This document shows positions 1-64,000 of a DNA stretch of 64,000 nucleotides, piece by piece. Within the stretch, counting starts at the first letter, position 1; every line of letters starts with the position of its first letter. Source of the DNA: Verrucomicrobiota bacterium (GTDB lineage Bacteria > Verrucomicrobiota > Verrucomicrobiia > Opitutales > Opitutaceae). Below the pieces are notes generated by a model. That model did no database searches. It saw nothing but the letters and a program-made list of their open reading frames with translations, and was not told where the DNA came from. The stretch is from the NCBI GenBank assembly GCA_028293545.1, contig JAQGOP010000011.1, positions 62,001-126,000 of the forward strand. The letters run 5' to 3'. Position numbers and translations under genes: made by a program.

Positions 1-746
1 TCCTTCGGGTCTTCCTCGTTGAGATCGCGCAGCGCGACAATCTCGGGGTGACGGAACAGCGCGTTGTCGTCGAAGGAGACTTTTGCGTCGAGCGCCAGGA
101 CTTCACCCGTGGGCGTCGTGATCAGCGGGTTGACCTCGACCATCGCAGCATCGGTTTCCCAATACATCGTGTAGAGGTTCCGAATCAGCTTCGCGGCGTT
201 CTTGGCTTCGGCGCCCGTGAACCCGAGTTTGAACACCAGCTCGCGCACCTGGAAATCAGCGAGGCCGTACGCCGGATCGACAAACACCTTGTGGAGCTTT
301 TCCGGGGTGTCGTGGGCCACCTTCTCGATTTCGACCCCGCCTTCCGTGGAGGCGACGATCACGGGACGCGACGTCGCGCGGTCGAGAAGGATGGCGAGGT
401 AGTACTCTTTCTTGATGTCGCTGGCCTGGGTAAAATAGATCGTCTGGACCTTGCGGCCGGCCGGGCCGGTTTGGATCGTCACGAGAGTGTTGCCGAGCAT
501 TTTGGCGGCTTTCTCCTTCGCCTCGGCCTTGGTCGGGCAGAATTTCACGCCCCCCTTGAATCCATCGGTGAACGTGCCTTTGCCGCGGCCGCCCGCGTGA
601 ATCTGCGATTTCACCATGACCGGGCCCTCTGGCAGCGTTGCGAGTGCCGCGTCGAATTCCGCGGCTGACTTCGCCGTGGCGCCCTTGGGCACCGGCACGC
701 CAAATTTTTCGAACAAGGTTTTGGCCTGATACTCGTGGATGTTCAT
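1..746 (-). CDS. sucC: Succinyl-CoA synthetase (ADP-forming) beta subunit, C-terminus outside window
   Basis: Beta subunit of succinate-CoA ligase, which makes ATP or GTP from succinyl-CoA in the TCA cycle, in the cytoplasm. About 248 of the usual ~390 residues are present, and the frame stays open to the window edge. The N-terminus MNIHEYQAKTLFEKFGVPVP is the family hallmark and fixes the ATG at 746. It is followed by the ATP-grasp segment, including MVKSQIHAGGRGKGTF and KKEYYLAILLDR. The CoA-binding C-terminal domain and the expected sucD partner would lie to the left of position 1. The 2-oxoglutarate dehydrogenase genes that supply its substrate are 20 kb away in this window, so the TCA genes are not in one operon. 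Confidence 0.96.
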   Translation of the reverse strand, partial: MNIHEYQAKTLFEKFGVPVPKGATAKSAAEFDAALATLPEGPVMVKSQIHAGGRGKGTFTDGFKGGVKFCPTKAEAKEKAAKMLGNTLVTIQTGPAGRKVQTIYFTQASDIKKEYYLAILLDRATSRPVIVASTEGGVEIEKVAHDTPEKLHKVFVDPAYGLADFQVRELVFKLGFTGAEAKNAAKLIRNLYTMYWETDAAMVEVNPLITTPTGEVLALDAKVSFDDNALFRHPEIVALRDLNEEDPK

Positions 747-866
747 GGGGAAGATGCGCAGTAAGCCAGAAGGCGGCTTGGGTACGCACGAAAAAACGAC
801 GCGAGGCGACGCGCGCGACCCGCTTTGCATGCGCGCTAATCCTGCGTGTAAGCAGAACCAGCCGCG

Positions 867-1274
867 CTATCTCAAGTGCTGCTCGATTTCTGCCAGGACA
901 TCCGTCGCGAGTGGCGGGACGGTCCCCTCAGCCGGAAGCAATCCGCGGCAGAGCGCCAGCGCGCGTTCCTTGGCTTCGGCCGTCTTCAGCCGCTGGGCGA
1001 CGTTCGCCAGGAAGTAAGCGCGAGCTTCGGGAGTCACCGCCGCGGCCCGGCCGTTCGCGAGCGCCCGGTCGGCAAACGATTTATACGGGAGCTTCGGGTC
1101 CCAGCTGAATTTATCGACCGTCCTCGAGATCAGCGTGTCCGCCCTGAACGCCGCTTTCCGGTCGGCCGCCATGCAGAAGAAGAGCAGGTCAACGATGGCT
1201 TCGCGCTGGGCCTGGATCAGTCCGTCGCGACCTGCGCCTTCGACGTTGGACAATCGATGAAAGAGGTTGCTCAT
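867..1274 (-). CDS. Small helical protein, possibly TerB-like
   Basis: Protein of 135 residues, predicted all-helical and soluble, with no signal peptide or membrane segment. The pattern of acidic and hydrophobic residues (QREAIVDLLFFCMAADRKAA, then TLISRTVDKFSWDP) resembles the TerB/DjlA-like helical domain, but no decisive motif is visible and the family call is tentative. It starts at the ATG at 1274 and is divergent from the CII-like gene at 1356, with an 81-bp shared upstream region. It is separated from sucC by 120 bp. Codon use matches its neighbours. Function unknown. Confidence 0.65.
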   Translation of the reverse strand: MSNLFHRLSNVEGAGRDGLIQAQREAIVDLLFFCMAADRKAAFRADTLISRTVDKFSWDPKLPYKSFADRALANGRAAAVTPEARAYFLANVAQRLKTAEAKERALALCRGLLPAEGTVPPLATDVLAEIEQHLR

Positions 1275-1355
1275 GCGAAGTCACCCTACCGGTCCGACCA
1301 CGCGAAATCACTTACAATGTTGCACCGAAATCCCGGCGGCGCACCATCCCGGACC

Positions 1356-1835
1356 ATGCAATCGCACGAGGTTCTGCGGGAGGTCTTCAAGAAAACCAGC
1401 GCCAAGCAGGTGGCGTCGGACCTCAGCCTGTCACTCTCCCTGATCTATAAGTGGACGGAACCGCCCTCCGACGACTCGGGCAGCGGCGCCAACAACCCCC
1501 TCGATCGCGTGGGCCAGCTGATCAAGTCGACGCACGACCCGCGCATCGCGCAATGGGTCGCGGAACAGTCCGGGGGTTTCTTCATTCGCAACCCCGCCGA
1601 CCTCACCCACACCGGCCAGCTCATCCCACTCACGAATGACATCGTGCAGGAATTCGCCGACATGCTGGCGACGATCGCTTCGTCCGCCTCGGATAGTCGC
1701 ATCACGCCGGAAGAGGCCAAAAAGATCCGCGCCCGCTGGGAAGAATTGAAGAGCGTGACCGAGGCCTTCGTGCGCGCGTGCGAGAGCGGAAATTTCGGCG
1801 ACGTCAAAAAAGCGGCCGACGAAGGCAAGAAGTAG
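1356..1835 (+). CDS. CII-like helix-turn-helix regulatory protein
   Basis: Protein of 159 residues. The N-terminal region (VLREVFKKTSAKQVASDLSL, then SLSLIYKWTE) reads as a helix-turn-helix: a phage CII/CP76-like DNA-binding region in which the recognition helix is followed by a Tyr-Lys-Trp turn. The remainder is helical (residues ~85-150) and may oligomerise. I chose the ATG at 1356 because the CII-like homology starts there; the frame is open upstream to 876 but that part reads as antisense to the TerB-like gene. No phage structural, integrase or attachment sequence is nearby, so this looks like a domesticated single-gene regulator rather than a prophage. Targets are unknown. Confidence 0.75.
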   Translation: MQSHEVLREVFKKTSAKQVASDLSLSLSLIYKWTEPPSDDSGSGANNPLDRVGQLIKSTHDPRIAQWVAEQSGGFFIRNPADLTHTGQLIPLTNDIVQEFADMLATIASSASDSRITPEEAKKIRARWEELKSVTEAFVRACESGNFGDVKKAADEGKK

Positions 1836-1901
1836 CTTTTCGAGCAGGCAACCGCCGGGCCGGCTGTGGACAAAATTGCCGGGGCGCCGGGCGGGCCCGC
1901 C

Positions 1902-3815
1902 TTACCTTTTCGGAAAAGGCGCGAAAGATTCCGCGGTGCCGACGCGCCAGAAAGGACTGCGCGTGATTTCGGCCTTGGCCGTGAGACGCCAGACTTCGAA
2001 TTCCTCATTGCCGAACCCTTTGAGCTGCGCGATCTCGCTCCCGCTGCCCAGCAGCGAGTGTTCGGCCATCAGTTCGATCACGCCTGGGTCCTGACGCACC
2101 ACGTCGGACATCACGAGGTCATCGCCCGTGCCGAGCGCGCAGAGCCGCGCCGCGATGTTCACCGTCGTGCCGAAGTAATCGAGCCGGTCGTTCTGGTTGA
2201 TCGCGATGCAGGGCCCGTGATGGAGGCCGCCTTTCAACGCGAGCGGGAACGGCTCATGCGATTTGCCGATGCCGTCGGGCAAAGGATAGTCCTCGGGCTG
2301 CGCGAAATAGCGCTGGGCCCGCACCAACGCCCGCAAGCCCGCGGAAGGCTGGGGAAACACGGCCATGACTGCGTCGCCCATGGTCTTCACGATCGCGCCG
2401 CCTTCGCCGGCGATGACCGCCTTCAGCACTTCAAAATGAGTGAGCACGCGCCCGAACGCCGGTGCATCACCAATCTCCTTGTAGAGCTGCGTGGAATTTT
2501 TCAGGTCGGTGAAAATCACGGTGAGCGAACCCACCGACACTTGCCCGCCAGGCCGCAGGATTTCGCGCGCGAACAGGTCGCGGAAAAGCTGCAGCGCCGT
2601 GACCTCCGCGGCCGTGGTTGACTGGTCGCTCCATTCCACGTGCTCCACAATCGCCATGCGCGGGGCGTCGCTCGAGTTGACCAAGGTGAGCGATGCACCG
2701 GGCGCGAGCGAAAGTTCGGGCGCGGGATCGGCCGTCGCGGCGAGCGCGAGCGTGCCGGCGGCCGCCTTTCCAGGCTCGACGCGAAAAGCGCTCAGCTCGG
2801 CCACGCCGGGCGTGCGCACGCGATAGCGGCCGGGTTTCATGGCGAGCACGAACGCGCGGCGTTCCCCGGGCTGCATCATCTGCTGCGCGACGACATGCGG
2901 GGTCACTTGCGGCCCGCCGACACAGTAATCCAGCCGGGTGACGGGCCGGATCGCGGCGTTGGGGGTAAACGTGAGTTCCACCGACTGGTCGAAGTTGGCG
3001 GTGAAATCGATGTGGCAGGTGTCGCAGTGAACGGCGGTGTCCAAAGTACCCAGCGACGTGGCCGAAGCTTTCGCGCCGCGGCAATGGGGGCAGAGCACGT
3101 CCCAATGAAAATCCAGCACGCCGGCCCGCGTGGCGTGCAGGAATAATTTCAACGTATCGCGCCGATCGGCGTGCCAGGCATCCGCGAGCGCGTAGGGCCG
3201 CATGCGTTGGGCCGGCAGGTCATCGGCCTCGCGCAGGAAATCCACCAGCCGCCCGACGAGCTCCGCCGGTTGGCCGGCGGATGCGCCCAACGACCGCTGC
3301 ACGACCGCGAGCCGATCGGCCGCGCCCGGTGCGAGCCGCGGTTTTTTCGCGAGCTGGGAGATCTGCAATCCTTGCCGGGCGAATTCATCGTAGCGCCGGT
3401 AGACGCGCTCGGTGGCGGCCTTCGCTTGCTTGCCGATGGAAAACGGAAGTGCGAGCCGGCCGAGCAAATTGGCCGGGGTCATGATGAGCTCGTAGGTCAG
3501 CGTGGTGCCGCCGTCGGCGCGGGGAGCGAGTTCGCAGCGGGCGATCATGCGCGCGACCGGGCCGCTCGAGTAAAATCGGTCGACGGCGTAGCGCCACGGT
3601 TGCTCCCATTCGAACGCGTGTTCCTCCCACTCGATCGCGATCCCCATCACCATCGCGCGCAGGCGACGATGTTGCGACGTGCTGGGGAGAACCACGACCG
3701 GAGGATAGCCGCAATCGCGGTTAAAGCGCTCGGTGTTTGAAACGAAGGGCCACAGTGCTTCGGGCGAAGATTCGAAATCCCAAGTCCAACGGAAGCGCTG
3801 TTCGGCATGGGGCAT
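1902..3815 (-). CDS. Class III adenylate/guanylate cyclase with N-terminal SRPBCC-like domain and zinc-ribbon-like centre
   Basis: Protein of 637 residues. Residues ~1-150 resemble a START/SRPBCC lipid- or ligand-binding fold (RFRWTWDFESSPEALWPFVS). The middle contains a CPHC...CDTC zinc-ribbon-like pair within a region that resembles DUF5939-type cyclase N-termini. The catalytic domain runs from ~429 to 620. Metal-binding aspartates are visible in VIFTDLKNS (D437) and KTMGDAVMAVF (D481), the base-selecting lysine candidate is K477, and the transition-state pair N553/R557 lies in TTVNIAARL. Without a signal peptide or membrane helix it should be cytoplasmic. It most likely makes cAMP, but the specificity is inferred. 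I chose the ATG at 3815; the frame continues 13 codons upstream into a dispersed repeat, which gives the spurious peptide FIRVHSWL. Confidence 0.88.
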   Translation of the reverse strand: MPHAEQRFRWTWDFESSPEALWPFVSNTERFNRDCGYPPVVVLPSTSQHRRLRAMVMGIAIEWEEHAFEWEQPWRYAVDRFYSSGPVARMIARCELAPRADGGTTLTYELIMTPANLLGRLALPFSIGKQAKAATERVYRRYDEFARQGLQISQLAKKPRLAPGAADRLAVVQRSLGASAGQPAELVGRLVDFLREADDLPAQRMRPYALADAWHADRRDTLKLFLHATRAGVLDFHWDVLCPHCRGAKASATSLGTLDTAVHCDTCHIDFTANFDQSVELTFTPNAAIRPVTRLDYCVGGPQVTPHVVAQQMMQPGERRAFVLAMKPGRYRVRTPGVAELSAFRVEPGKAAAGTLALAATADPAPELSLAPGASLTLVNSSDAPRMAIVEHVEWSDQSTTAAEVTALQLFRDLFAREILRPGGQVSVGSLTVIFTDLKNSTQLYKEIGDAPAFGRVLTHFEVLKAVIAGEGGAIVKTMGDAVMAVFPQPSAGLRALVRAQRYFAQPEDYPLPDGIGKSHEPFPLALKGGLHHGPCIAINQNDRLDYFGTTVNIAARLCALGTGDDLVMSDVVRQDPGVIELMAEHSLLGSGSEIAQLKGFGNEEFEVWRLTAKAEITRSPFWRVGTAESFAPFPKR

Positions 3816-3827
3816 GACCTGCGGGTT

Positions 3828-3859
3828 TAACCACGAATGGACACGAATGAACACGAATT
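3828..3859. repeat. AACCACGAATGGACACGAAT dispersed repeat, copy 1
   Basis: The motif TTTAACCACGAATGGACACG followed by AATGAACACGAAT lies directly upstream of the cyclase gene. The same motif recurs twice in opposite orientation at 11328-11527, and degenerate forms occur near 26893 and 45714. Read on the minus strand it encodes FIRVHSWL, which artificially extends the upstream ends of open frames. Confidence 0.85.
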
Positions 3860-3958
3860 ACTTCGAGGCATCGGACGTCCACCCGTCGAACAACGGTGTG
3901 CCTTGTTAAAGACCGCTGGATCGCGGGCTGTGCTTGCAGCGGGGCCGGCGGCCCGGCC

Positions 3959-4717
3959 CTACCATTTGCCGCCGAGCAGTGATTTTGTCAGGAAAGCTGT
4001 CTGCAGGGCGGAGAGATCCTTCAGGCCTTTTTGCGCGAGCGTGAGCAGGCTTTGGAACTGCTCGGGCGAGAAGGTCGATTCCTCGCCGCTGCTCTGGACT
4101 TCCACAAATTGCCCGCGGCCGGTCATCACCACGTTGGCGTCCACATCCGCATCCTTGTCCTCGAGGTAATTCAAATCGAGCAGTTCGCGGCCGCCGAACA
4201 TTCCCACGCTCACGGCCGCCACGGAGTCGGCCAGCGGGTTTTCGGCGAGCTTCTTTTCGTCGATCAATTTCTGCACGGCGAGGCGGGTCGCGAGATAGGC
4301 GCCCGTGATCGATGCCGTGCGCGTGCCGCCGTCGGCTTGGAGGACGTCGCAGTCGATCCAGAGGGTGTTGTCCCCCAGTTTCTGAAGGTCGACCACAGCG
4401 CGCAGCGAACGGCCGATGAGGCGCTGGATCTCAACGGTGCGCCCGTCGAGTTTTCCCTTGGAAATGTCGCGGGCCTTTCGGTCGAGGGTCGAGTAGGGCA
4501 GCATCGAGTATTCCGCGGTGAGCCAGCCGCCCTTGACGCCCTGCTGCCGCATCCAGGCCGGCACCTTGGGTTCGATCATGGCGGCGCAGATCACGCGGGT
4601 GGAACCGAAGGAAACCAGGACCGAGCCCGTGGCGTGGGGGGCGATGCCGGCCTCGAAAGTAATCGGGCGGAGTTGGGCGGGATGACGGCCGTCGGTGCGA
4701 AGAGTGGAGTCGGGCAT
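3959..4717 (-). CDS. rph: Ribonuclease PH
   Basis: Phosphorolytic 3'-to-5' exoribonuclease that trims tRNA precursors. The protein has 252 residues, close to the family length. Visible signatures are RTDGRHPAQLRPITFEAGIA at the start, GSVLVSFGSTRVICAA, the RDISKGKLDGRTVEIQRLIG helix and the strongly conserved LWIDCDVLQADGGTRTASIT. The ATG at 4717 is chosen because the family begins with a short leader before RxDGR. The open frame upstream of it runs into repeat DNA. The gene lies downstream of hprK on the same strand, separated from it by a 222-bp gap that holds a hairpin element, so co-transcription is uncertain. Confidence 0.97.
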   Translation of the reverse strand: MPDSTLRTDGRHPAQLRPITFEAGIAPHATGSVLVSFGSTRVICAAMIEPKVPAWMRQQGVKGGWLTAEYSMLPYSTLDRKARDISKGKLDGRTVEIQRLIGRSLRAVVDLQKLGDNTLWIDCDVLQADGGTRTASITGAYLATRLAVQKLIDEKKLAENPLADSVAAVSVGMFGGRELLDLNYLEDKDADVDANVVMTGRGQFVEVQSSGEESTFSPEQFQSLLTLAQKGLKDLSALQTAFLTKSLLGGKW

Positions 4718-4781
4718 GAGAGGGGGAGTAGCGAGTAGCCGAATCGTAGCAAGTGGCGAGTCGAGATTGTCCGTCGCCGAA

Positions 4782-4902
4782 GGTGGCGCGTGTTGTCCCC
4801 AACGCGCGGTCGCAGACCCTGAGCCGGTTGAACGGAAGCGACTCGGTCCGCATTCAAACGTCACGGAGCCAAACCGCGTGTTGGGGACAACGCGCTCCGC
4901 CT
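4782..4902. repeat. ~120-bp long-TIR hairpin element, copy A
   Basis: The ends are near-complementary: GTGTTGTCCCCAACGCG at the left and GTTGGGGACAACGCG at the right. The interior carries a conserved block with ACCCTGAGCCGGTTGAACGG. Copies are found at 19086, 28868, 32039, 43726 and 59127, in both orientations. This copy separates hprK from rph. Confidence 0.85.
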
Positions 4903-4939
4903 GCCTTCGGCGGGGGCCGATCGAGAGATGGCGCTGCGG

Positions 4940-5944
4940 TTATGGGGCCATCGGCCGCTCTTCGCGGTCGATCGGCTTGATTGGAGCGGCCTTGGCATTG
5001 GCCTGCTGTGACATGAACGAGATGAGCCGGTCGTTGAAATCCTTGGCGGGATCGTGGCCCATTTTTTTCAACGCCTGCGTCAGGGCCGCCACTTCCACCA
5101 GGCGCGCGATGTCGCGGCCCGGGCGGACGAATAGTTCGATGTGCGGGACTTTCAGGCCGAGCACTTCATAAAATTGCTCCTCGAGTCCCGTGCGTTCCTC
5201 AACCACCTCGGGCGTCCACTCCTGGAGCGAAACCACCATGTCGATGCGTTTTTCCAGGCGGATCGATTTGATGCCGAACATCTCGGCGACGTTGATGATG
5301 CCGATCCCGCGACACTCCATCCAACCGCGGTTGAGCGGGCGCGATGTGGCCATGAGCTCACGCTCGTCGAGGAGCTTGATGACGGTGAGATCGTCCGAAA
5401 CCAGCGAGTGTCCCCGCTCGATCAGGGCCAGGGCGCATTCGCTTTTGCCGACGCCGCTGGTGCCGCGGAGCATCACGCCGACGCCCTTGATATCGAGCGT
5501 CGTGGCATGCTCGGTGGCGCTCGGGGCGAATTCGTTGTCGATGCAGAGGGTCGCGAGGTTCACGAAATTCATCGTGATCATCGGCGTGCGCAGGATGGGT
5601 AGGTTCATCTCCGCGGCGACCGCGAGCATCGGGTGCGTGGCGTTGAAATTGCGCGTGAGGATAAGGCACGGGATGTGCCGCTTCACCATCGCCTGCAGGA
5701 TATCGATCTGCGTGCGCTGCGACAGGGTCTTCAGGTAGGTCATCTCGGCGGCGCCGAGGACCTGGATGCGTTTATTGGCGAAATATTTGAAGAAGCCCGT
5801 GAGCGCGAGGGAAGGCCGGTTGATCGTGCCCTCACGGATCAGGCGGTGCAGTCCGGACTCTCCCGTGATGACCTCCAGCTTCAGCTTCTGGCGATAGGTC
5901 TCGTAGAAGTGCGCAACGGTGATGCCGTGAATGGCTTTTTGCAT
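4940..5944 (-). CDS. hprK: HPr kinase/phosphorylase
   Basis: Bifunctional enzyme that phosphorylates and dephosphorylates HPr (or an Hpr-like regulator) on serine, linking carbon status to transport or regulation. The protein has 334 residues. A Walker A motif GTSGVGKS lies at 161-168 and the HprK signature ECRGIGIINVAEMFG at ~210-224. The N-terminal domain with FFKYFANKRIQVLGAAE is also typical. In Proteobacteria hprK often follows lptB-rpoN-hpf-ptsN. Here it also follows lptB on the same strand, but rpoN, hpf and ptsN are absent and a 717-bp repeat-filled gap takes their place. The C-terminus is somewhat extended (KPIDREERPMAP). Confidence 0.96.
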   Translation of the reverse strand: MQKAIHGITVAHFYETYRQKLKLEVITGESGLHRLIREGTINRPSLALTGFFKYFANKRIQVLGAAEMTYLKTLSQRTQIDILQAMVKRHIPCLILTRNFNATHPMLAVAAEMNLPILRTPMITMNFVNLATLCIDNEFAPSATEHATTLDIKGVGVMLRGTSGVGKSECALALIERGHSLVSDDLTVIKLLDERELMATSRPLNRGWMECRGIGIINVAEMFGIKSIRLEKRIDMVVSLQEWTPEVVEERTGLEEQFYEVLGLKVPHIELFVRPGRDIARLVEVAALTQALKKMGHDPAKDFNDRLISFMSQQANAKAAPIKPIDREERPMAP

Positions 5945-5960
5945 GGGGGCTGGGGCAAAA

Positions 5961-5996
5961 GTAGTGAGTAGCGGGTAGCGGGTAGCGAGTAGAAAA
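5961..5996. repeat. GTAGCGGGTAGCGAGTAG short tandem tract
   Basis: Degenerate tandem 9-mers of the type GTAGCGGGTAGCGAGTAG lie just upstream of hprK. The same motif occurs at 4730-4765, 14757-14804, 14878-14899 (complement) and around 20722 and 20830, always in intergenic DNA. Confidence 0.75.
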
Positions 5997-6023
5997 CCAG
6001 TTTGTTGGTAATCGGGAAAATTC

Positions 6024-6660
6024 GGAGCAGGCGAGCCGCCTGCGCTACTTCGGTCACGGGATTGTTCGCTACGCGCGGCCGTTTCGAGTTCCGCGCCCCA
6101 ACGAGCCGAGGTTCTTCGCTACGCGCGGCCGTTTCAAGTTCTGCGCCCCAACGGGGCATGCTAGCCGAAGCCCAGGGCAACGCCCTGGGTTTTTTTTGGA
6201 GAAAACCGCAGCCCTGAAAGGGCGTTCTAACGGCGGGCGTGGCGTTTGGTGATGTTCATTGGTCCGCCCCTTCAGGGCTGGAAATTTATTGAATCAAAAC
6301 CCAGGGCGTTGCCCTGGGCTCTGGCTGGAGTGCCCCTTTGGGGCGTCGGTCCGACGACCCGACCACCCGACGATGCGATGACCTGATGACCCGACGATGC
6401 GATGACCTGATGACCCGATGATGCGAGGTTCGGTGCGATGCGAGGGTCGACGAGATCCGCCGAGCCGAGGTTCTTCGCTACGCGCGGGTGTTTCGAGTTC
6501 TGCGCTATGCGCGGGTGTTTCGAATTCTGCGCCCCAACGGGGCATCCTAGCCAGAGCCCAGGGCAACGCCCTGGGTTTTTTTGGAGAGAATCTCAGCCCT
6601 GAAAGGGCGTTCTAACAAGGCTACCGGCGGTTCACGGAGCAGGCGGGCCGCCTGCGCTAC
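6024..6660. repeat. Intergenic repeat cluster between lptB and hprK
   Basis: There is no gene in this stretch. It holds two GCAGGC(N5)GCCTGC hairpin elements (6024-6048 and 6636-6660). It also holds three copies of a module built from CCCCAACGGGGC, CCCAGGGCAACGCCCTGGG plus a T-run, and GCCCTGAAAGGGCG. Modules at ~6110-6235 and ~6470-6621 are direct copies; the one at ~6265-6347 is inverted between them. A 24-bp unit (CCGACGATGCGATGACCTGA plus TGAC) is repeated tandemly at 6367-6390 and 6391-6414, with a partial third copy. The hairpins with T-runs could terminate transcription of the lpt operon. Confidence 0.85.
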
Positions 6661-6661
6661 G

Positions 6662-7399
6662 TCACAGGTTGAAGTCCTCGCCGAGGTAGAACTTCCGCGC
6701 TTGCTCGTCTTTGATCAGGAAATTGCCCGTGCCCTCCGTGAGGACCTTGCCTTTGTGGATGAGGTACGCGCGGTCGACGATCCGCAGGGTTTCGCGGACG
6801 TTGTGATCAGTCACGACCACCCCGATCCCGCGCGACTTCAGCTGGAGGATAATTTTCTGAACCTCTGCCACCGAGATCGGGTCGATCGCGGCGAACGGCT
6901 CGTCCATCAGCAGGAACTTCGGCTGCGTCACCAGCGCACGCGCGATTTCCAGGCGTCGGCGTTCCCCGCCGGAAAGCGTGTAGGCCTTCTGCTGGGCGAC
7001 ATGCCCAAGGCTCAGCTCGTCCAGGTGCTGCTTCACGCACGCGGCGCGTTCGCGGCGCGGCACGCCGGTGACCTCCGCGATCGCGAGGAGATTCTCCGCC
7101 ACCGTGAGTTTGCGGAAAACCGACGGCTCCTGCGGCAGGTAACCAATGCCCTCCCGCGCCCGCTCGTGCATCCGTTGGCTCGTGATATCCACGCCATCCA
7201 GCGTCACGCGGCCTTTCGATGCCGGTACGAGCCCGACGATCATATAAAACGTCGTGGTTTTCCCGGCGCCGTTCGGGCCGAGCAGGCCGACAATTTCACC
7301 GGCGCGAAAATGCACGCTGATGCCGTCGACGACGTTGCGCGCGCCGAACGTCTTGACCAAACCCTCGGTCCGGATCTCAGCCACGGCCGGGGCGCTCAT
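6662..7399 (-). CDS. lptB: LPS export ABC transporter ATP-binding protein LptB
   Basis: ATPase of the LptB2FG complex that extracts lipopolysaccharide from the inner membrane. The protein has 245 residues. It shows Walker A GPNGAGKTT (41-49), Q-loop GIGYLPQEPSVFRKLTV, ABC signature LSGGERRRLEIARAL, Walker B KFLLMDEPFAAID and H-loop TDHNVRET; the FRKLTVAEN context is typical of LptB rather than other ABC ATPases. It is the last gene of kdsC-lptC-lptA-lptB and its ATG (7397-7399) overlaps the lptA stop by 4 bp, which implies translational coupling. A GTAGCGC-hairpin repeat begins right after the stop codon. lptF and lptG are not in the window. Confidence 0.97.
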   Translation of the reverse strand: MSAPAVAEIRTEGLVKTFGARNVVDGISVHFRAGEIVGLLGPNGAGKTTTFYMIVGLVPASKGRVTLDGVDITSQRMHERAREGIGYLPQEPSVFRKLTVAENLLAIAEVTGVPRRERAACVKQHLDELSLGHVAQQKAYTLSGGERRRLEIARALVTQPKFLLMDEPFAAIDPISVAEVQKIILQLKSRGIGVVVTDHNVRETLRIVDRAYLIHKGKVLTEGTGNFLIKDEQARKFYLGEDFNL

Positions 7400-7950
7400 T
7401 TCGGCGGGACGGGTTTGGCGGGGTCGGCGGCCGGCGAAGCCGGCTTGCCGGCGTCCACCCCGAGGTCGCGCAACGCGGGGCCGGTGACACGGGACTTGTC
7501 GACGATCACGCGGCGCTCGCCGCGGAGCATCGTGATCTTCTCGCCCTGGCTCGTCCAACCGGTGCTTTTGTCCACGAGCACGGGGCTTTCCGTCAGCACA
7601 ATCTTGTTTTCCTGCGGCAGAACTTCTGCGCGACCGCAGGTGGCTTCGCGGTCGCCCTGCACGATTACGACATGGCCGGTGGCGATCATGTACTTGAATT
7701 TCCTGAGCGTCGGCACGGTCGATGATTTGTCGCCGACCCCGGTGGCGGTGAACTCCAGGCGATCACAGATGATCTTCAGGTTGGTGCCGGTCACGACCAC
7801 CGCGCCCTTGCACACGCCGCTGGTTTCATCCCCGACGCTATGCATGTCGAAATCGTCGCACGAAAGCGAAGTCGTCTCCGGCGGCAGTTCAGCACGGCCT
7901 GGCGAAACCACAGCCAAGGCGAGCAGGAGGAAGGCGGCGGCGGTTTTCAT
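7396..7950 (-). CDS. lptA: LptA/OstA-like periplasmic LPS transport protein
   Basis: Protein of 184 residues with a clear Sec signal peptide (MKTAAAFLLLALAVVSPGRA, cleavage after ~20). It is followed by a beta-rich OstA-like domain: GAVVVTGTNLKIICDRLEF, KYMIATGHVVIVQGDREATC and AEVLPQENKIVLTESPVLVD are the alternating strands expected of the jellyroll repeat that bridges LPS across the periplasm. The C-terminal ~20 residues are a Pro/Ala-rich tail. It overlaps by 4 bp with both its operon neighbours. Family assignment rests on fold-like pattern and gene order. Confidence 0.88.
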   Translation of the reverse strand: MKTAAAFLLLALAVVSPGRAELPPETTSLSCDDFDMHSVGDETSGVCKGAVVVTGTNLKIICDRLEFTATGVGDKSSTVPTLRKFKYMIATGHVVIVQGDREATCGRAEVLPQENKIVLTESPVLVDKSTGWTSQGEKITMLRGERRVIVDKSRVTGPALRDLGVDAGKPASPAADPAKPVPPK

Positions 7951-8378
7951 TTCAGGATATTCTTCAGCTCGGCGTTGATGACAATGTGGACGCTGCCGTG
8001 CAGCGACACCTTTTTCTCCACGTGGTCGAAGGTCCAGCGCATGCCCGTGGCCTCCATGTCGTCACGAATCAGGCGCACGCCTTGGTCGCCGTGGGCGAGG
8101 TTTTGTTTCGGCAAAAACGTCGCCGCCGTGCTCAAAACAATTGTTTCCACGCGATTCGAGGCGTCGCCGGTGAAGCCGGTGAGGTTGAGGTTCACGACGT
8201 CGATCTGGTTTTCGTCGCGCACGCGCGCTTCCGAGCCACGGAGCGTCATCAACCGATAGTTTTCCCTCGTGAACCGCATCATGCTCCAGTTTTTCGCGGG
8301 CGCGGAAATCACGGGGCTCGCCGGGATGGCGACGTCGGCAAATGCGACCAAGCCGATCGCGATGAGGAAACGTTTCAT
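7947..8378 (-). CDS. lptC: LptC-like LPS export protein
   Basis: Protein of 143 residues starting MKRFLIAIGLVAFADVAIPA, a signal peptide or membrane anchor, then a short beta-rich periplasmic domain (RGSEARVRDENQIDVVNLNL; TGMRWTFDHVEKKVSLHGSV). It occupies the lptC position between kdsC and lptA, as in Enterobacteria, and overlaps both by 4 bp. Sequence similarity to classical LptC is weak, so the symbol depends on position and the OstA-like strand pattern. It might instead be a second LptA-like domain protein. The ATG at 8378 is fixed by the kdsC overlap and the signal peptide. Confidence 0.72.
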   Translation of the reverse strand: MKRFLIAIGLVAFADVAIPASPVISAPAKNWSMMRFTRENYRLMTLRGSEARVRDENQIDVVNLNLTGFTGDASNRVETIVLSTAATFLPKQNLAHGDQGVRLIRDDMEATGMRWTFDHVEKKVSLHGSVHIVINAELKNILK

Positions 8379-8902
8379 GACGCGGGTCCGCGGCGCGAAG
8401 CCAGCAGGTGCTCGCAGATTTCGCGCACGGCTCCGTGGCCGGCCTGGCGCCGCGTGACGTAGCGCGCGACCTTGAGCGCGGCCGGCATCGCATCGGGCAC
8501 GCTCACACCAATCGCGGCCCAAGCGATCGCGGGCGCATCGATGTCGTCGTCGCCCATGTAAGCGCATTCCTGCGCGGTGAGTTGAAGCTTGGCCGCGAGC
8601 TCCTGCAGGGCCGCAAGTTTGTCGGAGCGGCCCTGGATAAGATACGGGATTTTCAGCTCCGTCGCGCGCACGGTGCTGGCCGCCGAGGGACGCCCGCTGA
8701 TCCAAGCCACGGCGATGCCGGCGAGCTCGAGGCGTTTCATCCCCATGCCGTCGAGGATGGAAAACGATTTTGCCTCCGTGCCGTTGGAGCAAATCTGCAC
8801 GGTGCCGTCGGTGAGGATGCCGTCGACATCGAGCGCCAGCAGGCGGATCCGGGCCCACGCGGAACGGGGAATGAGGCCGGGGGATTTACGGGGGCGGGGC
8901 AT
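8375..8902 (-). CDS. kdsC: 3-deoxy-D-manno-octulosonate 8-phosphate phosphatase (KdsC, HAD family)
   Basis: Removes phosphate from KDO 8-phosphate, the last step to KDO for the LPS inner core. The protein has 175 residues, the size of capless type C0 HAD phosphatases. The nucleophile motif is LALDVDGILTDG (D25, D27), motif II is AWISGRPSAAS, and motif III/IV is QECAYMGDDDIDAPAIAWA. The C-terminal ASxVAxYVTxxxGGxGAVRE signature is seen as KVARYVTRRQAGHGAVREIC. The ATG at 8902 is chosen since the preceding open frame (to 9010) has no homology. It is the first gene of the lpt operon. Confidence 0.93.
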   Translation of the reverse strand: MPRPRKSPGLIPRSAWARIRLLALDVDGILTDGTVQICSNGTEAKSFSILDGMGMKRLELAGIAVAWISGRPSAASTVRATELKIPYLIQGRSDKLAALQELAAKLQLTAQECAYMGDDDIDAPAIAWAAIGVSVPDAMPAALKVARYVTRRQAGHGAVREICEHLLASRRGPAS

Positions 8903-9096
8903 GGCGGGCAGAACGGCGCGGAGAGTGGATACCGTGGATTTCGTAAGTTCGAATGTTTTTAAAGGGAAGTTTGTGCTTCGAACTCGCCGGGCGAGCATTC
9001 CGAAGACCAACCCACAATTGGCTTCGCGGCGTCGTGCTGCGGCTCAAACCGCCGATTCGTTAACCGCGGAGTCGGGGTTGGACGGAACCGAAATGA

Positions 9097-9113
9097 GCCG
9101 GTGAGAAACCGGC
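9097..9113 (-). repeat. GCCGGT-TTCTC-ACCGGC hairpin after the E1 stop codon
   Basis: A perfect 6-bp stem with a 5-nt loop follows the E1 stop codon by one base, preceded by TAGCGC on the minus strand. It is organised like the GTAGCGC-hairpins after lptB, rpiB and the SUI1 gene but has a different stem. Possibly a transcription or RNA-stability boundary. Confidence 0.6.
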
Positions 9114-9114
9114 G

Positions 9115-11145
9115 CTACGCCATCCACGCGGTCAGCTGTTCGATGAGTTTTTCCTTTGTCGGACGGTACGCATCTTCGAGCTCGAGCGCGAAGGGCACCG
9201 GCAAATCGAGCGAGCCGATCCGCAGCGGCGGGGCTTTCATCGTGGCGAAATGCTCCTCGACGAGGCGCGCCACGAGTTCTGCGCCGAATCCCAGCGTGCG
9301 GCGTCCTTCGTGGACGACAACGAGCCGCCCGGTGCGCGCGACGGACGCCTTGATCGAAGTGAGGTCCAGCGGTGAAAGGCAGCGCAGGTCGAAAAGGTCG
9401 AAGCTATGCTCGTATTCACCCGTAAGGTAATCGCAGACCTCGGTGGCGGCGTTCACCAGTTCCCCATAGGTGACGAAGGTGGCGTAGTCGCCTTGGCGAA
9501 CCTGTCGCGGGTGCCACACGTCGCGGTACGACGGGTTCCACTTCACGGGCTGTTTCTTGCAGCGGTACAGCGCCTTGTTCTCGAAAATGATGACCGGGTT
9601 TCCATCCTCGTAGGCGGCTAGCATCGCATCGAACGCATCCTGTGGCGTGCTTGGGTACAGTCCCTTGATGCCCGGCATCGAAAGAAACATCGACTCGAGT
9701 TCCTGCGAATGGAACGACCCCAGTTGCACCGTGCCGCACGGAAAACGAAACACGACAGGACACGCCGCGCCCGAACGGAAATGGTAGGTCGCGGCGTTTT
9801 GCGTGATCTGCGTCACGGCTTCCGTCGCAAAATCCGCGAACTGGAATTCCTCGATCGGGCGATGGCCGTTCACCGCGAGCCCGATGGCGTAACCGGTGCA
9901 AGCGCTTTCGGCTAACGGGGTGTTGAAAACGCGCGGCCGGCCAAACTCGGCGAGCAGGTTGTCGGTGACTTTGAAGGCGCCGCCGTAAACGCCGATATCC
10001 TGGCCGAGGATAATCGACTCGGGGCGCTCGGTGAGGATTTTTCGCAGCGCGGCATTGAGCGCCTGCGCGACATTGAGCGAGAGCGGAGCCGCGGGCTCGG
10101 CTTTCCACGGCATCGGCGCGGCGGTCGGCGCGAAAAGATCGGCTTCCATTCCCGCGGGATCTGGCTTCGGGATCGCCAGGCACACGGTTACGCATTCCTC
10201 GATGAAGGCATTGACCTCGGCATCGATCTTATCGAGGCGCGTGGAATGTCCGGCCACCGCGAGCTTCGCGCGAAATTTAGGCAGCGGATCGCGGACGAAA
10301 TACGAGTCGCTCTCGCCCGGCTTCATGTAGTCGCAGGTGTCGTATGCGGCGTGTCCGCGCAAACGGAGCGTATGGGCTTCGATCAGGATCGGCCGCGAGG
10401 TCGCGCGGACCTTGTCGAGCGCGGCGGCGAGAGCCCTCGTGGCGCCTTCGACGTCGGTCGCATCGAGGGAAAAACCCTCCATGCCGTAACCCGCCGCGCG
10501 TTTCCAGAGCTGGGTGCCCTCGACGAACTGTTCGCTCATCGGCGTGGAATACGCGTATTGGTTGTTCTCGATCACGAACACGACCGGGAGCGACAGGAGC
10601 GAAGCCAGGTTCAGGGATTCATGGATGTCGCCGGTGCTGGACGAGCCGTCGCCAAAAAAAGTCAGGCCCACCGCGGGACGGCCGAAGCGGCGTTGGGAAT
10701 CCGTGGCGCCGGCGACGTTCGAAAGCATGGCGCCGAGGTGCGAGATCATCGGCAGCGACCGCTCCTTCGGGTTGCCGTGGTGGATGTTGCCCTCGCGCGC
10801 CTTGGTCGGGCTCGCGGCATTGGCGAAGTACTGGTTGAGATGATCGCACAGGTGATCGCCCCACACCAAATGGCCGCCGAAACCGCGGTGGGAGAACGAC
10901 ACCACGTCGATCGACTTGTCCGCCAGGAGGGCGAGGGGAACGATCAGGCCTTCGTTGCCCTGTCCGCCGGTGACCGTACCTTTGATCAGGCCTTGTCGAA
11001 AAAGGTCGAGGATTCGATTGTCCGCCGTACGCGCCAAATGCATCCAAGCGTAGACACGGAGCCAGCTTTCGACCGGGGATTTCTCGAGCTCAGCAATACG
11101 GATGTCATGCGACGCCAGGATGGCGGGAGGTTTAGGAAGAGCCAT
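9115..11145 (-). CDS. Fused alpha/beta 2-oxoacid dehydrogenase E1 (branched-chain/pyruvate type)
   Basis: Thiamine-diphosphate E1 in which the usual alpha and beta subunits are one 676-residue chain. Residues ~1-330 are the alpha part, with the TPP-binding FFGDGSSSTGDIHESLNLAS and the following VVFVIENNQYA. Residues ~345-676 are the beta part, starting NVAQALNAALRKILTERPES with ILGQDIGVYGGAFKVT and the C-terminal transketolase domain (ARTGRLVVVHEGRRTLGFGA). It probably decarboxylates branched-chain 2-oxoacids or pyruvate; the substrate cannot be read from sequence. No E2 or E3 adjoins it, so it would borrow a lipoyl E2 encoded elsewhere and LpdA. I chose the ATG at 11145; upstream the frame runs into the long inverted repeat. 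Confidence 0.9.
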   Translation of the reverse strand: MALPKPPAILASHDIRIAELEKSPVESWLRVYAWMHLARTADNRILDLFRQGLIKGTVTGGQGNEGLIVPLALLADKSIDVVSFSHRGFGGHLVWGDHLCDHLNQYFANAASPTKAREGNIHHGNPKERSLPMISHLGAMLSNVAGATDSQRRFGRPAVGLTFFGDGSSSTGDIHESLNLASLLSLPVVFVIENNQYAYSTPMSEQFVEGTQLWKRAAGYGMEGFSLDATDVEGATRALAAALDKVRATSRPILIEAHTLRLRGHAAYDTCDYMKPGESDSYFVRDPLPKFRAKLAVAGHSTRLDKIDAEVNAFIEECVTVCLAIPKPDPAGMEADLFAPTAAPMPWKAEPAAPLSLNVAQALNAALRKILTERPESIILGQDIGVYGGAFKVTDNLLAEFGRPRVFNTPLAESACTGYAIGLAVNGHRPIEEFQFADFATEAVTQITQNAATYHFRSGAACPVVFRFPCGTVQLGSFHSQELESMFLSMPGIKGLYPSTPQDAFDAMLAAYEDGNPVIIFENKALYRCKKQPVKWNPSYRDVWHPRQVRQGDYATFVTYGELVNAATEVCDYLTGEYEHSFDLFDLRCLSPLDLTSIKASVARTGRLVVVHEGRRTLGFGAELVARLVEEHFATMKAPPLRIGSLDLPVPFALELEDAYRPTKEKLIEQLTAWMA

Positions 11146-11327
11146 GGCCAAGCAGCGAAGTTGGTTGGGCCGCACGTCGCGGGCAAGCGATAGATTCGTC
11201 CTCAGAAAAATTCGTCGAGCAGCTGGAAATACTTTGTTCGCAGTAGATCCGGAGTCGGTAAACCATACCGACCAAAGAACTTTCCCTCGCAGTCTCGAAC
11301 CGCATTGCGCCGAAGGCTGCGGAGTTC

Positions 11328-11527
11328 GGATTTTTAACCACGAATGGACACGAATGAACACGAATCCGAAATCGATCCTCGGATTTTACAGAGAGGTTAG
11401 GGAAGCAACCGAGTTCGGTGCTATGATTTCTCAAAAGGTCCAGTGAGATTTCTCCGTTCCCTCCTGTAAAATCCGGCGATCAGTGTCCGGATTCGTGTTC
11501 ATTCGTGTCCATTCGTGGTTAAAATCC
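11328..11527. repeat. Long inverted repeat with AACCACGAATGGACACGAAT arms
   Basis: This lies in the gene-free gap 11146-11552. The left arm (~11328-11396) reads TTTTTAACCACGAATGGACA...GGATTTTACAG and the right arm (~11459-11527) is its imperfect reverse complement. The arms are ~69 bp and the centre ~62 bp, so the transcript could fold into a long hairpin. It sits between the aldo/keto reductase start and... more precisely downstream of nothing divergent: both flanking genes are on the minus strand, with the reductase stop on its left-hand reading side at 11553 and the E1 start at 11145. The remainder of the gap (11146-11327) shows no gene. Confidence 0.85.
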
Positions 11528-11552
11528 GGTGTTCGATTTTTCGAGTGCTTCG

Positions 11553-12554
11553 TTAATCGGCTATCGGCTTCGAGATCGCTTCGATCCGCTTCATCACGTC
11601 GGGCGTGAGCTGGTCCACGACTTCGAGCGCGCCAAAATTCTCCTTCAACTGCTCGGGTTTTGAGGCGCCGAGGATGACGCTGCTGACATGCGGATTTTTC
11701 AGGCACCAAGCCAAGGCCAGCCGGGGTAGGGAAGTGCCGAGCTCGGACGCGATCGCGGCCAGCTGTTTGATCGCCGCCATTTTCCTCGGGTAGGTGGGGT
11801 CGTTCGCTAGGCGATCGCGCAGCCACTCCATGCCGGGGGTGTTGAGCCGCGAGGTGGACGGGACGCCGTCATTGTATTTGCCCGTGAGCAGCCCGCTGGC
11901 CAGCGGTGACCAGACGGTCGTGCCCAAGCCGGGCGCAGCGTAGAGGGGCGCATATTCTTTTTCCACGCGCGTGCGGTGGAAGAGATTGTACTGGGGCTGT
12001 TCGACGACTGGGCGGTGCAGGTTGAGTTTGGCGCAGGTTTCGAACGCCTGTTTGATTTCCGCGGCGCTCCATTCGCTCGTGCCCCAATAAAGCACTTTGC
12101 CCTGCGTGATAAGATCGTGCATCGCCCGGGCGGTCTCCTCGATCGGGGTGTCCGGGTCGGGACGATGACAATAATACAGGTCGAGGTATTCGACCTGAAG
12201 GCGCTGCAGGGCGGCGTGGCAGGCTTCGATCACGTGCTTGCGCGACAAGCCGACTTGGTTCGGTCCATCGCGCTCGGCGCCGAAGAAGACTTTGCTCGAA
12301 ACGAGAAAGGTGTCCCGGGGCCAGCCCGATTCCTTCAGGATCGCGCCCATGACGCGTTCGGCCTGGCCGTCGGCGTAGGTCTCGGCGTTGTCGAAGAAAT
12401 TCACCCCCGCATCGTAGGCGGTGTGGAGCAGTTTCGCCGCGACGGGGTCGCCGACCTGTTTGCCGAAAGTGACCCAGGCGCCGTACGACAGCGCGCTGAC
12501 TTTGAGACCCGAGGTGCCGACCCGCCGGTATTGCATGCTCATGGAGCTGAACAT
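11553..12554 (-). CDS. Aldo/keto reductase, potassium-channel beta-subunit-like
   Basis: NADPH-dependent oxidoreductase of 333 residues with a TIM-barrel AKR fold. Motifs are YRRVGTSGLKVSALSYGAWV at the start, FFDNAETYADGQAERVMG with the catalytic Asp and Tyr, the catalytic Lys in FLVSSKVFF, and YLDLYYCHRPDPDTPIEET with the His. The C-terminal cofactor segment is SSVILGASKPEQLKENFGAL. Similarity is closest to the Kv-beta/YghZ branch, which reduces aldehydes and ketones. Three in-frame ATGs lie near the start (12554, 12542, 12536); the last gives the usual MQYRR beginning. It precedes E1 on the same strand, but 400 bp of repeat DNA separates them. It lies 20 bp downstream of the esterase, so it may belong to the MarR operon. 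Confidence 0.93.
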   Translation of the reverse strand: MFSSMSMQYRRVGTSGLKVSALSYGAWVTFGKQVGDPVAAKLLHTAYDAGVNFFDNAETYADGQAERVMGAILKESGWPRDTFLVSSKVFFGAERDGPNQVGLSRKHVIEACHAALQRLQVEYLDLYYCHRPDPDTPIEETARAMHDLITQGKVLYWGTSEWSAAEIKQAFETCAKLNLHRPVVEQPQYNLFHRTRVEKEYAPLYAAPGLGTTVWSPLASGLLTGKYNDGVPSTSRLNTPGMEWLRDRLANDPTYPRKMAAIKQLAAIASELGTSLPRLALAWCLKNPHVSSVILGASKPEQLKENFGALEVVDQLTPDVMKRIEAISKPIAD

Positions 12555-12574
12555 GCAGTTCCGGAAGGCGCTGT

Positions 12575-13192
12575 CTAACGCGCAGCGAGGAATTTTTGCG
12601 CGACGGTCAGGTCGCCGGCGGTCAATCCGTGCCCGGCATTGGAAACGTGGGTTGCAACTTCCGCGCCGCCTGCGCGCAAGAGCGTCGCGAGCCGCGCGGC
12701 ATTTTCGTTCGGAATGATCGGGTCCTGATTGCCGCTCGCGATCAGCACACGGCGGCCCTCGAGCGAACCGGGCGTGGCTGGGCGTTCGAGCACGACCATC
12801 GCCCGGAGCAGGACGGCGCCGGCGAAGAGTTCGGGACGAAGCTGGAGCATCGCACCCGCGACGTTCGCGCCGTTGGAGAAACCGATCGCGATCAGCTGCC
12901 GCGGGTCGATCTCGTAAAGACGCGCGGTCGCGGCGACGAAGTCGGCCAGCTCATTCGTCCGCTGGCTGACTTCCCGCGGGTCGAAAACACCTTCGGCCAG
13001 GCGCGCGAAAAACCGATTTGCGCCGTGCTCGCTCACGTTTCCCCTCGGGCTCAGCAACGCGGAGCCGGGAGAGAGTTTGCGACCGAGCGGGAGCAGGTCG
13101 TATTCGTCGCCACCTGTGCCGTGGAGCAGCAGGACGGGTGGCGCGGCGGGATCCGTGCCAGGTTCGAAAACGTGGTGATGGGTTGGGTTCAT
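12575..13192 (-). CDS. Alpha/beta-hydrolase esterase (MhqD-like carboxylesterase)
   Basis: Protein of 205 residues of the phospholipase/carboxylesterase family. The oxyanion region is VLLLHGTGGDEYDLLPLG, the nucleophile elbow is IAIGFSNGANVAG (Ser in GFSNG), the acid is in ASGNQDPIIPNE and the histidine in SNAGHGLTAGD. Its start overlaps the stop of the VOC dioxygenase gene by 4 bp. The pair esterase plus ring-cleaving dioxygenase next to a MarR regulator is the arrangement of Bacillus mhqED/mhqNOP, where the proteins detoxify hydroquinones. The physiological substrate is inferred from this context. Confidence 0.88.
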   Translation of the reverse strand: MNPTHHHVFEPGTDPAAPPVLLLHGTGGDEYDLLPLGRKLSPGSALLSPRGNVSEHGANRFFARLAEGVFDPREVSQRTNELADFVAATARLYEIDPRQLIAIGFSNGANVAGAMLQLRPELFAGAVLLRAMVVLERPATPGSLEGRRVLIASGNQDPIIPNENAARLATLLRAGGAEVATHVSNAGHGLTAGDLTVAQKFLAAR

Positions 13193-14127
13193 GGGTCGAC
13201 GACCAGCGGGGGAAGGGCGGCTTCGATTTCGGTGCGGTGAGATTCGAGATGGGGCGGAAGCCCGAGCTTGGTGCCCAAGGTTTCCACGGGCTCGTCGATC
13301 GCAAAGCCGGGTTGATCCGTCGCGATTTCGAAGAGGATTCCGGCGGGCTCGCGGTAGTAGATGGATTTGAAATACGCGCGATCGATGATCGGGCTGATGT
13401 GCAGGCCGCTGCGCGCGATTTCGGCATGAGCTGCTTCCTGGGTGACATCGGTCGGCGTGCGAAACGCGACGTGATGGATGGTCCCGGCGCCGTTCAGCCC
13501 GCGCGGCAGGGTGCGATCAGTGAGAAGGTCGACGTAGGTGCCGGGACCGCCCGGGCCGACGGTGTAGCGGGTCCGCGCGCCTTCCTGCGCCACGAGGCGG
13601 TAACCCATCGTGTCCGTCAGAACCGTTGCGGTTGCGGTCGCATCGACCAATCCGAGCGTCGAACTGTGGAAGCCGCGGATGCCATGCTCGGCCGGCACGT
13701 CTTTCGACGGCGCGGGCTGGCGCGAATCCGCTTCGGACGTCGCGATCAGTTCGAGGCGCAGGCCGTCGGGATCGAAAGTCGTGAGGACCTTGTCACCAAA
13801 GCGGGTGATGACGGGCTCGGTCTTCACGTCCAGCTTGGCCAAGCGCTCCTGCCAAAATCCGAGCGCGGCGGCGGGAATGGAGAATCCCGTCGCATAGGCC
13901 TGGCCGCTGCCGGGACGTCCACGGCGGAGATTCGGCCACGGGAAAAAGGTCAGGGCCGTCCCGGGCGAGCCGGCATAATCGCCATAGTAGAGGTGATAGG
14001 TGCTGGGATCGTCTTGGTTGACGGATTTCTTGATGAAGCGAAGGCCGAGGACACGCGTGTAGAATTCGAAGTTAGCGCGCGGATCGGATGCCATCGCAGT
14101 GATATGATGCAGGCCGAGCAGGTTCAT
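13189..14127 (-). CDS. VOC-family ring-cleaving dioxygenase (MhqO/MhqA-like)
   Basis: Protein of 312 residues with two vicinal-oxygen-chelate modules. Metal ligands are the His in NLLGLHHITAMAS (first module), the His in AGTIHHVAFRT and the Glu in PAGILFEIATD (second module). The FYTRVLGLRFIKKSVNQDDP segment is typical of the MhqO/LinE-like hydroquinone dioxygenases, which cleave 1,4-dihydroxy aromatics. The ATG at 14127 matches the family start; the extra 27 upstream codons are not conserved. It is 93 bp downstream of the marR gene and translationally coupled to the esterase. Confidence 0.9.
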   Translation of the reverse strand: MNLLGLHHITAMASDPRANFEFYTRVLGLRFIKKSVNQDDPSTYHLYYGDYAGSPGTALTFFPWPNLRRGRPGSGQAYATGFSIPAAALGFWQERLAKLDVKTEPVITRFGDKVLTTFDPDGLRLELIATSEADSRQPAPSKDVPAEHGIRGFHSSTLGLVDATATATVLTDTMGYRLVAQEGARTRYTVGPGGPGTYVDLLTDRTLPRGLNGAGTIHHVAFRTPTDVTQEAAHAEIARSGLHISPIIDRAYFKSIYYREPAGILFEIATDQPGFAIDEPVETLGTKLGLPPHLESHRTEIEAALPPLVVDP

Positions 14128-14220
14128 GGTGGGTTTGTGTGATGTGCTTTGTGTTTTGTGAAAGTCGGAAGAGGGAAAGTAATTTGAATTGGAAGTAATA
14201 TTGGACAAAAAAAGAGCCTG

Positions 14221-14682
14221 TCAAACCGCCGTGGGAGGTATGGGGCGCAGTCCAACTTTCTTGCAGAGCCAGCCGAGGGTGAACTGCTCGGAAGAGGAGA
14301 GAGCGGAGAATTCGCGCGCCAGACTGGCGGCAATTTTCGGGAAGAGATCCGCAATCAAGGCCTGGCCCTTTTCGGTCAGCGAGACGGTGACAAATCGGCG
14401 ATCTTCTTCGCTGCGCTCACGTCGAACTAACCCCATTTTCTCGAGATTATCGACGATTAAGGTCAAGTTTCCGCCGCTCTTGAGCAGTTTTGCCGCAAGT
14501 TCGCTTTGGAACAACGGGCCCCGGTGGAGGAGGGTTTCCAAGACGCCAAACTGCGAAAGCGTGAGATTCTTAGGGAGCACCGTATGGGCGCGCGCCGTGA
14601 CCGATTCGGCCGCGCGCATCAGCTTAATGTAGGCGTTGAGAGCATCGATTTCGCCCTTGGTGCCTTGGTAATGGGTTCCCAT
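14221..14682 (-). CDS. MarR-family transcriptional repressor (MhqR-like)
   Basis: Winged-helix DNA-binding protein of 153 residues. The wHTH covers ~40-105: LTLSQFGVLETLLHRGPLFQ, SELAAKLLKSGGNLTLIVDN and the wing LVRRERSEEDRRFVTVSLTE, with the conserved Asp-Arg-Arg. As first gene of the marR-VOC-esterase operon it likely represses its own operon and is released by electrophilic quinones. No cysteine-based redox motif is obvious apart from a single Cys near the C-terminus (GWLCKKVG). An inverted repeat at 14691-14719, just upstream, is a good operator candidate. Confidence 0.93.
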   Translation of the reverse strand: MGTHYQGTKGEIDALNAYIKLMRAAESVTARAHTVLPKNLTLSQFGVLETLLHRGPLFQSELAAKLLKSGGNLTLIVDNLEKMGLVRRERSEEDRRFVTVSLTEKGQALIADLFPKIAASLAREFSALSSSEQFTLGWLCKKVGLRPIPPTAV

Positions 14683-14690
14683 ATTGATTC

Positions 14691-14719
14691 GATATCAAAA
14701 TGACTATTGTTTTGATGTC
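14691..14719. promoter_or_regulatory. Candidate MarR operator (inverted repeat)
   Basis: GATATCAAAA, 9 bp spacer, TTTTGATGTC: a 10-bp inverted repeat with one mismatch, centred ~23 bp upstream of the marR ATG and in unusually AT-rich DNA. Size and position fit a MarR dimer autoregulatory site. Confidence 0.6.
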
Positions 14720-14756
14720 AAATTAAAATGGCGTAATTGGCACGGGCATTTAGAAG

Positions 14757-14930
14757 TAGCGAGTAGCGCGTAGCGGGTAGCGAGTAGCGGGTAGCGAGTA
14801 GTCGGATCCGGTGCGGTCAGGACATCCTATCCACCACCATCCTATTCTGCGCCTCAGGGGGTGCTTGGGTATGCTCGCTACTCGCTACCCGCTACTCGGG
14901 CAGAAGCAGGCGGGCCGCCTGCGCTACTTT
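14757..14930. repeat. GTAGCGGGTAGCGAGTAG tracts and GTAGCGC hairpin
   Basis: Tandem 9-mers occupy 14757-14804, and their complement is at 14878-14899, forming a loose inverted pair around a ~70-bp non-coding segment. At 14903-14927 there is a GCAGGC(N5)GCCTGC hairpin starting 3 bp after the rpiB stop codon. No gene is seen here. Confidence 0.75.
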
Positions 14931-15377
14931 TCACGCCATGCTGTCGAGTTTCTGGATTCGCGGGATATGGCGGCCGCCCTCGAATTCGGTGGCGAGCCAG
15001 GTTCGCACGATTTTGAAAGCTTCCTCGATCGTGATGGTCCGCTCGCCAAGCGAGAGGCAGTTCGCGTCGTTGTGCGCGCGATTCCAGATCGCGACCTGTT
15101 CGGTCCAGCAGACGCCGCAGCGAACCCCCCGCACCCGATTTGCCGCCATCGCTTCCCCGTTGCCGGAGCCGCCCAGGACAATGCCGCGCTCGACTTCGTG
15201 GCTCGCCACCGCGCGGGCGACGGGGAAACAGAAGTCGGGGTAGTCACACCGCTCGAGCGAGTGCGTTCCCATGTCGCGTACCGTGTGACCGTCGGCGAGG
15301 AGCATTCCCTTGATCGCCTCCTTGTACGTGAAGCCGGCGTGGTCCGAACCGATGGCGATCGTAAAAGTCTTTTTCAT
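14931..15377 (-). CDS. rpiB: Ribose-5-phosphate isomerase B (RpiB/LacAB family), actinobacterial-type active site
   Basis: Interconverts ribose 5-phosphate and ribulose 5-phosphate. The protein has 148 residues. It shows the SDHAG motif (FTIAIGSDHAGFTYKEAI), the RCDYPDF loop and NRAHNDANCLSLGER with the phosphate-binding residues. The loop that carries the catalytic cysteine in the E. coli enzyme (ICGTGIG) reads GIVLGGSGNGEAMAANRV here: the Cys position is Gly and a Glu follows GSGNG, as in the Mycobacterium tuberculosis enzyme, where that Glu is the base. The ATG at 15377 is well placed. Other members of this branch might act on other aldose phosphates. Confidence 0.92.
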   Translation of the reverse strand: MKKTFTIAIGSDHAGFTYKEAIKGMLLADGHTVRDMGTHSLERCDYPDFCFPVARAVASHEVERGIVLGGSGNGEAMAANRVRGVRCGVCWTEQVAIWNRAHNDANCLSLGERTITIEEAFKIVRTWLATEFEGGRHIPRIQKLDSMA

Positions 15378-15459
15378 GGCGGGTGCGTGAACTGGGGCGA
15401 GGTTGAAGTGTCCATATTTCCCGATTCATCGTCCGCATCCAGCAAACAAATTCCGCTCC

Positions 15460-15879
15460 ATGGCTTTCCCCTTTCGATCTCTCCTGTTCGCCACCGCCCT
15501 CGGATTCGTCGCCGGTTGTGCTTCGCCGTCGTCCCGCATCGAAAAAAAACAGTCGGCCTTCAACACCTGGCCGGCCGACGTGCAGGAAAAAGTGCGCGCC
15601 GGGAAAATCGAAGTGGGGTTCAACCAGGAAATGGTTGCCGTCGCGTTGGGCCAGCCCGATCGGACCGCGACCCGCACCACGGCCCAAGGCACGGCGGAAG
15701 TCTGGATTTATTTTGATAGGGGCCCGAAATTTTCGATCGGGCTCGGCGTGGGTTCGTCCAGCCGGCACAGTGCTTACGGCGGCGGGGTCGTCGTCGGCGA
15801 CAATGGTTTCCGCGATGACGAATTCATGCGCGTGATCTTTAACGCCGGTCGCGTCGTCGCGATCGAGATGCGGCGCTGA
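15460..15879 (+). CDS. Small lipoprotein, paralogue 1
   Basis: Protein of 139 residues with a lipoprotein signal (MAFPFRSLLFATALGFVAGC, lipobox VAGC with lipidated Cys20). The mature part contains VRAGKIEVGFNQEMVAVALG and QPDRTATRTT. This matches the small lipoprotein at 16713 in layout: a helix with (V/I)G(F)xxxMVxxALGxxDRxxTRT, then E(V/I)W, a Gly/Tyr-rich stretch and a C-terminal VIFNAGRVVAIE strand. This resembles SmpA/BamE-like envelope domains (GMxxxxVxxxLG). The ATG at 15460 begins the signal peptide. It is convergent with the HAD gene, 3 bp from its stop. Function unknown. Confidence 0.82.
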   Translation: MAFPFRSLLFATALGFVAGCASPSSRIEKKQSAFNTWPADVQEKVRAGKIEVGFNQEMVAVALGQPDRTATRTTAQGTAEVWIYFDRGPKFSIGLGVGSSSRHSAYGGGVVVGDNGFRDDEFMRVIFNAGRVVAIEMRR

Positions 15880-15882
15880 CTT

Positions 15883-16569
15883 CTATTCCACCGCTCCCAC
15901 CGAGCGGAGAAAGGCAAGCGTGTCACTGAGATCGGCGAACACCATCGTGGGATGGTGCGCCCGCAATTCCTCCACCGAGTACTTTCCGGTGGCGACGGCG
16001 ATGGTCTTGGCGCCAATGACCTTGCCGCAGGCGATGTCGTGAGGCGTGTCACCGATCACGAAAATATTTCCCGGCGCGAAATCGATGCCGTGTTTTTCCT
16101 TCGCGCGTCGCAGGGCGACGGGCCCGAGGTCGTTGCGGGAGGGGCTGTCGTCGGCGAACGCCCCGAATGCGAAAAAGTGGGAGATCCCGTGGTGCCCGAG
16201 TTTGATGCGCGCTCCCCGTTCGACGTTTCCCGTCAGCAGCGCCTGCGCGTAGTCGGCGTGGCCCGACAGCGCGGTCAAAATCGCCGAAACGCCGGGGAGA
16301 ATCCGCGTGCCCGGATTCTTCAGCGCTCCCGGCAACTCCTTCAAGTAAGCCTCGAGGAATCGCTTCAGGTGGACGTCATCGTCGGGCAGCGAAATTTTCC
16401 CGAGAATCTGGCGGATGATGTAACTATCGGTCCGGCCAGCGTAATCGATGTCTGCGAGGGAGCGCTCGACGCCGAACTCCAGTTTCAGCGCCGCTTCGAG
16501 TGCGCTCATGCCCGCGCCGCCCGAGAGCGTCAGGGTGCCATCGATGTCCCAAAGGATCAGAGTTTTCAT
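15883..16569 (-). CDS. HAD-superfamily hydrolase, phosphoglycolate-phosphatase-like
   Basis: Protein of 228 residues with a helical C1 cap. Motif I is LILWDIDGTLTLSGGAG (nucleophile Asp in WDIDGT), motif II ALLTGNVERGAR, motif III Lys in LRRAKEKHG and motif IV IFVIGDTPHDIACGK. Size and cap resemble phosphoglycolate phosphatase Gph and related sugar-phosphate phosphatases, but substrate cannot be assigned. It is flanked by two paralogous lipoprotein genes on the opposite strand: convergent with the first and divergent from the second. Confidence 0.88.
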   Translation of the reverse strand: MKTLILWDIDGTLTLSGGAGMSALEAALKLEFGVERSLADIDYAGRTDSYIIRQILGKISLPDDDVHLKRFLEAYLKELPGALKNPGTRILPGVSAILTALSGHADYAQALLTGNVERGARIKLGHHGISHFFAFGAFADDSPSRNDLGPVALRRAKEKHGIDFAPGNIFVIGDTPHDIACGKVIGAKTIAVATGKYSVEELRAHHPTMVFADLSDTLAFLRSVGAVE

Positions 16570-16712
16570 GCGCCAGGTGGAGCTTCAGGATGTTGCCTTG
16601 GTGGAGGAAGGCAAAAGGCACAGCGTTCACGCCCTTGTCTACTAATCGTCCACGCCGTGGGAACTGTCCTGGGCAGTAACTTTCCAAATCCAAGCACGTC
16701 CCACTCCAAATC

Positions 16713-17147
16713 ATGAAAACTCTTCTCTCGTTTTTAATGCTCGCAGGCGGCTTCGTCCTGCTCACCGGGTGTTCCACCCCGCAGTCGCGCATCAACGACA
16801 ACCCCGAGGTTTTCGCGCGGCTTACGCCCGAGCAGCAACAGCTGATCAAGGACGGCAAGGTCGCGATCGGCTTCGACATGTCGATGGTGAAGCTCGCCCT
16901 GGGCGACGCGGATCGCGTCCGCACGCGCACCGACAGCCAGGGCGTGAGCGAAATCTGGAGTTACGTGACGTACGAGGGCGACGACGGCATGCTGCTCTAT
17001 CGCGGGTACTACCATCGCTACTACTACGGCGGCGGTTCCCCGTTCTACCCTTACTATCTCGGCTATCCTTCGCGTCGCGAGCATGAGCACTTCCGAGTCG
17101 TGTTTCGCAACGGTCGCGTCGTATCGATCGAGAACGAAACCCGCTAG
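16713..17147 (+). CDS. Small lipoprotein, paralogue 2
   Basis: Protein of 144 residues with lipoprotein signal MKTLLSFLMLAGGFVLLTGC (lipobox LTGC, Cys20). The mature region has LTPEQQQLIKDGKVAIGFDM, SMVKLALGDADRVRTRTDSQ and a Tyr/Gly-rich segment (YRGYYHRYYYGGGSPFYPYY), then FRVVFRNGRVVSIE. It aligns in order with the lipoprotein at 15460 and probably arose by local duplication. The GFDMSMVKLALG stretch resembles the BamE/SmpA core. The tyrosine-rich insert is exposed and unusual. A hairpin starts at the stop codon. Confidence 0.84.
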   Translation: MKTLLSFLMLAGGFVLLTGCSTPQSRINDNPEVFARLTPEQQQLIKDGKVAIGFDMSMVKLALGDADRVRTRTDSQGVSEIWSYVTYEGDDGMLLYRGYYHRYYYGGGSPFYPYYLGYPSRREHEHFRVVFRNGRVVSIENETR

Positions 17148-17169
17148 GTTTTCACGCGGCGCGAAAACC
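17147..17169. terminator. Candidate bidirectional terminator
   Basis: GGTTTTC, 9-nt loop, GAAAACC: a stem of 7 bp whose arms are T- and A-rich, between the convergent lipoprotein (+) and AraC (-) genes. It overlaps the lipoprotein stop codon and ends just before the AraC stop. Confidence 0.45.
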
Positions 17170-18102
17170 CTATTTACTGTTCCGGGCTCGGGTTGGCTTA
17201 ACCGATGAGCTGATTTCGCCCGGGGCGGTTTGGGAACCCAGGGTTTCGCGTTGCGCGAAAATCCTGGGGGACGAACCGGTGAACCGCCGAAACACCGTGG
17301 CGAAATATTGTGAGCTGGAAAAACCCAGCTCATGGGCGACGGCGGTGACCGTCGCGCCTGGGCGGCTCAAGCGCGTTTGGGCGAGGGCGAGCCGGTGACG
17401 CAGCACGTGTTCGCGCGGGGGAAGGCCGACTTCCTCGCGAAACCGCGCCTTGAATCGCGACGGGGAGAGCCGCACCAACCGGGCCAGTTGCGGGACGGAG
17501 GGAAGTTCGCCGGTGTTCTCCGCGATATGGGTGAGCGCGCGCTGGATGCGCGGTGAAGGTGTCGCCCGCTGGTTGCGGTGCGACGCGCGCAGGGTGCTGA
17601 ACAGATAGCGGAGCACGAGGGTGGCGGCGCCGATCCGGTCGAGCTTCGATTTCGCGCGATCGATCGCGTGGAAAATTTCCTCGAGCAGATCGTGGGTGCC
17701 GGGCTCTGCGGCAAAGTGCCGGGAGGGCAGGGTGAGCAAGGCTTGCCGCAGCGCGCGCGACGCGGCGGGATCGAGAAAAAACAGCGGCTGTCGCGGGGCT
17801 TTCAACCGGATGAACACCCAGTACAGCACGCCTTTCTCCTCGGGCATGCCGGCGGAATCGTGCGGCTCGCCGGGAAAAACCAGGTACTGGTCCCCGCCCC
17901 GCAGGCGGTAGATTTCGTTGTTCACCCGGTAGGTCTGCTGGCCGCGCGCGAGGAAACAGATCTCGAGTCCCGCGGGATGAGAGCGGAGCCGCAGGCCTTC
18001 GTAGGCGTTCGCGTAACGGTAGCGGCCGATTTCGGCGAGGCCGGGGATTCCGATCTGCCGCTCGTAGCGCTCCCAGCGCCGCGCCTGTTGCTCGGGCGTC
18101 AT
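17170..18102 (-). CDS. AraC-family transcriptional regulator
   Basis: Protein of ~310 residues (ATG 18102; an upstream ATG at 18165 would add 21). An N-terminal cupin-like AraC-binding domain (ANAYEGLRLRSHPAGLEICF, YRLRGGDQYLVFPGEPHDSA) precedes two HTH motifs at ~215-290: LPSVPQLARLVRLSPSRFKA and AVAHELGFSSSQYFATVFRR, ending GSSPRIF. It probably senses a small ligand such as a sugar. It is divergent from the PhyH dioxygenase gene, ~106 bp apart, which is the likely target along with itself. The C-terminus beyond the HTH is a short non-conserved tail. Confidence 0.9.
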   Translation of the reverse strand: MTPEQQARRWERYERQIGIPGLAEIGRYRYANAYEGLRLRSHPAGLEICFLARGQQTYRVNNEIYRLRGGDQYLVFPGEPHDSAGMPEEKGVLYWVFIRLKAPRQPLFFLDPAASRALRQALLTLPSRHFAAEPGTHDLLEEIFHAIDRAKSKLDRIGAATLVLRYLFSTLRASHRNQRATPSPRIQRALTHIAENTGELPSVPQLARLVRLSPSRFKARFREEVGLPPREHVLRHRLALAQTRLSRPGATVTAVAHELGFSSSQYFATVFRRFTGSSPRIFAQRETLGSQTAPGEISSSVKPTRARNSK

Positions 18103-18208
18103 CACGTGCGCGGAAGTCAAAACCCGGGCGGTCGGACGGATGTTCGATTTTGTACTGCGGGACATTGTCGGACGACACCGTTCGACGGGGCGGCTATCCT
18201 GTCGAGCG

Positions 18209-19051
18209 ATGAATGCAACGACCCCTTTGCCCGTTCCGAAATATGGCGAGCCGGCTGCGCTGGCCCCGACGAAACTGCTGACGCCCGAGCAGGTCGCGTT
18301 CTACCACGAGCACGGCTACGTGTCGGTCGACGCGGTGATGCCGCCGGAGGAAGTGGGCGCCGTGCGCGCGATCTACGATCGCCTCTTCAACGAGGACCGC
18401 AGCAAGACGGAGGCGGATTTCTACGACATCAACGGCGCGAAGAAGGCGGGGAAGAAAGAGGCGATCCCGCAGATCCTGCAGCCGGCGAAATACGCCCCGG
18501 CGCTGCTGGCGACGCAGATGGTCGCGAACCTGAAGGCGATGATGAAGCAGTTGCACGGTGAGACCACGAAGATGGTGGGCGACCACGCGATCAACAAACC
18601 GCCGCACAACGAGGCCGCGACGCCGTGGCACCAGGACGAGGCATACTGGGACCCGGCGAAGGATTACTCGAGCCTCAGCGCATGGGTGGCGCTGCAGCCG
18701 GCGACGACCGTTAACGGCTGCATGTTTTTCGTGCCGGGTTCGCACAAGTTCGACATCGTGGCGCATCGCCCGATCGGCGGCGACCCGACGACGCCGGGTC
18801 TTGAGGTTGAACCGGGCGCGGTCGATTTGAAGAGCGCCGTCGCCTGCGAACTTCCGGCGGGCGGCGCCACATTCCACTCGGGCCGGACGCTGCATTACAC
18901 ACCGCCAAATAAATCCGAGGATTTCCGCCGCGCCTACATCGCGATGGGTTCGGCGTATGAACGTCCGCGCCCCGTGCCACGGCGCTACCCGTGGCGCGAA
19001 CAACAGCAGGCCGCCGCGGCAAATCATCCTTCAGTCAAGGTGAAGAGTTAG
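18209..19051 (+). CDS. Phytanoyl-CoA dioxygenase (PhyH) family protein
   Basis: Fe(II)/2-oxoglutarate oxygenase of 280 residues. The iron ligands are visible: HxD in TPWHQDEAYWDPAKD and the distal His in ATFHSGRTLHYTPPN, with the 2-oxoglutarate Arg in DFRRAYIAMGS. N-terminal LTPEQVAFYHEHGYVSVDAV is the family opening. Such enzymes hydroxylate diverse small molecules; in Verrucomicrobia and Planctomycetes they often accompany AraC regulators in sugar or natural-product catabolism. The substrate is unknown. The ATG at 18209 gives the usual start and leaves a divergent promoter region with the AraC gene. Confidence 0.9.
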   Translation: MNATTPLPVPKYGEPAALAPTKLLTPEQVAFYHEHGYVSVDAVMPPEEVGAVRAIYDRLFNEDRSKTEADFYDINGAKKAGKKEAIPQILQPAKYAPALLATQMVANLKAMMKQLHGETTKMVGDHAINKPPHNEAATPWHQDEAYWDPAKDYSSLSAWVALQPATTVNGCMFFVPGSHKFDIVAHRPIGGDPTTPGLEVEPGAVDLKSAVACELPAGGATFHSGRTLHYTPPNKSEDFRRAYIAMGSAYERPRPVPRRYPWREQQQAAAANHPSVKVKS

Positions 19052-19085
19052 GTGGCGCAAAAGTAGAATGTCTCGGCGGAGCCGA

Positions 19086-19209
19086 GGGTGGAGCGTGTTG
19101 TCCCCAACGCGCTTGTTTGGCTCCGACGACGTTTAAATGCGGGCGGAGCCGCTCCCATTCGACCGGCTCTGGGTCGACGACAACACGTTGGGGACAACGC
19201 GTTCCACCC
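19086..19209. repeat. ~120-bp long-TIR hairpin element, copy B (inverted relative to A)
   Basis: Left end GGGTGGAGCGTGTTGTCCCC and right end GGGGACAACGCGTTCCACCC form terminal inverted repeats of ~25 bp. The interior (GGAGCCGCTCCCATTCGACC) is the reverse complement of the interior of copies A and E. It fills most of the 256-bp gap between the convergent phyH and lpdA genes. Confidence 0.88.
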
Positions 19210-19307
19210 GCGAGCTGCGCTCGCGAAGGAAACCTCTCTCAGCGGCGTTCGCGGCGGTTTATGCGGACGGGCTCGCTTTCAGAAGCGGGTCGGAGACCGC
19301 GCCCTAC

Positions 19308-20696
19308 TTAGAGGGCGTGGATCGCGCTTTTGCTGACGGCGAGGCCGGCTTCCTTGATCGCCTCACTCATCGTCGGATGGGCGTGAATCGTGCGGCCGAG
19401 GTCCTCGGCGCTGCCGCCGTATTCCATATGGGTCACGACTTCACTGATCAGCTCACCCGCGCCGTGCCCGAGAATTTGCGCGCCCAGGATCCGGTCGGTC
19501 TTCGCATCGGCGATGATCTTCACGTAGCCGTCCGTGGTGTCGGCGGCGATCGCGCGGCCGTTGGCGGCAAAATTGAATTTGCCGATGTTCACGGCGCGAT
19601 TGGCCGCCTTGGCGGCGTCTTCACCCAAGCCCACGCTCGCGACTTCGGGCTCGGTGTAGACGATCGCAGGCACGAGGTCCCAATTCACGTGGCCGGCCTT
19701 GCCCACGATCCATTCCGCGACCGCGGCGCCGTCTTCCTCAGCCTTGTGCGCGAGCATCGGACCGGCGATGGCGTCGCCGATCGCCCAGATTCCGGCGACT
19801 GATGTCTTGAGATGCGCGTCGACCTTCACGCGTTTCTTTTCATCGAGCTGTACGCCGGCTTTCTCAAGTCCAAGTCCATCGGTGAAAGGACGTCGGCCCA
19901 CGGCCACCAGCACCTTGTCGGCCGGAAATTCGAGTTTCTGGCCGTCGCGCTCGGCGGTGAGCACGCCGCTGGCGAAGCCCGTGACCTTCGCCCCGGTTTC
20001 AATCTTCAATCCCTGCTTCGTGAGCATGCGAGTGAAGTTGCGCACAATGTCGTCGTCGTACGTCGCGATGATCTTCGGCAGGAATTCCACGACCGTTACT
20101 TCGCTGCCCAGGCGCGACCAGACTGAGCCGAGTTCCAAGCCGATCGCGCCGCCGCCGACGACCACGAGCTTTTTCGGGACTTCGCTGAAGGCGATGGCTT
20201 GGTCGCTGGAAACCACCGTGGTCCCGTCGAATTTCATGAAGGGCAGCTCGACCGGCGCGGAACCGGTGGCGATGACGATGTTTTTGGCGGTGATCTCGGT
20301 CGCGGCGCCCGTGCTCGCGGCGACGGTCAAGACGCTCGCCGATTTGAAAGCGGCTGAGCCGGTGATCACGGTGACCTTGCGGGCCTTGGCGAGCATCGCG
20401 AGGCCGCCGACGTTCTTCGCGACGACCTCGTCTTTGCGTTTCAGGAAAGTCGCGAGGTCGAGCTCGACTGAACCGACCTTGATGCCGTGGGCCGCCGCAT
20501 GCGTCTTGGCGAACGCGTAGTGCTCGCTCGAATGCAGCAGCGCCTTGCTCGGGATGCAACCGACGTTGAGACAGGTGCCGCCGAGTGTGGCGCGTTTGTC
20601 GATCAGCGCGACCTTGAGGCCGAGTTGCGCGGCGCGAAATGCGCACACATAGCCGCCGGGGCCGGCGCCGATCACGATGAGGTCGAAGGAGTCCAT
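19308..20696 (-). CDS. lpdA: Dihydrolipoyl dehydrogenase (E3)
   Basis: Flavoprotein that reoxidises dihydrolipoyl groups of 2-oxoacid dehydrogenase complexes with NAD+. The protein has 462 residues. The FAD motif is VIGAGPGG (residues 8-15), the redox disulfide is GGTCLNVGCIPSKALL (C42/C47), the NAD motif is VVVGGGAIGLELGSVW, and the C-terminal catalytic dyad is HPTMSE (H440, E445). It is third in a sucA-sucB-lpdA arrangement on the minus strand, 169 bp after sucB; this gap contains GTAGCG-type repeats. It probably also serves the fused E1 system. Confidence 0.97.
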   Translation of the reverse strand: MDSFDLIVIGAGPGGYVCAFRAAQLGLKVALIDKRATLGGTCLNVGCIPSKALLHSSEHYAFAKTHAAAHGIKVGSVELDLATFLKRKDEVVAKNVGGLAMLAKARKVTVITGSAAFKSASVLTVAASTGAATEITAKNIVIATGSAPVELPFMKFDGTTVVSSDQAIAFSEVPKKLVVVGGGAIGLELGSVWSRLGSEVTVVEFLPKIIATYDDDIVRNFTRMLTKQGLKIETGAKVTGFASGVLTAERDGQKLEFPADKVLVAVGRRPFTDGLGLEKAGVQLDEKKRVKVDAHLKTSVAGIWAIGDAIAGPMLAHKAEEDGAAVAEWIVGKAGHVNWDLVPAIVYTEPEVASVGLGEDAAKAANRAVNIGKFNFAANGRAIAADTTDGYVKIIADAKTDRILGAQILGHGAGELISEVVTHMEYGGSAEDLGRTIHAHPTMSEAIKEAGLAVSKSAIHAL

Positions 20697-20865
20697 GGGA
20701 AAAGGGAGAGGAGCGAGGAACGGGTGATGAGTAGCGAGTAGGTCCGAGAGCTAGAATCGTCTATCGACGAGAAGGTATAGCGGCGTCGAGTGACACTGGG
20801 GGAGGGCGATGACTGGATTGAAATGCCCGCTCCTCACTACCCGCCGCTCGCTCCTTCACAAAAAA

Positions 20866-22095
20866 TCAGATGCCTAGGATCAGGCGCGTCGGGTCCTCAA
20901 TCGCCTGCTTCACTTTCACGAGGAAGGTGACGGCTTGTTTGCCGTCGACCACCCGGTGGTCGTAGCTGAGCGCGATGTACATCATCGGGCGGATGACGAC
21001 CTGGCCGTTGACCGCCATGGGGCGCTCGTTGATCGAATGCATGCCGAGGATGGCGCTTTGCGGGGGATTGATGATCGGGGTCGAGAGCAGCGAACCAAAC
21101 GTGCCGCCATTGGTGATGGTGAACACCCCGCCTTCGAGGTCGGCGAGGGTGATCTTGCCGTCGCGCGCCTTGGTGGCAGCGAGCGCAATCTGCTTTTCCA
21201 CGTCGGCCATGCCGAGCGTGTCGCAGTTTTTCACGACCGGGACCATCAGGCCCCTGTCGGTGGAAACGGCGACGCCGATGTCGTAGTAGTTGTTTTCGAC
21301 CAGCGTATCGCCGTCGATCTGGGCGTTGATTGCCGGGACTTCCTTGAGCGCGTGCACGACGGCTTTGACGAAGAAGGACATGAACCCGAGCTTCACGCCG
21401 TTCTTCTTCACAAAGTCATCCTGGTACTTGGCGCGCAACGCCATGACGCCGGACATGTCGACTTCGTTGAACGTCGTGAGCATCGCAGCCTCGTGCTGGG
21501 CGGAGACGAGGCGTTGGGCGATCTTCTGGCGCAGGGGCGACATCTTGCGGCGCGTCTGGCGGGCGGCGGACGATGTGGCCGGGGCGGCCGATTGCGGATT
21601 GCGGATGGCGGATGGCGGATTGGCCGGCGCGGAGGGCGCCGCTGGAGTGGTGGCCGGCTCGGCGGCGAGCATGTCGCCCTTGGTGACGCGGCCGGCTTTG
21701 CCGGTGCCGGCGACGGTGGCGGGGTCGACGCCGGTTTCGGCGGCGAGACGTCGCACGGCCGGGGATGAAACATCCTTCGCGGGGGAAGCGGCGGGTGTGG
21801 GTGCCGCTTCCTTGGTGGGCGCGGCCGCAGGTGTGGCGGCGCCGGGCGCAGGTGCGGAGGCGGCGGTGTCGATCGAGGCGACGACCTGGCCGATTTTGAC
21901 TTCGGCGCCGGCTTCGACCTTCAGGGAAATTTTGCCGGCGGATTCGGCGGTGCCTTCCGACGTGATCTTGTCCGTTTCAAGTTCGAAGAGCGCCTGGTCT
22001 TTTTTGACCATGTCGCCGTCCTTGACGTGCCACTTGGCGAGTACGCCGGAATTGATCGATTCGCCCATCGGCGGGATTTTAACTTCGATAGCCAT
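20866..22095 (-). CDS. sucB: Dihydrolipoamide succinyltransferase (E2 of 2-oxoglutarate dehydrogenase)
   Basis: Core acyltransferase of the 2-oxoglutarate dehydrogenase complex, 409 residues. The N-terminal lipoyl domain has the modified lysine in [12 protein letters not shown] (K43), followed by an Ala/Pro-rich linker. The peripheral subunit-binding domain is [20 protein letters not shown], then a second Ala/Pro linker. The catalytic domain from ~180 ends [17 protein letters not shown] (H380, D384). The ATG at 22095 lies 12 bp after the sucA stop, so the genes are co-transcribed. Confidence 0.96.
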
Positions 22096-22107
22096 GAGAA
22101 AAGGGTT

Positions 22108-24900
<2,793 letters not shown>

Positions 24901-25086
24901 GGAGGGGTGAAGCGCCGGCTTAAAGAGCGACGGCCAAGCTGTATGCTGTAAGCAGGCGATTAGGTATGATTGGCCGAACAATCAGCATGCGTCACGAGCT
25001 TACTCAAGCTCGCGTCGGGGTTCTGACGGGGATTGCAATCGAGCTTAACGTGGGTAACAGCGGGATTAGTTTCTTCATTCGCATCC

Positions 25087-25377
25087 ATGGAATCGCAAAT
25101 CAAAGCTGCCCTTATCTCGTTGCTGGACGGTATTAAGCGTTCAGATGGCAAAATAATCGCCTTGGAGATGGAGCGTTTGGATGATTTCCTGGCGAGAGGA
25201 CAGGCAGATGGTTCCCTGCATCCGCAACTCGAACATTTTCTCGAAAAGCGGAGTTATGCGAAGGCCGTGATGTTTTTGGGCGGCGAAACCGACATCCCAG
25301 TGGGCGCGTGCGGAGGACGCCCGGGGAAAGGCGGAGTGCGGAAATCGGAAACCGGAAATGAAGCCAAGGCTCCATGA
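25087..25377 (+). CDS. Small conserved-looking protein of unknown function
   Basis: Protein of 96 residues starting MESQIKAALISLLDGIKRSD. A helical, charged N-terminal half (IIALEMERLDDFLARGQADG, HPQLEHFLEKRSYAKAVMFL) is followed by a low-complexity Gly/Lys-rich tail. The stop overlaps the start of the SUI1-type gene (ATGA at 25374-25377), so the two are probably translated together. An alternative start at 25033 would add 18 residues, but MESQ follows a better-spaced purine stretch. I do not recognise a family; its coupling to a translation initiation-like factor is the only functional hint. Confidence 0.7.
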   Translation: MESQIKAALISLLDGIKRSDGKIIALEMERLDDFLARGQADGSLHPQLEHFLEKRSYAKAVMFLGGETDIPVGACGGRPGKGGVRKSETGNEAKAP

Positions 25378-25766
25378 GCGCGTCCGGAAAAATTTCAACC
25401 GATGGTGGTGGTGGCTTGGGGCAGAATCCTTTCGCGGCCTTAAGCGGCTCGGGCCTGCCAACCAAGCCTTCCGTTCCCGGCGCTTCTGAATCTCTCCGGC
25501 TTCCGGTGCCCGAAATCCGCCATCGAGGCCGGGTGGATATTCTGCGCGAAACCGGCAATCGTGGCGGGAAAACGGTGACGGTGGTGAAGGGGTTTACTGG
25601 AATCGGCCTGCCGGAAAAGGAACAGCTCGCGAAAAAGATGCGGGCCGCCTGCGGTTGCGGGGGGACGGTGAAGGACGGCCAGATCGAATTGCAGGGCGAC
25701 AAGCGGGAGCAGGTCGCGAAAATCCTGACGGAAGCGGGATTCCGGCCGGTGTTCGCGGGTGGTTGA
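25374..25766 (+). CDS. SUI1/eIF1-like translation factor (YciH family)
   Basis: Protein of 130 residues. The C-terminal SUI1 domain (~50-127) contains VDILRETGNRGGKTVTVVKG, the conserved KKMRAACGCGGTVKDGQIEL and QGDKREQVAKILTEAGF. The N-terminal ~45 residues are disordered Gly/Ser/Pro-rich. Bacterial YciH-type proteins resemble eIF1 and can affect start-codon fidelity, possibly under stress. It follows the small gene at 25087 with a 4-bp overlap. A GTAGCGC hairpin element begins one base after its stop codon. Confidence 0.92.
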   Translation: MSASGKISTDGGGGLGQNPFAALSGSGLPTKPSVPGASESLRLPVPEIRHRGRVDILRETGNRGGKTVTVVKGFTGIGLPEKEQLAKKMRAACGCGGTVKDGQIELQGDKREQVAKILTEAGFRPVFAGG

Positions 25767-25767
25767 C

Positions 25768-25793
25768 GTAGCGCAGGCAGCCCGCCTGCTCCG
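25768..25793 (+). repeat. GTAGCGC hairpin element after the SUI1 gene
   Basis: GTAGCGCAGGCAGCCCGCCT then GCTCCG: a GCAGGC/GCCTGC stem directly after the TGA stop. The same arrangement (stop, 1-4 bases, GTAGCGCAGGC...) follows lptB (6636-6660) and rpiB (14903-14927), always in the orientation of the upstream gene. A fourth copy lies at 6024-6048. The rest of the gap to metF shows nothing recognisable. Confidence 0.8.
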
Positions 25794-25912
25794 AAGTTGC
25801 GGCTGAGTTTCCACCTAGGCCGAGCCGAAGTTTTCCCGCGGAATCTGCGGATGGACACAGATCCAAGATACCCAACACCGGGCAGTTCCTCAGGAACTCC
25901 GTACGGCGCGCC

Positions 25913-26791
25913 CTACGCCGCCAATCCGGCGGCGAGGGTCAATGCGCCTTTGGCGCGGTTCATGATGTAGATGTGGTAACCCGGCGCGCCATGCGCGAGG
26001 AGCTCACGGATCTGGGTCAGCGCCCAGTCGATGCCCACGGTTTCCACGACATCGGCGTTGTCGGCCGCGGCTTCCAGGCGCGTGATCAATTTTTGCGGCA
26101 GCGCGGCGCCGCACATCGTCGTGAATCGCTGGATTTGCTTGAGCGAGAGCACAGGCATGATTCCCGGCACGATCGGCACCGTGATGCCAACGGCCCGACA
26201 CCGGTCGACGAAGCGGAAATATGCGGCGTTGTCGAAAAAGAGCTGGGTCGTGATGAAGTCGGCGCCGGCGTCGACCTTGCGCTTCAGGTTCGACAGGTCG
26301 AGGTCGGCATCCGGTGCCTCGGGGTGCTTTTCCGGATAACCTCCAACCCCGAGGCAAAAATCCCCGTGGCAGGATTTCAGCAGCGCCACGAGGTCGCTGG
26401 CATAGCGCAGGCCATCCTGGTACGGCGTGAAAGTTGTCTCACCTTTCGGCGGATCGCCGCGGAGCGTCATGATATTCCGAAACCCGCCGGCATGGATGCG
26501 GTGCGCAATTTCCGCGAGGTCGGCGCGGGAGTGCCCGACGCACGTCAAGTGGGGCATCACCGTGAAGCCAAAATCCTGCCGCAGAAAATCGCTGACCTGA
26601 GCGGTCCGTTCACGCGTGCTGCCACCCGCGCCATAGGTCACGGAAACGAAATCGGGATTGATCCGTTTCAGCGCCGACGCCGTGGCGCGCAACGCCTCCA
26701 CGCCTGAATCGTCCTTCGGCGGGAAAAACTCCAGCGAGCGCAAAGGACGCCCCTGTGCAAAGAGTTCGGCGATGGAGCGGTCGGGTGTCAT
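25913..26791 (-). CDS. metF: Methylenetetrahydrofolate reductase
   Basis: Reduces 5,10-methylene-THF to 5-methyl-THF for methionine synthesis, using FAD. The protein has 292 residues. It shows SLEFFPPKDDSGVEAL, FVSVTYGAGGSTRERT, MPHLTCVGHSRADLAEI, RNIMTLRGDPPKGE and DFITTQLFFDNAAYFRFVDR in family order. I set the ATG at 26791; a TTG codon immediately upstream keeps the frame open. No Shine-Dalgarno sequence is obvious. Instead, a perfect 10-bp inverted repeat occupies 26794-26825, so transcription or translation is likely controlled there. Confidence 0.96.
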   Translation of the reverse strand: MTPDRSIAELFAQGRPLRSLEFFPPKDDSGVEALRATASALKRINPDFVSVTYGAGGSTRERTAQVSDFLRQDFGFTVMPHLTCVGHSRADLAEIAHRIHAGGFRNIMTLRGDPPKGETTFTPYQDGLRYASDLVALLKSCHGDFCLGVGGYPEKHPEAPDADLDLSNLKRKVDAGADFITTQLFFDNAAYFRFVDRCRAVGITVPIVPGIMPVLSLKQIQRFTTMCGAALPQKLITRLEAAADNADVVETVGIDWALTQIRELLAHGAPGYHIYIMNRAKGALTLAAGLAA

Positions 26792-26793
26792 CA

Positions 26794-26825
26794 ACGTATC
26801 AACACATAGGCAAACGTTGATACGT
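26794..26825. promoter_or_regulatory. Perfect inverted repeat at the metF start
   Basis: ACGTATCAAC, 12-bp spacer, GTTGATACGT. The repeat abuts the metF ATG, where a ribosome binding site would be. It could be a repressor operator or an RNA hairpin blocking translation. It does not resemble the consensus of a SAM or SAH riboswitch, which would be larger. Confidence 0.6.
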
Positions 26826-26943
26826 GTAAAGGGCAGAAAACTCGGCCGCGACGGACCGTGGCGTGGCGGGACGGATCTGAGGCATGGAATTTTTAACCAC
26901 GAAGGAACGCGGATCCCGACGATCCTCGGTGGAGATTCAGCGG

Positions 26944-28809
26944 CTAGCGGATCGACGGTTTGATCGCCGGCTCGGCGTGGACCTCAAAAATAATGTAGCC
27001 CGCGGATCGCCAAACCTGCTGGACGGAAAAGAACGGCTTTACCCAGACAGCGCGGCGGGAAAGCAACGCGAGTTGTGCGGGCGAACGGGTCATGACCACA
27101 TAACGCAGCCCGGAATTTTTCCATTGCTGCGCGACGAATTGCGGCGGAAGGCTCGCGTCGAAGAGCCAGGCCACTTCGGGGCTCCACATCGGGACGACGG
27201 CAATGTCCTCCCGCTGGAACGAATGGGGCAGGCTGACGCACTCGCTCAGGATCCGAGTGTGGTCGGGCAGCGTCTTGAGATGTTGCGCCAACTCGGCATC
27301 CAGCGCGCTGCCGCCGACCTTATAGCGCTGTCCGGCATTGGGCCATTCGTGGGGCGCGAGATGAAATGGGTTGTGCGGCAACGTCAGGGTGACGGGGAGC
27401 GCCGTGAATACGGCGATGGCCAGGACCGCGCTCGACACTTGGGAAGATTTGAAACCGAGGCCCGCCACGGTCACGCCGCCAAACACGGCGCCGATCGCGA
27501 AGGCCGGGCTGAGCACGCGCAGGGAATAAAATAATCCGCCGCCGGTGTAGGGCACCGACGCGAACCACAGCATGGCGACGGGGGCGATCGCGACGAAACA
27601 AACCACCGCGGCGACGCGGCCGCGGACCATTCCAGCGATTACGGGCAACCAGCAAAGCACAGCCGCCGGCGCGCAAAGCAGGAGGTAGCGGCCCAACGAC
27701 AACCACCCGCCGGCCGTCGTGAAAATCGCACCCGAGGCGGATGAAATGCTTCCGGCCCAATCGACAAAGATCCGGTTGATCGTGAAAAGGCCGTGCGCAT
27801 CGAGGCTGTAAAATGGATTTCCGGTGAGGGCGCAGACGCGCAAGGGCCAAGCCGCCGCCAGCGGAAAAGCAATCGCGGCAAACATCAGCCAGGCGTTGCG
27901 GGGCGCACGCAGCACTCGAAGCAGCGCCAGTCCCAGCACCGGGAAGACGAGCCCGTATTCCCGCGTGCTCGCGCCGAGTACCGCCGCGCCTGCGGCCAGC
28001 ACGAGCCACCCGTTGCCTGGCGCCTGCTTCCAACGCACGAGCGCGAAACAAAGTGCGCACACCGCGATCGCCGTGAGCCCGGTTTCCTGGCCCATGATGA
28101 CGGACCAGCTCAGGATGGGGGTGGCCGCGGCAATCATCAGCGCGGTGCGAGCCGCCGTCCGTCCACCCCACGCGAAGGCGAGCCGCCACATCAATTCGTG
28201 GAGCGCCAGGACCTGGAGGAGCACTTCCGCCGACGCCCAGGTTTCCCGCATGCTTGATCCACAGGCGTAGGCCCACGCATGCAGGCCGGCTGCCCCGGGG
28301 GGAATGCTTTCGACCCAAAAATAGTGGGCGAAATCCGCCGCGGTCTGCGGTGGATAAAAATCCAGCGAACCGGTCCGGAGCATTTGCTCGGCGAGCCAGC
28401 TCCAGCGGAAATTGACGTCACCGCCATTGAGCGGCTGCGTTGCGAGGCGCCAAAGCAGGATGGCCCAGAACAAAAAATAGAGCGGGGTCCATCGCCCCAT
28501 CCCGCCGAAAAACGCCAGCGATCCCGTCGCTTCGGGCATCGCGACGGCCTGCCTTCCCCGAAGGCAAAATCCAGTTGCGATCATGGAAACCACGGCGAGC
28601 GCCCCGGCGAGCGTCCCGAAAAAAATCGGCACGTGGAGGATCGAGAAACCGACGATCGTAACGTAGAGGACAGCCGCCGAGACGACGAAGCTGGCCGCGA
28701 ACATGGCCGGCAGCCGCAGCGCGCGCATGATCATCGCCCCGGGCACGATCAAGCCGGCGACGAGCAGCGCGAGTCGTGCGGCGATGAGGAGGATTTCGAC
28801 CGCGCCCAT
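26944..28809 (-). CDS. Polytopic membrane protein, GT-C glycosyltransferase-like
   Basis: Protein of 621 residues with roughly 11-13 predicted membrane helices spread over residues 1-480 (for example LIAARLALLVAGLIVPGAMI and APAAVLCWLPVIAGM), then a ~130-residue soluble C-terminal domain. The first large loop after helix 4 (RLATQPLNGGDVNFRWSWLA) carries an acidic residue in the place where GT-C enzymes such as ArnT, PMT and Wzy-like proteins keep the catalytic Asp. A role in transferring sugars from polyprenyl phosphate donors is plausible but unproven. It is not clearly in an operon: metF lies downstream and a hairpin element plus rlmN lie upstream. Confidence 0.7.
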   Translation of the reverse strand: MGAVEILLIAARLALLVAGLIVPGAMIMRALRLPAMFAASFVVSAAVLYVTIVGFSILHVPIFFGTLAGALAVVSMIATGFCLRGRQAVAMPEATGSLAFFGGMGRWTPLYFLFWAILLWRLATQPLNGGDVNFRWSWLAEQMLRTGSLDFYPPQTAADFAHYFWVESIPPGAAGLHAWAYACGSSMRETWASAEVLLQVLALHELMWRLAFAWGGRTAARTALMIAAATPILSWSVIMGQETGLTAIAVCALCFALVRWKQAPGNGWLVLAAGAAVLGASTREYGLVFPVLGLALLRVLRAPRNAWLMFAAIAFPLAAAWPLRVCALTGNPFYSLDAHGLFTINRIFVDWAGSISSASGAIFTTAGGWLSLGRYLLLCAPAAVLCWLPVIAGMVRGRVAAVVCFVAIAPVAMLWFASVPYTGGGLFYSLRVLSPAFAIGAVFGGVTVAGLGFKSSQVSSAVLAIAVFTALPVTLTLPHNPFHLAPHEWPNAGQRYKVGGSALDAELAQHLKTLPDHTRILSECVSLPHSFQREDIAVVPMWSPEVAWLFDASLPPQFVAQQWKNSGLRYVVMTRSPAQLALLSRRAVWVKPFFSVQQVWRSAGYIIFEVHAEPAIKPSIR

Positions 28810-28867
28810 GTGGAATTATTTTCTTCGCGCGGATCGGCGCATGGCAACGCCGTTCGTGCGAAGCGGG

Positions 28868-28954
28868 ATGAAGCGTGTTGTGCCCCCAACGCGCTGTTAG
28901 GCTCAGCCTATCGTTGATGCGAACGAAGCGACTCCTATTCGACCGGTCCAGGGT
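28868..28954. repeat. ~120-bp hairpin element, copy C, truncated at rlmN
   Basis: It begins GATGAAGCGTGTTGTGCCCC and continues with the same interior as copy B (CGAAGCGACTCCTATTCGAC), but the right terminal repeat is missing and the sequence runs straight into the rlmN stop codon at 28956. This is a decayed or truncated copy. Confidence 0.75.
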
Positions 28955-28955
28955 C

Positions 28956-30071
28956 CTAGACGGCGGCGAGCTCGCGGTCTTTTTCCGTCTTCAGACGCAG
29001 CTGCCCGCATGCGGCATTGATGTCGTGGCCCTTTTCGCGGCGAAGCGTCACCGAGATCCGAGCGGCGCGAAGCACGTCGGCGAAACGTTCCTGGCGCGTG
29101 TTGCTCGGGCGCTTCCACGGCAGGCCCTCCACCGTATTATAAGGAATCAGGTTCACGTGCGCGTGCAGGTCGAGGGCGATGTTGCGCAGCAGTTTCGCCT
29201 GCTCGAGCGAGTCGTTGACGTCCTCGATAAGGATGAATTCGAGCGTGATCATGCGTCCGTGTTTCTCCGAAAACGTCTTCACCGCGGGCAGAAGCTTCGC
29301 CAGCGGAAACGCCTTGTTGATCGGCATGATTTGCTCACGCACCTCGTCGGTCGCGCCGTGCAGCGAGATCGCGAGGCGGAAACCGAGCGGCTCCTCCGCG
29401 AGCTTCAGGATTTTTGGCACGAGGCCGCTGGTGGAAATCGTGATGCGGCGTGCGCCGAAGCCGAGTCCCCACTCGGCGTTGAGGATGGTGAGCGCGCGGA
29501 TGAGGGCGTCGTAGTTGGCGAGGGGTTCGCCCATGCCCATGACGACGATGTTGTCGAACGAGGCCAGTTCCATGCGCGCACGGGGCGTGCGCGCGTCCTC
29601 GCTGCGGCAGACCTGGAGGAGTTGCGCGACGATTTCGCCGGCGGAAAGGTCGCGTTTGAGCCCGGCGAGCCCGCTCGCGCAGAACACGCAGCCCATCGCG
29701 CAGCCGACCTGGGTCGAGATGCAGATCGTCTTGCGCGAATGATCGATCCCGACGCCATCCTGGGGCGCGCGGATGATGACGGTTTCGATCAACGATTGGT
29801 CGCGAAGCTCGAGGAGAAGTTTGTCGGTGACATCCTCCGAGTGCTTGTTGAGCACCAGGGTCGCCGGCATGAAATCAAACGTTTCCGCGAGCCAGGTCCG
29901 CAACGGCTTCGACAGGTTCGTCATGTCGTCCCAGGACGTGACGCGCTTCTTGTAAACCCACTCGAGAATTTGCCGCGCGCGAAACACCGGTTCGCCCTGC
30001 TCCTGCAGCCGGGCGGTGAGCGAGTCGAGGGTTTCGCCGGTGAGCGCGGGTTTCTCGGGAGAAAACTTCAT
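28956..30071 (-). CDS. rlmN: Dual-specificity 23S rRNA/tRNA (adenine-C2)-methyltransferase RlmN
   Basis: Radical-SAM enzyme that methylates A2503 of 23S rRNA and A37 of some tRNAs. The protein has 371 residues. The [4Fe-4S] cluster motif is STQVGCAMGCVFCASG (C124, C128, C131), and the C-terminal catalytic cysteine is in GHDINAACGQLRLKT (C355). VVMGMGEPLANYD and FGARRITISTSGLVPKI are typical of the family. The ATG at 30071 fits. leuA starts upstream; the rlmN start lies 68 bp after the leuA stop, so they may share a transcript. Confidence 0.97.
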   Translation of the reverse strand: MKFSPEKPALTGETLDSLTARLQEQGEPVFRARQILEWVYKKRVTSWDDMTNLSKPLRTWLAETFDFMPATLVLNKHSEDVTDKLLLELRDQSLIETVIIRAPQDGVGIDHSRKTICISTQVGCAMGCVFCASGLAGLKRDLSAGEIVAQLLQVCRSEDARTPRARMELASFDNIVVMGMGEPLANYDALIRALTILNAEWGLGFGARRITISTSGLVPKILKLAEEPLGFRLAISLHGATDEVREQIMPINKAFPLAKLLPAVKTFSEKHGRMITLEFILIEDVNDSLEQAKLLRNIALDLHAHVNLIPYNTVEGLPWKRPSNTRQERFADVLRAARISVTLRREKGHDINAACGQLRLKTEKDRELAAV

Positions 30072-30138
30072 GGCGGCAGGTCGATGGTGGCGAGGACGGC
30101 GGCGGCGGGTTGGCCGATCGTACCTCGTGATTCGTGAA

Positions 30139-31803
30139 TCACCGGTCGAGCGCCCGGTTCAGCGCGCTGACAATGGCCTTGATGGAGGCGAGCTCGATGT
30201 TGGTGTCGATGCCGGCGCCGAAGAGGGAAAGGCCGCGCTCGGTTTTGATTTGGATGTACGACACGGCTCGTGCCTCCGCGCCTTTGCCGAGCGAGTGCTC
30301 GGCGTAGGAAAGCACTTCGAATTTGGGCAGGCCGGTCGGGCCGAGCGCGCGCACGAAGGCATCGATCGGGCCGTTGCCGCGGGCGGTGAGTTGCTGGGAG
30401 TGACCGTCGTGAAGGATCGATGCTTCGCAGACCACCTCGCTGTCGCGTTCGGTCGTCTTGAAATGCTGGAGCGTGAGCGGGGTCTGGCGGTCGAGGTACT
30501 CGCGCTGGAATTCCGCATGGATCTCCGCGGGCGTGAGCTCGTTGCCTTTGGCATCGGCGACGTCGTTGATGAGCCGGCCGATTTCCCGGTGCATGAGTTT
30601 CGGCAGCGAATAACCGAATTCGTTCTCGAGCACATAGGCCACGCCGCCTTTGCCGGACTGGCTGTTGATGCGGATGATCGCCTTGTAGCTGCGGCCGATG
30701 TCCGCGGGATCGATCGGAATATAGAGGACATCCCACGGCCGGTCGGGCTTTTGATGGGGCCACGATTTCTTGATGGCATCCTGGTGCGAGCCGCTGAAGG
30801 CGGTGAACACAAGTTCGCCGGCGTAAGGCTGGCGGACGGGCACTTCGAGTTTGGTGCAGCGCTCGTAGACTTCGCGAATGCCGTTGATGTCGCTGAAATC
30901 CAACCCGGGATGGATGCCGTGGGTGTAGAGATTGAGTGCGACGACCACGATATCGAGGTTGCCCGTGCGCTCACCATTGCCGAAGAGCGTGCCTTCGACG
31001 CGGTCGGCGCCGGCGAGCAAGGCGAGCTCGGTCGCGGCGACCCCGGTGCCGCGGTCGTTGTGGGTGTGCAGGGAAACGGTGGTGAGGTCGCGCCGCGTCA
31101 GGTGCGCGCACATCCATTCGATCTGGTCGGCGTGGACGTTGGGCGTGGCGTACTCGACGGTCGCGGGGAGGTTGAGGATGATCTTGTTGTCGCGCGTCGG
31201 GGCCCAAGTGTCGGTCACGGCCTCGCAGATCTGGAGGGCGAATTCGAGTTCGGTGCTCGTGAAACTCTCGGGCGAATACTCGAGCTGGACCTGCGTGCCG
31301 GCGGCGACGAGCGGCGCCATCGAGCGCTTCAGGAAACCGACGGCATGGGTCGCAATGCCGATAATGTCGGACGGGCTGGCGTTGAAAACGTACTCGCGCT
31401 GCTTGGGCGACGTGGAGTTGTAGAGATGAAAAATCGCGCGCTGGGCCCCGCGCAGCGCTTCGAGCGAGCGGGTGATGAGGTCCTCGCGGCACTGGCAGAG
31501 GACCTGGATGGCGACGTCGGCCGGGATGCGGTTTTCCTCAATCAGGCGGCGGCAGAAATCGAATTCGATCTGGGAGGCGGAGGGGAAACCGATCTCGATT
31601 TCCTTGAAGCCGATCTTAACGAGCAGCTCGAAGTACTCGAGTTTCTCCTCGACGCTCATCGGCTGCGCGAGGGCTTGGTTGCCGTCGCGCAGGTCGACGG
31701 AGCACCAGATCGGGGCGTGCGTCAGCGTGCGGCTGGGCCACTGGCGGTTGGGCAGCGAAACAGGGGGAAAAGGTCGGTATTTTAAGACAGGAGCGGGTTG
31801 CAT
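30139..31803 (-). CDS. leuA: 2-isopropylmalate synthase, yeast-type (LeuA type 2)
   Basis: First committed step of leucine synthesis: condenses acetyl-CoA with 2-oxoisovalerate. The protein has 554 residues, longer than the E. coli type. The start KYRPFPPVSLPNRQWPSRTL, the HMGL-like catalytic CSVDLRDGNQALAQPM, metal ligands in TVSLHTHNDRGTGVAATELA and GNGERTGNLDIV, and the C-terminal LeuA dimer/regulatory domain (~420-554) mark the yeast/actinobacterial branch. The C-terminal domain normally gives leucine feedback inhibition. I chose the ATG at 31803; the open frame extends 28 codons upstream. No leader peptide rich in Leu codons was seen in the 460-bp upstream region. Confidence 0.95.
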   Translation of the reverse strand: MQPAPVLKYRPFPPVSLPNRQWPSRTLTHAPIWCSVDLRDGNQALAQPMSVEEKLEYFELLVKIGFKEIEIGFPSASQIEFDFCRRLIEENRIPADVAIQVLCQCREDLITRSLEALRGAQRAIFHLYNSTSPKQREYVFNASPSDIIGIATHAVGFLKRSMAPLVAAGTQVQLEYSPESFTSTELEFALQICEAVTDTWAPTRDNKIILNLPATVEYATPNVHADQIEWMCAHLTRRDLTTVSLHTHNDRGTGVAATELALLAGADRVEGTLFGNGERTGNLDIVVVALNLYTHGIHPGLDFSDINGIREVYERCTKLEVPVRQPYAGELVFTAFSGSHQDAIKKSWPHQKPDRPWDVLYIPIDPADIGRSYKAIIRINSQSGKGGVAYVLENEFGYSLPKLMHREIGRLINDVADAKGNELTPAEIHAEFQREYLDRQTPLTLQHFKTTERDSEVVCEASILHDGHSQQLTARGNGPIDAFVRALGPTGLPKFEVLSYAEHSLGKGAEARAVSYIQIKTERGLSLFGAGIDTNIELASIKAIVSALNRALDR

Positions 31804-32264
31804 GGCAGCGAAACTAGCGGACGAAAAGATAAAGGGAGAAGACAGGCGACGCCATCCCGGAGACGGCGGACGAAAACCAACAAGCAACGCACGATCGGCC
31901 GCTAGGCGGCGATTCAGAGATCGTGCGCGGAGGTAAGTCGAAGCGCCTGTGGCAGAGTGCGCATGGAAGCGGGCGCAGTTAGGTCAGCGGCTGGGAGGCT
32001 GTCAAGAGGGTTGGCCGGTAAATTCCCTCGGCGGCCGAGGGTGGAACGACTTCGCCGCAAACGCTGTTTGCGAACGCGGCGGAGTCACCCAACGCCTTGC
32101 GGGGAACGCGTTCCAGCCGTTGAAAGTTCGACGTTTCAGGGTGCTCGGATGTTGTGATTTGGAGGTTCTCCGGGTCGCAGCCTGGCGCACCCCTCTCACC
32201 CCATGTAACCGTCCGGCATGCAGGCCGTCTTGCGTGTCGTGCCGGAGTTTGCCCACATCTGCTT
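31804..32264. other. 460-bp divergent intergenic region with hairpin element copy D
   Basis: This lies between leuA (-) and the sigma factor gene (+). At 32039-32118 there is a divergent relative of the long-TIR hairpin element: GAGGGTGGAACGACTTCGCC at the left, GGGGAACGCGTTCCAGCC at the right, with the inner hairpin CGCAAACGCTGTTTGCG. Promoters for both genes must be here but no convincing -35/-10 pair could be picked. No tRNA or riboswitch was recognised. Confidence 0.65.
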
Positions 32265-32855
32265 ATGCCTGAAGACGAGTCGTTCGACCTGGTCGGCTGC
32301 CTGGCGCGTGTTCGCGAACGCGATCAAGCCGCGGCGCGCGCCCTCGTCGAGCACCTCCATCCACTCGTTATCCGTATCGTTCGCGCCCATCTTCCACGTC
32401 GGGTCCCCGAAGAAGACCTGGCCCAGGACATCTTCCTGAAAATGTTCACGCGCCTCGAACAGTACCAAGGAGCCGTGCCTTTCCCGCACTGGGTTTCGCG
32501 CATCGCGGTCACGACGTGCATCGACCAGCTGCGCGCGCAAAAGCGCCGGCCGGAATTTCGCTGGGCGGATTTGTCGGAAGGCGAGGCCGACGTGCTGGAT
32601 GCGGTGATGACCAACGACAAGGACGTCGAAGCGGGCGATGCCCTGGAGGCGCGCGAGCTGGTGCACAAGCTCCTCGACCAATTGAAACCCGATGACCGCA
32701 TGGTCATCCAGATGCTCGACCTCGATCAGAAAACGATCGCGGAGATCAGCGAGCTGACCGGCTGGAGCCAGTCGCTCGTGAAGGTCCGCGCTTTCCGGGC
32801 AAGACGGAAGTTGCAGAAGATGTTTAAGGAATTAGAACAAAAGGAACGTAAATGA
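32265..32855 (+). CDS. ECF-type RNA polymerase sigma factor
   Basis: Sigma-70 family, extracytoplasmic-function type, 196 residues. Region 2 (~25-95) contains LVIRIVRAHLPRRVPEEDLA, QDIFLKMFTRLEQYQG and HWVSRIAVTTCIDQLRAQKR. Region 4 (~135-185) has the HTH LDLDQKTIAEISELTGWSQS, LVKVRAFRARRKL. The ATG at 32265 gives a standard ECF N-terminus; the frame is open further upstream without homology. Its stop overlaps the ATG of the next membrane protein gene (ATGA), which places a potential anti-sigma partner in the same operon. It probably controls an envelope response. Confidence 0.92.
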   Translation: MPEDESFDLVGCLARVRERDQAAARALVEHLHPLVIRIVRAHLPRRVPEEDLAQDIFLKMFTRLEQYQGAVPFPHWVSRIAVTTCIDQLRAQKRRPEFRWADLSEGEADVLDAVMTNDKDVEAGDALEARELVHKLLDQLKPDDRMVIQMLDLDQKTIAEISELTGWSQSLVKVRAFRARRKLQKMFKELEQKERK

Positions 32856-33148
32856 ACCCCATGGATCCCAAATGGTCACGGCTGGTCGCGGCTGCGCGCG
32901 GCGCAACCGACGACCGCGATACCTCCGCCCCTTACGGTTTTGCCACGCGGGTTTCGGCCTTGGCCTTGGCCGGTCGCGGGTCGAACCCGCCCCTGCTGGA
33001 ACGCTGGTCGCTCCGGGCGCTGGGCGTCGCGGGGTTGCTCGCGGCCGTGAGCGTGGCTTCGAATTTTTCGGCGATCATCAGCACCATGCGAAACGACGCG
33101 ACGGGCTTGGATGATCCTGTCGGCGATGTCGTGGAGATCGTCTCCTGA
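32852..33148 (+). CDS. Small single-pass membrane protein, candidate anti-sigma partner
   Basis: Protein of 98 residues. A charged N-terminal region of ~50 residues (MDPKWSRLVAAARGATDDRD, FATRVSALALAGR) precedes one membrane helix (LRALGVAGLLAAVSVASNFS) and a short acidic periplasmic tail. The ATG is coupled to the sigma factor stop, with AAGGAACGTAA as ribosome binding region. The layout suits a minimal anti-sigma factor or its membrane anchor, although no zinc-binding HxxxCxxC motif is present. Function inferred from position only. Confidence 0.75.
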   Translation: MNPMDPKWSRLVAAARGATDDRDTSAPYGFATRVSALALAGRGSNPPLLERWSLRALGVAGLLAAVSVASNFSAIISTMRNDATGLDDPVGDVVEIVS

Positions 33149-33149
33149 A

Positions 33150-33599
33150 ATGGATAAGACCTGGAAAGTCGTCCTCGCCTTCATTGGCATTTTTGCCGCC
33201 GGCGCCATTGCCGGCGGGCTGGTCACGCTGCGCATGTTGAACAATTTCGGGCCGCCGCGCTTTGGTTCGCCGGAGCAGTTTGGCCCGCAGCTGATGAAGC
33301 GCTTTACCTCGAAGCTCGAGCTCACCGCGGAGCAGCAGGGGAAAATCCGGCCCTTGATCACGCAGGCTGGCGAGGAATTGCACCAGATGCGCCGGACGAC
33401 GTGGACGAACTCGCAGGCGGTGGTCGAGCGCGTCGAGGGTGAGATCAACTCCTTGCTGACGCCGGAGCAAAAAGTGAAATTCGAGGAAATTCGTGCAGAG
33501 CAAAAAGAGCGCATCAAACGGTTTACCGAAGAGCGTGCCCGCCGCCTGCGCGAGAGTCACCGGCAGCCCGGCGAAGAGCCGGCGGCGCCGGCGAAATAA
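33150..33599 (+). CDS. Membrane-anchored Spy/CpxP-like periplasmic protein
   Basis: Protein of 149 residues. The N-terminal anchor (VVLAFIGIFAAGAIAGGLVT) is followed by a helical periplasmic domain with two LTxxQ-like elements, LELTAEQQGKIRPLITQAGE and SLLTPEQKVKFEEI, as in Spy/CpxP/CnrX-type envelope-stress sensors and chaperones, and ends in a Pro/Ala-rich tail. The ATG at 33150 is one base after the preceding stop. With the ECF sigma factor and the small membrane protein it forms a three-gene envelope-stress unit in which this protein could be the sensor (as CnrX is for CnrY/CnrH). That role is inference. Confidence 0.82.
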   Translation: MDKTWKVVLAFIGIFAAGAIAGGLVTLRMLNNFGPPRFGSPEQFGPQLMKRFTSKLELTAEQQGKIRPLITQAGEELHQMRRTTWTNSQAVVERVEGEINSLLTPEQKVKFEEIRAEQKERIKRFTEERARRLRESHRQPGEEPAAPAK

Positions 33600-33636
33600 G
33601 GTGTTGCGCGACTGCTGAAGCGGGGCATGGTCCGCA

Positions 33637-33737
33637 CCGGCCAGGTGCCATGCATGGGCAGGCGCGTGAACTCCGCCAGGGCCGGAAGGCAGCAACGGTA
33701 ACGACGTCCTCCTAGTGCCGTGGAGTGCCTGGCCACC
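33637..33737 (+). ncRNA. ffs: Signal recognition particle RNA, small bacterial (4.5S) type
   Basis: The conserved SRP domain IV apex is evident: CCAGGGCCGGAAGGCAGCAA then CGGT, with the GGAAG tetraloop region and the asymmetric AGCA internal loop. Outer arms GGCCAGG (33639-33645) and CCTGGCC (33728-33734) close the hairpin, giving ~100 nt. A run of T (33738-33748) follows and should terminate transcription. The gene lies directly upstream of dnaX, an arrangement also seen in Firmicutes (scr-dnaX). The exact 5' end is uncertain by a few bases. Confidence 0.93.
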
Positions 33738-33893
33738 TCTTTTTTTATTTCGGATTTCGGATTTCGAATTGCGGAAAGTTCAACCCTTCGAATTCGCGGC
33801 CTGTAGCGATGTGCGGCTCGCCGCCTCGGGGCTTCGGCACCGGTTCTGCGGTTTTTATTTGCGCTTTGAGGTTTCGGATTTGGTCTTGGGCCA
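33738..33893. other. AT-rich spacer between SRP RNA and dnaX
   Basis: The T-run after the SRP RNA hairpin acts as terminator. The remainder contains degenerate TTTCGGATTTCGGATTTCGA short tandem repeats and the dnaX leader. No gene was found here. Confidence 0.6.
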
Positions 33894-35048
33894 GTGTCTA
33901 CGGGTTACCAAGTCATCGCGCGCAAGTGGCGGTCGCAGACGTTTGACGACGTCGTGGGCCAGGACCACGTCGTGCGGACGTTGAAAAATGCCATCAACCG
34001 CGGACGCATCGCCCACGCCTATCTTTTCGTCGGCCCGCGAGGCACCGGGAAGACATCGCTGGCGCGCCTTTTCGCCAAGGCGCTTAACTGCACCGGCGGC
34101 CCCAAGGCGGATTTCGACGTCAACGACCCGGCGTGCATCGCCATCGCGGAGGGCTCCCATCTCGATGTGATCGAGATCGACGGCGCTTCGAACAACGGCG
34201 TCGACCAGGTGCGCGACCTGCGCGACACGGTGCGTTACGCGCCGGCGCAGGGAAAGTTCAAGGTCTACATCATCGACGAGGTGCACATGCTTTCGGTCCA
34301 GGCGTTCAACGCCCTGCTGAAGACGCTCGAGGAGCCGCCGGCGCACGTGAAATTTGTTTTTGCGACGACCGACCCGCAGAAGGTTTTGCCGACGATCGTG
34401 TCGCGTTGCCAGCGGTTCGACCTGCGCCCGATCCCTCCGGCGCTGATCGTCGAACGCCTGAAAAAAATCGCGCTGGCGGAGAAGATCAAAATCTCCGACG
34501 CGGCGCTCGAATGCATCGCCCGCATGGCGGACGGCGGGATGCGCGACGCGCAGTCGATCCTCGACCAAATGATTTCGTTCTGTGGGGGGGAAATCTCCGA
34601 GCCCGACGTGCTTGATGTGTATGGCCTGGTTTCCGCCGACAAAGTGGCTGCGCTGGCCGGCGCGCTGGCGGCGGGCGATCACCGGAAGATCGTTGCGATC
34701 GTTGACGAATGCGATGCCGCGGGCCGCGACCTGGTGCGCCTGCTTTCGGATTTGCAGGCGTTTGTGCGCACGGCGCTGCTCGATGCGATCGCGAAGGGCG
34801 GCAAGAGCGACGCCCTGGGTGGCGAAACGCTGACGACTGAGCAGGTCACGCGCCTGCTTGATGGCCTCCGCGAAGGTGAAGGCGCCGTGAAATTGGGCCT
34901 CGCCGAGAAAATCAATCTGGAAGTCACACTGCTGAAGGCGGTCGAGGCCAGCCGCGCTCGCGCCATCGACAGCCTGATCAAGGAGCTGACCGCACTCGCG
35001 GACGAGGCTCCGGCCGCGGTGGTCGACGGCGAAAAAAAAAAGGGCTGA
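33894..35048 (+). CDS. dnaX: DNA polymerase III gamma/tau subunit, zero-frame (gamma-like) product
   Basis: Clamp-loader ATPase, 384 residues from a GTG start ([20 protein letters not shown] is the family start). AAA+ motifs are Walker [10 protein letters not shown] (~48-56), Walker [11 protein letters not shown], and sensor 1 [20 protein letters not shown]. Domain III follows to ~370. The usual zinc-binding Cys cluster after Walker A is reduced to Cys in LNCTGG and NDPACIAI. The zero frame ends GEKKKG-stop immediately after a run of ten A (35032-35041). The -1 frame continues open for 134 codons to 35449, so this product probably corresponds to gamma and a frameshifted ~518-residue product to tau. 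Confidence 0.93.
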
Positions 35049-35079
35049 TTGACCGGCTGGAGGCGCGGCTGTCAGCCGG
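35032..35079 (+). promoter_or_regulatory. Candidate programmed -1 frameshift/slippage site in dnaX
   Basis: Ten consecutive A (35032-35041) are followed after 11 nt by a hairpin: CCGGCTG (35053-35059), 13-nt loop, CAGCCGG (35073-35079). A zero-frame TGA lies at 35046-35048. A-runs of this kind promote ribosomal -1 frameshifting (E. coli dnaX) or RNA polymerase slippage (Thermus dnaX). Confidence 0.75.
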
Positions 35080-35449
35080 CCCCGGTTCATCTGAATTTCA
35101 GCGGAAAGCCGATGACGCGGCGCCGAGTCGGTCCGATGGGCCGGAGGAAACCGCGCTGGTGGCGGTGGAAGGCGGGGTCGCTGCGCCGCTCGAAAATGGC
35201 GCGAACGTCTGGTCGGATGAGGCGGCGGAATCCGCCTTCCTCGCCGAGCAACGCGATTCCGGAACCCCCGCGCCGCCCTCCGCAGTAGCCGAGGCCAGCG
35301 AGGAGGTTGATTCCAAGAATGCCTTGCCCTCGCTCGACGAACTCGTGAAGCGAATCTCGCCGGGGACGCGCGAGCTCATGGATGAGCTTTTTCGCGCGAA
35401 ATTTATCGCCGTCCGCCGGGTGCCGAAGAAGGCCCTGAAAGAAAAGTGA
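35042..35449 (+). CDS. dnaX: dnaX -1 frame extension (tau-specific C-terminus)
   Basis: Reading on in the -1 frame after the A-run gives [20 protein letters not shown] and then an acidic, Ala/Pro-rich linker. It ends in a folded-looking tail ([40 protein letters not shown]). Open length is ~136 codons with no stop. It would extend the clamp loader with a region that, in other bacteria, binds DnaE and DnaB. A GTG at 35159 could start a separate 96-residue protein, but the uninterrupted reading frame back to the slippery site makes fusion more likely. Confidence 0.78.
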
Positions 35450-35456
35450 TGTGGCG

Positions 35457-35828
35457 TCAGCGGCTTCGGCCGATGTCGTAGTCGCTACCCAGCGCCGGAC
35501 GTCCCGAAATATCCCTCGCGTAAAGGTAGGCCTCGACTGACTGGCCGGCGAATGGGGCGAGGAGAGGAATCGGTTCGCGGCGGTAAAGTCCCTCTGAAAC
35601 TCCCTCAAGCCAGTCGAGCTTCGCCAAGCCCGCTGGATCGACGGACCAGACTTCGCCGGCGACGCCTTCCGTGTCGATGGGATCCGCGACCATGCCGGGA
35701 TATCCGTCCAATTCGTAGAGTCGGAACCCGGGGCGGGTGCGCGTGACCCCGACAAAAGCCTGGGGGGCGAGGAAATTGTGATTACTTCCGCCGCGTTTCA
35801 GGGTGCCGTAGACGAAGACCAGGCTCAT
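35457..35828 (-). CDS. Gamma-glutamylcyclotransferase-like (AIG2/GGCT fold) protein
   Basis: Protein of 123 residues. The family opening SLVFVYGTLKRGGSNHNFLA (YGTL motif) is clear, followed by RTRPGFRLYELDGYPGMVAD and the catalytic-position Glu region GVAGEVWSVDPAGLAKLDWL, where Glu of GEVW normally positions the substrate. It ends with YLYARDISGRP. Members cyclise gamma-glutamyl-amino acids or related amides; the true substrate is unknown. Its ATG overlaps the stop of the PP2C gene by one base (TGATG), so the two are translationally coupled. Confidence 0.88.
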   Translation of the reverse strand: MSLVFVYGTLKRGGSNHNFLAPQAFVGVTRTRPGFRLYELDGYPGMVADPIDTEGVAGEVWSVDPAGLAKLDWLEGVSEGLYRREPIPLLAPFAGQSVEAYLYARDISGRPALGSDYDIGRSR

Positions 35829-36673
35829 CACGCGGGGATTTCTACGACGACGGCGGTCGTGTTGTCGCGTCCCGAAGTTTGGACGGCTTCGTCGACGAGA
35901 CGCTGCGCGACGCTCGGTTTTTCTCCCGAGGGCATGGTGCGAAGGACGTCCTCGAGCTGGCGGTCCCACAATCCATCGACGAGGCCGTCGGAGCAGATCA
36001 GGAACCGGTCGCCGGGCTGGTGCCCGACGGCGCCGATGTGCGGCTCCAGGAATTGATGGCCCGCGCCGAGCGACTGCTGCAGGGCGTTGCGACGCGGGTG
36101 CGTGCGGGCCTCGCGTTCGTTCAGCTGACCGCTGCGTCGGAGGGAGCCGACGAAACTGTGGTCGTGCGTCAGCTGCGTGAACGCGCCGGTTTTCGGGAGG
36201 TAATAGATGCGGCTGTCGCCGATATGGGCGAAATACATCCACTGTGGCGTAAACCAGCCCAGGCTGAGCGTTGCGCCCATCCCGGCGCATTCCTCGTAGG
36301 AAGAACCGAGTTTCAAAAGGTCGGAGTGGATGGAGGAAAAAAGCTCCGCGAGGACATCGGCGAACCCGCTCGAGATGCCCGAAGCGGACATCCGGAAAGC
36401 CTGCGGCAGGAGCCGCATGATGCGTTCCACGGCGATGCGGCTCGCGAATTCCCCGGACTTTGCGCCGCCCATCCCATCGCTCACGGCGAAGACGAAATCG
36501 GTGCCAACGAACGAGGCCTCGCCGGTTTTCCCGAGGTAGCGGACATCGTGGCCGTCGAAGGCGAGGGCGATAAAGGCATCCTCGTTGTTCGGGCGGAAGC
36601 GGCCCCGGTCGGTGAGGGCGGACCAGCGTAACGACGCGGTGGCGGAGGGCGGCGAGGGAGCGGCGGGATCCAT
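35828..36673 (-). CDS. PP2C-family protein serine/threonine phosphatase
   Basis: Protein of 281 residues and soluble. The metal-dependent phosphatase motifs occur in order: LTDRGRFRPNNEDAF, DFVFAVSDGMGGAKSG, GMGATLSLGWFTPQ, AHIGDSRIYYL, LTHDHSFVGSL, FLICSDGLVDGL and SGRDNTTAVVVEI. All acidic metal ligands are present. It would dephosphorylate Ser/Thr-phosphorylated proteins. It lies 4 bp downstream of a 136-residue kinase-like gene on the same strand and upstream of the GGCT gene, suggesting a small kinase/phosphatase operon. Confidence 0.95.
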   Translation of the reverse strand: MDPAAPSPPSATASLRWSALTDRGRFRPNNEDAFIALAFDGHDVRYLGKTGEASFVGTDFVFAVSDGMGGAKSGEFASRIAVERIMRLLPQAFRMSASGISSGFADVLAELFSSIHSDLLKLGSSYEECAGMGATLSLGWFTPQWMYFAHIGDSRIYYLPKTGAFTQLTHDHSFVGSLRRSGQLNEREARTHPRRNALQQSLGAGHQFLEPHIGAVGHQPGDRFLICSDGLVDGLWDRQLEDVLRTMPSGEKPSVAQRLVDEAVQTSGRDNTTAVVVEIPA

Positions 36674-36677
36674 GGAA

Positions 36678-37088
36678 TCAGCCGGTGGGCTTCAACGACA
36701 CGGTGCCGCCGCCGCCGTCGAGGAGCGTCGCGAATTCAAAATCGATCACGCAGAAACGCCCGTCGGAAGTGCGATAGGTGATGTTGCGCAGTTCGCGGTC
36801 CTCGTGCCGCACGCCGAATTGCTCCAACTCCGCGAAAACCTCGGCCTGGCGTTCGACGCTGAGATGGTCGACGCGCGTGCCGCAGTTGGTCGTGATGATT
36901 TTCAGGCTGTCGGGATCGATTTCCAGCAGGCGGGGGACAAAGGTGCAGCCTTTGGCTTCGAGGTGCCGGAGGACGCGGACCTCGTGGTCGAAGCGCTCGC
37001 GAGCCTGATGGCCGCGAAACGTCTTGTGCACGCGGCCGTCATAGCCGATCCGCACCAAGGCGCGGGCCGTGTCTTTCATTTCATGCAT
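36678..37088 (-). CDS. Minimal protein-kinase-like protein
   Basis: Protein of 136 residues, about half of a normal kinase. The first ~60 residues (YDGRVHKTFRGHQARERFDH, EVRVLRHLEAKG) have a Lys and a Glu in the order of the kinase beta3/alphaC pair but no glycine-rich loop. The C-terminal part has a perfect catalytic loop HxDxxxxN (VRHEDRELRNITYR) and a DFE in place of DFG (FCVIDFEFATLL). The substrate-binding C-lobe after DFE is missing. It resembles RIO/lipopolysaccharide-kinase-like minimal folds. Paired with a PP2C gene 4 bp downstream. ATGs at 37088 and 37079 are both possible. Confidence 0.75.
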   Translation of the reverse strand: MHEMKDTARALVRIGYDGRVHKTFRGHQARERFDHEVRVLRHLEAKGCTFVPRLLEIDPDSLKIITTNCGTRVDHLSVERQAEVFAELEQFGVRHEDRELRNITYRTSDGRFCVIDFEFATLLDGGGGTVSLKPTG

Positions 37089-37167
37089 GGTGGCGAGTGA
37101 CGCTGGAGGAGGCGTGGGAGATGAGCATTGCGGCTACCTGCATTAGGTTAGTTTTCGGTCGGTCGCA

Positions 37168-37181
37168 GTGCTGGCAAGCAC
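37168..37181. promoter_or_regulatory. Possible upstream activator site of glnA
   Basis: GTGCT-GGCA-AGCAC inverted repeat centred ~110 bp upstream of the transcription start predicted from the sigma-54 promoter, a normal distance for an NtrC-type enhancer. It does not match the enterobacterial NtrC consensus exactly. Confidence 0.35.
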
Positions 37182-37258
37182 GATGACCGGCTCGCAAAAC
37201 TTGCTGGCAGTGAGATCGATGAGCCGAAAAGTGACAGCTGACGAACTTCTGGTTGCCT

Positions 37259-37275
37259 CTGGCACATAAGGTGCT
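37259..37275 (+). promoter_or_regulatory. Candidate sigma-54 promoter of glnA
   Basis: CTGGCACATAAGGTGCT fits TGGCAC-N5-TTGCW with one mismatch. The invariant GG (37261) and GC (37273) are exactly 12 bp apart. Predicted start near 37286 gives a leader of ~76 nt before glnA. Confidence 0.65.
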
Positions 37276-37361
37276 GAATTCGGCTTGAGTTTGAGGATGC
37301 CTCCTAACCCTTGGCGTCCTCACTCATTTTATACCCGAAACTGTCTCGAACCCAATCCTCT

Positions 37362-38396
37362 ATGGCCAAATACAAACTGGAATACATCTGGCTCGATGGC
37401 TACACGCCGCTCGCCAGCTTGCGCAGCAAAACTCAGATCAAGGAATACGCTAGCTTCCCGCAGCTCTCCGAATTGCCCAACTGGGGCTTTGACGGCAGCT
37501 CGACGCAGCAGGCCGAAGGCAAAAGCTCGGACTGCGTGCTGAAGCCGGTCGCAGTGTATCCTGATACGACGCGCAAGAACGGTGTGCTCGTGATGTGCGA
37601 AGTCATGATGCCCGACGCCACGACGCCGCATCCTTCCAATTCCCGCGCGACGATTCCCGATGATCCGGACACCTGGTTCGGCTTCGAGCAGGAATACTTT
37701 TTCTACAAGGACGGTTCGCCCCTCGGCTTCCCGCCCGGCGGATATCCTGGACCCCAAGGCCCGTACTACACCGGCGTTGGCTTCAAGAACGTCGGCGCAG
37801 TGGCTCGTGAGATTGTCGAGAAGCACATCGACATCTGCCTCGATGCCGGGATCAACCTCGAGGGCATCAACGCCGAAGTGGCAAAGGGCCAGTGGGAATT
37901 CCAGATCTTCGGCAAGGGCTCCAAGAGCGCCGCTGACCAGATGTGGGTCGCGCGCTACATCCTGACTCGCCTCTGCGAAAGCTACGGCATCGATATCGAA
38001 TGGCGCTGCAAGCCGATCCTCGCGCCCTTCAACCAGCCGCTCGATTGGAACGGCTCCGGCATGCACTCGAATTTCTCGACGAAGTTCATGCGCGAAACCG
38101 GCGGCAAGGCCTACTTCGAAAAACTCATGGCGGCCTTCAACAAGCACGTCGGCGAGCATATCGCGGTTTACGGTCCCGAGAATCATCTCCGCCTCACCGG
38201 CCTGCACGAAACCCAGTCGATCGACAAGTTCAGCTACGGTCTCGCTGACCGCGGTGCATCGATCCGCATGCCGCACAGCTTCGTCAACTCCGGTTACAAG
38301 GGTTACCTCGAGGATCGCCGTCCGAACTCCGCCGCCGACCCGTACCTGGTCGCCGGACGGATCATCAAGACGATCCAGACGGTGCCCACGACCTGA
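37362..38396 (+). CDS. glnA: Glutamine synthetase, eukaryote-like type II
   Basis: Makes glutamine from glutamate and ammonia with ATP. At 344 residues it is the short GSII form, not the 470-residue GSI. Start AKYKLEYIWLDGYTPLASLR; the beta-grasp domain includes LPNWGFDGSSTQQAEGKSSD; the catalytic domain has WFGFEQEYFFYK (metal-ligand glutamates), INAEVAKGQWEFQIF, NGSGMHSNFSTKFMRE and the C-terminal RGASIRMPHSFVN. As a GSII it lacks the adenylylation site loop. A sigma-54 promoter and a strong terminator bracket it, so it is a nitrogen-controlled single-gene unit. Confidence 0.95.
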   Translation: MAKYKLEYIWLDGYTPLASLRSKTQIKEYASFPQLSELPNWGFDGSSTQQAEGKSSDCVLKPVAVYPDTTRKNGVLVMCEVMMPDATTPHPSNSRATIPDDPDTWFGFEQEYFFYKDGSPLGFPPGGYPGPQGPYYTGVGFKNVGAVAREIVEKHIDICLDAGINLEGINAEVAKGQWEFQIFGKGSKSAADQMWVARYILTRLCESYGIDIEWRCKPILAPFNQPLDWNGSGMHSNFSTKFMRETGGKAYFEKLMAAFNKHVGEHIAVYGPENHLRLTGLHETQSIDKFSYGLADRGASIRMPHSFVNSGYKGYLEDRRPNSAADPYLVAGRIIKTIQTVPTT

Positions 38397-38420
38397 GTCG
38401 CGCGCGACGTCCAGCCTTCC

Positions 38421-38458
38421 GACGGCGCCATCCCGCGAGGGATGGCGCCGTTTTATTT
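38421..38458 (+). terminator. Rho-independent terminator of glnA
   Basis: ACGGCGCCATCCC-GCGA-GGGATGGCGCCGT forms a 13-bp perfect stem with a tetraloop, followed by TTTATTT, starting ~25 bp after the glnA stop. Confidence 0.92.
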
Positions 38459-38519
38459 GCAGCGAGCGCGGGAGGTTTTTTCTGGGAACGGCGGTGGTTG
38501 GCCGGCAGCGTTTTTTGCC

Positions 38520-40415
38520 ATGTCCGTTTCCGTCCAGACTCGCCGTGCTTCGATTGGAGAATGGATCCAAGCCGGGCTGATCGCGGTGAACCTGGCCTGG
38601 ACGACGCTGTGCCTCGGCGGCTTTCGACCGGAAACGATGGTCGTGACCAGCGCGCTGAATGGCCTGCTGCTCCTGGTGCATTTGGGGGGTCGCGCCGCCA
38701 GTCGGCGTGAGGTCCGGCCGCTGCACGCCGCGGGCTGGTGGATGCTGCCGTTTTTGATTTATGCGGCCGCCAACGTAATCTGGCTGACGCCGGTGCCGTG
38801 GCTCGGTTGGCGCGACTGGCTGGGCTGGGCGCAGATGATCGTGATCTTCTGGGTGGTCCTGAACGGCATCCGCAGCACCGCGACCCGCGCCTTTTTATTT
38901 GGCAGCCTGGCCGCAGTGGCCGTGGCGACGGTGGCGCTGGCGTGCTACCAGCGATTCGTGAAACCCGATTGGATGATGCTCGGGAGAATCCAAGTGGATC
39001 AATTCATTGGTCGATCGAGTGGCAGTTTTGGGATCCCGAACAGCTTGGCTGCGCTTTTGCTGCTCCTGATTCCGCCGTTCGCAGCGCTCGCGATCCGGCG
39101 CGGCGCGAATCCGGCAGGCCGTTTGGCGGGTGGGTTTCTCACGCTGGTGTTTGGACTCGGCTTGATCCTGACGATCAGCCGCGGGGCTTGGCTCTCGCTC
39201 GCAGTGGTGGCAGCCGCGTGGCCGGTTTTTGCCAGCCAAGGTTCCGCCTGGCGGCGGTTGGGCATGGCAATGGCGTCGGCGACGGCGGTCGCGGTGCTTT
39301 TTGCGATCGGGTATTTTTCGATGCCGAGCGTGCGCGAGCGATTCGTGCAGATGAAAAACGACGCCGGCGAACGCACGCGCCCGATCATGTGGCGCGGGGC
39401 CTGGCAGATTTTTCGCGAACATCCGGCTTGGGGCGGGGGAGCGGGCAGCTACAACGTGCTCTTCGAGAAATTTCGCCCGGCGCATTACCAGGACGAGCCC
39501 ATGTGGGCGCATAACGATTATCTCAACACGCTGAGCGACTACGGCGCGGTCGGGTTTGGTCTTTTTTTTGGAATCGGGGCGGCGCTCGGCGCCCAAACCG
39601 TGCGGAAGCGCCGCCGCCGCGAGCGCGACTGGCTGGACGATCCCCTGGTCGCCGGCGGGTTGGTCGCCGGGATGGTGGCTTTTGGGCTCCAGCTCTTTGT
39701 CGACTTTCATTTCAAGATCCCGGCACTCGCGATGGCGTTCGCGCTGGTTGCGGCCTTGGTGGTGCAGCGTTTCTGGCCCGAGACAGGAGAACCACAGCGA
39801 TTGGATCGAGCGCAACGCACGGGTTTGTGGATGACCGCGGCGGGACTCGTCGTCGCACTGCTGTTGGCCGTCACGCCGTTTTATCGGGGAGAGGCATTGC
39901 GTTATGGGGCGCGACAGGCGATCGATCGTTTGGCGAGCAACGGCTCCGATCCGATCGCGCAGCGCAGCGCGCTCGAAAGCGCGAAAGGTGATTTGGTCAA
40001 TTCCCTGAAGATGTGGCCGGCCAACGCCCAGGCCGCCGCGGATTTGTCGTATGCCACTTCCCTTTGGGCCCACACGGAACCCGCGAGCACGGCGGCTTTG
40101 GGAAAGGAAGCGGAGAAACTGGCGGACGCCGCGCTGGCGCGGTCGCTGGTCGTGCCGGAGTTCTGGATTCGCCGCGGAGTCGCGCTGGACATGCAGGGCC
40201 GGCGCCCGGAAGGCGGGGCGGCCTTTGTCCAAGCGGTGCTGCTCGCGCCGTCGAGCGCCCATACCTGGTATTACCAAGCGTACCACCTGAGTCTGAACAA
40301 GAGCGATGCGGGATTGGCGCTCGCGGCGGTGGATTTCTGCTTGCGTCTTGACCCTGGTAACGGGGAGGCGCAACTTTTGCGCCAGCGGTTGGCCTCGGGT
40401 CGACGCACGCCCTAA
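38520..40415 (+). CDS. O-antigen ligase/polymerase-like membrane protein with C-terminal TPR-like region
   Basis: Protein of 631 residues. Residues ~1-450 contain about 11 membrane helices, with the large periplasmic Wzy_C/WaaL loop. Its signature (WRGAWQIFREHPAWGGGAGS, YNVLFEKF, WAHNDYLNTLSDYGAVG) carries the conserved Arg, Gly and His-Asn-Asp of O-antigen ligases. Residues ~460-631 are helical repeats like TPRs, as in many PEP-CTERM/EPS-linked ligases. It could polymerise or attach polysaccharide on the periplasmic face. The ATG at 38520 follows a spacer of 60 bp after the terminator. It is 12 bp upstream of the fecR-like gene. Confidence 0.85.
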   Translation: MSVSVQTRRASIGEWIQAGLIAVNLAWTTLCLGGFRPETMVVTSALNGLLLLVHLGGRAASRREVRPLHAAGWWMLPFLIYAAANVIWLTPVPWLGWRDWLGWAQMIVIFWVVLNGIRSTATRAFLFGSLAAVAVATVALACYQRFVKPDWMMLGRIQVDQFIGRSSGSFGIPNSLAALLLLLIPPFAALAIRRGANPAGRLAGGFLTLVFGLGLILTISRGAWLSLAVVAAAWPVFASQGSAWRRLGMAMASATAVAVLFAIGYFSMPSVRERFVQMKNDAGERTRPIMWRGAWQIFREHPAWGGGAGSYNVLFEKFRPAHYQDEPMWAHNDYLNTLSDYGAVGFGLFFGIGAALGAQTVRKRRRRERDWLDDPLVAGGLVAGMVAFGLQLFVDFHFKIPALAMAFALVAALVVQRFWPETGEPQRLDRAQRTGLWMTAAGLVVALLLAVTPFYRGEALRYGARQAIDRLASNGSDPIAQRSALESAKGDLVNSLKMWPANAQAAADLSYATSLWAHTEPASTAALGKEAEKLADAALARSLVVPEFWIRRGVALDMQGRRPEGGAAFVQAVLLAPSSAHTWYYQAYHLSLNKSDAGLALAAVDFCLRLDPGNGEAQLLRQRLASGRRTP

Positions 40416-40427
40416 TCACCGAATACT

Positions 40428-41300
40428 ATGCGAACCAAACTCTTGTCGTGGATTTTCTTGTGTGGCTTGGCGACGGTTTTTGCCGTGTCCGGTCACGCCC
40501 AAACCGGACGCGTAGCCGGCCGCATTGTCGCCGCCAAAGTGAAGGGCACCGTCACGGCGCTCAATACCGCGGACAACACGAAAAAAGAGCTGCACGACAA
40601 CGACGCGATTTCCGAAAAGTACGTCGTCACCACCGCCCAGAATTCGAGCGTGATCCTGGTTTTCTCGAACGGTTCGACGATCAACCTCGCACAGGATTCC
40701 ACGCTCTCGATTGAAGAGTTCCTGCAGGATCCTTTCTCGACGTCCTACTCGATGGCCAACGCCTCGGAGGAGCCGTCGACCTCGGTCACGAAGCTCACGC
40801 TGGCTCGTGGTGAACTTGTCGGCAATGTGAAGCATCTCCACAAGGACGGCGCCGATCCGTCGTCGTTCACGGTCAACACGCCGGTCGGCGCAGCTGGTAT
40901 TCGCGGCACCACGTTCCGCATCGTTTTCCGCCCGGACAGCACCGGCAAGGCGTTCTTCACGCTCAGCACAGCGGAGGGCGAAGTCGTCCTCACCGGCACG
41001 ACGGCGCAGAACACGAACATCCCGACGGGCCAGGAAGTCACGGTCACGGTCAACGTGGAAGTCGACGCGGCGGGGAACGTCACGATATCCGGCGCGCCGG
41101 TGTTTGTGACGGGGGACATCCCTCCCGCGACGCAGGCGGCGATCGCGCAGGCGACGCAGGATATGATCGCGGCGAACTCCGCCGTTATCTTCAACTCTGC
41201 CACGACGAGTTCGCTCACAACCAACCCGGTGACACCGGAGACTCCACCGGCCGCCGTGGTGCCGCAGGACAATACGACGCCCGGCGACGGCAAACCCTAA
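40428..41300 (+). CDS. FecR-domain periplasmic protein
   Basis: Protein of 290 residues with a signal peptide (MRTKLLSWIFLCGLATVFAV then SGHAQ) and a FecR-like beta domain. VKGTVTALNTADNTKKELHD, AQNSSVILVFSNGSTINLAQ, KLTLARGELVGNVKHL and TPVGAAGIRGTTFRI give the typical order, with a C-terminal low-complexity Thr/Pro/Ala tail. It is secreted or periplasmic rather than a membrane-spanning anti-sigma regulator. Next to a CHASE2 adenylate cyclase, FecR-domain proteins may form a periplasmic sensing pair; this is inferred from co-occurrence here only. Confidence 0.88.
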   Translation: MRTKLLSWIFLCGLATVFAVSGHAQTGRVAGRIVAAKVKGTVTALNTADNTKKELHDNDAISEKYVVTTAQNSSVILVFSNGSTINLAQDSTLSIEEFLQDPFSTSYSMANASEEPSTSVTKLTLARGELVGNVKHLHKDGADPSSFTVNTPVGAAGIRGTTFRIVFRPDSTGKAFFTLSTAEGEVVLTGTTAQNTNIPTGQEVTVTVNVEVDAAGNVTISGAPVFVTGDIPPATQAAIAQATQDMIAANSAVIFNSATTSSLTTNPVTPETPPAAVVPQDNTTPGDGKP

Positions 41301-41312
41301 CCGCACTTTATC

Positions 41313-41344
41313 AGCCCGGATCGGAAACGATCCGGGCTTTTTTG
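41313..41344 (+). terminator. Rho-independent terminator after fecR-like gene
   Basis: AGCCCGGATCG-GAAA-CGATCCGGGCT, an 11-bp perfect stem with tetraloop, followed by six T. Confidence 0.93.
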
Positions 41345-41462
41345 TGCGCGCATCGAACGCACCGCGGCCCAGCACCGGGATGTTTTCACAAGAGCGCGCC
41401 GACCATCCGTCGGCGGCAAATCTGCTTTCATTCACCTGGGGCGGCTCGTAGCTTCCGGGCCC

Positions 41463-43718
41463 GTGGCCCAACCCCAGAAGAAGAAGAAAATCCCGCTGTC
41501 TTGGCTCCGGCGGTTGCTGCTCCTGACAATCCCGACCTTCTGGTGCATCCTGAGTTACACGGACAATCTTGGTTTCATCGAAAACAAGATGCTCGATTTT
41601 CGGTTTCGTTCGCGCGGCGAAATCCCGGCGGCGATCAAGCTGATCTATGTCGATATCGATAACGACGCGATCCAGGCGTACAAGTGGCCGTGGAACCACA
41701 GCCGTTTCGCGCAGGTGCTCGACGCATTGTTCGAGCAGGGAAAAATCAAGGCCGTCGGCTTTGATATCGTATTTTCCGACTACTCGAAGGCGGACTTCGG
41801 TTTAAAGGAGCAGAACGAGGGCCGGCTCCAATTCGGCAAGGCGGTGCGGAAATACCAGAACGTCGTGCTGGCGGCGAATTACGTGCCTGGCCCGGGCATG
41901 ATGCAGACGACGCGGGAGTTTCCGTGGATATTCGACGGCTTTACGGATCCGAACCGGAACGACACGCCGGAATTGCCCGCTTTTCCGATCATGGGCCCGC
42001 CCACCTCGAGCCGACCCGGCTGGGGCATCCCGGGTTTGATCGACACTTACCAAGGCGAGGCGCGCTCGGCGCCGATCTTCGCCGATACTCCGATCGATTC
42101 GTTTTATCCACTGTCGCTCCGCCTTGCGCTGATCCACTGGGGACTGACGACCGAGGCGCTGGTGCGCCACCCGAATTACCTCGAAGTGAAACGCCCGACG
42201 GGGGAGATCGTGACGAAGATCCCCCTGATTCGCGGCCAGATCGTGGAAGGCACTTGGTTTTCCAAGTGGAAATCAAAGATGAACCCGCGGTGCAGCGTCG
42301 CCGACCTCGGTGAAAACCTCCAGCTGCTGGAGTCGCCCGATCCAAAGAAACGGGAGATTGGGAAGGAGTTCTTTGCCCAGTTCAACGATGCCATTGTGCT
42401 CGTCGGCCCGGTCGATCCGCTGCTACAGGATTTGGCCAAGACTCCGTTCGATGACGTGCCGGTCCCGCAGGTCGGATTCCATGGCAACCTCATCAAGACG
42501 TTTGTGACGGGAATCTACCTGCGGCGCATCCCGAACTGGGCCAGCTATGCGATCACGTTCGTGCTCACGATCACGGTGGTGCTGCTCAGCCTGACGGAGG
42601 GATCGCGGGGGCTTCGTTACAAGGTCCTGGCCTCGCTCATCCTCGTTTTCTACATCGTGATCTGTTTCGTTTTTTTCACGGCGTTTCACTTTGTGCTGCC
42701 AATGTCGGCGCCGTTGCTTTCCACGATCGGGACGAGCCTGGCGGCGATCGCGTGGCAGTTGTTTGAAGAGCAAAAGGCGAAGGGCCGGATCAAGGGCATG
42801 TTCGGCACCTATGTGTCGCCGCAGCTCGTCGAGAGCATGATCGCGTCCGGCGAGAGTCCGCAGCTCGGTGGTCACGAGGCGGAAATCACCCCGTATTTCA
42901 GCGACATCCAATCGTTCTCCACGTTTTCGGAAAAGCTCCAGCCGGCGCAGCTGGTGGAACTGATGAACGAGTATTTGACCGCGTGCACCGACATCATCCT
43001 CGCGCAGGGCGGGGCGTTGGACAAATACATCGGCGACGCGGTGGTCGCGATGTTCGGCGGGCTGGTGCCGCTGCAGGACCACGCGTACCGGGCATGCGTG
43101 GCGTCGCAGCTCGTGCATCTCAAGCTGGGGGAACTCCGCGAAAAATGGCGCGCCGAGGCGGACAAGTGGCCGGAGATCGTCGGGCGCATGCAGTCGCGCA
43201 TCGGGCTGAACAGCGGGCTAACCACGGTCGGCAACATGGGCAGCCATGCGCGGTTCAACTATACGATGATGGGCGACAACGTGAACCTGGCGGCGCGCAT
43301 GGAATCAGGCGCGAAGGCCTACGGGGTTTACACCATGGTGTCCGAGGCGACGAAGCTGGCCTGTGAACAGCACGGCGGCGACCACGTGGTATTTCGCTAC
43401 CTCGACCGGATCGTGGTGAAAGGACGCACGATCCCGGTGCCGATCTACGAGATCGTGGGGTTGAAGGAACACGTCACGGCGCAGACGCGCGAGTGCGTCG
43501 AATATTTTGCCAAGGGCATCGAGCGCTACCTCGCGCAGGATTGGGACGGCGCGGAAGCATTTTTCCGTCAATCCGCCGAGTTGGAGCCCAACCAGCCGGG
43601 CAAGACTCCTGGCGTGGAAAACAATCCCTCGCTCACGCTGCTCGCGCGCTGCACCTACATGCGCTCACACCCGCCCGGCTCGGGCTGGGATGGTGTGTAT
43701 GTGATGAAGGAGAAATAG
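41463..43718 (+). CDS. CHASE2-domain class III adenylate cyclase
   Basis: Membrane-bound cyclase of 751 residues from a GTG start (AQPQKKKKIPLSWLRRLLLL). An N-terminal membrane helix precedes a CHASE2 extracellular sensor (~35-355; ENKMLDFRFRSRGEIP, IKLIYVDIDNDAIQAYKWPW). Three helices follow (ASYAITFVLTITVVLLSL onward) and the catalytic domain lies at ~465-665. Metal Asp residues are D481 (TPYFSDIQSFS) and D525 (KYIGDAVVAMF), the base-selecting Lys is in ALDKYIGD, and N608/R612 lie in GDNVNLAARME; Thr in NYTMMGDN is the IIIb form. A C-terminal helical, TPR-like segment ends the protein. It likely makes cAMP in response to a periplasmic signal, perhaps through FecR. Confidence 0.92.
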   Translation: MAQPQKKKKIPLSWLRRLLLLTIPTFWCILSYTDNLGFIENKMLDFRFRSRGEIPAAIKLIYVDIDNDAIQAYKWPWNHSRFAQVLDALFEQGKIKAVGFDIVFSDYSKADFGLKEQNEGRLQFGKAVRKYQNVVLAANYVPGPGMMQTTREFPWIFDGFTDPNRNDTPELPAFPIMGPPTSSRPGWGIPGLIDTYQGEARSAPIFADTPIDSFYPLSLRLALIHWGLTTEALVRHPNYLEVKRPTGEIVTKIPLIRGQIVEGTWFSKWKSKMNPRCSVADLGENLQLLESPDPKKREIGKEFFAQFNDAIVLVGPVDPLLQDLAKTPFDDVPVPQVGFHGNLIKTFVTGIYLRRIPNWASYAITFVLTITVVLLSLTEGSRGLRYKVLASLILVFYIVICFVFFTAFHFVLPMSAPLLSTIGTSLAAIAWQLFEEQKAKGRIKGMFGTYVSPQLVESMIASGESPQLGGHEAEITPYFSDIQSFSTFSEKLQPAQLVELMNEYLTACTDIILAQGGALDKYIGDAVVAMFGGLVPLQDHAYRACVASQLVHLKLGELREKWRAEADKWPEIVGRMQSRIGLNSGLTTVGNMGSHARFNYTMMGDNVNLAARMESGAKAYGVYTMVSEATKLACEQHGGDHVVFRYLDRIVVKGRTIPVPIYEIVGLKEHVTAQTRECVEYFAKGIERYLAQDWDGAEAFFRQSAELEPNQPGKTPGVENNPSLTLLARCTYMRSHPPGSGWDGVYVMKEK

Positions 43719-43725
43719 CCGTCGC

Positions 43726-43847
43726 GGTGGAACGTGTTGTCCCCAACGCGTTGTCGAAGACCCTGAGCCTGTCGAACGGGAGCGGCTCCGTGGGCATCGA
43801 AACGTCGACGGAGTCAAACAGCGCCTTGCGGAGAAGTCGCTCCACCC
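43726..43847. repeat. ~120-bp long-TIR hairpin element, copy E
   Basis: Left GGTGGAACGTGTTGTCCCCA; interior ACCCTGAGCCTGTCGAACGG and GAGCGGCTCCG; right end degenerate (TTGCGGAGAAGTCGCTCCAC). It is in the same orientation as copy A and fills the gap between the convergent cyclase and ilvB genes. Confidence 0.82.
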
Positions 43848-43861
43848 TTAGAACGGGGGGC

Positions 43862-45640
43862 TTACTTGAGGATCATTTCCTTCACCGTCTTGCCGGCCGG
43901 AATCATCGGAAGGACGTGTTCGGTGTAGGGGACAATGACGTCGAGGACGAATGGGCCGTCGTGGTCGAGCATTTCCTGGATCGCGGCCTTGAGCTCGCTC
44001 TTCAGGTGGACGCGGCGGCCTTTGACGCCGAAGCCTTCGGCGATTTTCACGAAGTCAGGATAGAGTCCGCCGAGGTTGTCGGGACTGCCGACGTTGGTTT
44101 CGTCGCCCAGGATCGTGTTGCCGCGCACGCTGCCGTAAAAGCGGTCCTCCCACTGCACGACCATGCCGAGGTGCTGGTTGTTGAGGATCATCGCCTTCGC
44201 CGCGATTTTCTCGATGTGGGCGGTGGCGAGTTCCTGGATGTTCATCATGAACGAACCATCGCCGTCGATATCGATGACCTGCTTGTCGGGAAACGCGACT
44301 TTCGCGCCGAGGGCGGCGGGGTAACCGAAGCCCATCGCGCCGAGTCCGAGGGAGCTGATGTAACGGCGGGGTTCGTTGAACCGGTAAAATTGCGCCGCCC
44401 ACATCTGGTGCTGGCCCACGCCGGTCGTGATGATCGCCTCGCCCTTGGTCAGTTCGTAGAGCGTGGCGACCGCTTCCTGCGGCACGATGTGCTTGCTGGC
44501 CTCGAAACGGAAGGGCTGCTCCTTCTTCCACGTCGCGATCTGGGTGTGCCAGGCCGAGGTGTCGCTCGGCTTGAATTTGTTTGCGATGGCCAGCTCGTTC
44601 AGGCGGATGAGCGCGGGCTTGATGTCGCTGACGATCGGGAGAAGGACGCGTTTGTTTTTGTTGTGCTCCGAGGCGTCGATATCGATGTGGATGATCTTCG
44701 CGTGCGACGCGAATTTGCTGGTGTCGCCGGTGATGCGGTCGTCGAAACGCGCGCCGACGCAGATCAGGAGGTCGCATTGGTCGACGGCCCAATTTCCGTA
44801 AGCCGCGCCGTGCATGCCGAACCACTGCATCGAAAGGGGATGCGACTCCGGGAAGCCGCCCAAGCCCATCAAGGTCGTCGCGACCGGCACGTTTGTTTTC
44901 TCGGCGAAAGCCTTCAGCTCTTCGTGGGCGCCGGAGGAAATGATACCGCCGCCGGCATAAAGCACCGGCTTCTTCGCTTCGGCGATGAGCTCGAGCACCT
45001 GCTTGAGCTGGTCGTCGGTCGCAATCTCGGTCGCGGTCGCGTAGGCGTTGCGGAACTCAATCGTCGCCGGGAACACTGGCTGGAATTTCGCCTGCTGCAC
45101 GTCCTTCGGAAGATCGATGATGACCGGGCCCGGGCGTCCGCTGCGCGCGAGGAAGAACGCTTCCTTGAAAACGCGCGGCAGGTCATGGACATCCATGACG
45201 AGGTACGAGTGCTTCACGATCGGAAGGGTCATCCCATAGAAATCGGTTTCCTGGAACGCCATCTTGCCGATGTACTTCGAGTAAACCTGGCCGGTGATCG
45301 CCACCAGCGGGATTGAGTCCATGTAGGCGTCGGCAATCGCGGACACGAGGTTCGTGGCACCCGGGCCGCTGGTCGCCATGCACACGCCGACCTTGCCGGT
45401 GGCGCGCGCGTAGCCTTCGGCGGCGAAAGAGCCGCCTTGTTCGTGACGGGGAAGGATCGTCCGGATCTTGTCCGTCCGCGCGAGGGACTGGTGAAGTTCC
45501 TGCGAGGCGCCGCCGGGGTACGCAAAAATGACGTCAACGCCCTCGCGGATCAGGCATTCGACGACGGCATCGGAGCCCTTCATTTCGCGGCCGATTTCGG
45601 CCTTCGGGAAGCTGGCAGGAGAGGTTTGATCTTTTTTCAT
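43862..45640 (-). CDS. ilvB: Acetolactate synthase, large subunit
   Basis: TPP/FAD enzyme making acetolactate or acetohydroxybutyrate in branched-chain amino acid synthesis. The protein has 592 residues. The N-terminus contains [20 protein letters not shown], the catalytic Glu region [20 protein letters not shown], and [20 protein letters not shown]. The C-terminal TPP motif is [19 protein letters not shown], followed by [20 protein letters not shown]. The [20 protein letters not shown] loop supports the anabolic AHAS assignment. No small subunit ilvN follows it here, so that gene must be elsewhere. Its upstream gap (45641-45880) carries an interrupted ACGAATGGACACGAAT-type repeat. Confidence 0.96.
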
Positions 45641-45880
45641 GGCGGGAAAAAGGGACGGAAGAGGTGGGAGATAACATAACTTTAAGGGCCGGAGGCAAGC
45701 CGGGGCTCAGGTTTTAACCGCGAATGAAGCCGCCGGCGCAAAGCCGCCTTCGCCGGGGCAGGCACGAGTGGAAACGAATCCGGAACCCAACCTCGCGCCG
45801 ACTTCGCGGGAAACCCCGGGGTGGCGAAAAATCTGCGGGGCAGAGCTTGCCCACGTCGGGAGGCACGGCACGGTGGACGC
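45641..45880. other. Intergenic region with interrupted dispersed repeat
   Basis: Between divergent ilvB and the ymdB-like gene. GGTTTTAACCGCGAATGA (45711 onward) and CACGAGTGGAAACGAATCCG look like the two halves of the AACCACGAATGGACACGAAT repeat, separated by ~35 bp of AAGCCGCC/GGCGCAAAGCCGCC sequence. No gene or clear promoter could be assigned. Confidence 0.55.
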
Positions 45881-46663
45881 ATGATCAAGCTGCTCTTTAT
45901 CGGTGACATCGTGGGCCGTCCCGGGCGCGATATTATCAACGAGCGCTTGGCGGGCCTGCGTCGCGAGCATGCCTTGGATTTTGTCATCGCGAACGGCGAA
46001 AACGCCGCCGCGGGCTCGGGCATCACGGGTTCGATTGCGAAGTCGCTGATCGAGGCCGGAATCGATGCGATCACCCTGGGCGATCATGTCTGGGACCAGC
46101 GCGGCTGGGAAACCGAAATCCTGGAGGCGTCGCAAGTGTGCCGGCCCGCGAATTTGCCGGCATCGAATCCCGGCGAGGACCATGTGATCATTGAGAAGCG
46201 CGGTTTCCGCGTCGCCGTTTTCACCGTGCTGGGCCGGACGTTCATGGGCTTGAAAGCGGATTGTCCGTTCCTCGCATCGGACCGCATGATCGAACGTCTC
46301 AAGGGCCGGGCCGACGCCATCATTGTGGAGATCCACGCCGAGGCCACGTCGGAGAAACAGGCGCTAGGCTGGTACCTGGATGGTCGCGTGACAGCAGTGC
46401 TGGGAACGCACACGCACGTCCCGACCGCGGACGCCCGGGTGTTGCCGAAAGGGACGGCGTTCATCTGTGACGTGGGGATGACGGGACCTTACGCGAGCGT
46501 GTTGGGCCGCGAGATCGAGCCCGTGGTGGCGAGGTTCGTCGACGGCATGCCGAAGCGTTTCGAAGTCGCGACCGAGGATGTGCGCATCTCGGGCGTGGTG
46601 ATTGAGATCAGCCCGGCGATGGCGCGGGCGGAGAAGATCGAACTGATGACCGTAAGGCGGTAA
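45881..46663 (+). CDS. YmdB-type calcineurin-like metallophosphoesterase
   Basis: Protein of 260 residues of the TIGR00282/YmdB family. IKLLFIGDIVGRPGRDIINE (metal Asp in GDIVG), VIANGENAAAGSGIT (GEN), ITLGDHVWDQRG (GDH) and LGTHTHVPTADARVLPKGTA (THTHVPT) are all present, plus FICDVGMTGPYASVLGREIE. In Bacillus, YmdB is a 2',3'-cyclic phosphodiesterase affecting RNA turnover and biofilm fate. The ATG at 45881 fits the family start. It is convergent with accA, 25 bp apart. Confidence 0.94.
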   Translation: MIKLLFIGDIVGRPGRDIINERLAGLRREHALDFVIANGENAAAGSGITGSIAKSLIEAGIDAITLGDHVWDQRGWETEILEASQVCRPANLPASNPGEDHVIIEKRGFRVAVFTVLGRTFMGLKADCPFLASDRMIERLKGRADAIIVEIHAEATSEKQALGWYLDGRVTAVLGTHTHVPTADARVLPKGTAFICDVGMTGPYASVLGREIEPVVARFVDGMPKRFEVATEDVRISGVVIEISPAMARAEKIELMTVRR

Positions 46664-46688
46664 CGCCGCGGGCGCTGCGTTCGTCGAT

Positions 46689-47669
46689 CTAACTCGAGAT
46701 TACGCCCGCTTCCATGAACGAACCCAGGTGGCGGTAGCGTTCGTAGCGCGTGTCGACCAGCTTGTCGGGCGGCAGGCCGCGAAGATCGTTGAGGTGCTTC
46801 TGGAGCGCATACTTCAGCGCTGCTCCCGCTTGGGCGGGGTCATTCTGGGCGCCGCCGAACGGCTCGGGCAGAACCTCGTCGACCACGCCGAGGCGCTCCA
46901 GGGTGGAGGCATTCAGCTTGAGCGCTTCGGCCGCTTGCGGCGCCGCGGCGCGATCTTTCCAGAGGATCGCCGCGCAGCCTTCAGGCGAGATCACGGAGTA
47001 GTAGCTGTTCTCGAAGATCAACACGCGATCCGTGACGCCGATGCCGAGCGCGCCGCCGGATCCGCCTTCGCCGACGACCACGGCGATCGAGGGGACGCGC
47101 AGCATCGCCATTTCGCGAAGGTTGACGGCGATCGCTTCCGAGACGTGCCGGGCCTCGGACTCGATGCCCGGGTAAGCGCCCGGGGTGTCGATGAACGTGA
47201 TTACAGGAAGGCGGAAACGCTCGGCCGTCTTCAGGAGCCGCAGGGCTTTCCGATAGCCCTCGGGCTGGGGCATGCCGAAGTTGCGGAGGATGTTTTCCTT
47301 GGTGTCACGCCCCTTTTGCTGGGCGATGATCATCACGGCCTCGCCGTTGAAAAATGCGGTGCCGCCTACAAGCGCCCGGTCGTCGCGGAACTGCCGGTCG
47401 CCGTGCAGTTCCTGGAAATCCTCACAGATCATTCCCACGTAATCCAAGGCGTAGGGCCGCTTCGGATGCCGCGCGATCTGGACGCGCTGCCAGGGGGTCA
47501 GGTTCGAATAAATCTCCCGCTGCGCCTGCTCGATGCGCTTTTCCACCGCTCGCACTTCGGAGGACAGGTCGAAATTGTTCTCGATGGATTTCTGGTGGAG
47601 GGCATCGAGTTCCTTGGTGAGCTCCCGCAGGGGTTTCTCAAACTCAAGAACGTAAACCGGTTTTTCCAT
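46689..47669 (-). CDS. accA: Acetyl-CoA carboxylase carboxyltransferase subunit alpha
   Basis: Transfers CO2 from biotin to acetyl-CoA to make malonyl-CoA for fatty acid synthesis. The protein has 326 residues. The start YVLEFEKPLRELTKELDALH, WQRVQIARHPKRPYALDYVG, HGDRQFRDDRALVGGTAFFN, FRLPVITFIDTPGAYPGIES and VVVGEGGSGGALGIGVTDRV are the family sequence order. It works with AccD and AccBC, none of which is in the window. The ATG at 47669 is clear. Confidence 0.97.
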   Translation of the reverse strand: MEKPVYVLEFEKPLRELTKELDALHQKSIENNFDLSSEVRAVEKRIEQAQREIYSNLTPWQRVQIARHPKRPYALDYVGMICEDFQELHGDRQFRDDRALVGGTAFFNGEAVMIIAQQKGRDTKENILRNFGMPQPEGYRKALRLLKTAERFRLPVITFIDTPGAYPGIESEARHVSEAIAVNLREMAMLRVPSIAVVVGEGGSGGALGIGVTDRVLIFENSYYSVISPEGCAAILWKDRAAAPQAAEALKLNASTLERLGVVDEVLPEPFGGAQNDPAQAGAALKYALQKHLNDLRGLPPDKLVDTRYERYRHLGSFMEAGVISS

Positions 47670-47776
47670 CCATGCGAAAATACGGCGGTCGAATGAAAGG
47701 TGTCAACGGGAGCGGGGGTGGCTGCGCTCGAAGAAATAGTTTGACCGGCGACGGCGCACGCGTCGGCGGCGATGCA

Positions 47777-48139
47777 CTAGGCGCCGGGCTTCAGTTGCTC
47801 GCGCCAGCTGCCAATCTTGGCCTGGGCGCCGAAGTGCTCGGCCCGGGCCTTGTCGCCGCGCTCCATCCAGATGCGCGAGAGGGTAGTGTTGATGAAGAGG
47901 TCCGTCGGGCGGAGAGCATGCGCGCTGTCGGCGGCGGCGAGCGCCGGGTCCAGGCGGCGCAGCGAAAAATTAACCTCGGCCAGCGCGTGCCACGCCTCGA
48001 ACGAATCCGGCGCGACTCCGACGGCGCGATTCAGCTTGGTGAGCGCCAGCTCAGCCTCGCCCAGCGCGAAATCAGCGGTGGCGTCTTCGATCAGGGTCTG
48101 GAGTTCGTCGGCAGTCACGGGAATTTCGATTACGAACAA
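47777..48139 (-). CDS. Small TPR-like protein
   Basis: Protein of ~120 residues made of about three tetratricopeptide-like helix pairs: FALGEAELALTKLNRAVGVA, DSFEAWHALAEVNFSLRRLD and TDLFINTTLSRIWMERGDKA. No signal peptide is present. The start is uncertain: TTG at 48139 or GTG at 48118 (TADELQTLIEDATADF), the latter looking more natural, and there is no ATG. It lies between accA and yceI on the same strand. A protein-protein interaction role is likely, with an unknown partner. Confidence 0.75.
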   Translation of the reverse strand: MFVIEIPVTADELQTLIEDATADFALGEAELALTKLNRAVGVAPDSFEAWHALAEVNFSLRRLDPALAAADSAHALRPTDLFINTTLSRIWMERGDKARAEHFGAQAKIGSWREQLKPGA

Positions 48140-48202
48140 CGATGGTCGGACTTGGTGAGAGGACTGCGAGGATTCAATGAGGAAAAGAGGCGTGTTTCGC
48201 GA

Positions 48203-48238
48203 AAATAAAAAACCGCGGCGAGCGAACTCGCCGCGGTT
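48203..48238 (-). terminator. Rho-independent terminator of yceI
   Basis: AACCGCGGCGAG-TTCG-CTCGCCGCGGTT on the minus strand: a perfect 12-bp stem with a UUCG tetraloop, followed by TTTTATTTTC. It ends the yceI transcript ~25 bp after the stop. Confidence 0.93.
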
Positions 48239-48262
48239 CGAAAATCGTGCGCAGCAAATTTC

Positions 48263-48847
48263 CTAGGCGCCTGCTTCGACGCTGAGGGTGACGGCGACGT
48301 CGTCGCCGAGCACCTTGCCGAGCATGGCGGGGCCGCTGAGCCCGAAATCCGATTTCTTGATCGTCGTGGTCGCTTCCCAGCCGGAGAGCGTGGTGCCGGG
48401 TTTCATGCCGGGACTGAAACCGAGGGCCGTGACCTTGAGCACGACTTCCTTCGTCACGTCCTTGATGGTGAGGTCGCCCGTGACGTCATAGGTGTCGGGT
48501 CCGGTTTTCTTCCACGACTTGCTCGTGAAGGTCATCGTGCCGAACTTGGCGAAGTCGAAAAAGTCGGGGCTCTTGAGGTGGTCGTTGCGCTTTTCGTTCG
48601 CGGTGTTGACCGATCCCACATCGACGGCGGCGTGGACGGTGCTCTTTTCCAGGTTATCGCGATCGACGACAATGGTGCCGGTCACCTTCGTGAAGCTGCC
48701 GCTGAACCTTGAAACCATGTGGCGCACGGTGAAGTTGGCGCTAGAGTGGACGGGATCGATGGTGTAGGTCTCGACGGCGGCTTGGGCGGACGCGAAGAGG
48801 CCGAGCACGAGGGCCGAGGCAAGCACGAGGCGGGTGATGTTTTTCAT
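48263..48847 (-). CDS. YceI-family periplasmic lipocalin-like protein
   Basis: Protein of 194 residues with a signal peptide (MKNITRLVLASALVLGLFAS then AQA). The mature sequence VETYTIDPVHSSANFTVRHM, VSRFSGSFTKVTGTIVVDRD, SPDFFDFAKFGTMTFTSKSW and DLTIKDVTKEVVLKVTALGF is the YceI eight-strand barrel that binds isoprenoid-type lipids in structurally known homologues. The ATG at 48847 begins the signal peptide. It is monocistronic by the terminator at 48203-48238. It is 57 bp downstream of the queA stop. Confidence 0.94.
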   Translation of the reverse strand: MKNITRLVLASALVLGLFASAQAAVETYTIDPVHSSANFTVRHMVSRFSGSFTKVTGTIVVDRDNLEKSTVHAAVDVGSVNTANEKRNDHLKSPDFFDFAKFGTMTFTSKSWKKTGPDTYDVTGDLTIKDVTKEVVLKVTALGFSPGMKPGTTLSGWEATTTIKKSDFGLSGPAMLGKVLGDDVAVTLSVEAGA

Positions 48848-48904
48848 GTTTCTGGGATGGAAGTGAAGGCTGCGGAACAAAGTGAGTTTCTGAAGGAGTG
48901 CAAC

Positions 48905-49996
48905 TTACAGAATCAGCATCGCGTCGCCATAACTGAAAAAACGGTACTCGCGCGCAATGGCTTCGGCGTAGATCTCGCGCCACCACGCAATCCCGTCGGT
49001 CGAGCCCGGCGCAAGGAACGCCGCCAGCAGGCAGAGCAGGGTGGAGCGCGGTTGGTGGAAATTTGTGACGAGCGCGTCGATGCCGCGAAAATTATACGGC
49101 GGGTAAATGAAGAGGCCCGCTTCATCGAAAATATCCGCGTTTGGATCGGACGGCGCGGAAGGCTCAGCCTGCTTGCCCAGGTAGTCCTCAATGGTGCGCA
49201 CCGTGGTGGTGCCGATCGCGACGCGCCGCCCGGTGGGCTGCGCGAGGGCTTTTCGCGTGGCGGCGGGGAGTTCGTAAAGTTCGCGATGAATTTCGTGGGC
49301 TTCGATCGTGTCGGTGAGGATGGGTTTGAAGGTGCCGAGCCCGACGTGCAGTGTAACCTCCGCGGGCTTGATTCCCTGCGCGGAAAGTTGCGCGAGCAGT
49401 TCCGGGGTGAAGTGCAGGCCGGCGGTGGGCGCGGCGACGGCGACTTGGCGGGCGCGGTTGGCGTAAACGGTTTGGTAACGTTCGAGGTCCTCGACGCGGT
49501 GGGAATCGTCGGGACGCGCGATATAGGGCGGCAGCGGGACGGCGCCCAGCTGGTTGGCGATCGCGGTGATCGGCACGCTGTCGCGGGTCGTGAATCGCAC
49601 CTGCGCGGAGCCGTCGGATTCCTTGGCGACGATTTCACCGCGGAACAACCCGGACGAGTGGGCGAAGATGGCGCCGACGGGCAGTTTTTTCCCCGGCTTG
49701 ACCAGGCAGCGCCACGTCAGGGGGTCGTCGGTGGGTCGAAGGAGAAAACATTCCACCTGTCCGCCGGTCGGTCGCTGCGCGTGGAGCCGTGCGGGCAGGA
49801 CAGCGGCGTTGTTGCGGAAGAGCGTGTCGCCGGCGCGGAGGAAATTCCCGAGTTCGCGAAAAGTCCGGTGCGAGATCGTGTGCTTCGCTCGATCCACGAC
49901 GAGCAGCCGCGATTCATCGCGCCGCGCGGCGGGAGCCTGCGCGATGAGATGCGCCGGCAGGTCGTAGTCAAAGAGATCGGTTGCAAGCGGGGCCAC
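48905..49996 (-). CDS. queA: S-adenosylmethionine:tRNA ribosyltransferase-isomerase
   Basis: Converts preQ1 in tRNA to epoxyqueuosine using the ribosyl group of SAM. The protein has 363 residues from a GTG start. The family order is visible: FDYDLPAHLIAQAPAARRDE, DTLFRNNAAVLPARL, YQTVYANRARQVAVAAPTAG (with VAAPTAGLHFT), TLHVGLGTFKPILTDTIEAH, HRELYELPAATRKAL, and VTNFHQPRSTLLCLLAAFLA. Other queuosine genes are not in the window. The start GTG at 49994-49996 follows the usual MxTxxFDYxLP pattern. Confidence 0.96.
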   Translation of the reverse strand: MAPLATDLFDYDLPAHLIAQAPAARRDESRLLVVDRAKHTISHRTFRELGNFLRAGDTLFRNNAAVLPARLHAQRPTGGQVECFLLRPTDDPLTWRCLVKPGKKLPVGAIFAHSSGLFRGEIVAKESDGSAQVRFTTRDSVPITAIANQLGAVPLPPYIARPDDSHRVEDLERYQTVYANRARQVAVAAPTAGLHFTPELLAQLSAQGIKPAEVTLHVGLGTFKPILTDTIEAHEIHRELYELPAATRKALAQPTGRRVAIGTTTVRTIEDYLGKQAEPSAPSDPNADIFDEAGLFIYPPYNFRGIDALVTNFHQPRSTLLCLLAAFLAPGSTDGIAWWREIYAEAIAREYRFFSYGDAMLIL

Positions 49997-50078
49997 GCCT
50001 GAAAAACGCCGGAACGTCGCGGCGGAAGCGAGGGGAATATTCCTGAACCAACGTACAGCTTACCAGGAATTCGAGAGT

Positions 50079-50094
50079 CCGATATTATCGGGAG
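50079..50094 (+). promoter_or_regulatory. Palindrome overlapping the ribosome binding site
   Basis: CCGATA-T-TATCGG (50079-50091) directly precedes the ATG at 50095 and overlaps the only purine-rich stretch (GGGAG). A further palindrome, GGAATATTCC, lies near 50034-50043. Either might be an operator. Confidence 0.35.
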
Positions 50095-53000
50095 ATGGTT
50101 CACCGCGATGATCGAAACGATATCTCCGCGAAACGCCGCGCGAGTGCCGGCAGCAGATGGGCGCCACTCTCGTACCTGCTCGGCCGCTTGATCAACCCCT
50201 GGTGGTGGCCGCTGATGTTCGTGGGAATCGTCGCGGTGGGACGCGGCGCGAGCGTCGATACCGAGCCTCCCTCGATTCCGGGCAGGCTGGTGGCGACCGC
50301 CGTGACGGCTGCGGAGATCACGCTCAGCTGGAGCGCGTCGACCGACAACGTGCAGGTTTTTTCCTACGAGGTCTTCGACGGCGATCAGAGGGTGGCCGCG
50401 CTGGCGGATCGGACGAAGACGTTTGCGAAGCTTACCCCGGAAAGCCGCCACCGTTTCGCCGTACGGGCGCGGGACATTCGAGCGAACTGGTCGGCATTGA
50501 GCAGCGTGCTGGAGGTTTCCACCTCGCCGGATCGATCGCCGCCGAGTGCGCCGACTGGGCTCACGATCGAGAGTGAGAAGTTCAAAAGTTTCGTGCTGCG
50601 GTGGAATGTTCCGGCGGACGATGTCGGGGTGGCCGAGTACGAAATTTTCAAGGACGGGGTTTTGTTCGGCCGCAAGCAGACACCGGTGATGACGATCGGG
50701 GGGCTTGAGCCTGCCACGTCATATGAGATGAGCGTCAGTGCGCGGGATGCCGCGGGGAATTGGTCGCCCCGAAGTGCGACGATCCGCGCGAGCACATTGA
50801 AGGATACCACGGCTCCTTCGATTCCGACGGGATTGTTCGTAAGCGCTCTCACGCCGTCGAAATTAACCCTGAAATGGGATGCGGCGCACGACGACCTCAA
50901 GGTCACGGTTTACCAAGTCCTCGTCGATGGCGTCGGAGTGGGATCGACCGCGACCAATTACTTTAACTTGGCCGGACTCGCGCCCGCCACGCGTCACCGG
51001 TTAACGGTGCGTGCGGCGGATGCCGCGGCGAATTGGTCGGGGGAGAGCGCAGCCTGCGACGTCAGCACCCTTCCTGACACGGTGCAGCCGTCAACGCCGG
51101 CTGGCCTCGTTGCCGAGAACTTGGGTCCAACCGGATTGACCCTGGGTTGGAGCGCGGCGGCGGACAATGTGGGCGTTACCGGCTACGAGGTTTTTCGCGG
51201 CGAAATTTCGTTGGGTCTGGTCGCGACGCGCGTTTTGGCGGTGACGGGATTGGCGGCGGACACGCCTTATACTTTCAAGGTCCGGGCCTGCGATGCATCG
51301 GCGAACTGGTCGAATTTTAGCGCGCTGTTGAAGATTCGGACGACCAAGCGCACGGAGGAGTTGGAGGTGCCCTCCGGCCTGCGCGCGAGCGAAGTCACCG
51401 GGACGACCTTCAATTTAAGTTGGTCGCCGGTAACAAAGCCGGCGGCGCCGATTTATGAAGTGTTTCAGAACGGCATTTCATTGGGCACGACATCGCAGCC
51501 GTCGTGGAGCGTCACGGGGCTTTTTCCTGGGGCTCGTTATGGAATGACGGTTAGGTCGGGCGATGGAACGGGGCGCTGGTCCGGGTTGAGCGAGGAATTG
51601 GCCGTCGTGTTTCGCGGGGTGCCGTTTCTCGCGGGATTCGAGGCCGAGGAAGGTTACGTGGCGGGGCCGCTCGATCGGCAGAATGGCTGGCAGGTTTCCG
51701 GCAGCACCGTCGTGATCTCTTCATCGGCGCAGCGCGGTCACCAGGCGATTTCGGTCCCGGCGGCGGCGAGGGCGTCGATCGCCAACCGGGGTTTTGCGGA
51801 GTCAGCGCCGGCGGTGATCTTCATCGACGTGTTCGCGATTCCCGGCGCGGGCGCGAACCCGGTTGACGGGGTATTTTTGGAAACGGAATCTGCGGTCCTC
51901 TCGTTGGTGCGAAACGGAGCGCAGGGTGAGCTGCAGGTTTATTCGGGCGACGGTCACGGACAAGGCAGGTGGATCACGGTGGAGCAAAACCTTCCCTTGG
52001 ATGATGCCGGGAAACCAACGGGATGGCGGCGATTTACCCTGCGCTGCGATTATCGCGCGAAACGATGGGATCTTTACGATCAAGGTCGGTTGATCGCGGC
52101 GGACCTGGGGTTTGTCGCTGACGATGCGACCTCGCTCGCCATCCTGAGCCTGAGTGGAAATGCACTGGCGAGCTCGGAGTTCGATGAAGTGTTGGTGTCG
52201 TTCGATAATCCGATTTTCCCGGACGTCGACCGCGACGGCATGGACGACCAATGGGAGCAGAGCCACGGCTTGGATCCGGCCTTGGATGATCGTCACGACG
52301 ATCACGACGGAAATGGGATCACCAATCTCGGCGAGTACCTTGCCTATGCTCGAGCAACATCCTCGGGCGACCACGACGGAGGCGCTGATGAGAATCCACC
52401 CGACGATCCCTCGACCGCCGACGAAGATCACGACCATCTTCCCGACGCGTGGGAGATCCTCCATGGGCTCGATCCCCGCAATGCGGCGGATGCAGGCCAA
52501 GATGGGGATGGTGACGGGCGATCCAACGCTGAGGAATTTACCGCCGGCACGAATCCCAATGATTTTTATAATGGAAGGGCCCTTTTCATCGCGGCCGGGA
52601 TGAGGTCTGCGACGATCGCTTACCAGTATGATGCTTCCGGCCGCTTGATTTCGGCGAAGTATCCAAATGCGCGGGAGATTCGTTATGAGCGTGACGAGGC
52701 CGGGAATCTATTGCGAGTGAGCGCGGCAGGCGGGCGTTCGATCGTCGATTGGCGCGCGCGATATGATTTGCCGACCGACGGTGGCGGAGACGGAGCCGAT
52801 GATCGCGATCTCGCGCACGATGGCATTCCAAACCTGGCAAAGTACGCGTTTGGGCTCGATCCGCGCGTGGCGGTTTCCGCGGAATTGCCCGCGGTGAGAT
52901 TAAGCAAGGTCGTCGGGGCACAATACCTGACGCTGGAATATGAGCGTCCTGAACCGGCGCCCACCGACCTCACTTACACGGTGCAGGTTTCCACGAACGG

Positions 53001-53148
53001 TACGACGTGGAGCGATGGGACCGACGTAAACATCCAAATCGATGCGGGTGGTGCTTACGGGATGGCAAAAATTACTGCGCGCGATTCGGCACCGGTGGTT
53101 GCGCCGAGATTCGGCCGCTGGATCAGGTTAAAAATTGAAAGGAAATAA
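50095..53148 (+). CDS. Secreted FN3-repeat protein with calcium-binding and YD-like segments
   Basis: Protein of 1017 residues with a membrane/signal segment at ~30-52 (PWWWPLMFVGIVAVGRGASV) after a charged N-terminus. Five fibronectin type III domains follow at ~55-520 (repeating SNxxVxxYEVF and AxDxxxNWS motifs, e.g. TPYTFKVRACDASANWSNFS). A LamG-like beta region spans ~525-705. Two Asp-rich thrombospondin type 3/EF-like calcium segments follow (DVDRDGMDDQWEQSHGLDP ~709; DEDHDHLPDAWEILHGLDP ~776). One YD-like repeat (YQYDASGRLISAKYPNAREI) begins at ~842. The stop is 5 bp before the RHS gene, so they form one operon. Probably a surface-exposed adhesin or carrier; specific role unknown. Confidence 0.85.
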   Translation: MVHRDDRNDISAKRRASAGSRWAPLSYLLGRLINPWWWPLMFVGIVAVGRGASVDTEPPSIPGRLVATAVTAAEITLSWSASTDNVQVFSYEVFDGDQRVAALADRTKTFAKLTPESRHRFAVRARDIRANWSALSSVLEVSTSPDRSPPSAPTGLTIESEKFKSFVLRWNVPADDVGVAEYEIFKDGVLFGRKQTPVMTIGGLEPATSYEMSVSARDAAGNWSPRSATIRASTLKDTTAPSIPTGLFVSALTPSKLTLKWDAAHDDLKVTVYQVLVDGVGVGSTATNYFNLAGLAPATRHRLTVRAADAAANWSGESAACDVSTLPDTVQPSTPAGLVAENLGPTGLTLGWSAAADNVGVTGYEVFRGEISLGLVATRVLAVTGLAADTPYTFKVRACDASANWSNFSALLKIRTTKRTEELEVPSGLRASEVTGTTFNLSWSPVTKPAAPIYEVFQNGISLGTTSQPSWSVTGLFPGARYGMTVRSGDGTGRWSGLSEELAVVFRGVPFLAGFEAEEGYVAGPLDRQNGWQVSGSTVVISSSAQRGHQAISVPAAARASIANRGFAESAPAVIFIDVFAIPGAGANPVDGVFLETESAVLSLVRNGAQGELQVYSGDGHGQGRWITVEQNLPLDDAGKPTGWRRFTLRCDYRAKRWDLYDQGRLIAADLGFVADDATSLAILSLSGNALASSEFDEVLVSFDNPIFPDVDRDGMDDQWEQSHGLDPALDDRHDDHDGNGITNLGEYLAYARATSSGDHDGGADENPPDDPSTADEDHDHLPDAWEILHGLDPRNAADAGQDGDGDGRSNAEEFTAGTNPNDFYNGRALFIAAGMRSATIAYQYDASGRLISAKYPNAREIRYERDEAGNLLRVSAAGGRSIVDWRARYDLPTDGGGDGADDRDLAHDGIPNLAKYAFGLDPRVAVSAELPAVRLSKVVGAQYLTLEYERPEPAPTDLTYTVQVSTNGTTWSDGTDVNIQIDAGGAYGMAKITARDSAPVVAPRFGRWIRLKIERK

Positions 53149-53153
53149 TCCTC

Positions 53154-56060
53154 ATGAATGGCTGGTTTTGCCTACAATCACCTCGGTTGGGTTTCGCGCC
53201 TGCGTCCAGGACGCGCGCAGCAATCGCAGCGGCATGCGCTTTGATTTGGGCGACGGGTACCCGCCCTGCGACGACCCTGGTATTTACGGGCACGTTTACG
53301 GACCGGGGAGTTGGCGCGCCGATTCCATACCGCTACGAAGCCGGCATCCAGACTCCGATGACCCCGACCGGCAATGTCCTGAACTTTTCCGGTACGGCAC
53401 CGGGGAGTTCGCAGATAAATTGGAGAGATCCTGAGGGAGCGACCATCCAGGGTGACGCGAGGTATCGCGACCCGGTGCACGGCGACGGAACGTTTGTTTT
53501 GAACGCCACTTATTACACGTCCCCCGGGCATCCTGTCACGACGACGGTCGGCTCGGTTAATTTCACGAACGGCGTGGTCGAGGGTGTCAGTCCCGGAGCG
53601 GACGCGAACGGAATCCCGGCTAACAGCGGCATCGCTGCCGCGCCAATATTGGCGACGCTGGATGAAAAGCGAATGGCGAAGGTCGGCGATCCGGTGCAAA
53701 TCGCGACCGGCGCGGAATCGATGAGCCGGACACTCTTTGAGTTCGGAGGCGGGCGAAAGTGGAGTTTTGAGCTGCGATACAATTCCATCCTCGCTGCAGC
53801 GGCGGACGCTCAGGGACCGGTCGGTTATGGATGGTCGCATCCCTTTGAGGCGCGAGTGGCGGCCAGTGGGGCGAACTGCGTGGTGTCGTGGAATGAAACC
53901 CGGTCGAGCGTTTTTACCCCAGTCCCGGGTGTTCCGGACACTTTCCTCGGAGCAGACGATGCCTCGCGCCACGATGTTCTTTTAGTCCAGCCCGCCGGCG
54001 GTTGGTCGCTGAAACATCGGGACCAGTCGTGTTTAATTTTCAATGCGGGCGGTCGCCTGGTGGAGGATCGTGATCCCCAAGGCCGCCCTTTGGTCATTCG
54101 ATACGACAACGGTAGGATTTCATCGATCACCGATTCGGTTTCGGGAAGCTTCCTGGCTTTCGCTTACGTCGCGGGAACGTCGCGCATCGAAACGATCACT
54201 GACGCGATGGGGGGCAAGGTATCGTTAGGCTATACTTCCGCGGAAATTCTCAATCGCATCACGAATCAAAACGGGAAACAGGTGACGTTTACCTATGGGC
54301 CGAACCGGTCCTTGGTCACAGTCACCGATCACGAAGGCAACGTACTGGTCGCAAATACCTATGATTCCCTCGGGAGGATTGTGGCCCAGAGCGACGGGAT
54401 TGCCGGACGACGCCCATTAAAGTTTTCGTACATCGAGCGCGGCCTGCCCGGGAGCAATCTCTACGCCGCGTCCGATACCACGAAGTCAGTGCCGCTGCCG
54501 CTGCCTACCCCGCAGGGAATTTCGATGGCAAGTTTCACTCGTTTGGATGGGGAGGTCGTCCAGTACGCCTACGACGGCAATGGTCGATTGTTGTCAGGGT
54601 CGGTCAACGGCCAGACGACGAGAGTGAACTATGACGACCAAGGTCATGCCGTGTCCGTCATTGATCCGGCGGGCGCGATTTCGGCGGTGGGGCGTGAAAT
54701 CGTGGTTGTGGTGACGGATCGAACCGGCGCCGTGGCGGAGTATCACTTCAATTCTGCCTACAATCTCGGGAGCGTCACCGATGCGCTCAATCGCACGACA
54801 ACCTATGCGTACGACTCGGAGAATAACCTCATCTCGATTGAAAATGCGCTCAAAAGAGCCACGCGATTCACCTACGATGCAGCGGGAAACATCCTGACGA
54901 TGATCGATCCGGCCGGCGGCGTGACCACCCACGCTTACGACGCACGAAATAACCTTATCCGCACGACCAAACCCAACGGGGGAGTCATCGCGCGCATCTA
55001 TGATGCCCAGAACAATCTCCTGTCAGCGGTCGATGCTGTCGGTGAAAAAACGTCGTGGACCTATGATCATGATTCGCTGCCGCTCACTGCGACAACCGCA
55101 TCGGGCGGCGTCTATCAGTACGTCCATGCCTTGGGCGTGCCCGTCCAAGTGACCGATCCCTCAGGTGTGGTGACGAGGTTCGGTTACGATGCGAATGTGC
55201 GGTTGGCGTACCGCGAAGATGCGCACGGAAAGCGCACTCGTTACTCCTATGACGCTGTCGGAAACTGCACGACAGTCACGAACCCGCTCAACGAAATCTT
55301 TTCGGCGGTTTATGATCACCGAAATCGTTTGCGCGAAGTGACCGATCCCGCCGGTGCGACGACGAACTACGATTATGACCCCAATGGAAACGTCCGGGCC
55401 GTGACTGATGCGTTGGGAAAAACGACGACCTTTACCTATGACGACGAGGACCGATTAGTGGGGGTGCGCGACGCGTTGGGCCGGGAAACAAAGCGGACGC
55501 TCGACGCCGGCGGCAGGGCGATTTCGTCCTGCGATCCTGCGGGGAACGTGACGATCTTTGATCGTGACGATGAAGATCGCGAACTCGCGATCACGGACGC
55601 GAGTGGGGATAAAACGACCTTTGGCTATGAGGCTCGCGGACTTCTGACCCGGGTCACGAACCCCGGCGGATTTTCCTTTGCGGCTTCCTATGACTCGTTG
55701 GGACGGTGCGTTGGTTTGATTGATCCGATGGATCGGAAAACAAATTGGTTTAGGGATATGCGGGGACGACTGCTCACGGTCCAAGGCGCGAGCGAGCAAG
55801 GCGTTTTCCAAGACTACGACTCGGGCGGCCGACGCGTATCCGTCGGCGGCGTGAACACAAAAACCACGTTCTCATATGACGCGGCGGACCGGCTTGCATC
55901 CATTTCGACCCCGATGGGATTTCGCACTGCTTTCACCTACGAGAACGAGGTTGGCTCGGCTCGGTCGTCAAACCATCGGCGAAGACCGCGGCTTTTTCTT
56001 ACGATGATGCGGGTCGCGTCAGATCGCTCAGCGATTCGTTGGGGACAATCACAACGGTGA
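53154..56060 (+). CDS. RHS/YD-repeat protein, N-terminal part (frame breaks near 55950)
   Basis: Residues 1-968 as read; the first ~935 are genuine. A signal sequence (IAAACALIWATGTRPA, ~25-40) precedes an N-terminal domain. RHS content starts with DUF6531-like GDPVQIATGAESMSRTLFEF, then dozens of YD repeats (e.g. YDSLGRIVAQSDG, YAYDSENNLISIENALKR, YSYDAVGNCTTVTNPLNEIF). After FTYENEVG at ~55955 the frame turns into unrelated Arg/Ser-rich sequence and stops. The continuation GSVVKPSAKTAAFSYDDAGR, which is RHS-like, lies in the +2 (-1) frame, so one base is missing relative to an intact gene. Treated together with 56039-57688 as one ~1,510-residue RHS protein. Confidence 0.88.
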   Translation: MNGWFCLQSPRLGFAPASRTRAAIAAACALIWATGTRPATTLVFTGTFTDRGVGAPIPYRYEAGIQTPMTPTGNVLNFSGTAPGSSQINWRDPEGATIQGDARYRDPVHGDGTFVLNATYYTSPGHPVTTTVGSVNFTNGVVEGVSPGADANGIPANSGIAAAPILATLDEKRMAKVGDPVQIATGAESMSRTLFEFGGGRKWSFELRYNSILAAAADAQGPVGYGWSHPFEARVAASGANCVVSWNETRSSVFTPVPGVPDTFLGADDASRHDVLLVQPAGGWSLKHRDQSCLIFNAGGRLVEDRDPQGRPLVIRYDNGRISSITDSVSGSFLAFAYVAGTSRIETITDAMGGKVSLGYTSAEILNRITNQNGKQVTFTYGPNRSLVTVTDHEGNVLVANTYDSLGRIVAQSDGIAGRRPLKFSYIERGLPGSNLYAASDTTKSVPLPLPTPQGISMASFTRLDGEVVQYAYDGNGRLLSGSVNGQTTRVNYDDQGHAVSVIDPAGAISAVGREIVVVVTDRTGAVAEYHFNSAYNLGSVTDALNRTTTYAYDSENNLISIENALKRATRFTYDAAGNILTMIDPAGGVTTHAYDARNNLIRTTKPNGGVIARIYDAQNNLLSAVDAVGEKTSWTYDHDSLPLTATTASGGVYQYVHALGVPVQVTDPSGVVTRFGYDANVRLAYREDAHGKRTRYSYDAVGNCTTVTNPLNEIFSAVYDHRNRLREVTDPAGATTNYDYDPNGNVRAVTDALGKTTTFTYDDEDRLVGVRDALGRETKRTLDAGGRAISSCDPAGNVTIFDRDDEDRELAITDASGDKTTFGYEARGLLTRVTNPGGFSFAASYDSLGRCVGLIDPMDRKTNWFRDMRGRLLTVQGASEQGVFQDYDSGGRRVSVGGVNTKTTFSYDAADRLASISTPMGFRTAFTYENEVGSARSSNHRRRPRLFLTMMRVASDRSAIRWGQSQR

Positions 56061-57688
56061 GGGATGCGGACGGTCGTCCCACCGCAGTCAGTGAAAATGG
56101 AAAATCGCTGATCAGAGCATACGACCTGCTCGGCAGAATGACGTCGTTCACAGATGGGAACGGGAAAACCATCAAGTACCAGTATGACGATTTGGGGCGT
56201 TTGACTCGCCTGACTTATCCCGGGAATCGCGCGGTTGATTACGCGTACGACGTTGCCGGCAGCCTTGAACGCGTCACGGATTGGGCGGGGCGGACAACCC
56301 GATACGAATACGATGTGGTGGGCCGGATTCTCGAGTGCCGGCGTCCGAACGGCACGCGGCAATTGCGTGAGTATGACAGGGTCGGAAGATTATCGGGATT
56401 GAGAGAGATCGGGTCCGGCGGCCTTTCGGAGATTTTTGAAGGAGAATACAACTACGACCCGAGCGACCAGTTGACGCAGGAGGCAGTATCACCGGCGCCT
56501 GACGTAGGGATCGAAGACACAACTCAGGCGTTTGACCTGGATAATCGTTTACGCACCCATGCAGGGCATCCGGTGACCTACGATGTGGACGGTAACCTGA
56601 CGGCGGTCGGAGGCCTGGGGGAAAAGTTCAGGTACGAGTTTGATGCGCGGAACCGCCTGAGCCGGAATGGAGATTCAATTTATGGCTATGATGCGGAAGA
56701 CCATCGCGTGGCGGTCACCGATTCTTCTGGAACGACGGATTTCGTCATCAACCCGAATGCTGAGCTGGATCAGGTTTTGATGAAGACGGATCCAGACGGA
56801 ACTGAAACCTACTACGTTTATGGGTTGGGACTGCTCCACCAACAAACCGGCGATTCGGTCAGGTACTACCATTTCGACCGGCGGGGCGACACGGTGGCGC
56901 TTACGGACGAAAATGGAGGTGTAACCGATCGTTGGAGCTATGGTCCCTACGGAGAAATTCGCGGGCGAAGTGGCGCGACTCATACCCCGTTTCTTTTCAG
57001 CGGTGAGTGGGGCGTCCAAACGGAAGCGGCGGGGCTGTCTTACCATCGCGCGCGCTATTATAATTCAGAGCTGCGCCGGTTCCTGAATCAGGACCCGCTC
57101 TTGGGCAGCGTGGCAATGCCAGCAACGCTGAATCGATATGCGTACGCCGGCGGGAATCCGGTAAGGTTCATCGATCCATCGGGATATTATAATCGGGATG
57201 TGCACCACGATCTCACCTACGGACTGGCGACAAAGGCTGGATTTTCCCCGGCTGAGGCGACTGCGATTGCGGGTTCTGACCAAGGCGTCGACGACAGCCT
57301 TCTGACGGGTCCGTATCTGTGGTTTGGATCGCGAAGCAAATATCACTTCACCACGCCGGAACGTCGGGAGGAGATGCTCGAAGCAGCGAACTCGACCGAC
57401 AGCTTGGATCTTTTTGGGAAATACCTGCACGCCGAACAGGATAGTTATGCTCACCAGCGCGGTCTGACCGATCGCGACGGGAAACCCTACGGCTCCATCC
57501 TTGGTCATGCGGGTGATGGCGGTGCGCCCGACCTGACCCATCTCCGCCCGGAACTAGCCGTGAAAATGGCTGAGGACACGTACCAGCAGTTGCGGAAGTT
57601 TTTCGCGAAGATCCACGGAACGAAGACCTGCGACGATTGGGAGAACCTTCGTGCCGAGGTCGATCAGTGGGCGCGCACCCAAAGGTAA
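56039..57688 (+). CDS. RHS protein C-terminal part: RHS core plus metal-dependent phospholipase-like toxin domain
   Basis: The open frame actually begins before 56039 (RHS-like from ~55949) and has no proper start codon; 56039 is a TTG. YD repeats continue to ~330, then the RHS-associated core RARYYNSELRRFLNQDPLLG and RYAYAGGNPVRFIDPSG (339-382). The variable C-terminal domain (384-549) has an unusual His/Asp-rich pattern: RDVHHDLTYGLATKAGFS, SDQGVDD, KYLHAEQDSYAHQRG, SILGHAGDG, PDLTH. This is the spacing of zinc-dependent phospholipase C/S1-P1-like folds. It would be a membrane- or nucleic-acid-attacking effector. The next gene starts one base after the stop and may encode immunity. Confidence 0.85.
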   Translation: MGTITTVRDADGRPTAVSENGKSLIRAYDLLGRMTSFTDGNGKTIKYQYDDLGRLTRLTYPGNRAVDYAYDVAGSLERVTDWAGRTTRYEYDVVGRILECRRPNGTRQLREYDRVGRLSGLREIGSGGLSEIFEGEYNYDPSDQLTQEAVSPAPDVGIEDTTQAFDLDNRLRTHAGHPVTYDVDGNLTAVGGLGEKFRYEFDARNRLSRNGDSIYGYDAEDHRVAVTDSSGTTDFVINPNAELDQVLMKTDPDGTETYYVYGLGLLHQQTGDSVRYYHFDRRGDTVALTDENGGVTDRWSYGPYGEIRGRSGATHTPFLFSGEWGVQTEAAGLSYHRARYYNSELRRFLNQDPLLGSVAMPATLNRYAYAGGNPVRFIDPSGYYNRDVHHDLTYGLATKAGFSPAEATAIAGSDQGVDDSLLTGPYLWFGSRSKYHFTTPERREEMLEAANSTDSLDLFGKYLHAEQDSYAHQRGLTDRDGKPYGSILGHAGDGGAPDLTHLRPELAVKMAEDTYQQLRKFFAKIHGTKTCDDWENLRAEVDQWARTQR

Positions 57689-57689
57689 C

Positions 57690-57956
57690 ATGGAGAAAAT
57701 GAAACGAGTTTACAGTGTCAGTCTCTGGACGACCGGCTTTGCGACCGCTTTCTTTTTTATGAAGGACGGACCTGATATGCACGTTTCGGTCGCTGTAACT
57801 GTTGCGATTCTCCATGTGCTCCTGTCGATCATAGGATTAGCCAGCGGAATTTGGACCGTGTTGGGAAAGAATTGGCTGGGGCTCATTCCCATTGGTGCCT
57901 GTGCGTTTTTTCTGCGGATCGAGTGGTTTTGGCTGTTTCAATGCTGCTTCTGGTGA
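57690..57956 (+). CDS. Small polytopic membrane protein, candidate immunity protein
   Basis: Protein of 88 residues from the ATG at 57690 (or 85 from 57699) with about three membrane helices: VSLWTTGFATAFFFM, VAVTVAILHVLLSIIGLASG and GLIPIGACAFFLRIEWFWLF. It begins one base after the RHS stop, in the position of the immunity gene of RHS toxins. An integral membrane immunity protein fits a toxin acting on the envelope or from the periplasm. No family recognised; function inferred from position. Confidence 0.75.
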   Translation: MEKMKRVYSVSLWTTGFATAFFFMKDGPDMHVSVAVTVAILHVLLSIIGLASGIWTVLGKNWLGLIPIGACAFFLRIEWFWLFQCCFW

Positions 57957-58136
57957 AGGCTGAAGGAAACCGTTTGCGCCCGATCGCTCAGGGAGATTCC
58001 AGGAAATGACTTCGCCGCGGTTCTTGCGGCAATTACTCCCTCCAGCTTTCGGCTTGCTGGCGCGGAAAGGTGAGGGCTATCGTGCGGCACAACGGTTTAC
58101 CGTGTAATGCAACGTCAACTTCCTTGGATCAATCAG
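57957..58136. other. Intergenic region upstream of export lipoprotein
   Basis: 180 bp without an open frame of note. A stretch TGCGGCACAACGGTTTAC was examined as a sigma-54 promoter and rejected because the -12 GC is absent. No terminator is seen after the immunity-like gene. Confidence 0.5.
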
Positions 58137-58784
58137 ATGACTAAACGCACTTCGGATAAATTCAGTTTTCAGCACGGCGGACTCCGCTTGATCGTCGCCT
58201 GCGCGGCGGTGGGCTTGTTTGTTCTCGGAACCACGGGTTGCCAAGCTCCCCAATCGGCTGCGCCCATGGTGCAATCGACTGCTTCCGAGCCGCAAACTCT
58301 GCGTGAGGGCGACATCGTGAAGATCGTGTTCCCGGGCACGCAGAACCTGGACTCACAGCAAACGGTCCGCCGCGACGGACGGATCACGCTGCCGATCGTT
58401 GGGGAAGTAAAAGCCTCTGGCAAAACACCGGCGGATTTGGAAAAAGAACTCCTCCAGCTTTTCGCGTCCCAGCTCGTTTCCAAGGAAGTCTCGGTGACCG
58501 TGGTTTCGTCTTCCTACGTGGTTTTCGTGAGCGGCGCAGTGATGCGCCCGGGCAAGCTTGTTTCTGACCATCCGATGACAGCCCTCGAGGCCGTCATGGA
58601 AGCCGGCGGATTTAATTCCACGAAAGCGGATATGCGCGGCGTCGTCATTATTCGCAATGAAGACGGCAAAACGAAGAACTTCACGATCGACTTGAAACAG
58701 GTCTTGGATGGCCAATCGAACGAGCCCTTCTACCTGAAGCCGTCTGATATCATCTTCGTCCCTGAGCGGTTTTCCTGGTTCTGA
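58137..58784 (+). CDS. Polysaccharide export outer-membrane lipoprotein (Wza-like, Poly_export/SLBB)
   Basis: Protein of 215 residues with a lipoprotein signal: GLRLIVACAAVGLFVLGTTG then C (lipobox GTTGC). The Poly_export domain at ~50-120 contains LREGDIVKIVFPGTQNLDSQ, QTVRRDGRITLPIVGEVKAS and GKTPADLEKELLQLF. It is followed by one SLBB-like domain with SSYVVFVSGAVMRPGKLVSD and ALEAVMEAGGFNSTKADMRG, ending in YLKPSDIIFVPERFSWF. At this size it lacks the C-terminal membrane helix of Wza. It probably forms the outer-membrane part of an exopolysaccharide exporter, and in PEP-CTERM species such genes belong to the EPS cluster. The ATG at 58137 is preferred over 58107. Confidence 0.9.
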   Translation: MTKRTSDKFSFQHGGLRLIVACAAVGLFVLGTTGCQAPQSAAPMVQSTASEPQTLREGDIVKIVFPGTQNLDSQQTVRRDGRITLPIVGEVKASGKTPADLEKELLQLFASQLVSKEVSVTVVSSSYVVFVSGAVMRPGKLVSDHPMTALEAVMEAGGFNSTKADMRGVVIIRNEDGKTKNFTIDLKQVLDGQSNEPFYLKPSDIIFVPERFSWF

Positions 58785-59126
58785 GGAATCCGGGCCGGGG
58801 TGGGCGTAAGATTGCTCGTGGCAAGACGAGCGAGTGACCCAACACGCTGTTTGGAGAGGCCTGCGTTCGCGGCGCTTCATCCTCAAGGGCGCGGCCGGAA
58901 CTCAGCTCGGCTCTGCAGAACCGAAGCCCGCGCCGGGCAAATGGTGCGGGACTGTTTCCGCACTATGGGCGTGGTTTGAGACGCGGAGAAGCGTCCTGTC
59001 TCAAGGCGCTGTGTGAAGACTCTGTCGACGAGTAACGGCCGAGTCAGTCGCGACAACAGGTTGCGGGGGAGCGCATTTCATCCACAGCTGATCTGCCCCA
59101 TTATTCCGTAAGGCATGGAGGCGCCG
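58785..59126. other. Gene-free stretch with several hairpins
   Basis: Hairpins seen: GCTCGT-GGCAAG-ACGAGC (58814-58831); GTGCGG-GACTGTTT-CCGCAC (58944-58963); and TTGAGACGC...GCGTCCTGTCTCAA (58976-59004), the last two adjacent. The region also contains AGTGACCCAACACGCTGTTT, distantly similar to the long-TIR element interior. No open frame of credible composition. It may hold a small RNA. Confidence 0.5.
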
Positions 59127-59247
59127 GGTGGAGCGTGTTGTCCCAACGCGCGGCCGGAAACCCTGTGCCTTCGAACGGGTTTGGCTCCCCTCGATATTGA
59201 GGTGCGGATGGAGTCGCTCAAAGCGTTGGGACAATGCGTTCTCCGCA
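59127..59247. repeat. ~120-bp long-TIR hairpin element, copy G
   Basis: Left CGGGTGGAGCGTGTTGTCCC (one C fewer than copy B), right GCGTTGGGACAATGCGTTCT, interior ACCCTGTGCCTTCGAACGGG. It shares the compensating C loss and G loss in the two arms (TGTCCCAAC/GTTGGGACA), so the stem stays paired. It lies between the convergent export lipoprotein and PEP-CTERM genes. Confidence 0.85.
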
Positions 59248-59271
59248 GGCGTATTGCTGATCAATATGCGC

Positions 59272-59306
59272 AAAAAAAGCAGGGCCGATAAATCGGCCCT
59301 GCTTTG
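59272..59306 (-). terminator. Rho-independent terminator of the PEP-CTERM gene
   Basis: GCAGGGCCGAT-TT-ATCGGCCCTGC then TTTTTTTG on the minus strand: 11-bp stem and T-run, ~22 bp after the stop codon at 59328. Confidence 0.93.
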
Positions 59307-59327
59307 GAAAGAAACGATGACTCGCGA

Positions 59328-60293
59328 TCAGGCGCGCAGCTTGCGACGGAGGCCCATGAGGCCCATCAGCGCGCCACCGATCATCAACGCGGTCGACGCA
59401 CCCTCGGGAACGTTGGTCCGCGTGGCCTTGCCGATAAGGTCGTCGTTGCCGCACTCCACGGTGTAGTGGAACGTGGCGACAGAACCGACGGGAAGGAAAG
59501 AGATGTCGACCGACAGGTAATTGTGCGTACCACCCAGAAGCCCGCCGGTCGGCGGCGAACCGTAGGTTGTGAGGTTATTGCCGGTGAAGGAACCGGCGCC
59601 GAGCAGATTATACGTGCCGCCGATTTGCGTGGCGTGCTGGCCAGCGACGTTTCCAGCGAAGGTCCAAGGATTGGACGAAGGAACGTCGAGGACGCGGGTC
59701 ACGATGCTGTCAGAGTAGAGTTTGTAGACCGTGTAGCTCGAGACGGTTGAATTGAAGTGGATAACGTAGTCCCATCCATCGCAGTTCGTCGTGTTTTCGG
59801 TGCCGTAGTTCGGGCCGATGCCGCCGATGTTCTGCGGGCCGGTCTTAGGATCGAGATTCTTGTTGGCGCCAGTGCTGCCGTACTTCGCATTGCCGGTCGT
59901 ATCGATGAAGATGTCGCCACTGTTGTAGCAGATGCCGCCAGAGGTTTCGCCGTTCCAGAAATTGAAACCGCCAACCAAGCTGAGCTGCGTCCCTTTGAGG
60001 TACATACCCTCCAAGTCCCAGTTTTGCGTCGTGTAGGTGTTCGGATTGTTTTCGGTTTCAGCGTCCTCGTGATTGCCGTAACCGCCGATGCCGTTTTGCG
60101 GGTTTTGGACATCGTTGGCGAAAGTCGAATTCGAATAGTTGTTATCGGACTTCGTGATGCTTCGGCCGAGGGCGCCAGTGCTAGCGCCAGCGATCGTCAA
60201 ATTCGGCGGGATCGGGACTTGAGGAGTCGCTTGCAGGGATGCCGCCACGACAAGCGCGGAAGCAAAGCCAACCAAAGTGGAAATTTTATTCAT
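59328..60293 (-). CDS. PEP-CTERM (VPEGAS-type) sorted exoprotein
   Basis: Protein of 321 residues. The signal peptide is KISTLVGFASALVVAASLQA. The central beta-rich, Asn/Thr/Gly-rich region is typical of surface exoproteins and lacks an enzymatic motif (e.g. SDNNYSNSTFANDVQNPQNG). The C-terminus has the exosortase sorting signal: VPEGASTALMIGGALMGLMG then LRRKLRA, i.e. a short Pro-Glu motif, a hydrophobic helix and a basic tail. Exosortase would cleave near PE and pass the protein to the outer surface. It is transcribed toward a terminator and preceded by a candidate sigma-54 promoter; prsR lies downstream of the promoter region on the same strand but is separately terminated. Confidence 0.92.
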   Translation of the reverse strand: MNKISTLVGFASALVVAASLQATPQVPIPPNLTIAGASTGALGRSITKSDNNYSNSTFANDVQNPQNGIGGYGNHEDAETENNPNTYTTQNWDLEGMYLKGTQLSLVGGFNFWNGETSGGICYNSGDIFIDTTGNAKYGSTGANKNLDPKTGPQNIGGIGPNYGTENTTNCDGWDYVIHFNSTVSSYTVYKLYSDSIVTRVLDVPSSNPWTFAGNVAGQHATQIGGTYNLLGAGSFTGNNLTTYGSPPTGGLLGGTHNYLSVDISFLPVGSVATFHYTVECGNDDLIGKATRTNVPEGASTALMIGGALMGLMGLRRKLRA

Positions 60294-60331
60294 GGTGAGT
60301 GGGAGCTGAAAACTGGATTGTGCCGATAGTT

Positions 60332-60348
60332 AGCACTTAGCCTGCCAC
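60332..60348 (-). promoter_or_regulatory. Candidate sigma-54 promoter of the PEP-CTERM gene
   Basis: On the minus strand, GTGGCAGGCTAAGTGCT fits TGGCACR-N4-TTGCT with two mismatches; GG and GC are 12 bp apart. Predicted start is near 60320, giving a leader of ~27 nt. The glnA promoter has the same GTGCT -12 form. PrsR, encoded next door, is a sigma-54 activator. Confidence 0.62.
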
Positions 60349-60376
60349 TAGCTTCATATGGAAACTACGTATCTCT

Positions 60377-60508
60377 TAACCGGTTATTACCAAGCGGCTT
60401 GTTGGTTTTTAAAACTTTTCTTGGAACCACATGCCAATTCTCTAACACCCTGAAAACGTAAAGGTTTCCGACGACCGTTGATCGACCTTACACTTGGGGT
60501 TATAACCC
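60377..60508. promoter_or_regulatory. Palindromes upstream of the PEP-CTERM promoter
   Basis: TAACCGGTTA (60377-60386) and GGGTTATAACCC (60497-60508) are perfect palindromes ~60 and ~180 bp upstream of the predicted start, in AT-rich DNA. They are enhancer-site candidates for an NtrC-type activator such as PrsR. Confidence 0.4.
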
Positions 60509-60536
60509 TATTTTGGGATAAGTGAGGTTACCCAGG

Positions 60537-60566
60537 AAAAACCGGAGTTTTTCTACTCCGGTTTTT
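60537..60566 (-). terminator. Terminator hairpin overlapping the prsR stop codon
   Basis: On the minus strand AAAAACCGGAG-TAGAAAAA-CTCCGGTTTTT: a stem with the TAG stop codon in the loop and T-runs on both strands. It could act in both directions, separating prsR from the PEP-CTERM gene. Confidence 0.85.
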
Positions 60567-61908
60567 GAATTCCGAGCTTTTCCATGAGCTCGTAAAATGT
60601 CGGTCGGCTGATGCCGAGTTCGATCGCGGCCGCAGTGATTTTACCGGAATGCTTGCTCAGGGATTGCTGGATCATGTCCCGCTCGAGCGCTTCGCGCGCC
60701 TCCTTGAGCGAGGAGCGGGCGCCGCCGGCGGCGGTTTGGGGCAATTCCAAGTCATCGGCACTCAGTCGTTTTCCGCTGCCCATGATGACAGCGCGGCGCA
60801 CGCGGTTCTGCAATTCGCGGACGTTTCCTGGCCAGCCATAGCGACGCATGGCTTTGAGCGCTTCCTGGTTAAACATCAGGCCCTCCTTGCCGCTTTCAGC
60901 AGAGAATTGCTGCATGAACGCCTGGGCGAGCAAGAGGATGTCGTCTCCGCGATCGCGCATCGGAGGAAGCACGATTTGAACCACCGCCAAGCGATAAAAA
61001 AGATCCTCGCGGAACGTGCCTTCGCTCAAACCTTTCTTGAGATTGGCGTTGGTGGCTGCGACCACGCGGCTATCGACCTGGATTTCCTGCCGGCCGCCGA
61101 CGCGTTCGATGGTCTGCTCCTGCAAAAAGCGCAGGAGCTTCACCTGAACGGGCAGGGGGATTTCTCCCACTTCGTCGAGGAAAAGCGTGCCCCCGGATGA
61201 CACTTCGATCCGGCCTTTTCGTTGCATGTGAGCGCCGGTGAAGGCGCCCTTCTCGTGTCCAAAGAGTTCGCTCTCGATCAACGATTCCGGAATCGCGCTG
61301 CAATTGATCGCGACGAAAGGCCCGTCCTTGCGGCCGCTCCGTTCGTGGATCGCGCGCGCGGTCATCTCCTTTCCCGTGCCGCTTTCACCGAGAATCAAAA
61401 CGGGCGCATCGGTCGTGGCGACTTTGCGGATCGACTCGAAAACTGCCTGCATCGGGCCACTCGTGCCGAGGAAACCTTCGAATGAGTCGCCTTGGACGCG
61501 CATCTGCATGGCACGATACTCGCGCTCCAACAGTGCAACGTGAACGCAGCGTTTGAGGACCAGCTTTAGTTCGTCCATTTCCACCGGCTTGTTGAGGAAG
61601 TCGTAGGCGCCAATCCCCACCGCGCGCAGAGCGACCTCTTTTTCTCCTTGGCCGCTGACGATAACGATTTTCGCCTGCCCATCGATCGCAAGCATCTCCG
61701 CCAGAGTGGCCAGGCCCTCTTCGGGAGTCCCGGGATGAGGGGGCAGTCCAAGATCGAGCAGGACCACGACGGGATGGGCGCTGCGAAACGCTTCCACCGC
61801 CGCGACCCGGTCGCCGGCCAGGACGATCTCATAGTCGGTGGCCAGGGCCCACTTCATCTGGGTGCGGATTTCGTCGTCGTCATCGACGATGAGCAGCTTC
61901 GGTTTCAT
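60553..61908 (-). CDS. prsR: PEP-CTERM system response regulator PrsR (sigma-54 activator)
   Basis: NtrC-family protein of 451 residues. The receiver domain (1-~125) has the acidic pocket IVDDDDEIRTQMK and phospho-acceptor VVLLDLGLPPHPGTPEEGLA, then FLNKPVEMDELK. The AAA+ domain (~150-380) shows Walker A LGESGTGKEMTARAIHERSG, the sigma-54 contact GAFTGA in HEKGAFTGAHMQR, GGTLFLDEVGEIPL and FREDLFYRL. The C-terminal Fis-type HTH (GKITAAAIELGISRPTFYEL) ends MEKLGIQKPE. The receiver-output arrangement matches the PrsR model of PEP-CTERM bacteria. It would activate sigma-54 promoters of exopolysaccharide and PEP-CTERM genes when phosphorylated by PrsK. Confidence 0.95.
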   Translation of the reverse strand: MKPKLLIVDDDDEIRTQMKWALATDYEIVLAGDRVAAVEAFRSAHPVVVLLDLGLPPHPGTPEEGLATLAEMLAIDGQAKIVIVSGQGEKEVALRAVGIGAYDFLNKPVEMDELKLVLKRCVHVALLEREYRAMQMRVQGDSFEGFLGTSGPMQAVFESIRKVATTDAPVLILGESGTGKEMTARAIHERSGRKDGPFVAINCSAIPESLIESELFGHEKGAFTGAHMQRKGRIEVSSGGTLFLDEVGEIPLPVQVKLLRFLQEQTIERVGGRQEIQVDSRVVAATNANLKKGLSEGTFREDLFYRLAVVQIVLPPMRDRGDDILLLAQAFMQQFSAESGKEGLMFNQEALKAMRRYGWPGNVRELQNRVRRAVIMGSGKRLSADDLELPQTAAGGARSSLKEAREALERDMIQQSLSKHSGKITAAAIELGISRPTFYELMEKLGIQKPE

Positions 61909-62080
61909 CGGGCGAATGTAGCGGAACGGGTCACAGTGAGGGTGAGGTGGAAAACTTGAAGGCGAGAGCCAAACGATTGAGGCGCAGCTCAGCTTTCATT
62001 CGGCACAATCCAAGTGCACCCGAGAGAAAGCTAAAGCAATTACGCACCTGCGCCCCCAGGATTTTCGAGGACGGAATTTA
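61909..62080. other. 172-bp spacer between prsK and prsR
   Basis: No gene is visible. The prsK stop and prsR start are on the same strand, so this spacer would carry a prsR promoter if transcription is not shared. No hairpin with a T-run was found. Confidence 0.4.
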
Positions 62081-64000
62081 TCAGGCGGCACGCTGGGGCA
62101 ACCACACTTCGAAAGTCGTGCCTTTTCCCACTTCGCTGAAGACTGCGATTCTTCCGCCGTGAGCTTCGACGATCATCTTGCTCTGGAACATCCCAATGCC
62201 CAACCCGCTCTTTTTGGTCGTTTGGAAAGGTTTGAAGAGGGATTTTCGGACGTAGTCCGGGCTCATTCCGCTGCCGTTGTCGACCACGGTCAGGATGACC
62301 CACGCGTTCTCTTCCCGGGTAGAAACCTTGATTTCGCCCTTTCCGGTCATGGCCTCGCGACTATTGAGCACGAGGTTTGTGATTACCTTGGCCACCTGAT
62401 CCCGATCGAAGGGAAACGGCTCCAGCGCCGCGAGATCCTTGATGACCGTTAGGTTGGGACCGCTATCCAAACCACCAAGCGCTGATGTCACGACTTGATT
62501 TAAGTCAGCAACGCTCGGCTGAATCTTAAGTTCATGCCGCAGCATGCTCAGTCGCCCAATCAAGTGATTCATATGTGTCACCGTCTTCGAAACCCCGCGC
62601 AACGCATCTTCGCGAAAAGCGGGATCGTTGAAATGGATGGGCAGGTTTTGCAGCATCAGGTTGAGCGTCGAGGCGGCATTTTTCATGTCGTGCACAAAGA
62701 ACGCCGCCATCGTTTGGAATGCTTCCATTTCCTTGGCTTGCAGGAGCCGCTGGGAAAGTTGGACGTTCAGGAGACTGGCGGCGACGTGGTCGCCCACGCA
62801 TTTGAGCATGTCGAAATCCTGCAGCGAAAAAGCCGCACCGCCGACGCGATCGCCGAGCGAGATCAGCCCAACGACTTCCCCGTGGGCGATGATCGGCAGG
62901 CAGACGCGGTCGCCGCCGTTCGGAAACTGCGTGGGGTGAATCAGCCGCAGCGCCCGCCCCCAGATGTCGCGCTGCCGCTCGAGCGAAACCGGGTCGGGAT
63001 GAAGCTTGAAAAAGGTGAGCGCGGCCGCGGTTTCGGCCTTGTTGAGGGCGAGATCATGCTGGCTCGAGTCCGGGGGAAACGTGGAGGCTGCGAGTTCGGT
63101 TTTCTCTTTTTTGTCGTCGACGAGCCAGATCGCGACCGACAACGCGGCGAAAACTTCCGCGGTAAGTTTCGCGAGTGATCGGCACAGATCGGCCTGCTCG
63201 ACGTGGGCCGCAGTGCCTTCAGTGAACTTTCGCCAAACGGTGCGGTAATCATACAGCGGACGCTGAAAATTACGGCTCACAAACCGCCGCACATGCAGCC
63301 GAACCCGGTCTGACTGCAACAGCACCGCCAGGAGCACCAGCGAGAGCAGGATAATGAACGCCTTGAGGGCGAACGAAGAATCCCCGCCCAAGTAAGCGGC
63401 GATTTTTGCCAGAACTCCGACAAAAAGCAGGTAGATCCCGGCGAGAAGAATCGTAAGGGATCCTTGGAGAACGGATTGCGAAGGGTAGACATCGAGCGCG
63501 AGCTGGCCCGAACGAAAAAGCGAGCGCAGGGCCAGGAAGACCGCAACGAGGAGGGCCGCCGAATCGATCCCACTGAGGGGAAGTTCCACCGTCCGGGAAA
63601 GCGTTGCCTGGCTGCTCGTGTACGCCCGGGCGATAAACAGCAACCCGACGCCCAGGAGCATAAATTTGATGCGCCATCGCATCGTCCCGACCGAAGCCCG
63701 AAACGTGCGCTCCAGGTTCATTATAATTACGACCGAAGCGATCAGCACCGTCAGATGAAGAATGAACCCCGGAAGGCCGAGTTGGAGATGCAGGCCGCTG
63801 TCGGAATCGACCAATGAGCCAATCAACTGCTGGTGGAAGAATGCGACCAACGCGACGGGCAGCGTGAAAGCGAAGAGAAGAATCGTCCGCCAGCGACTTA
63901 CGAAATCATGGGCGTTGCCGCGGGCATAGGTGAGGCTGAACAAGAGCCAGAAGCCGGGAACCAGCGACAGCGCGGCAAGTTTTCCCGTCTGCCAGCGCAT
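62081..64000 (-). CDS. prsK: PEP-CTERM system sensor histidine kinase PrsK, N-terminus outside window
   Basis: At least 639 residues; the frame is open to the window edge and the full-length family is longer. About 7 or more membrane helices fill ~1-235 (e.g. FVSRWRTILLFAFTLPVALV). A GAF-like domain spans ~280-400 (NGGDRVCLPIIAHGEVVGLI, SLGDRVGGAAFSL). The kinase core has an H-box in FVHDMKNAASTLNLMLQNLP, N-box VITNLVLNSREAMTGKGE, and G1/G2 boxes WVILTVVDNGSGMSPDYV and SGLGIGMFQSKMIVEAHGGR. It matches the PrsK layout (multi-TM, GAF, HisKA-like, HATPase). It probably phosphorylates PrsR, encoded 172 bp downstream. Confidence 0.95.
   Translation of the reverse strand: MRWQTGKLAALSLVPGFWLLFSLTYARGNAHDFVSRWRTILLFAFTLPVALVAFFHQQLIGSLVDSDSGLHLQLGLPGFILHLTVLIASVVIIMNLERTFRASVGTMRWRIKFMLLGVGLLFIARAYTSSQATLSRTVELPLSGIDSAALLVAVFLALRSLFRSGQLALDVYPSQSVLQGSLTILLAGIYLLFVGVLAKIAAYLGGDSSFALKAFIILLSLVLLAVLLQSDRVRLHVRRFVSRNFQRPLYDYRTVWRKFTEGTAAHVEQADLCRSLAKLTAEVFAALSVAIWLVDDKKEKTELAASTFPPDSSQHDLALNKAETAAALTFFKLHPDPVSLERQRDIWGRALRLIHPTQFPNGGDRVCLPIIAHGEVVGLISLGDRVGGAAFSLQDFDMLKCVGDHVAASLLNVQLSQRLLQAKEMEAFQTMAAFFVHDMKNAASTLNLMLQNLPIHFNDPAFREDALRGVSKTVTHMNHLIGRLSMLRHELKIQPSVADLNQVVTSALGGLDSGPNLTVIKDLAALEPFPFDRDQVAKVITNLVLNSREAMTGKGEIKVSTREENAWVILTVVDNGSGMSPDYVRKSLFKPFQTTKKSGLGIGMFQSKMIVEAHGGRIAVFSEVGKGTTFEVWLPQRAA

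What the first reader, a model, noticed from the sequence alone, without database searches (positions are those of the whole stretch)
35032..35449. dnaX carries an A10 run, a stem-loop and an open -1 frame: probable programmed frameshift producing gamma and tau
Seen: ten A at 35032-35041, a zero-frame TGA at 35046-35048, a CCGGCTG/CAGCCGG hairpin at 35053-35079, and an uninterrupted -1 frame to 35449 ending in a folded-looking Lys-rich tail. Known: E. coli dnaX uses A AAA AAG with a hairpin, and Thermus dnaX uses an A-run for polymerase slippage. Unlike E. coli, the normal frame here encodes the short product and the shifted frame the long one. A homopolymer sequencing error would look the same and cannot be excluded from one sequence.
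Basis: partly seen in the sequence, partly recalled or inferred. Interest (0 to 1): 0.75.

Follow-up and report, generated by a model that had tools for sequence, protein, structure and literature searches.

The report
dnaX read through a slippery A-run
In this bacterium the gene for a DNA-copying clamp loader carries its long tail in a different reading frame behind ten consecutive A's, and most relatives sampled across its order keep the A's while the tail's frame changes, so the two protein forms are likely made because the transcribing enzyme stutters on the A's.

Summary
dnaX (33894-35048) ends in its own frame two codons after A10 (35032-35041); the -1 frame runs on to 35449. All 12 genomes of the genus searched carry this A10, and it is the only run of ten or more A's in each. 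Of 201 readable dnaX loci from 26 families of the order, 187 keep at least nine A's there, but the tail lies in the -1 frame (121), the same frame (35) or the +1 frame (24; 7 unassigned), with at least 7-16 frame changes on the tree. The two frames without the tail are stopped within 30 nt in 175 of 199 loci, against 7.9% of control positions. The hairpin is not conserved. A -1 ribosomal shift cannot explain the +1 layouts, so transcriptional slippage (Thermus-like) is most likely. The reversed layout with 10 A's was described by Antonov et al. 2013 (PMC3711429), so this gene is a new member of a known kind; the extra result is the drift of the tail's frame through all three phases. No RNA or protein data were available.

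The parts
33894..35048 (+). dnaX zero frame (GTG start, 384 aa): AAA+ clamp-loader part; predicted short, gamma-like product
   Evidence: Pfam DNA_pol3_delta2, DNAX_ATPase_lid, DNA_pol3_gamma3 above cut-off; NCBIfam NF004046 453.7 bits, cut-off 400; TIGR02397 421.6 bits, cut-off 250
35032..35041 (+). A10 slippage run; zero frame GAA AAA AAA AAG
   Evidence: only A10 in the genome; at least nine A at this place in 187 of 201 order loci
35046..35048 (+). zero-frame stop TGA (end of the short product)
   Evidence: zero frame ends within 10 codons in 141 of 145 loci with -1 or +1 layout
35050..35052 (+). +1-frame stop TGA, closes the third frame
   Evidence: both non-tail frames stopped within 30 nt in 175 of 199 loci vs 7.9% of 49701 control positions
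35042..35449 (+). tail in the -1 frame (135 codons plus stop): C-terminal extension of the predicted long, tau-like product
   Evidence: purifying selection in the genus, median dN/dS 0.31; no Pfam or NCBIfam match
35333..35431 (+). most conserved part of the tail (alignment consensus [32 protein letters not shown]), predicted helices
   Evidence: Consensus of 51 tails; dN/dS 0.17 for the last 42 codons; AlphaFold2 blocks 91-130 of the tail at pLDDT 84-95
35053..35079 (+). inverted repeat CCGGCTG/CAGCCGG, judged incidental
   Evidence: 7 of 7 pairs in 2 of 11 genus members; no Rfam match here at E up to 1

Best explanation
This is a dnaX gene whose long tail lies in the -1 frame behind a conserved A10 run, and RNA polymerase most likely slips on that run so that the mRNAs would carry varying numbers of A and be translated normally into a short (gamma-like) and a long (tau-like) clamp-loader subunit. 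Shown here: the two frames, the conserved run of nine or more A's, purifying selection on the tail, stops in the two other frames, and the tail's presence in all three phases among relatives. Inferred: that slippage happens during transcription; that mRNAs with A10 give the short form, mRNAs with one extra A (or two fewer) give the long form, and the remaining length class also ends quickly as a short form through the +1 stop; that the two proteins play the roles of gamma and tau. Untested: the ratio of the products and any need for both.
For: Run length, not a heptamer, is what is kept: 187 of 201 readable order loci have 9 or more A (A10 142, A9 39, A11 4, A12 1, A13 1), although in the same genes of the window's family Lys is AAA in only 451 of 1665 codons and Glu GAA in 613 of 2018. 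The tail's phase relative to the upstream frame is -1 in 121, 0 in 35, +1 in 24 of those 187 (7 unassigned), with 16 changes on the tree, 12 after collapsing branches under 95% support, 7 if seven lone flips are dropped too. A profile made only from -1 tails of this family's dnaX finds phase-0 tails in ten families and +1 tails in two. Close relatives (90-94% identical over the upstream part) differ by one or two A in the run and in layout (L268/L269, L261/L264, L179/L189). Both non-tail frames are closed within 30 nt in 175 of 199 loci vs 7.9% of controls, as in Thermus dnaX (PMC5009743, PMC1088944, passages). The last codon of the run is AAC, AAT, ATA and others in many loci, and A_AAA_AAC is much less shift-prone than A_AAA_AAG in E. 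coli (PMC5009743, passage). The A10 is the only one in 12 of 12 genus genomes and, by position, in at least 22 of 61 family genomes (list cut).
Against: No RNA reads, ribosome profiling or protein data. Among -1 layouts, 85 of 121 carry A_AAA_AAG, the E. coli dnaX ribosomal shift site. Sequence downstream of the run folds slightly more strongly than control windows (mean z -0.47 vs 0.01; z under -2 in 11% vs 3.5%), and the region upstream pairs slightly better with anti-SD (mean -3.8 vs -2.9 kcal/mol) (101 loci). Two loci keep a tail at an A6 run (L210 same frame, L216 -1). Both other frames are closed within 30 nt in only 27 of 39 phase-0 layouts (127 of 136 at -1, 21 of 24 at +1), and a few exceptions are open for more than 200 nt (L174, L196, L209, L239, L292). 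Some +1 and 0 assignments (f16, f19, f20) need the iterated profile. Atkins et al. 2016 (PMC5009743, passage) speak of ribosomal frameshifting for reversed dnaX genes.
Confidence: 0.77

Rival explanations
1. Ribosomal -1 frameshifting at A_AAA_AAG, as in E. coli dnaX, with the hairpin as stimulator; here the shift would make the long product.
For: The window has A_AAA_AAG in the zero frame, as do 85 of 121 -1 layouts of the order; slight excess of downstream folding and upstream anti-SD pairing; reversed layouts are discussed as ribosomal in PMC5009743 (passage).
Against: Cannot reach the tail in the 24 +1 layouts; 28 of 121 -1 layouts end in AAC, a weak site in E. coli (PMC5009743, passage); needs only six A's and a G but nine or more are kept in 187 of 201 loci; hairpin not conserved; has no use for the stop in the third frame.
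Confidence: 0.15
2. Ribosome sliding on the poly-A lysine codons, able to come out in either other frame, gives both products without mRNA heterogeneity.
For: E. coli ribosomes slide on A-runs and end on out-of-frame stops (PMC4363877, abstract and passages); it could serve all phases.
Against: In that paper A11 gave robust truncated product but A9 and A10 little (passage); here 181 of 187 runs are A9 or A10.
Confidence: 0.05
3. Sequencing or assembly error in the homopolymer; the gene is one continuous frame.
For: Homopolymers are error-prone; a few lone flips (L175, L189, L237, L268) could be such errors.
Against: Same A10 and stop in 12 of 12 genus genomes and in family genomes held as one contig (G014, G015, G024, G059, G061); the stops next to the run are conserved.
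Confidence: 0.01
4. Only the short product is functional; the tail is a decaying remnant.
For: The normal frame ends before the tail.
Against: dN/dS 0.31 for the tail (55 genus pairs) and 0.17 for its last 42 codons (49 pairs); four loci of the small-genome family f7 that lost the run keep, by eye, a similar end in the same frame.
Confidence: 0.02

Closest known systems
Two-ORF dnaX genes of Antonov et al. 2013 (PMC3711429; abstract and passages seen)
   Same: dnaX in two frames, -1 shift needed for tau, nine of 17 genes with 10 A's, transcriptional realignment proposed from similarity to Thermus
   Different: They report 17 genes of 12 genera; the species with 10 A's are in a supplement not readable here, so I cannot say whether Opitutaceae are among them. 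The passages seen do not mention +1 layouts or drift of the phase.
Thermus thermophilus dnaX (A9, transcriptional slippage; seen through passages of PMC1088944 and PMC5009743)
   Same: A-run of nine or more, stops close by in both other frames, short and long clamp-loader forms
   Different: In Thermus the template frame encodes tau; here it encodes the short form
Escherichia coli dnaX (A_AAA_AAG, ribosomal -1 frameshift)
   Same: Same heptamer present, same gene, short and long forms
   Different: Template frame encodes tau in E. coli and the shift gives gamma; E. coli uses a stem-loop and an SD-like element (PMC3711429, PMC5009743, passages), and neither is conserved here
Shigella mxiE (PMC1088944, passage)
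   Same: Slippage needed for the longer protein
   Different: Unrelated gene, run of U's
Blochmannia dnaX (PMC3017870, abstract and passages)
   Same: A homopolymer indel in dnaX proposed to be rescued by transcriptional slippage
   Different: Lies downstream of the ribosomal site, inside the tau-only part, in an eroding endosymbiont genome

Membership tests
DnaX (gamma/tau) clamp-loader subunits | AAA+ ATPase, lid and domain III of DnaX above curated cut-offs | tested here: met
   PF13177, PF22608, PF12169, NF004046, TIGR02397 above cut-off
DnaX (gamma/tau) clamp-loader subunits | Tail homologous to tau domains IV/V (helicase and alpha binding) | tested here: inconclusive
   No Pfam, NCBIfam or PDB-sequence match; the order's tail profile finds none of 27 in-frame tails of the class outside the order; no structural match, but only 2 chains were compared
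Reversed two-ORF dnaX (Antonov 2013) | Stop right after the site in the zero frame, conserved tail in the -1 frame | tested here: met
Reversed two-ORF dnaX (Antonov 2013) | Poly-A run (10 A's in nine of their 17 genes) | tested here: met
dnaX by transcriptional slippage (Thermus kind) | Conserved homopolymer of nine or more A's, in any phase | tested here: met
   187 of 201 loci
dnaX by transcriptional slippage (Thermus kind) | Stops close by in both non-tail frames | tested here: met
   Window; 175 of 199 loci vs 7.9% of controls
dnaX by transcriptional slippage (Thermus kind) | mRNA heterogeneous in the number of A's | not testable with these tools
   No RNA data
dnaX by ribosomal -1 frameshift (E. 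coli kind) | A_AAA_AAG in frame | tested here: met
   Present in the window; 85 of 121 -1 layouts in the order
dnaX by ribosomal -1 frameshift (E. coli kind) | Conserved downstream stem-loop | tested here: not met
   2 of 11 genus members keep all 7 pairs; only a slight excess of folding over 101 loci
dnaX by ribosomal -1 frameshift (E. coli kind) | Upstream Shine-Dalgarno-like stimulator | tested here: inconclusive
   Pairing energy at or under -6 in 20% of site windows vs 13% of controls: a slight excess, not a conserved element
dnaX by ribosomal -1 frameshift (E. coli kind) | Second product always in the -1 frame | tested here: not met
   24 +1 layouts in families f8, f16, f19, f20, f22; the window itself is a -1 layout

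The most novel reading that the evidence does not exclude
In this bacterial order dnaX has become frame-free: because RNA polymerase slippage on a permanent A-run delivers mRNAs in all three frames, the genomic phase between the two halves of an essential gene is nearly neutral and has drifted repeatedly through -1, 0 and +1, while the run and the stops in whichever frames do not carry the tail are held by selection.
Probability: 0.6. Interest if true: 0.75.

Novelty: new member of a known kind. Interest (0 to 1): 0.5.

Why it matters
It would extend to much of a bacterial order, with dozens of genera, a recoding type that the paper seen here (PMC3711429) reports for 17 genes, and it turns a debate over mechanism into a clear prediction. 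If slippage is confirmed, this is a natural experiment in which a replication gene does not need a fixed reading frame, and gene callers would likely cut the tail off in most of these genomes. The small-genome lineages that lost the run but keep a tail in frame make the question of why bacteria keep gamma directly testable.

Tried and rejected
Hairpin as a signal: rejected as a conserved element, kept as a minor doubt. Rfam search of 33000-36200: only the SRP RNA matched at E up to 1; that Rfam holds a DnaX frameshift element is recalled, not looked up. Tail function by homology: no Pfam, NCBIfam or PDB-sequence match; the AlphaFold2 model is weak overall (mean pLDDT 70.9, pTM 0.29) and had no structural match among the 2 chains aligned. 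A link of the tail to tau tails outside the order could not be shown. A first count of stop distances started too late in +1 layouts and was replaced. A first collapse of weak branches did not work and was replaced; the shuffled-label control is (mean 54.5 changes, minimum 47 in 100 shuffles, against 16).

Rows dropped: one search had 305 loci with a match; 31 were set aside (23 duplicates, 8 that end before residue 330), leaving 274. Of these 204 are order loci labelled by genome handle (where a genome was also held as a named contig, the pair was counted once, in some cases under the named contig and so outside the 204). Three of the 204 end at a contig edge before the site, leaving 201; two of the 201 are from one genome (G043). 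The 199 loci are all those with a run of 8 or more, an assigned tail and an open upstream frame, named contigs included. The family search found dnaX in 188 of 200 genomes and the order search in 163 of 177, at E up to 1e-60; I read only part of these, chosen to cover genera and families. The tree uses 159 rows: about three in four A10, -1 rows of the window's family were left out, and three rows were dropped as partial or broken. The seven lone flips left out (L175, L189, L230, L235, L237, L268, L272) were my choice. Twelve readable loci have a run under 8: L210, L216, L225, L251-L255, L258, L316-L318.

Papers: abstract and passages of PMC3711429, PMC1088944, PMC3017870 and PMC4363877; passages of PMC5009743. 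All other papers were seen only in search listings. Searches for dnaX with frameshift and Verrucomicrobia, Opitut with dnaX and transcriptional slippage with Verrucomicrob listed 2, 1 and 2 papers; of these I opened only PMC3711429, where the one Verrucomicrobia mention is in a table of genomes.

Full report
What is there. The window lies in contig C8 of a 3.96 Mb genome of 63 contigs. The closest matches among GTDB contigs bear titles such as Opitutae bacterium and Opitutaceae bacterium. dnaX starts at GTG 33894, reads through the AAA+ part and domain III, and meets GAA AAA AAA AAG GGC TGA, so the normal frame ends at 35048 after 384 residues. The -1 frame is open from the run to 35449. Directly behind the run the letters TGATTGA hold a stop in the zero frame (35046-35048) and one in the +1 frame (35050-35052), so two of three frames are closed at once and the third carries the tail.

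It is not an error and not chance. The A10 is the only one in the genome on either strand. In each of the 12 genomes of the genus a run of ten or more A's occurs exactly once, in dnaX (overlapping A9 matches occur only there), with the same phase and TGA (one of them, G006, on a fragment). Of 61 family genomes scanned for A10, at least 22 have a single one and it lies, by position, at the end of the dnaX match (the list was cut, so this is a lower bound), including genomes held as one contig of about 4 to 6 Mb (G014, G015, G024, G059, G061). Other genomes of the 61 have several A10 runs elsewhere and some have none.

The tail is a real protein part. Across 11 genus members the tail in the -1 frame has median dN/dS 0.31 (55 pairs), its last 42 codons 0.17 (49 pairs), the upstream part 0.09 (55 pairs). 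The end of the tail ([12 protein letters not shown]) can be seen in loci of all three phases, though not clearly in f16 and f20. AlphaFold2 gives an N-terminal helix, an unsure linker with one helix, and a confident C-terminal helical element, with mean pLDDT 70.9 and pTM 0.29 overall. No library names it. That it binds the polymerase or helicase, as tau's tail does in E. coli (recalled), is inference.

The order-wide pattern. I read 201 dnaX loci from 26 families of the order. 187 keep nine or more A's at the same place (A10 142, A9 39, A11 4, A12 1, A13 1), two have A8 and twelve less. Yet the frame of the tail differs: -1 in 121, same frame in 35, +1 in 24, unassigned in 7. Assignment uses a profile iterated over tails. 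The uniterated profile from this family's -1 tails already finds phase-0 tails in f1, f2, f5, f8, f9, f10, f14, f15, f18 and f24, and +1 tails in f8 and f22. For f16, f19 and f20 the assignment rests on the iterated profile and on the fact that no other frame is long: in 176 of 180 assigned loci exactly one frame is open for 70 codons, and it is the assigned one. In f16, nine of nine loci have A10 followed by TAG, which closes the -1 frame at its first codon; the zero frame closes within 2 to 27 codons and the +1 frame holds a conserved tail of 114 to 142 codons.

How often it flipped. On a 159-row tree of the upstream protein part the phase changes at least 16 times, at least 12 times after collapsing branches under 95% support, and at least 7 times if seven lone flips are also dropped as possible sequencing errors. 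Shuffled labels give 54.5 on average (100 shuffles), so phase is inherited but not fixed. Some close relatives differ in run length and layout: L269 A10 (+1) and L268 A11 (-1), 94% identical; L264 A9 (0) and L261 A10 (+1), 90%; L179 A10 (-1) and L189 A12 (0), 90%. Genomes of one or two contigs show each phase: G059 (-1), G219 (0), G231 and G288 (+1).

What this says about mechanism. A ribosome shifting by -1 can read the tail only in the -1 layouts. RNA polymerase slippage yields mRNAs with different numbers of A and so serves every phase. Slippage also predicts that both frames without the tail are closed. They are, within 30 nt, in 175 of 199 loci (127 of 136 at phase -1, 27 of 39 at 0, 21 of 24 at +1), against 7.9% of 49701 control positions inside the tails; a ribosomal -1 model has no use for the stop in the third frame. 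Slippage predicts that the length of the run is kept rather than a heptamer: AAC ends the run in 28 of 121 -1 layouts and several other codons in the other layouts, whereas in E. coli A_AAA_AAC is much less shift-prone than A_AAA_AAG (PMC5009743, passage). Nine nucleotides is the length at which selection against A/T runs shows in a large proportion of bacterial genomes (PMC1088944, abstract). Ribosome sliding could also be phase-free, but in vitro A11 was needed for a robust effect and A9 or A10 gave little (PMC4363877, passage).

What speaks against it. 85 of 121 -1 layouts carry the E. coli heptamer, and folding downstream and anti-SD pairing upstream are slightly above controls (101 loci), so a ribosomal contribution in this family is possible. 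Of the 24 loci in which a non-tail frame stays open beyond 30 nt, five are open for more than 200 nt (L174, L196, L209, L239, L292). Two loci keep a tail at an A6 run (L210, L216). In the genus the window's hairpin is complete in 2 of 11 members. No transcript data exist here.

Losses. Twelve readable loci have a run under eight A's. Nine of them are from families f6, f7, f25, f27 and f28, in genomes of about 0.8 to 1.3 Mb. The four f7 loci keep, by eye, a shortened tail in the same frame. L225 (f8, 3.4 Mb) has also lost the run and carries the tail in frame. Family f26, with genomes of about 1 Mb, keeps A9 and the -1 layout in 5 of 5 loci. Outside the order, 27 of 27 readable loci of the same class that I looked at have no run of nine or more at the site and one continuous frame; a few named contigs outside the order do have A9 or A10 in a continuous frame (L077, L078, L080, L087, L088). 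In the class search all but six of the 116 dnaX matches outside the order have an open frame of 520 or more residues (of the six, G450 and G480 are continuous short genes, and the others lie near contig ends).

Comparison with what is known. Antonov et al. 2013 (PMC3711429, abstract and passages) described this layout: 17 dnaX genes of 12 genera with the frame switch needed for tau, nine with 10 A's, and proposed transcriptional realignment. Atkins et al. [quoted passage not shown] So the window's gene is a new member of a known kind. What I did not see in the passages of these papers or in the listings is the +1 layout, the repeated drift through three phases, or the double stop used as evidence on mechanism; most of the listed papers were not opened and the supplement of PMC3711429 could not be read.

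Noticed in passing
window 33639-33737 (+): Bacterial small SRP RNA (Rfam RF00169, 63 bits) lies directly upstream of dnaX.
   Followed up: no
L251, L252, L316, L317 (family f7) and L225 (f8): dnaX genes that lost the A-run and, by eye, carry a tail in one continuous frame; the f7 genomes are under 1 Mb, which suggests that gamma may be dispensable there.
   Followed up: partly
L216 (family f21): A -1 layout retained with only A6 followed by C (CTA AAA AAC GCC TGA); a candidate for true ribosomal -1 frameshifting or a decaying site.
   Followed up: no
L077, L078, L080, L087 (Verrucomicrobiales or Akkermansiaceae titles), L088 (Kiritimatiellales): A9 or A10 runs inside a continuous dnaX frame with a -1 stop 2-3 codons later, a Thermus-like layout outside the order.
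   Followed up: no
G043: L176 and L196: This genome, 7% contaminated by estimate, holds two dnaX loci, both with A10.
   Followed up: no
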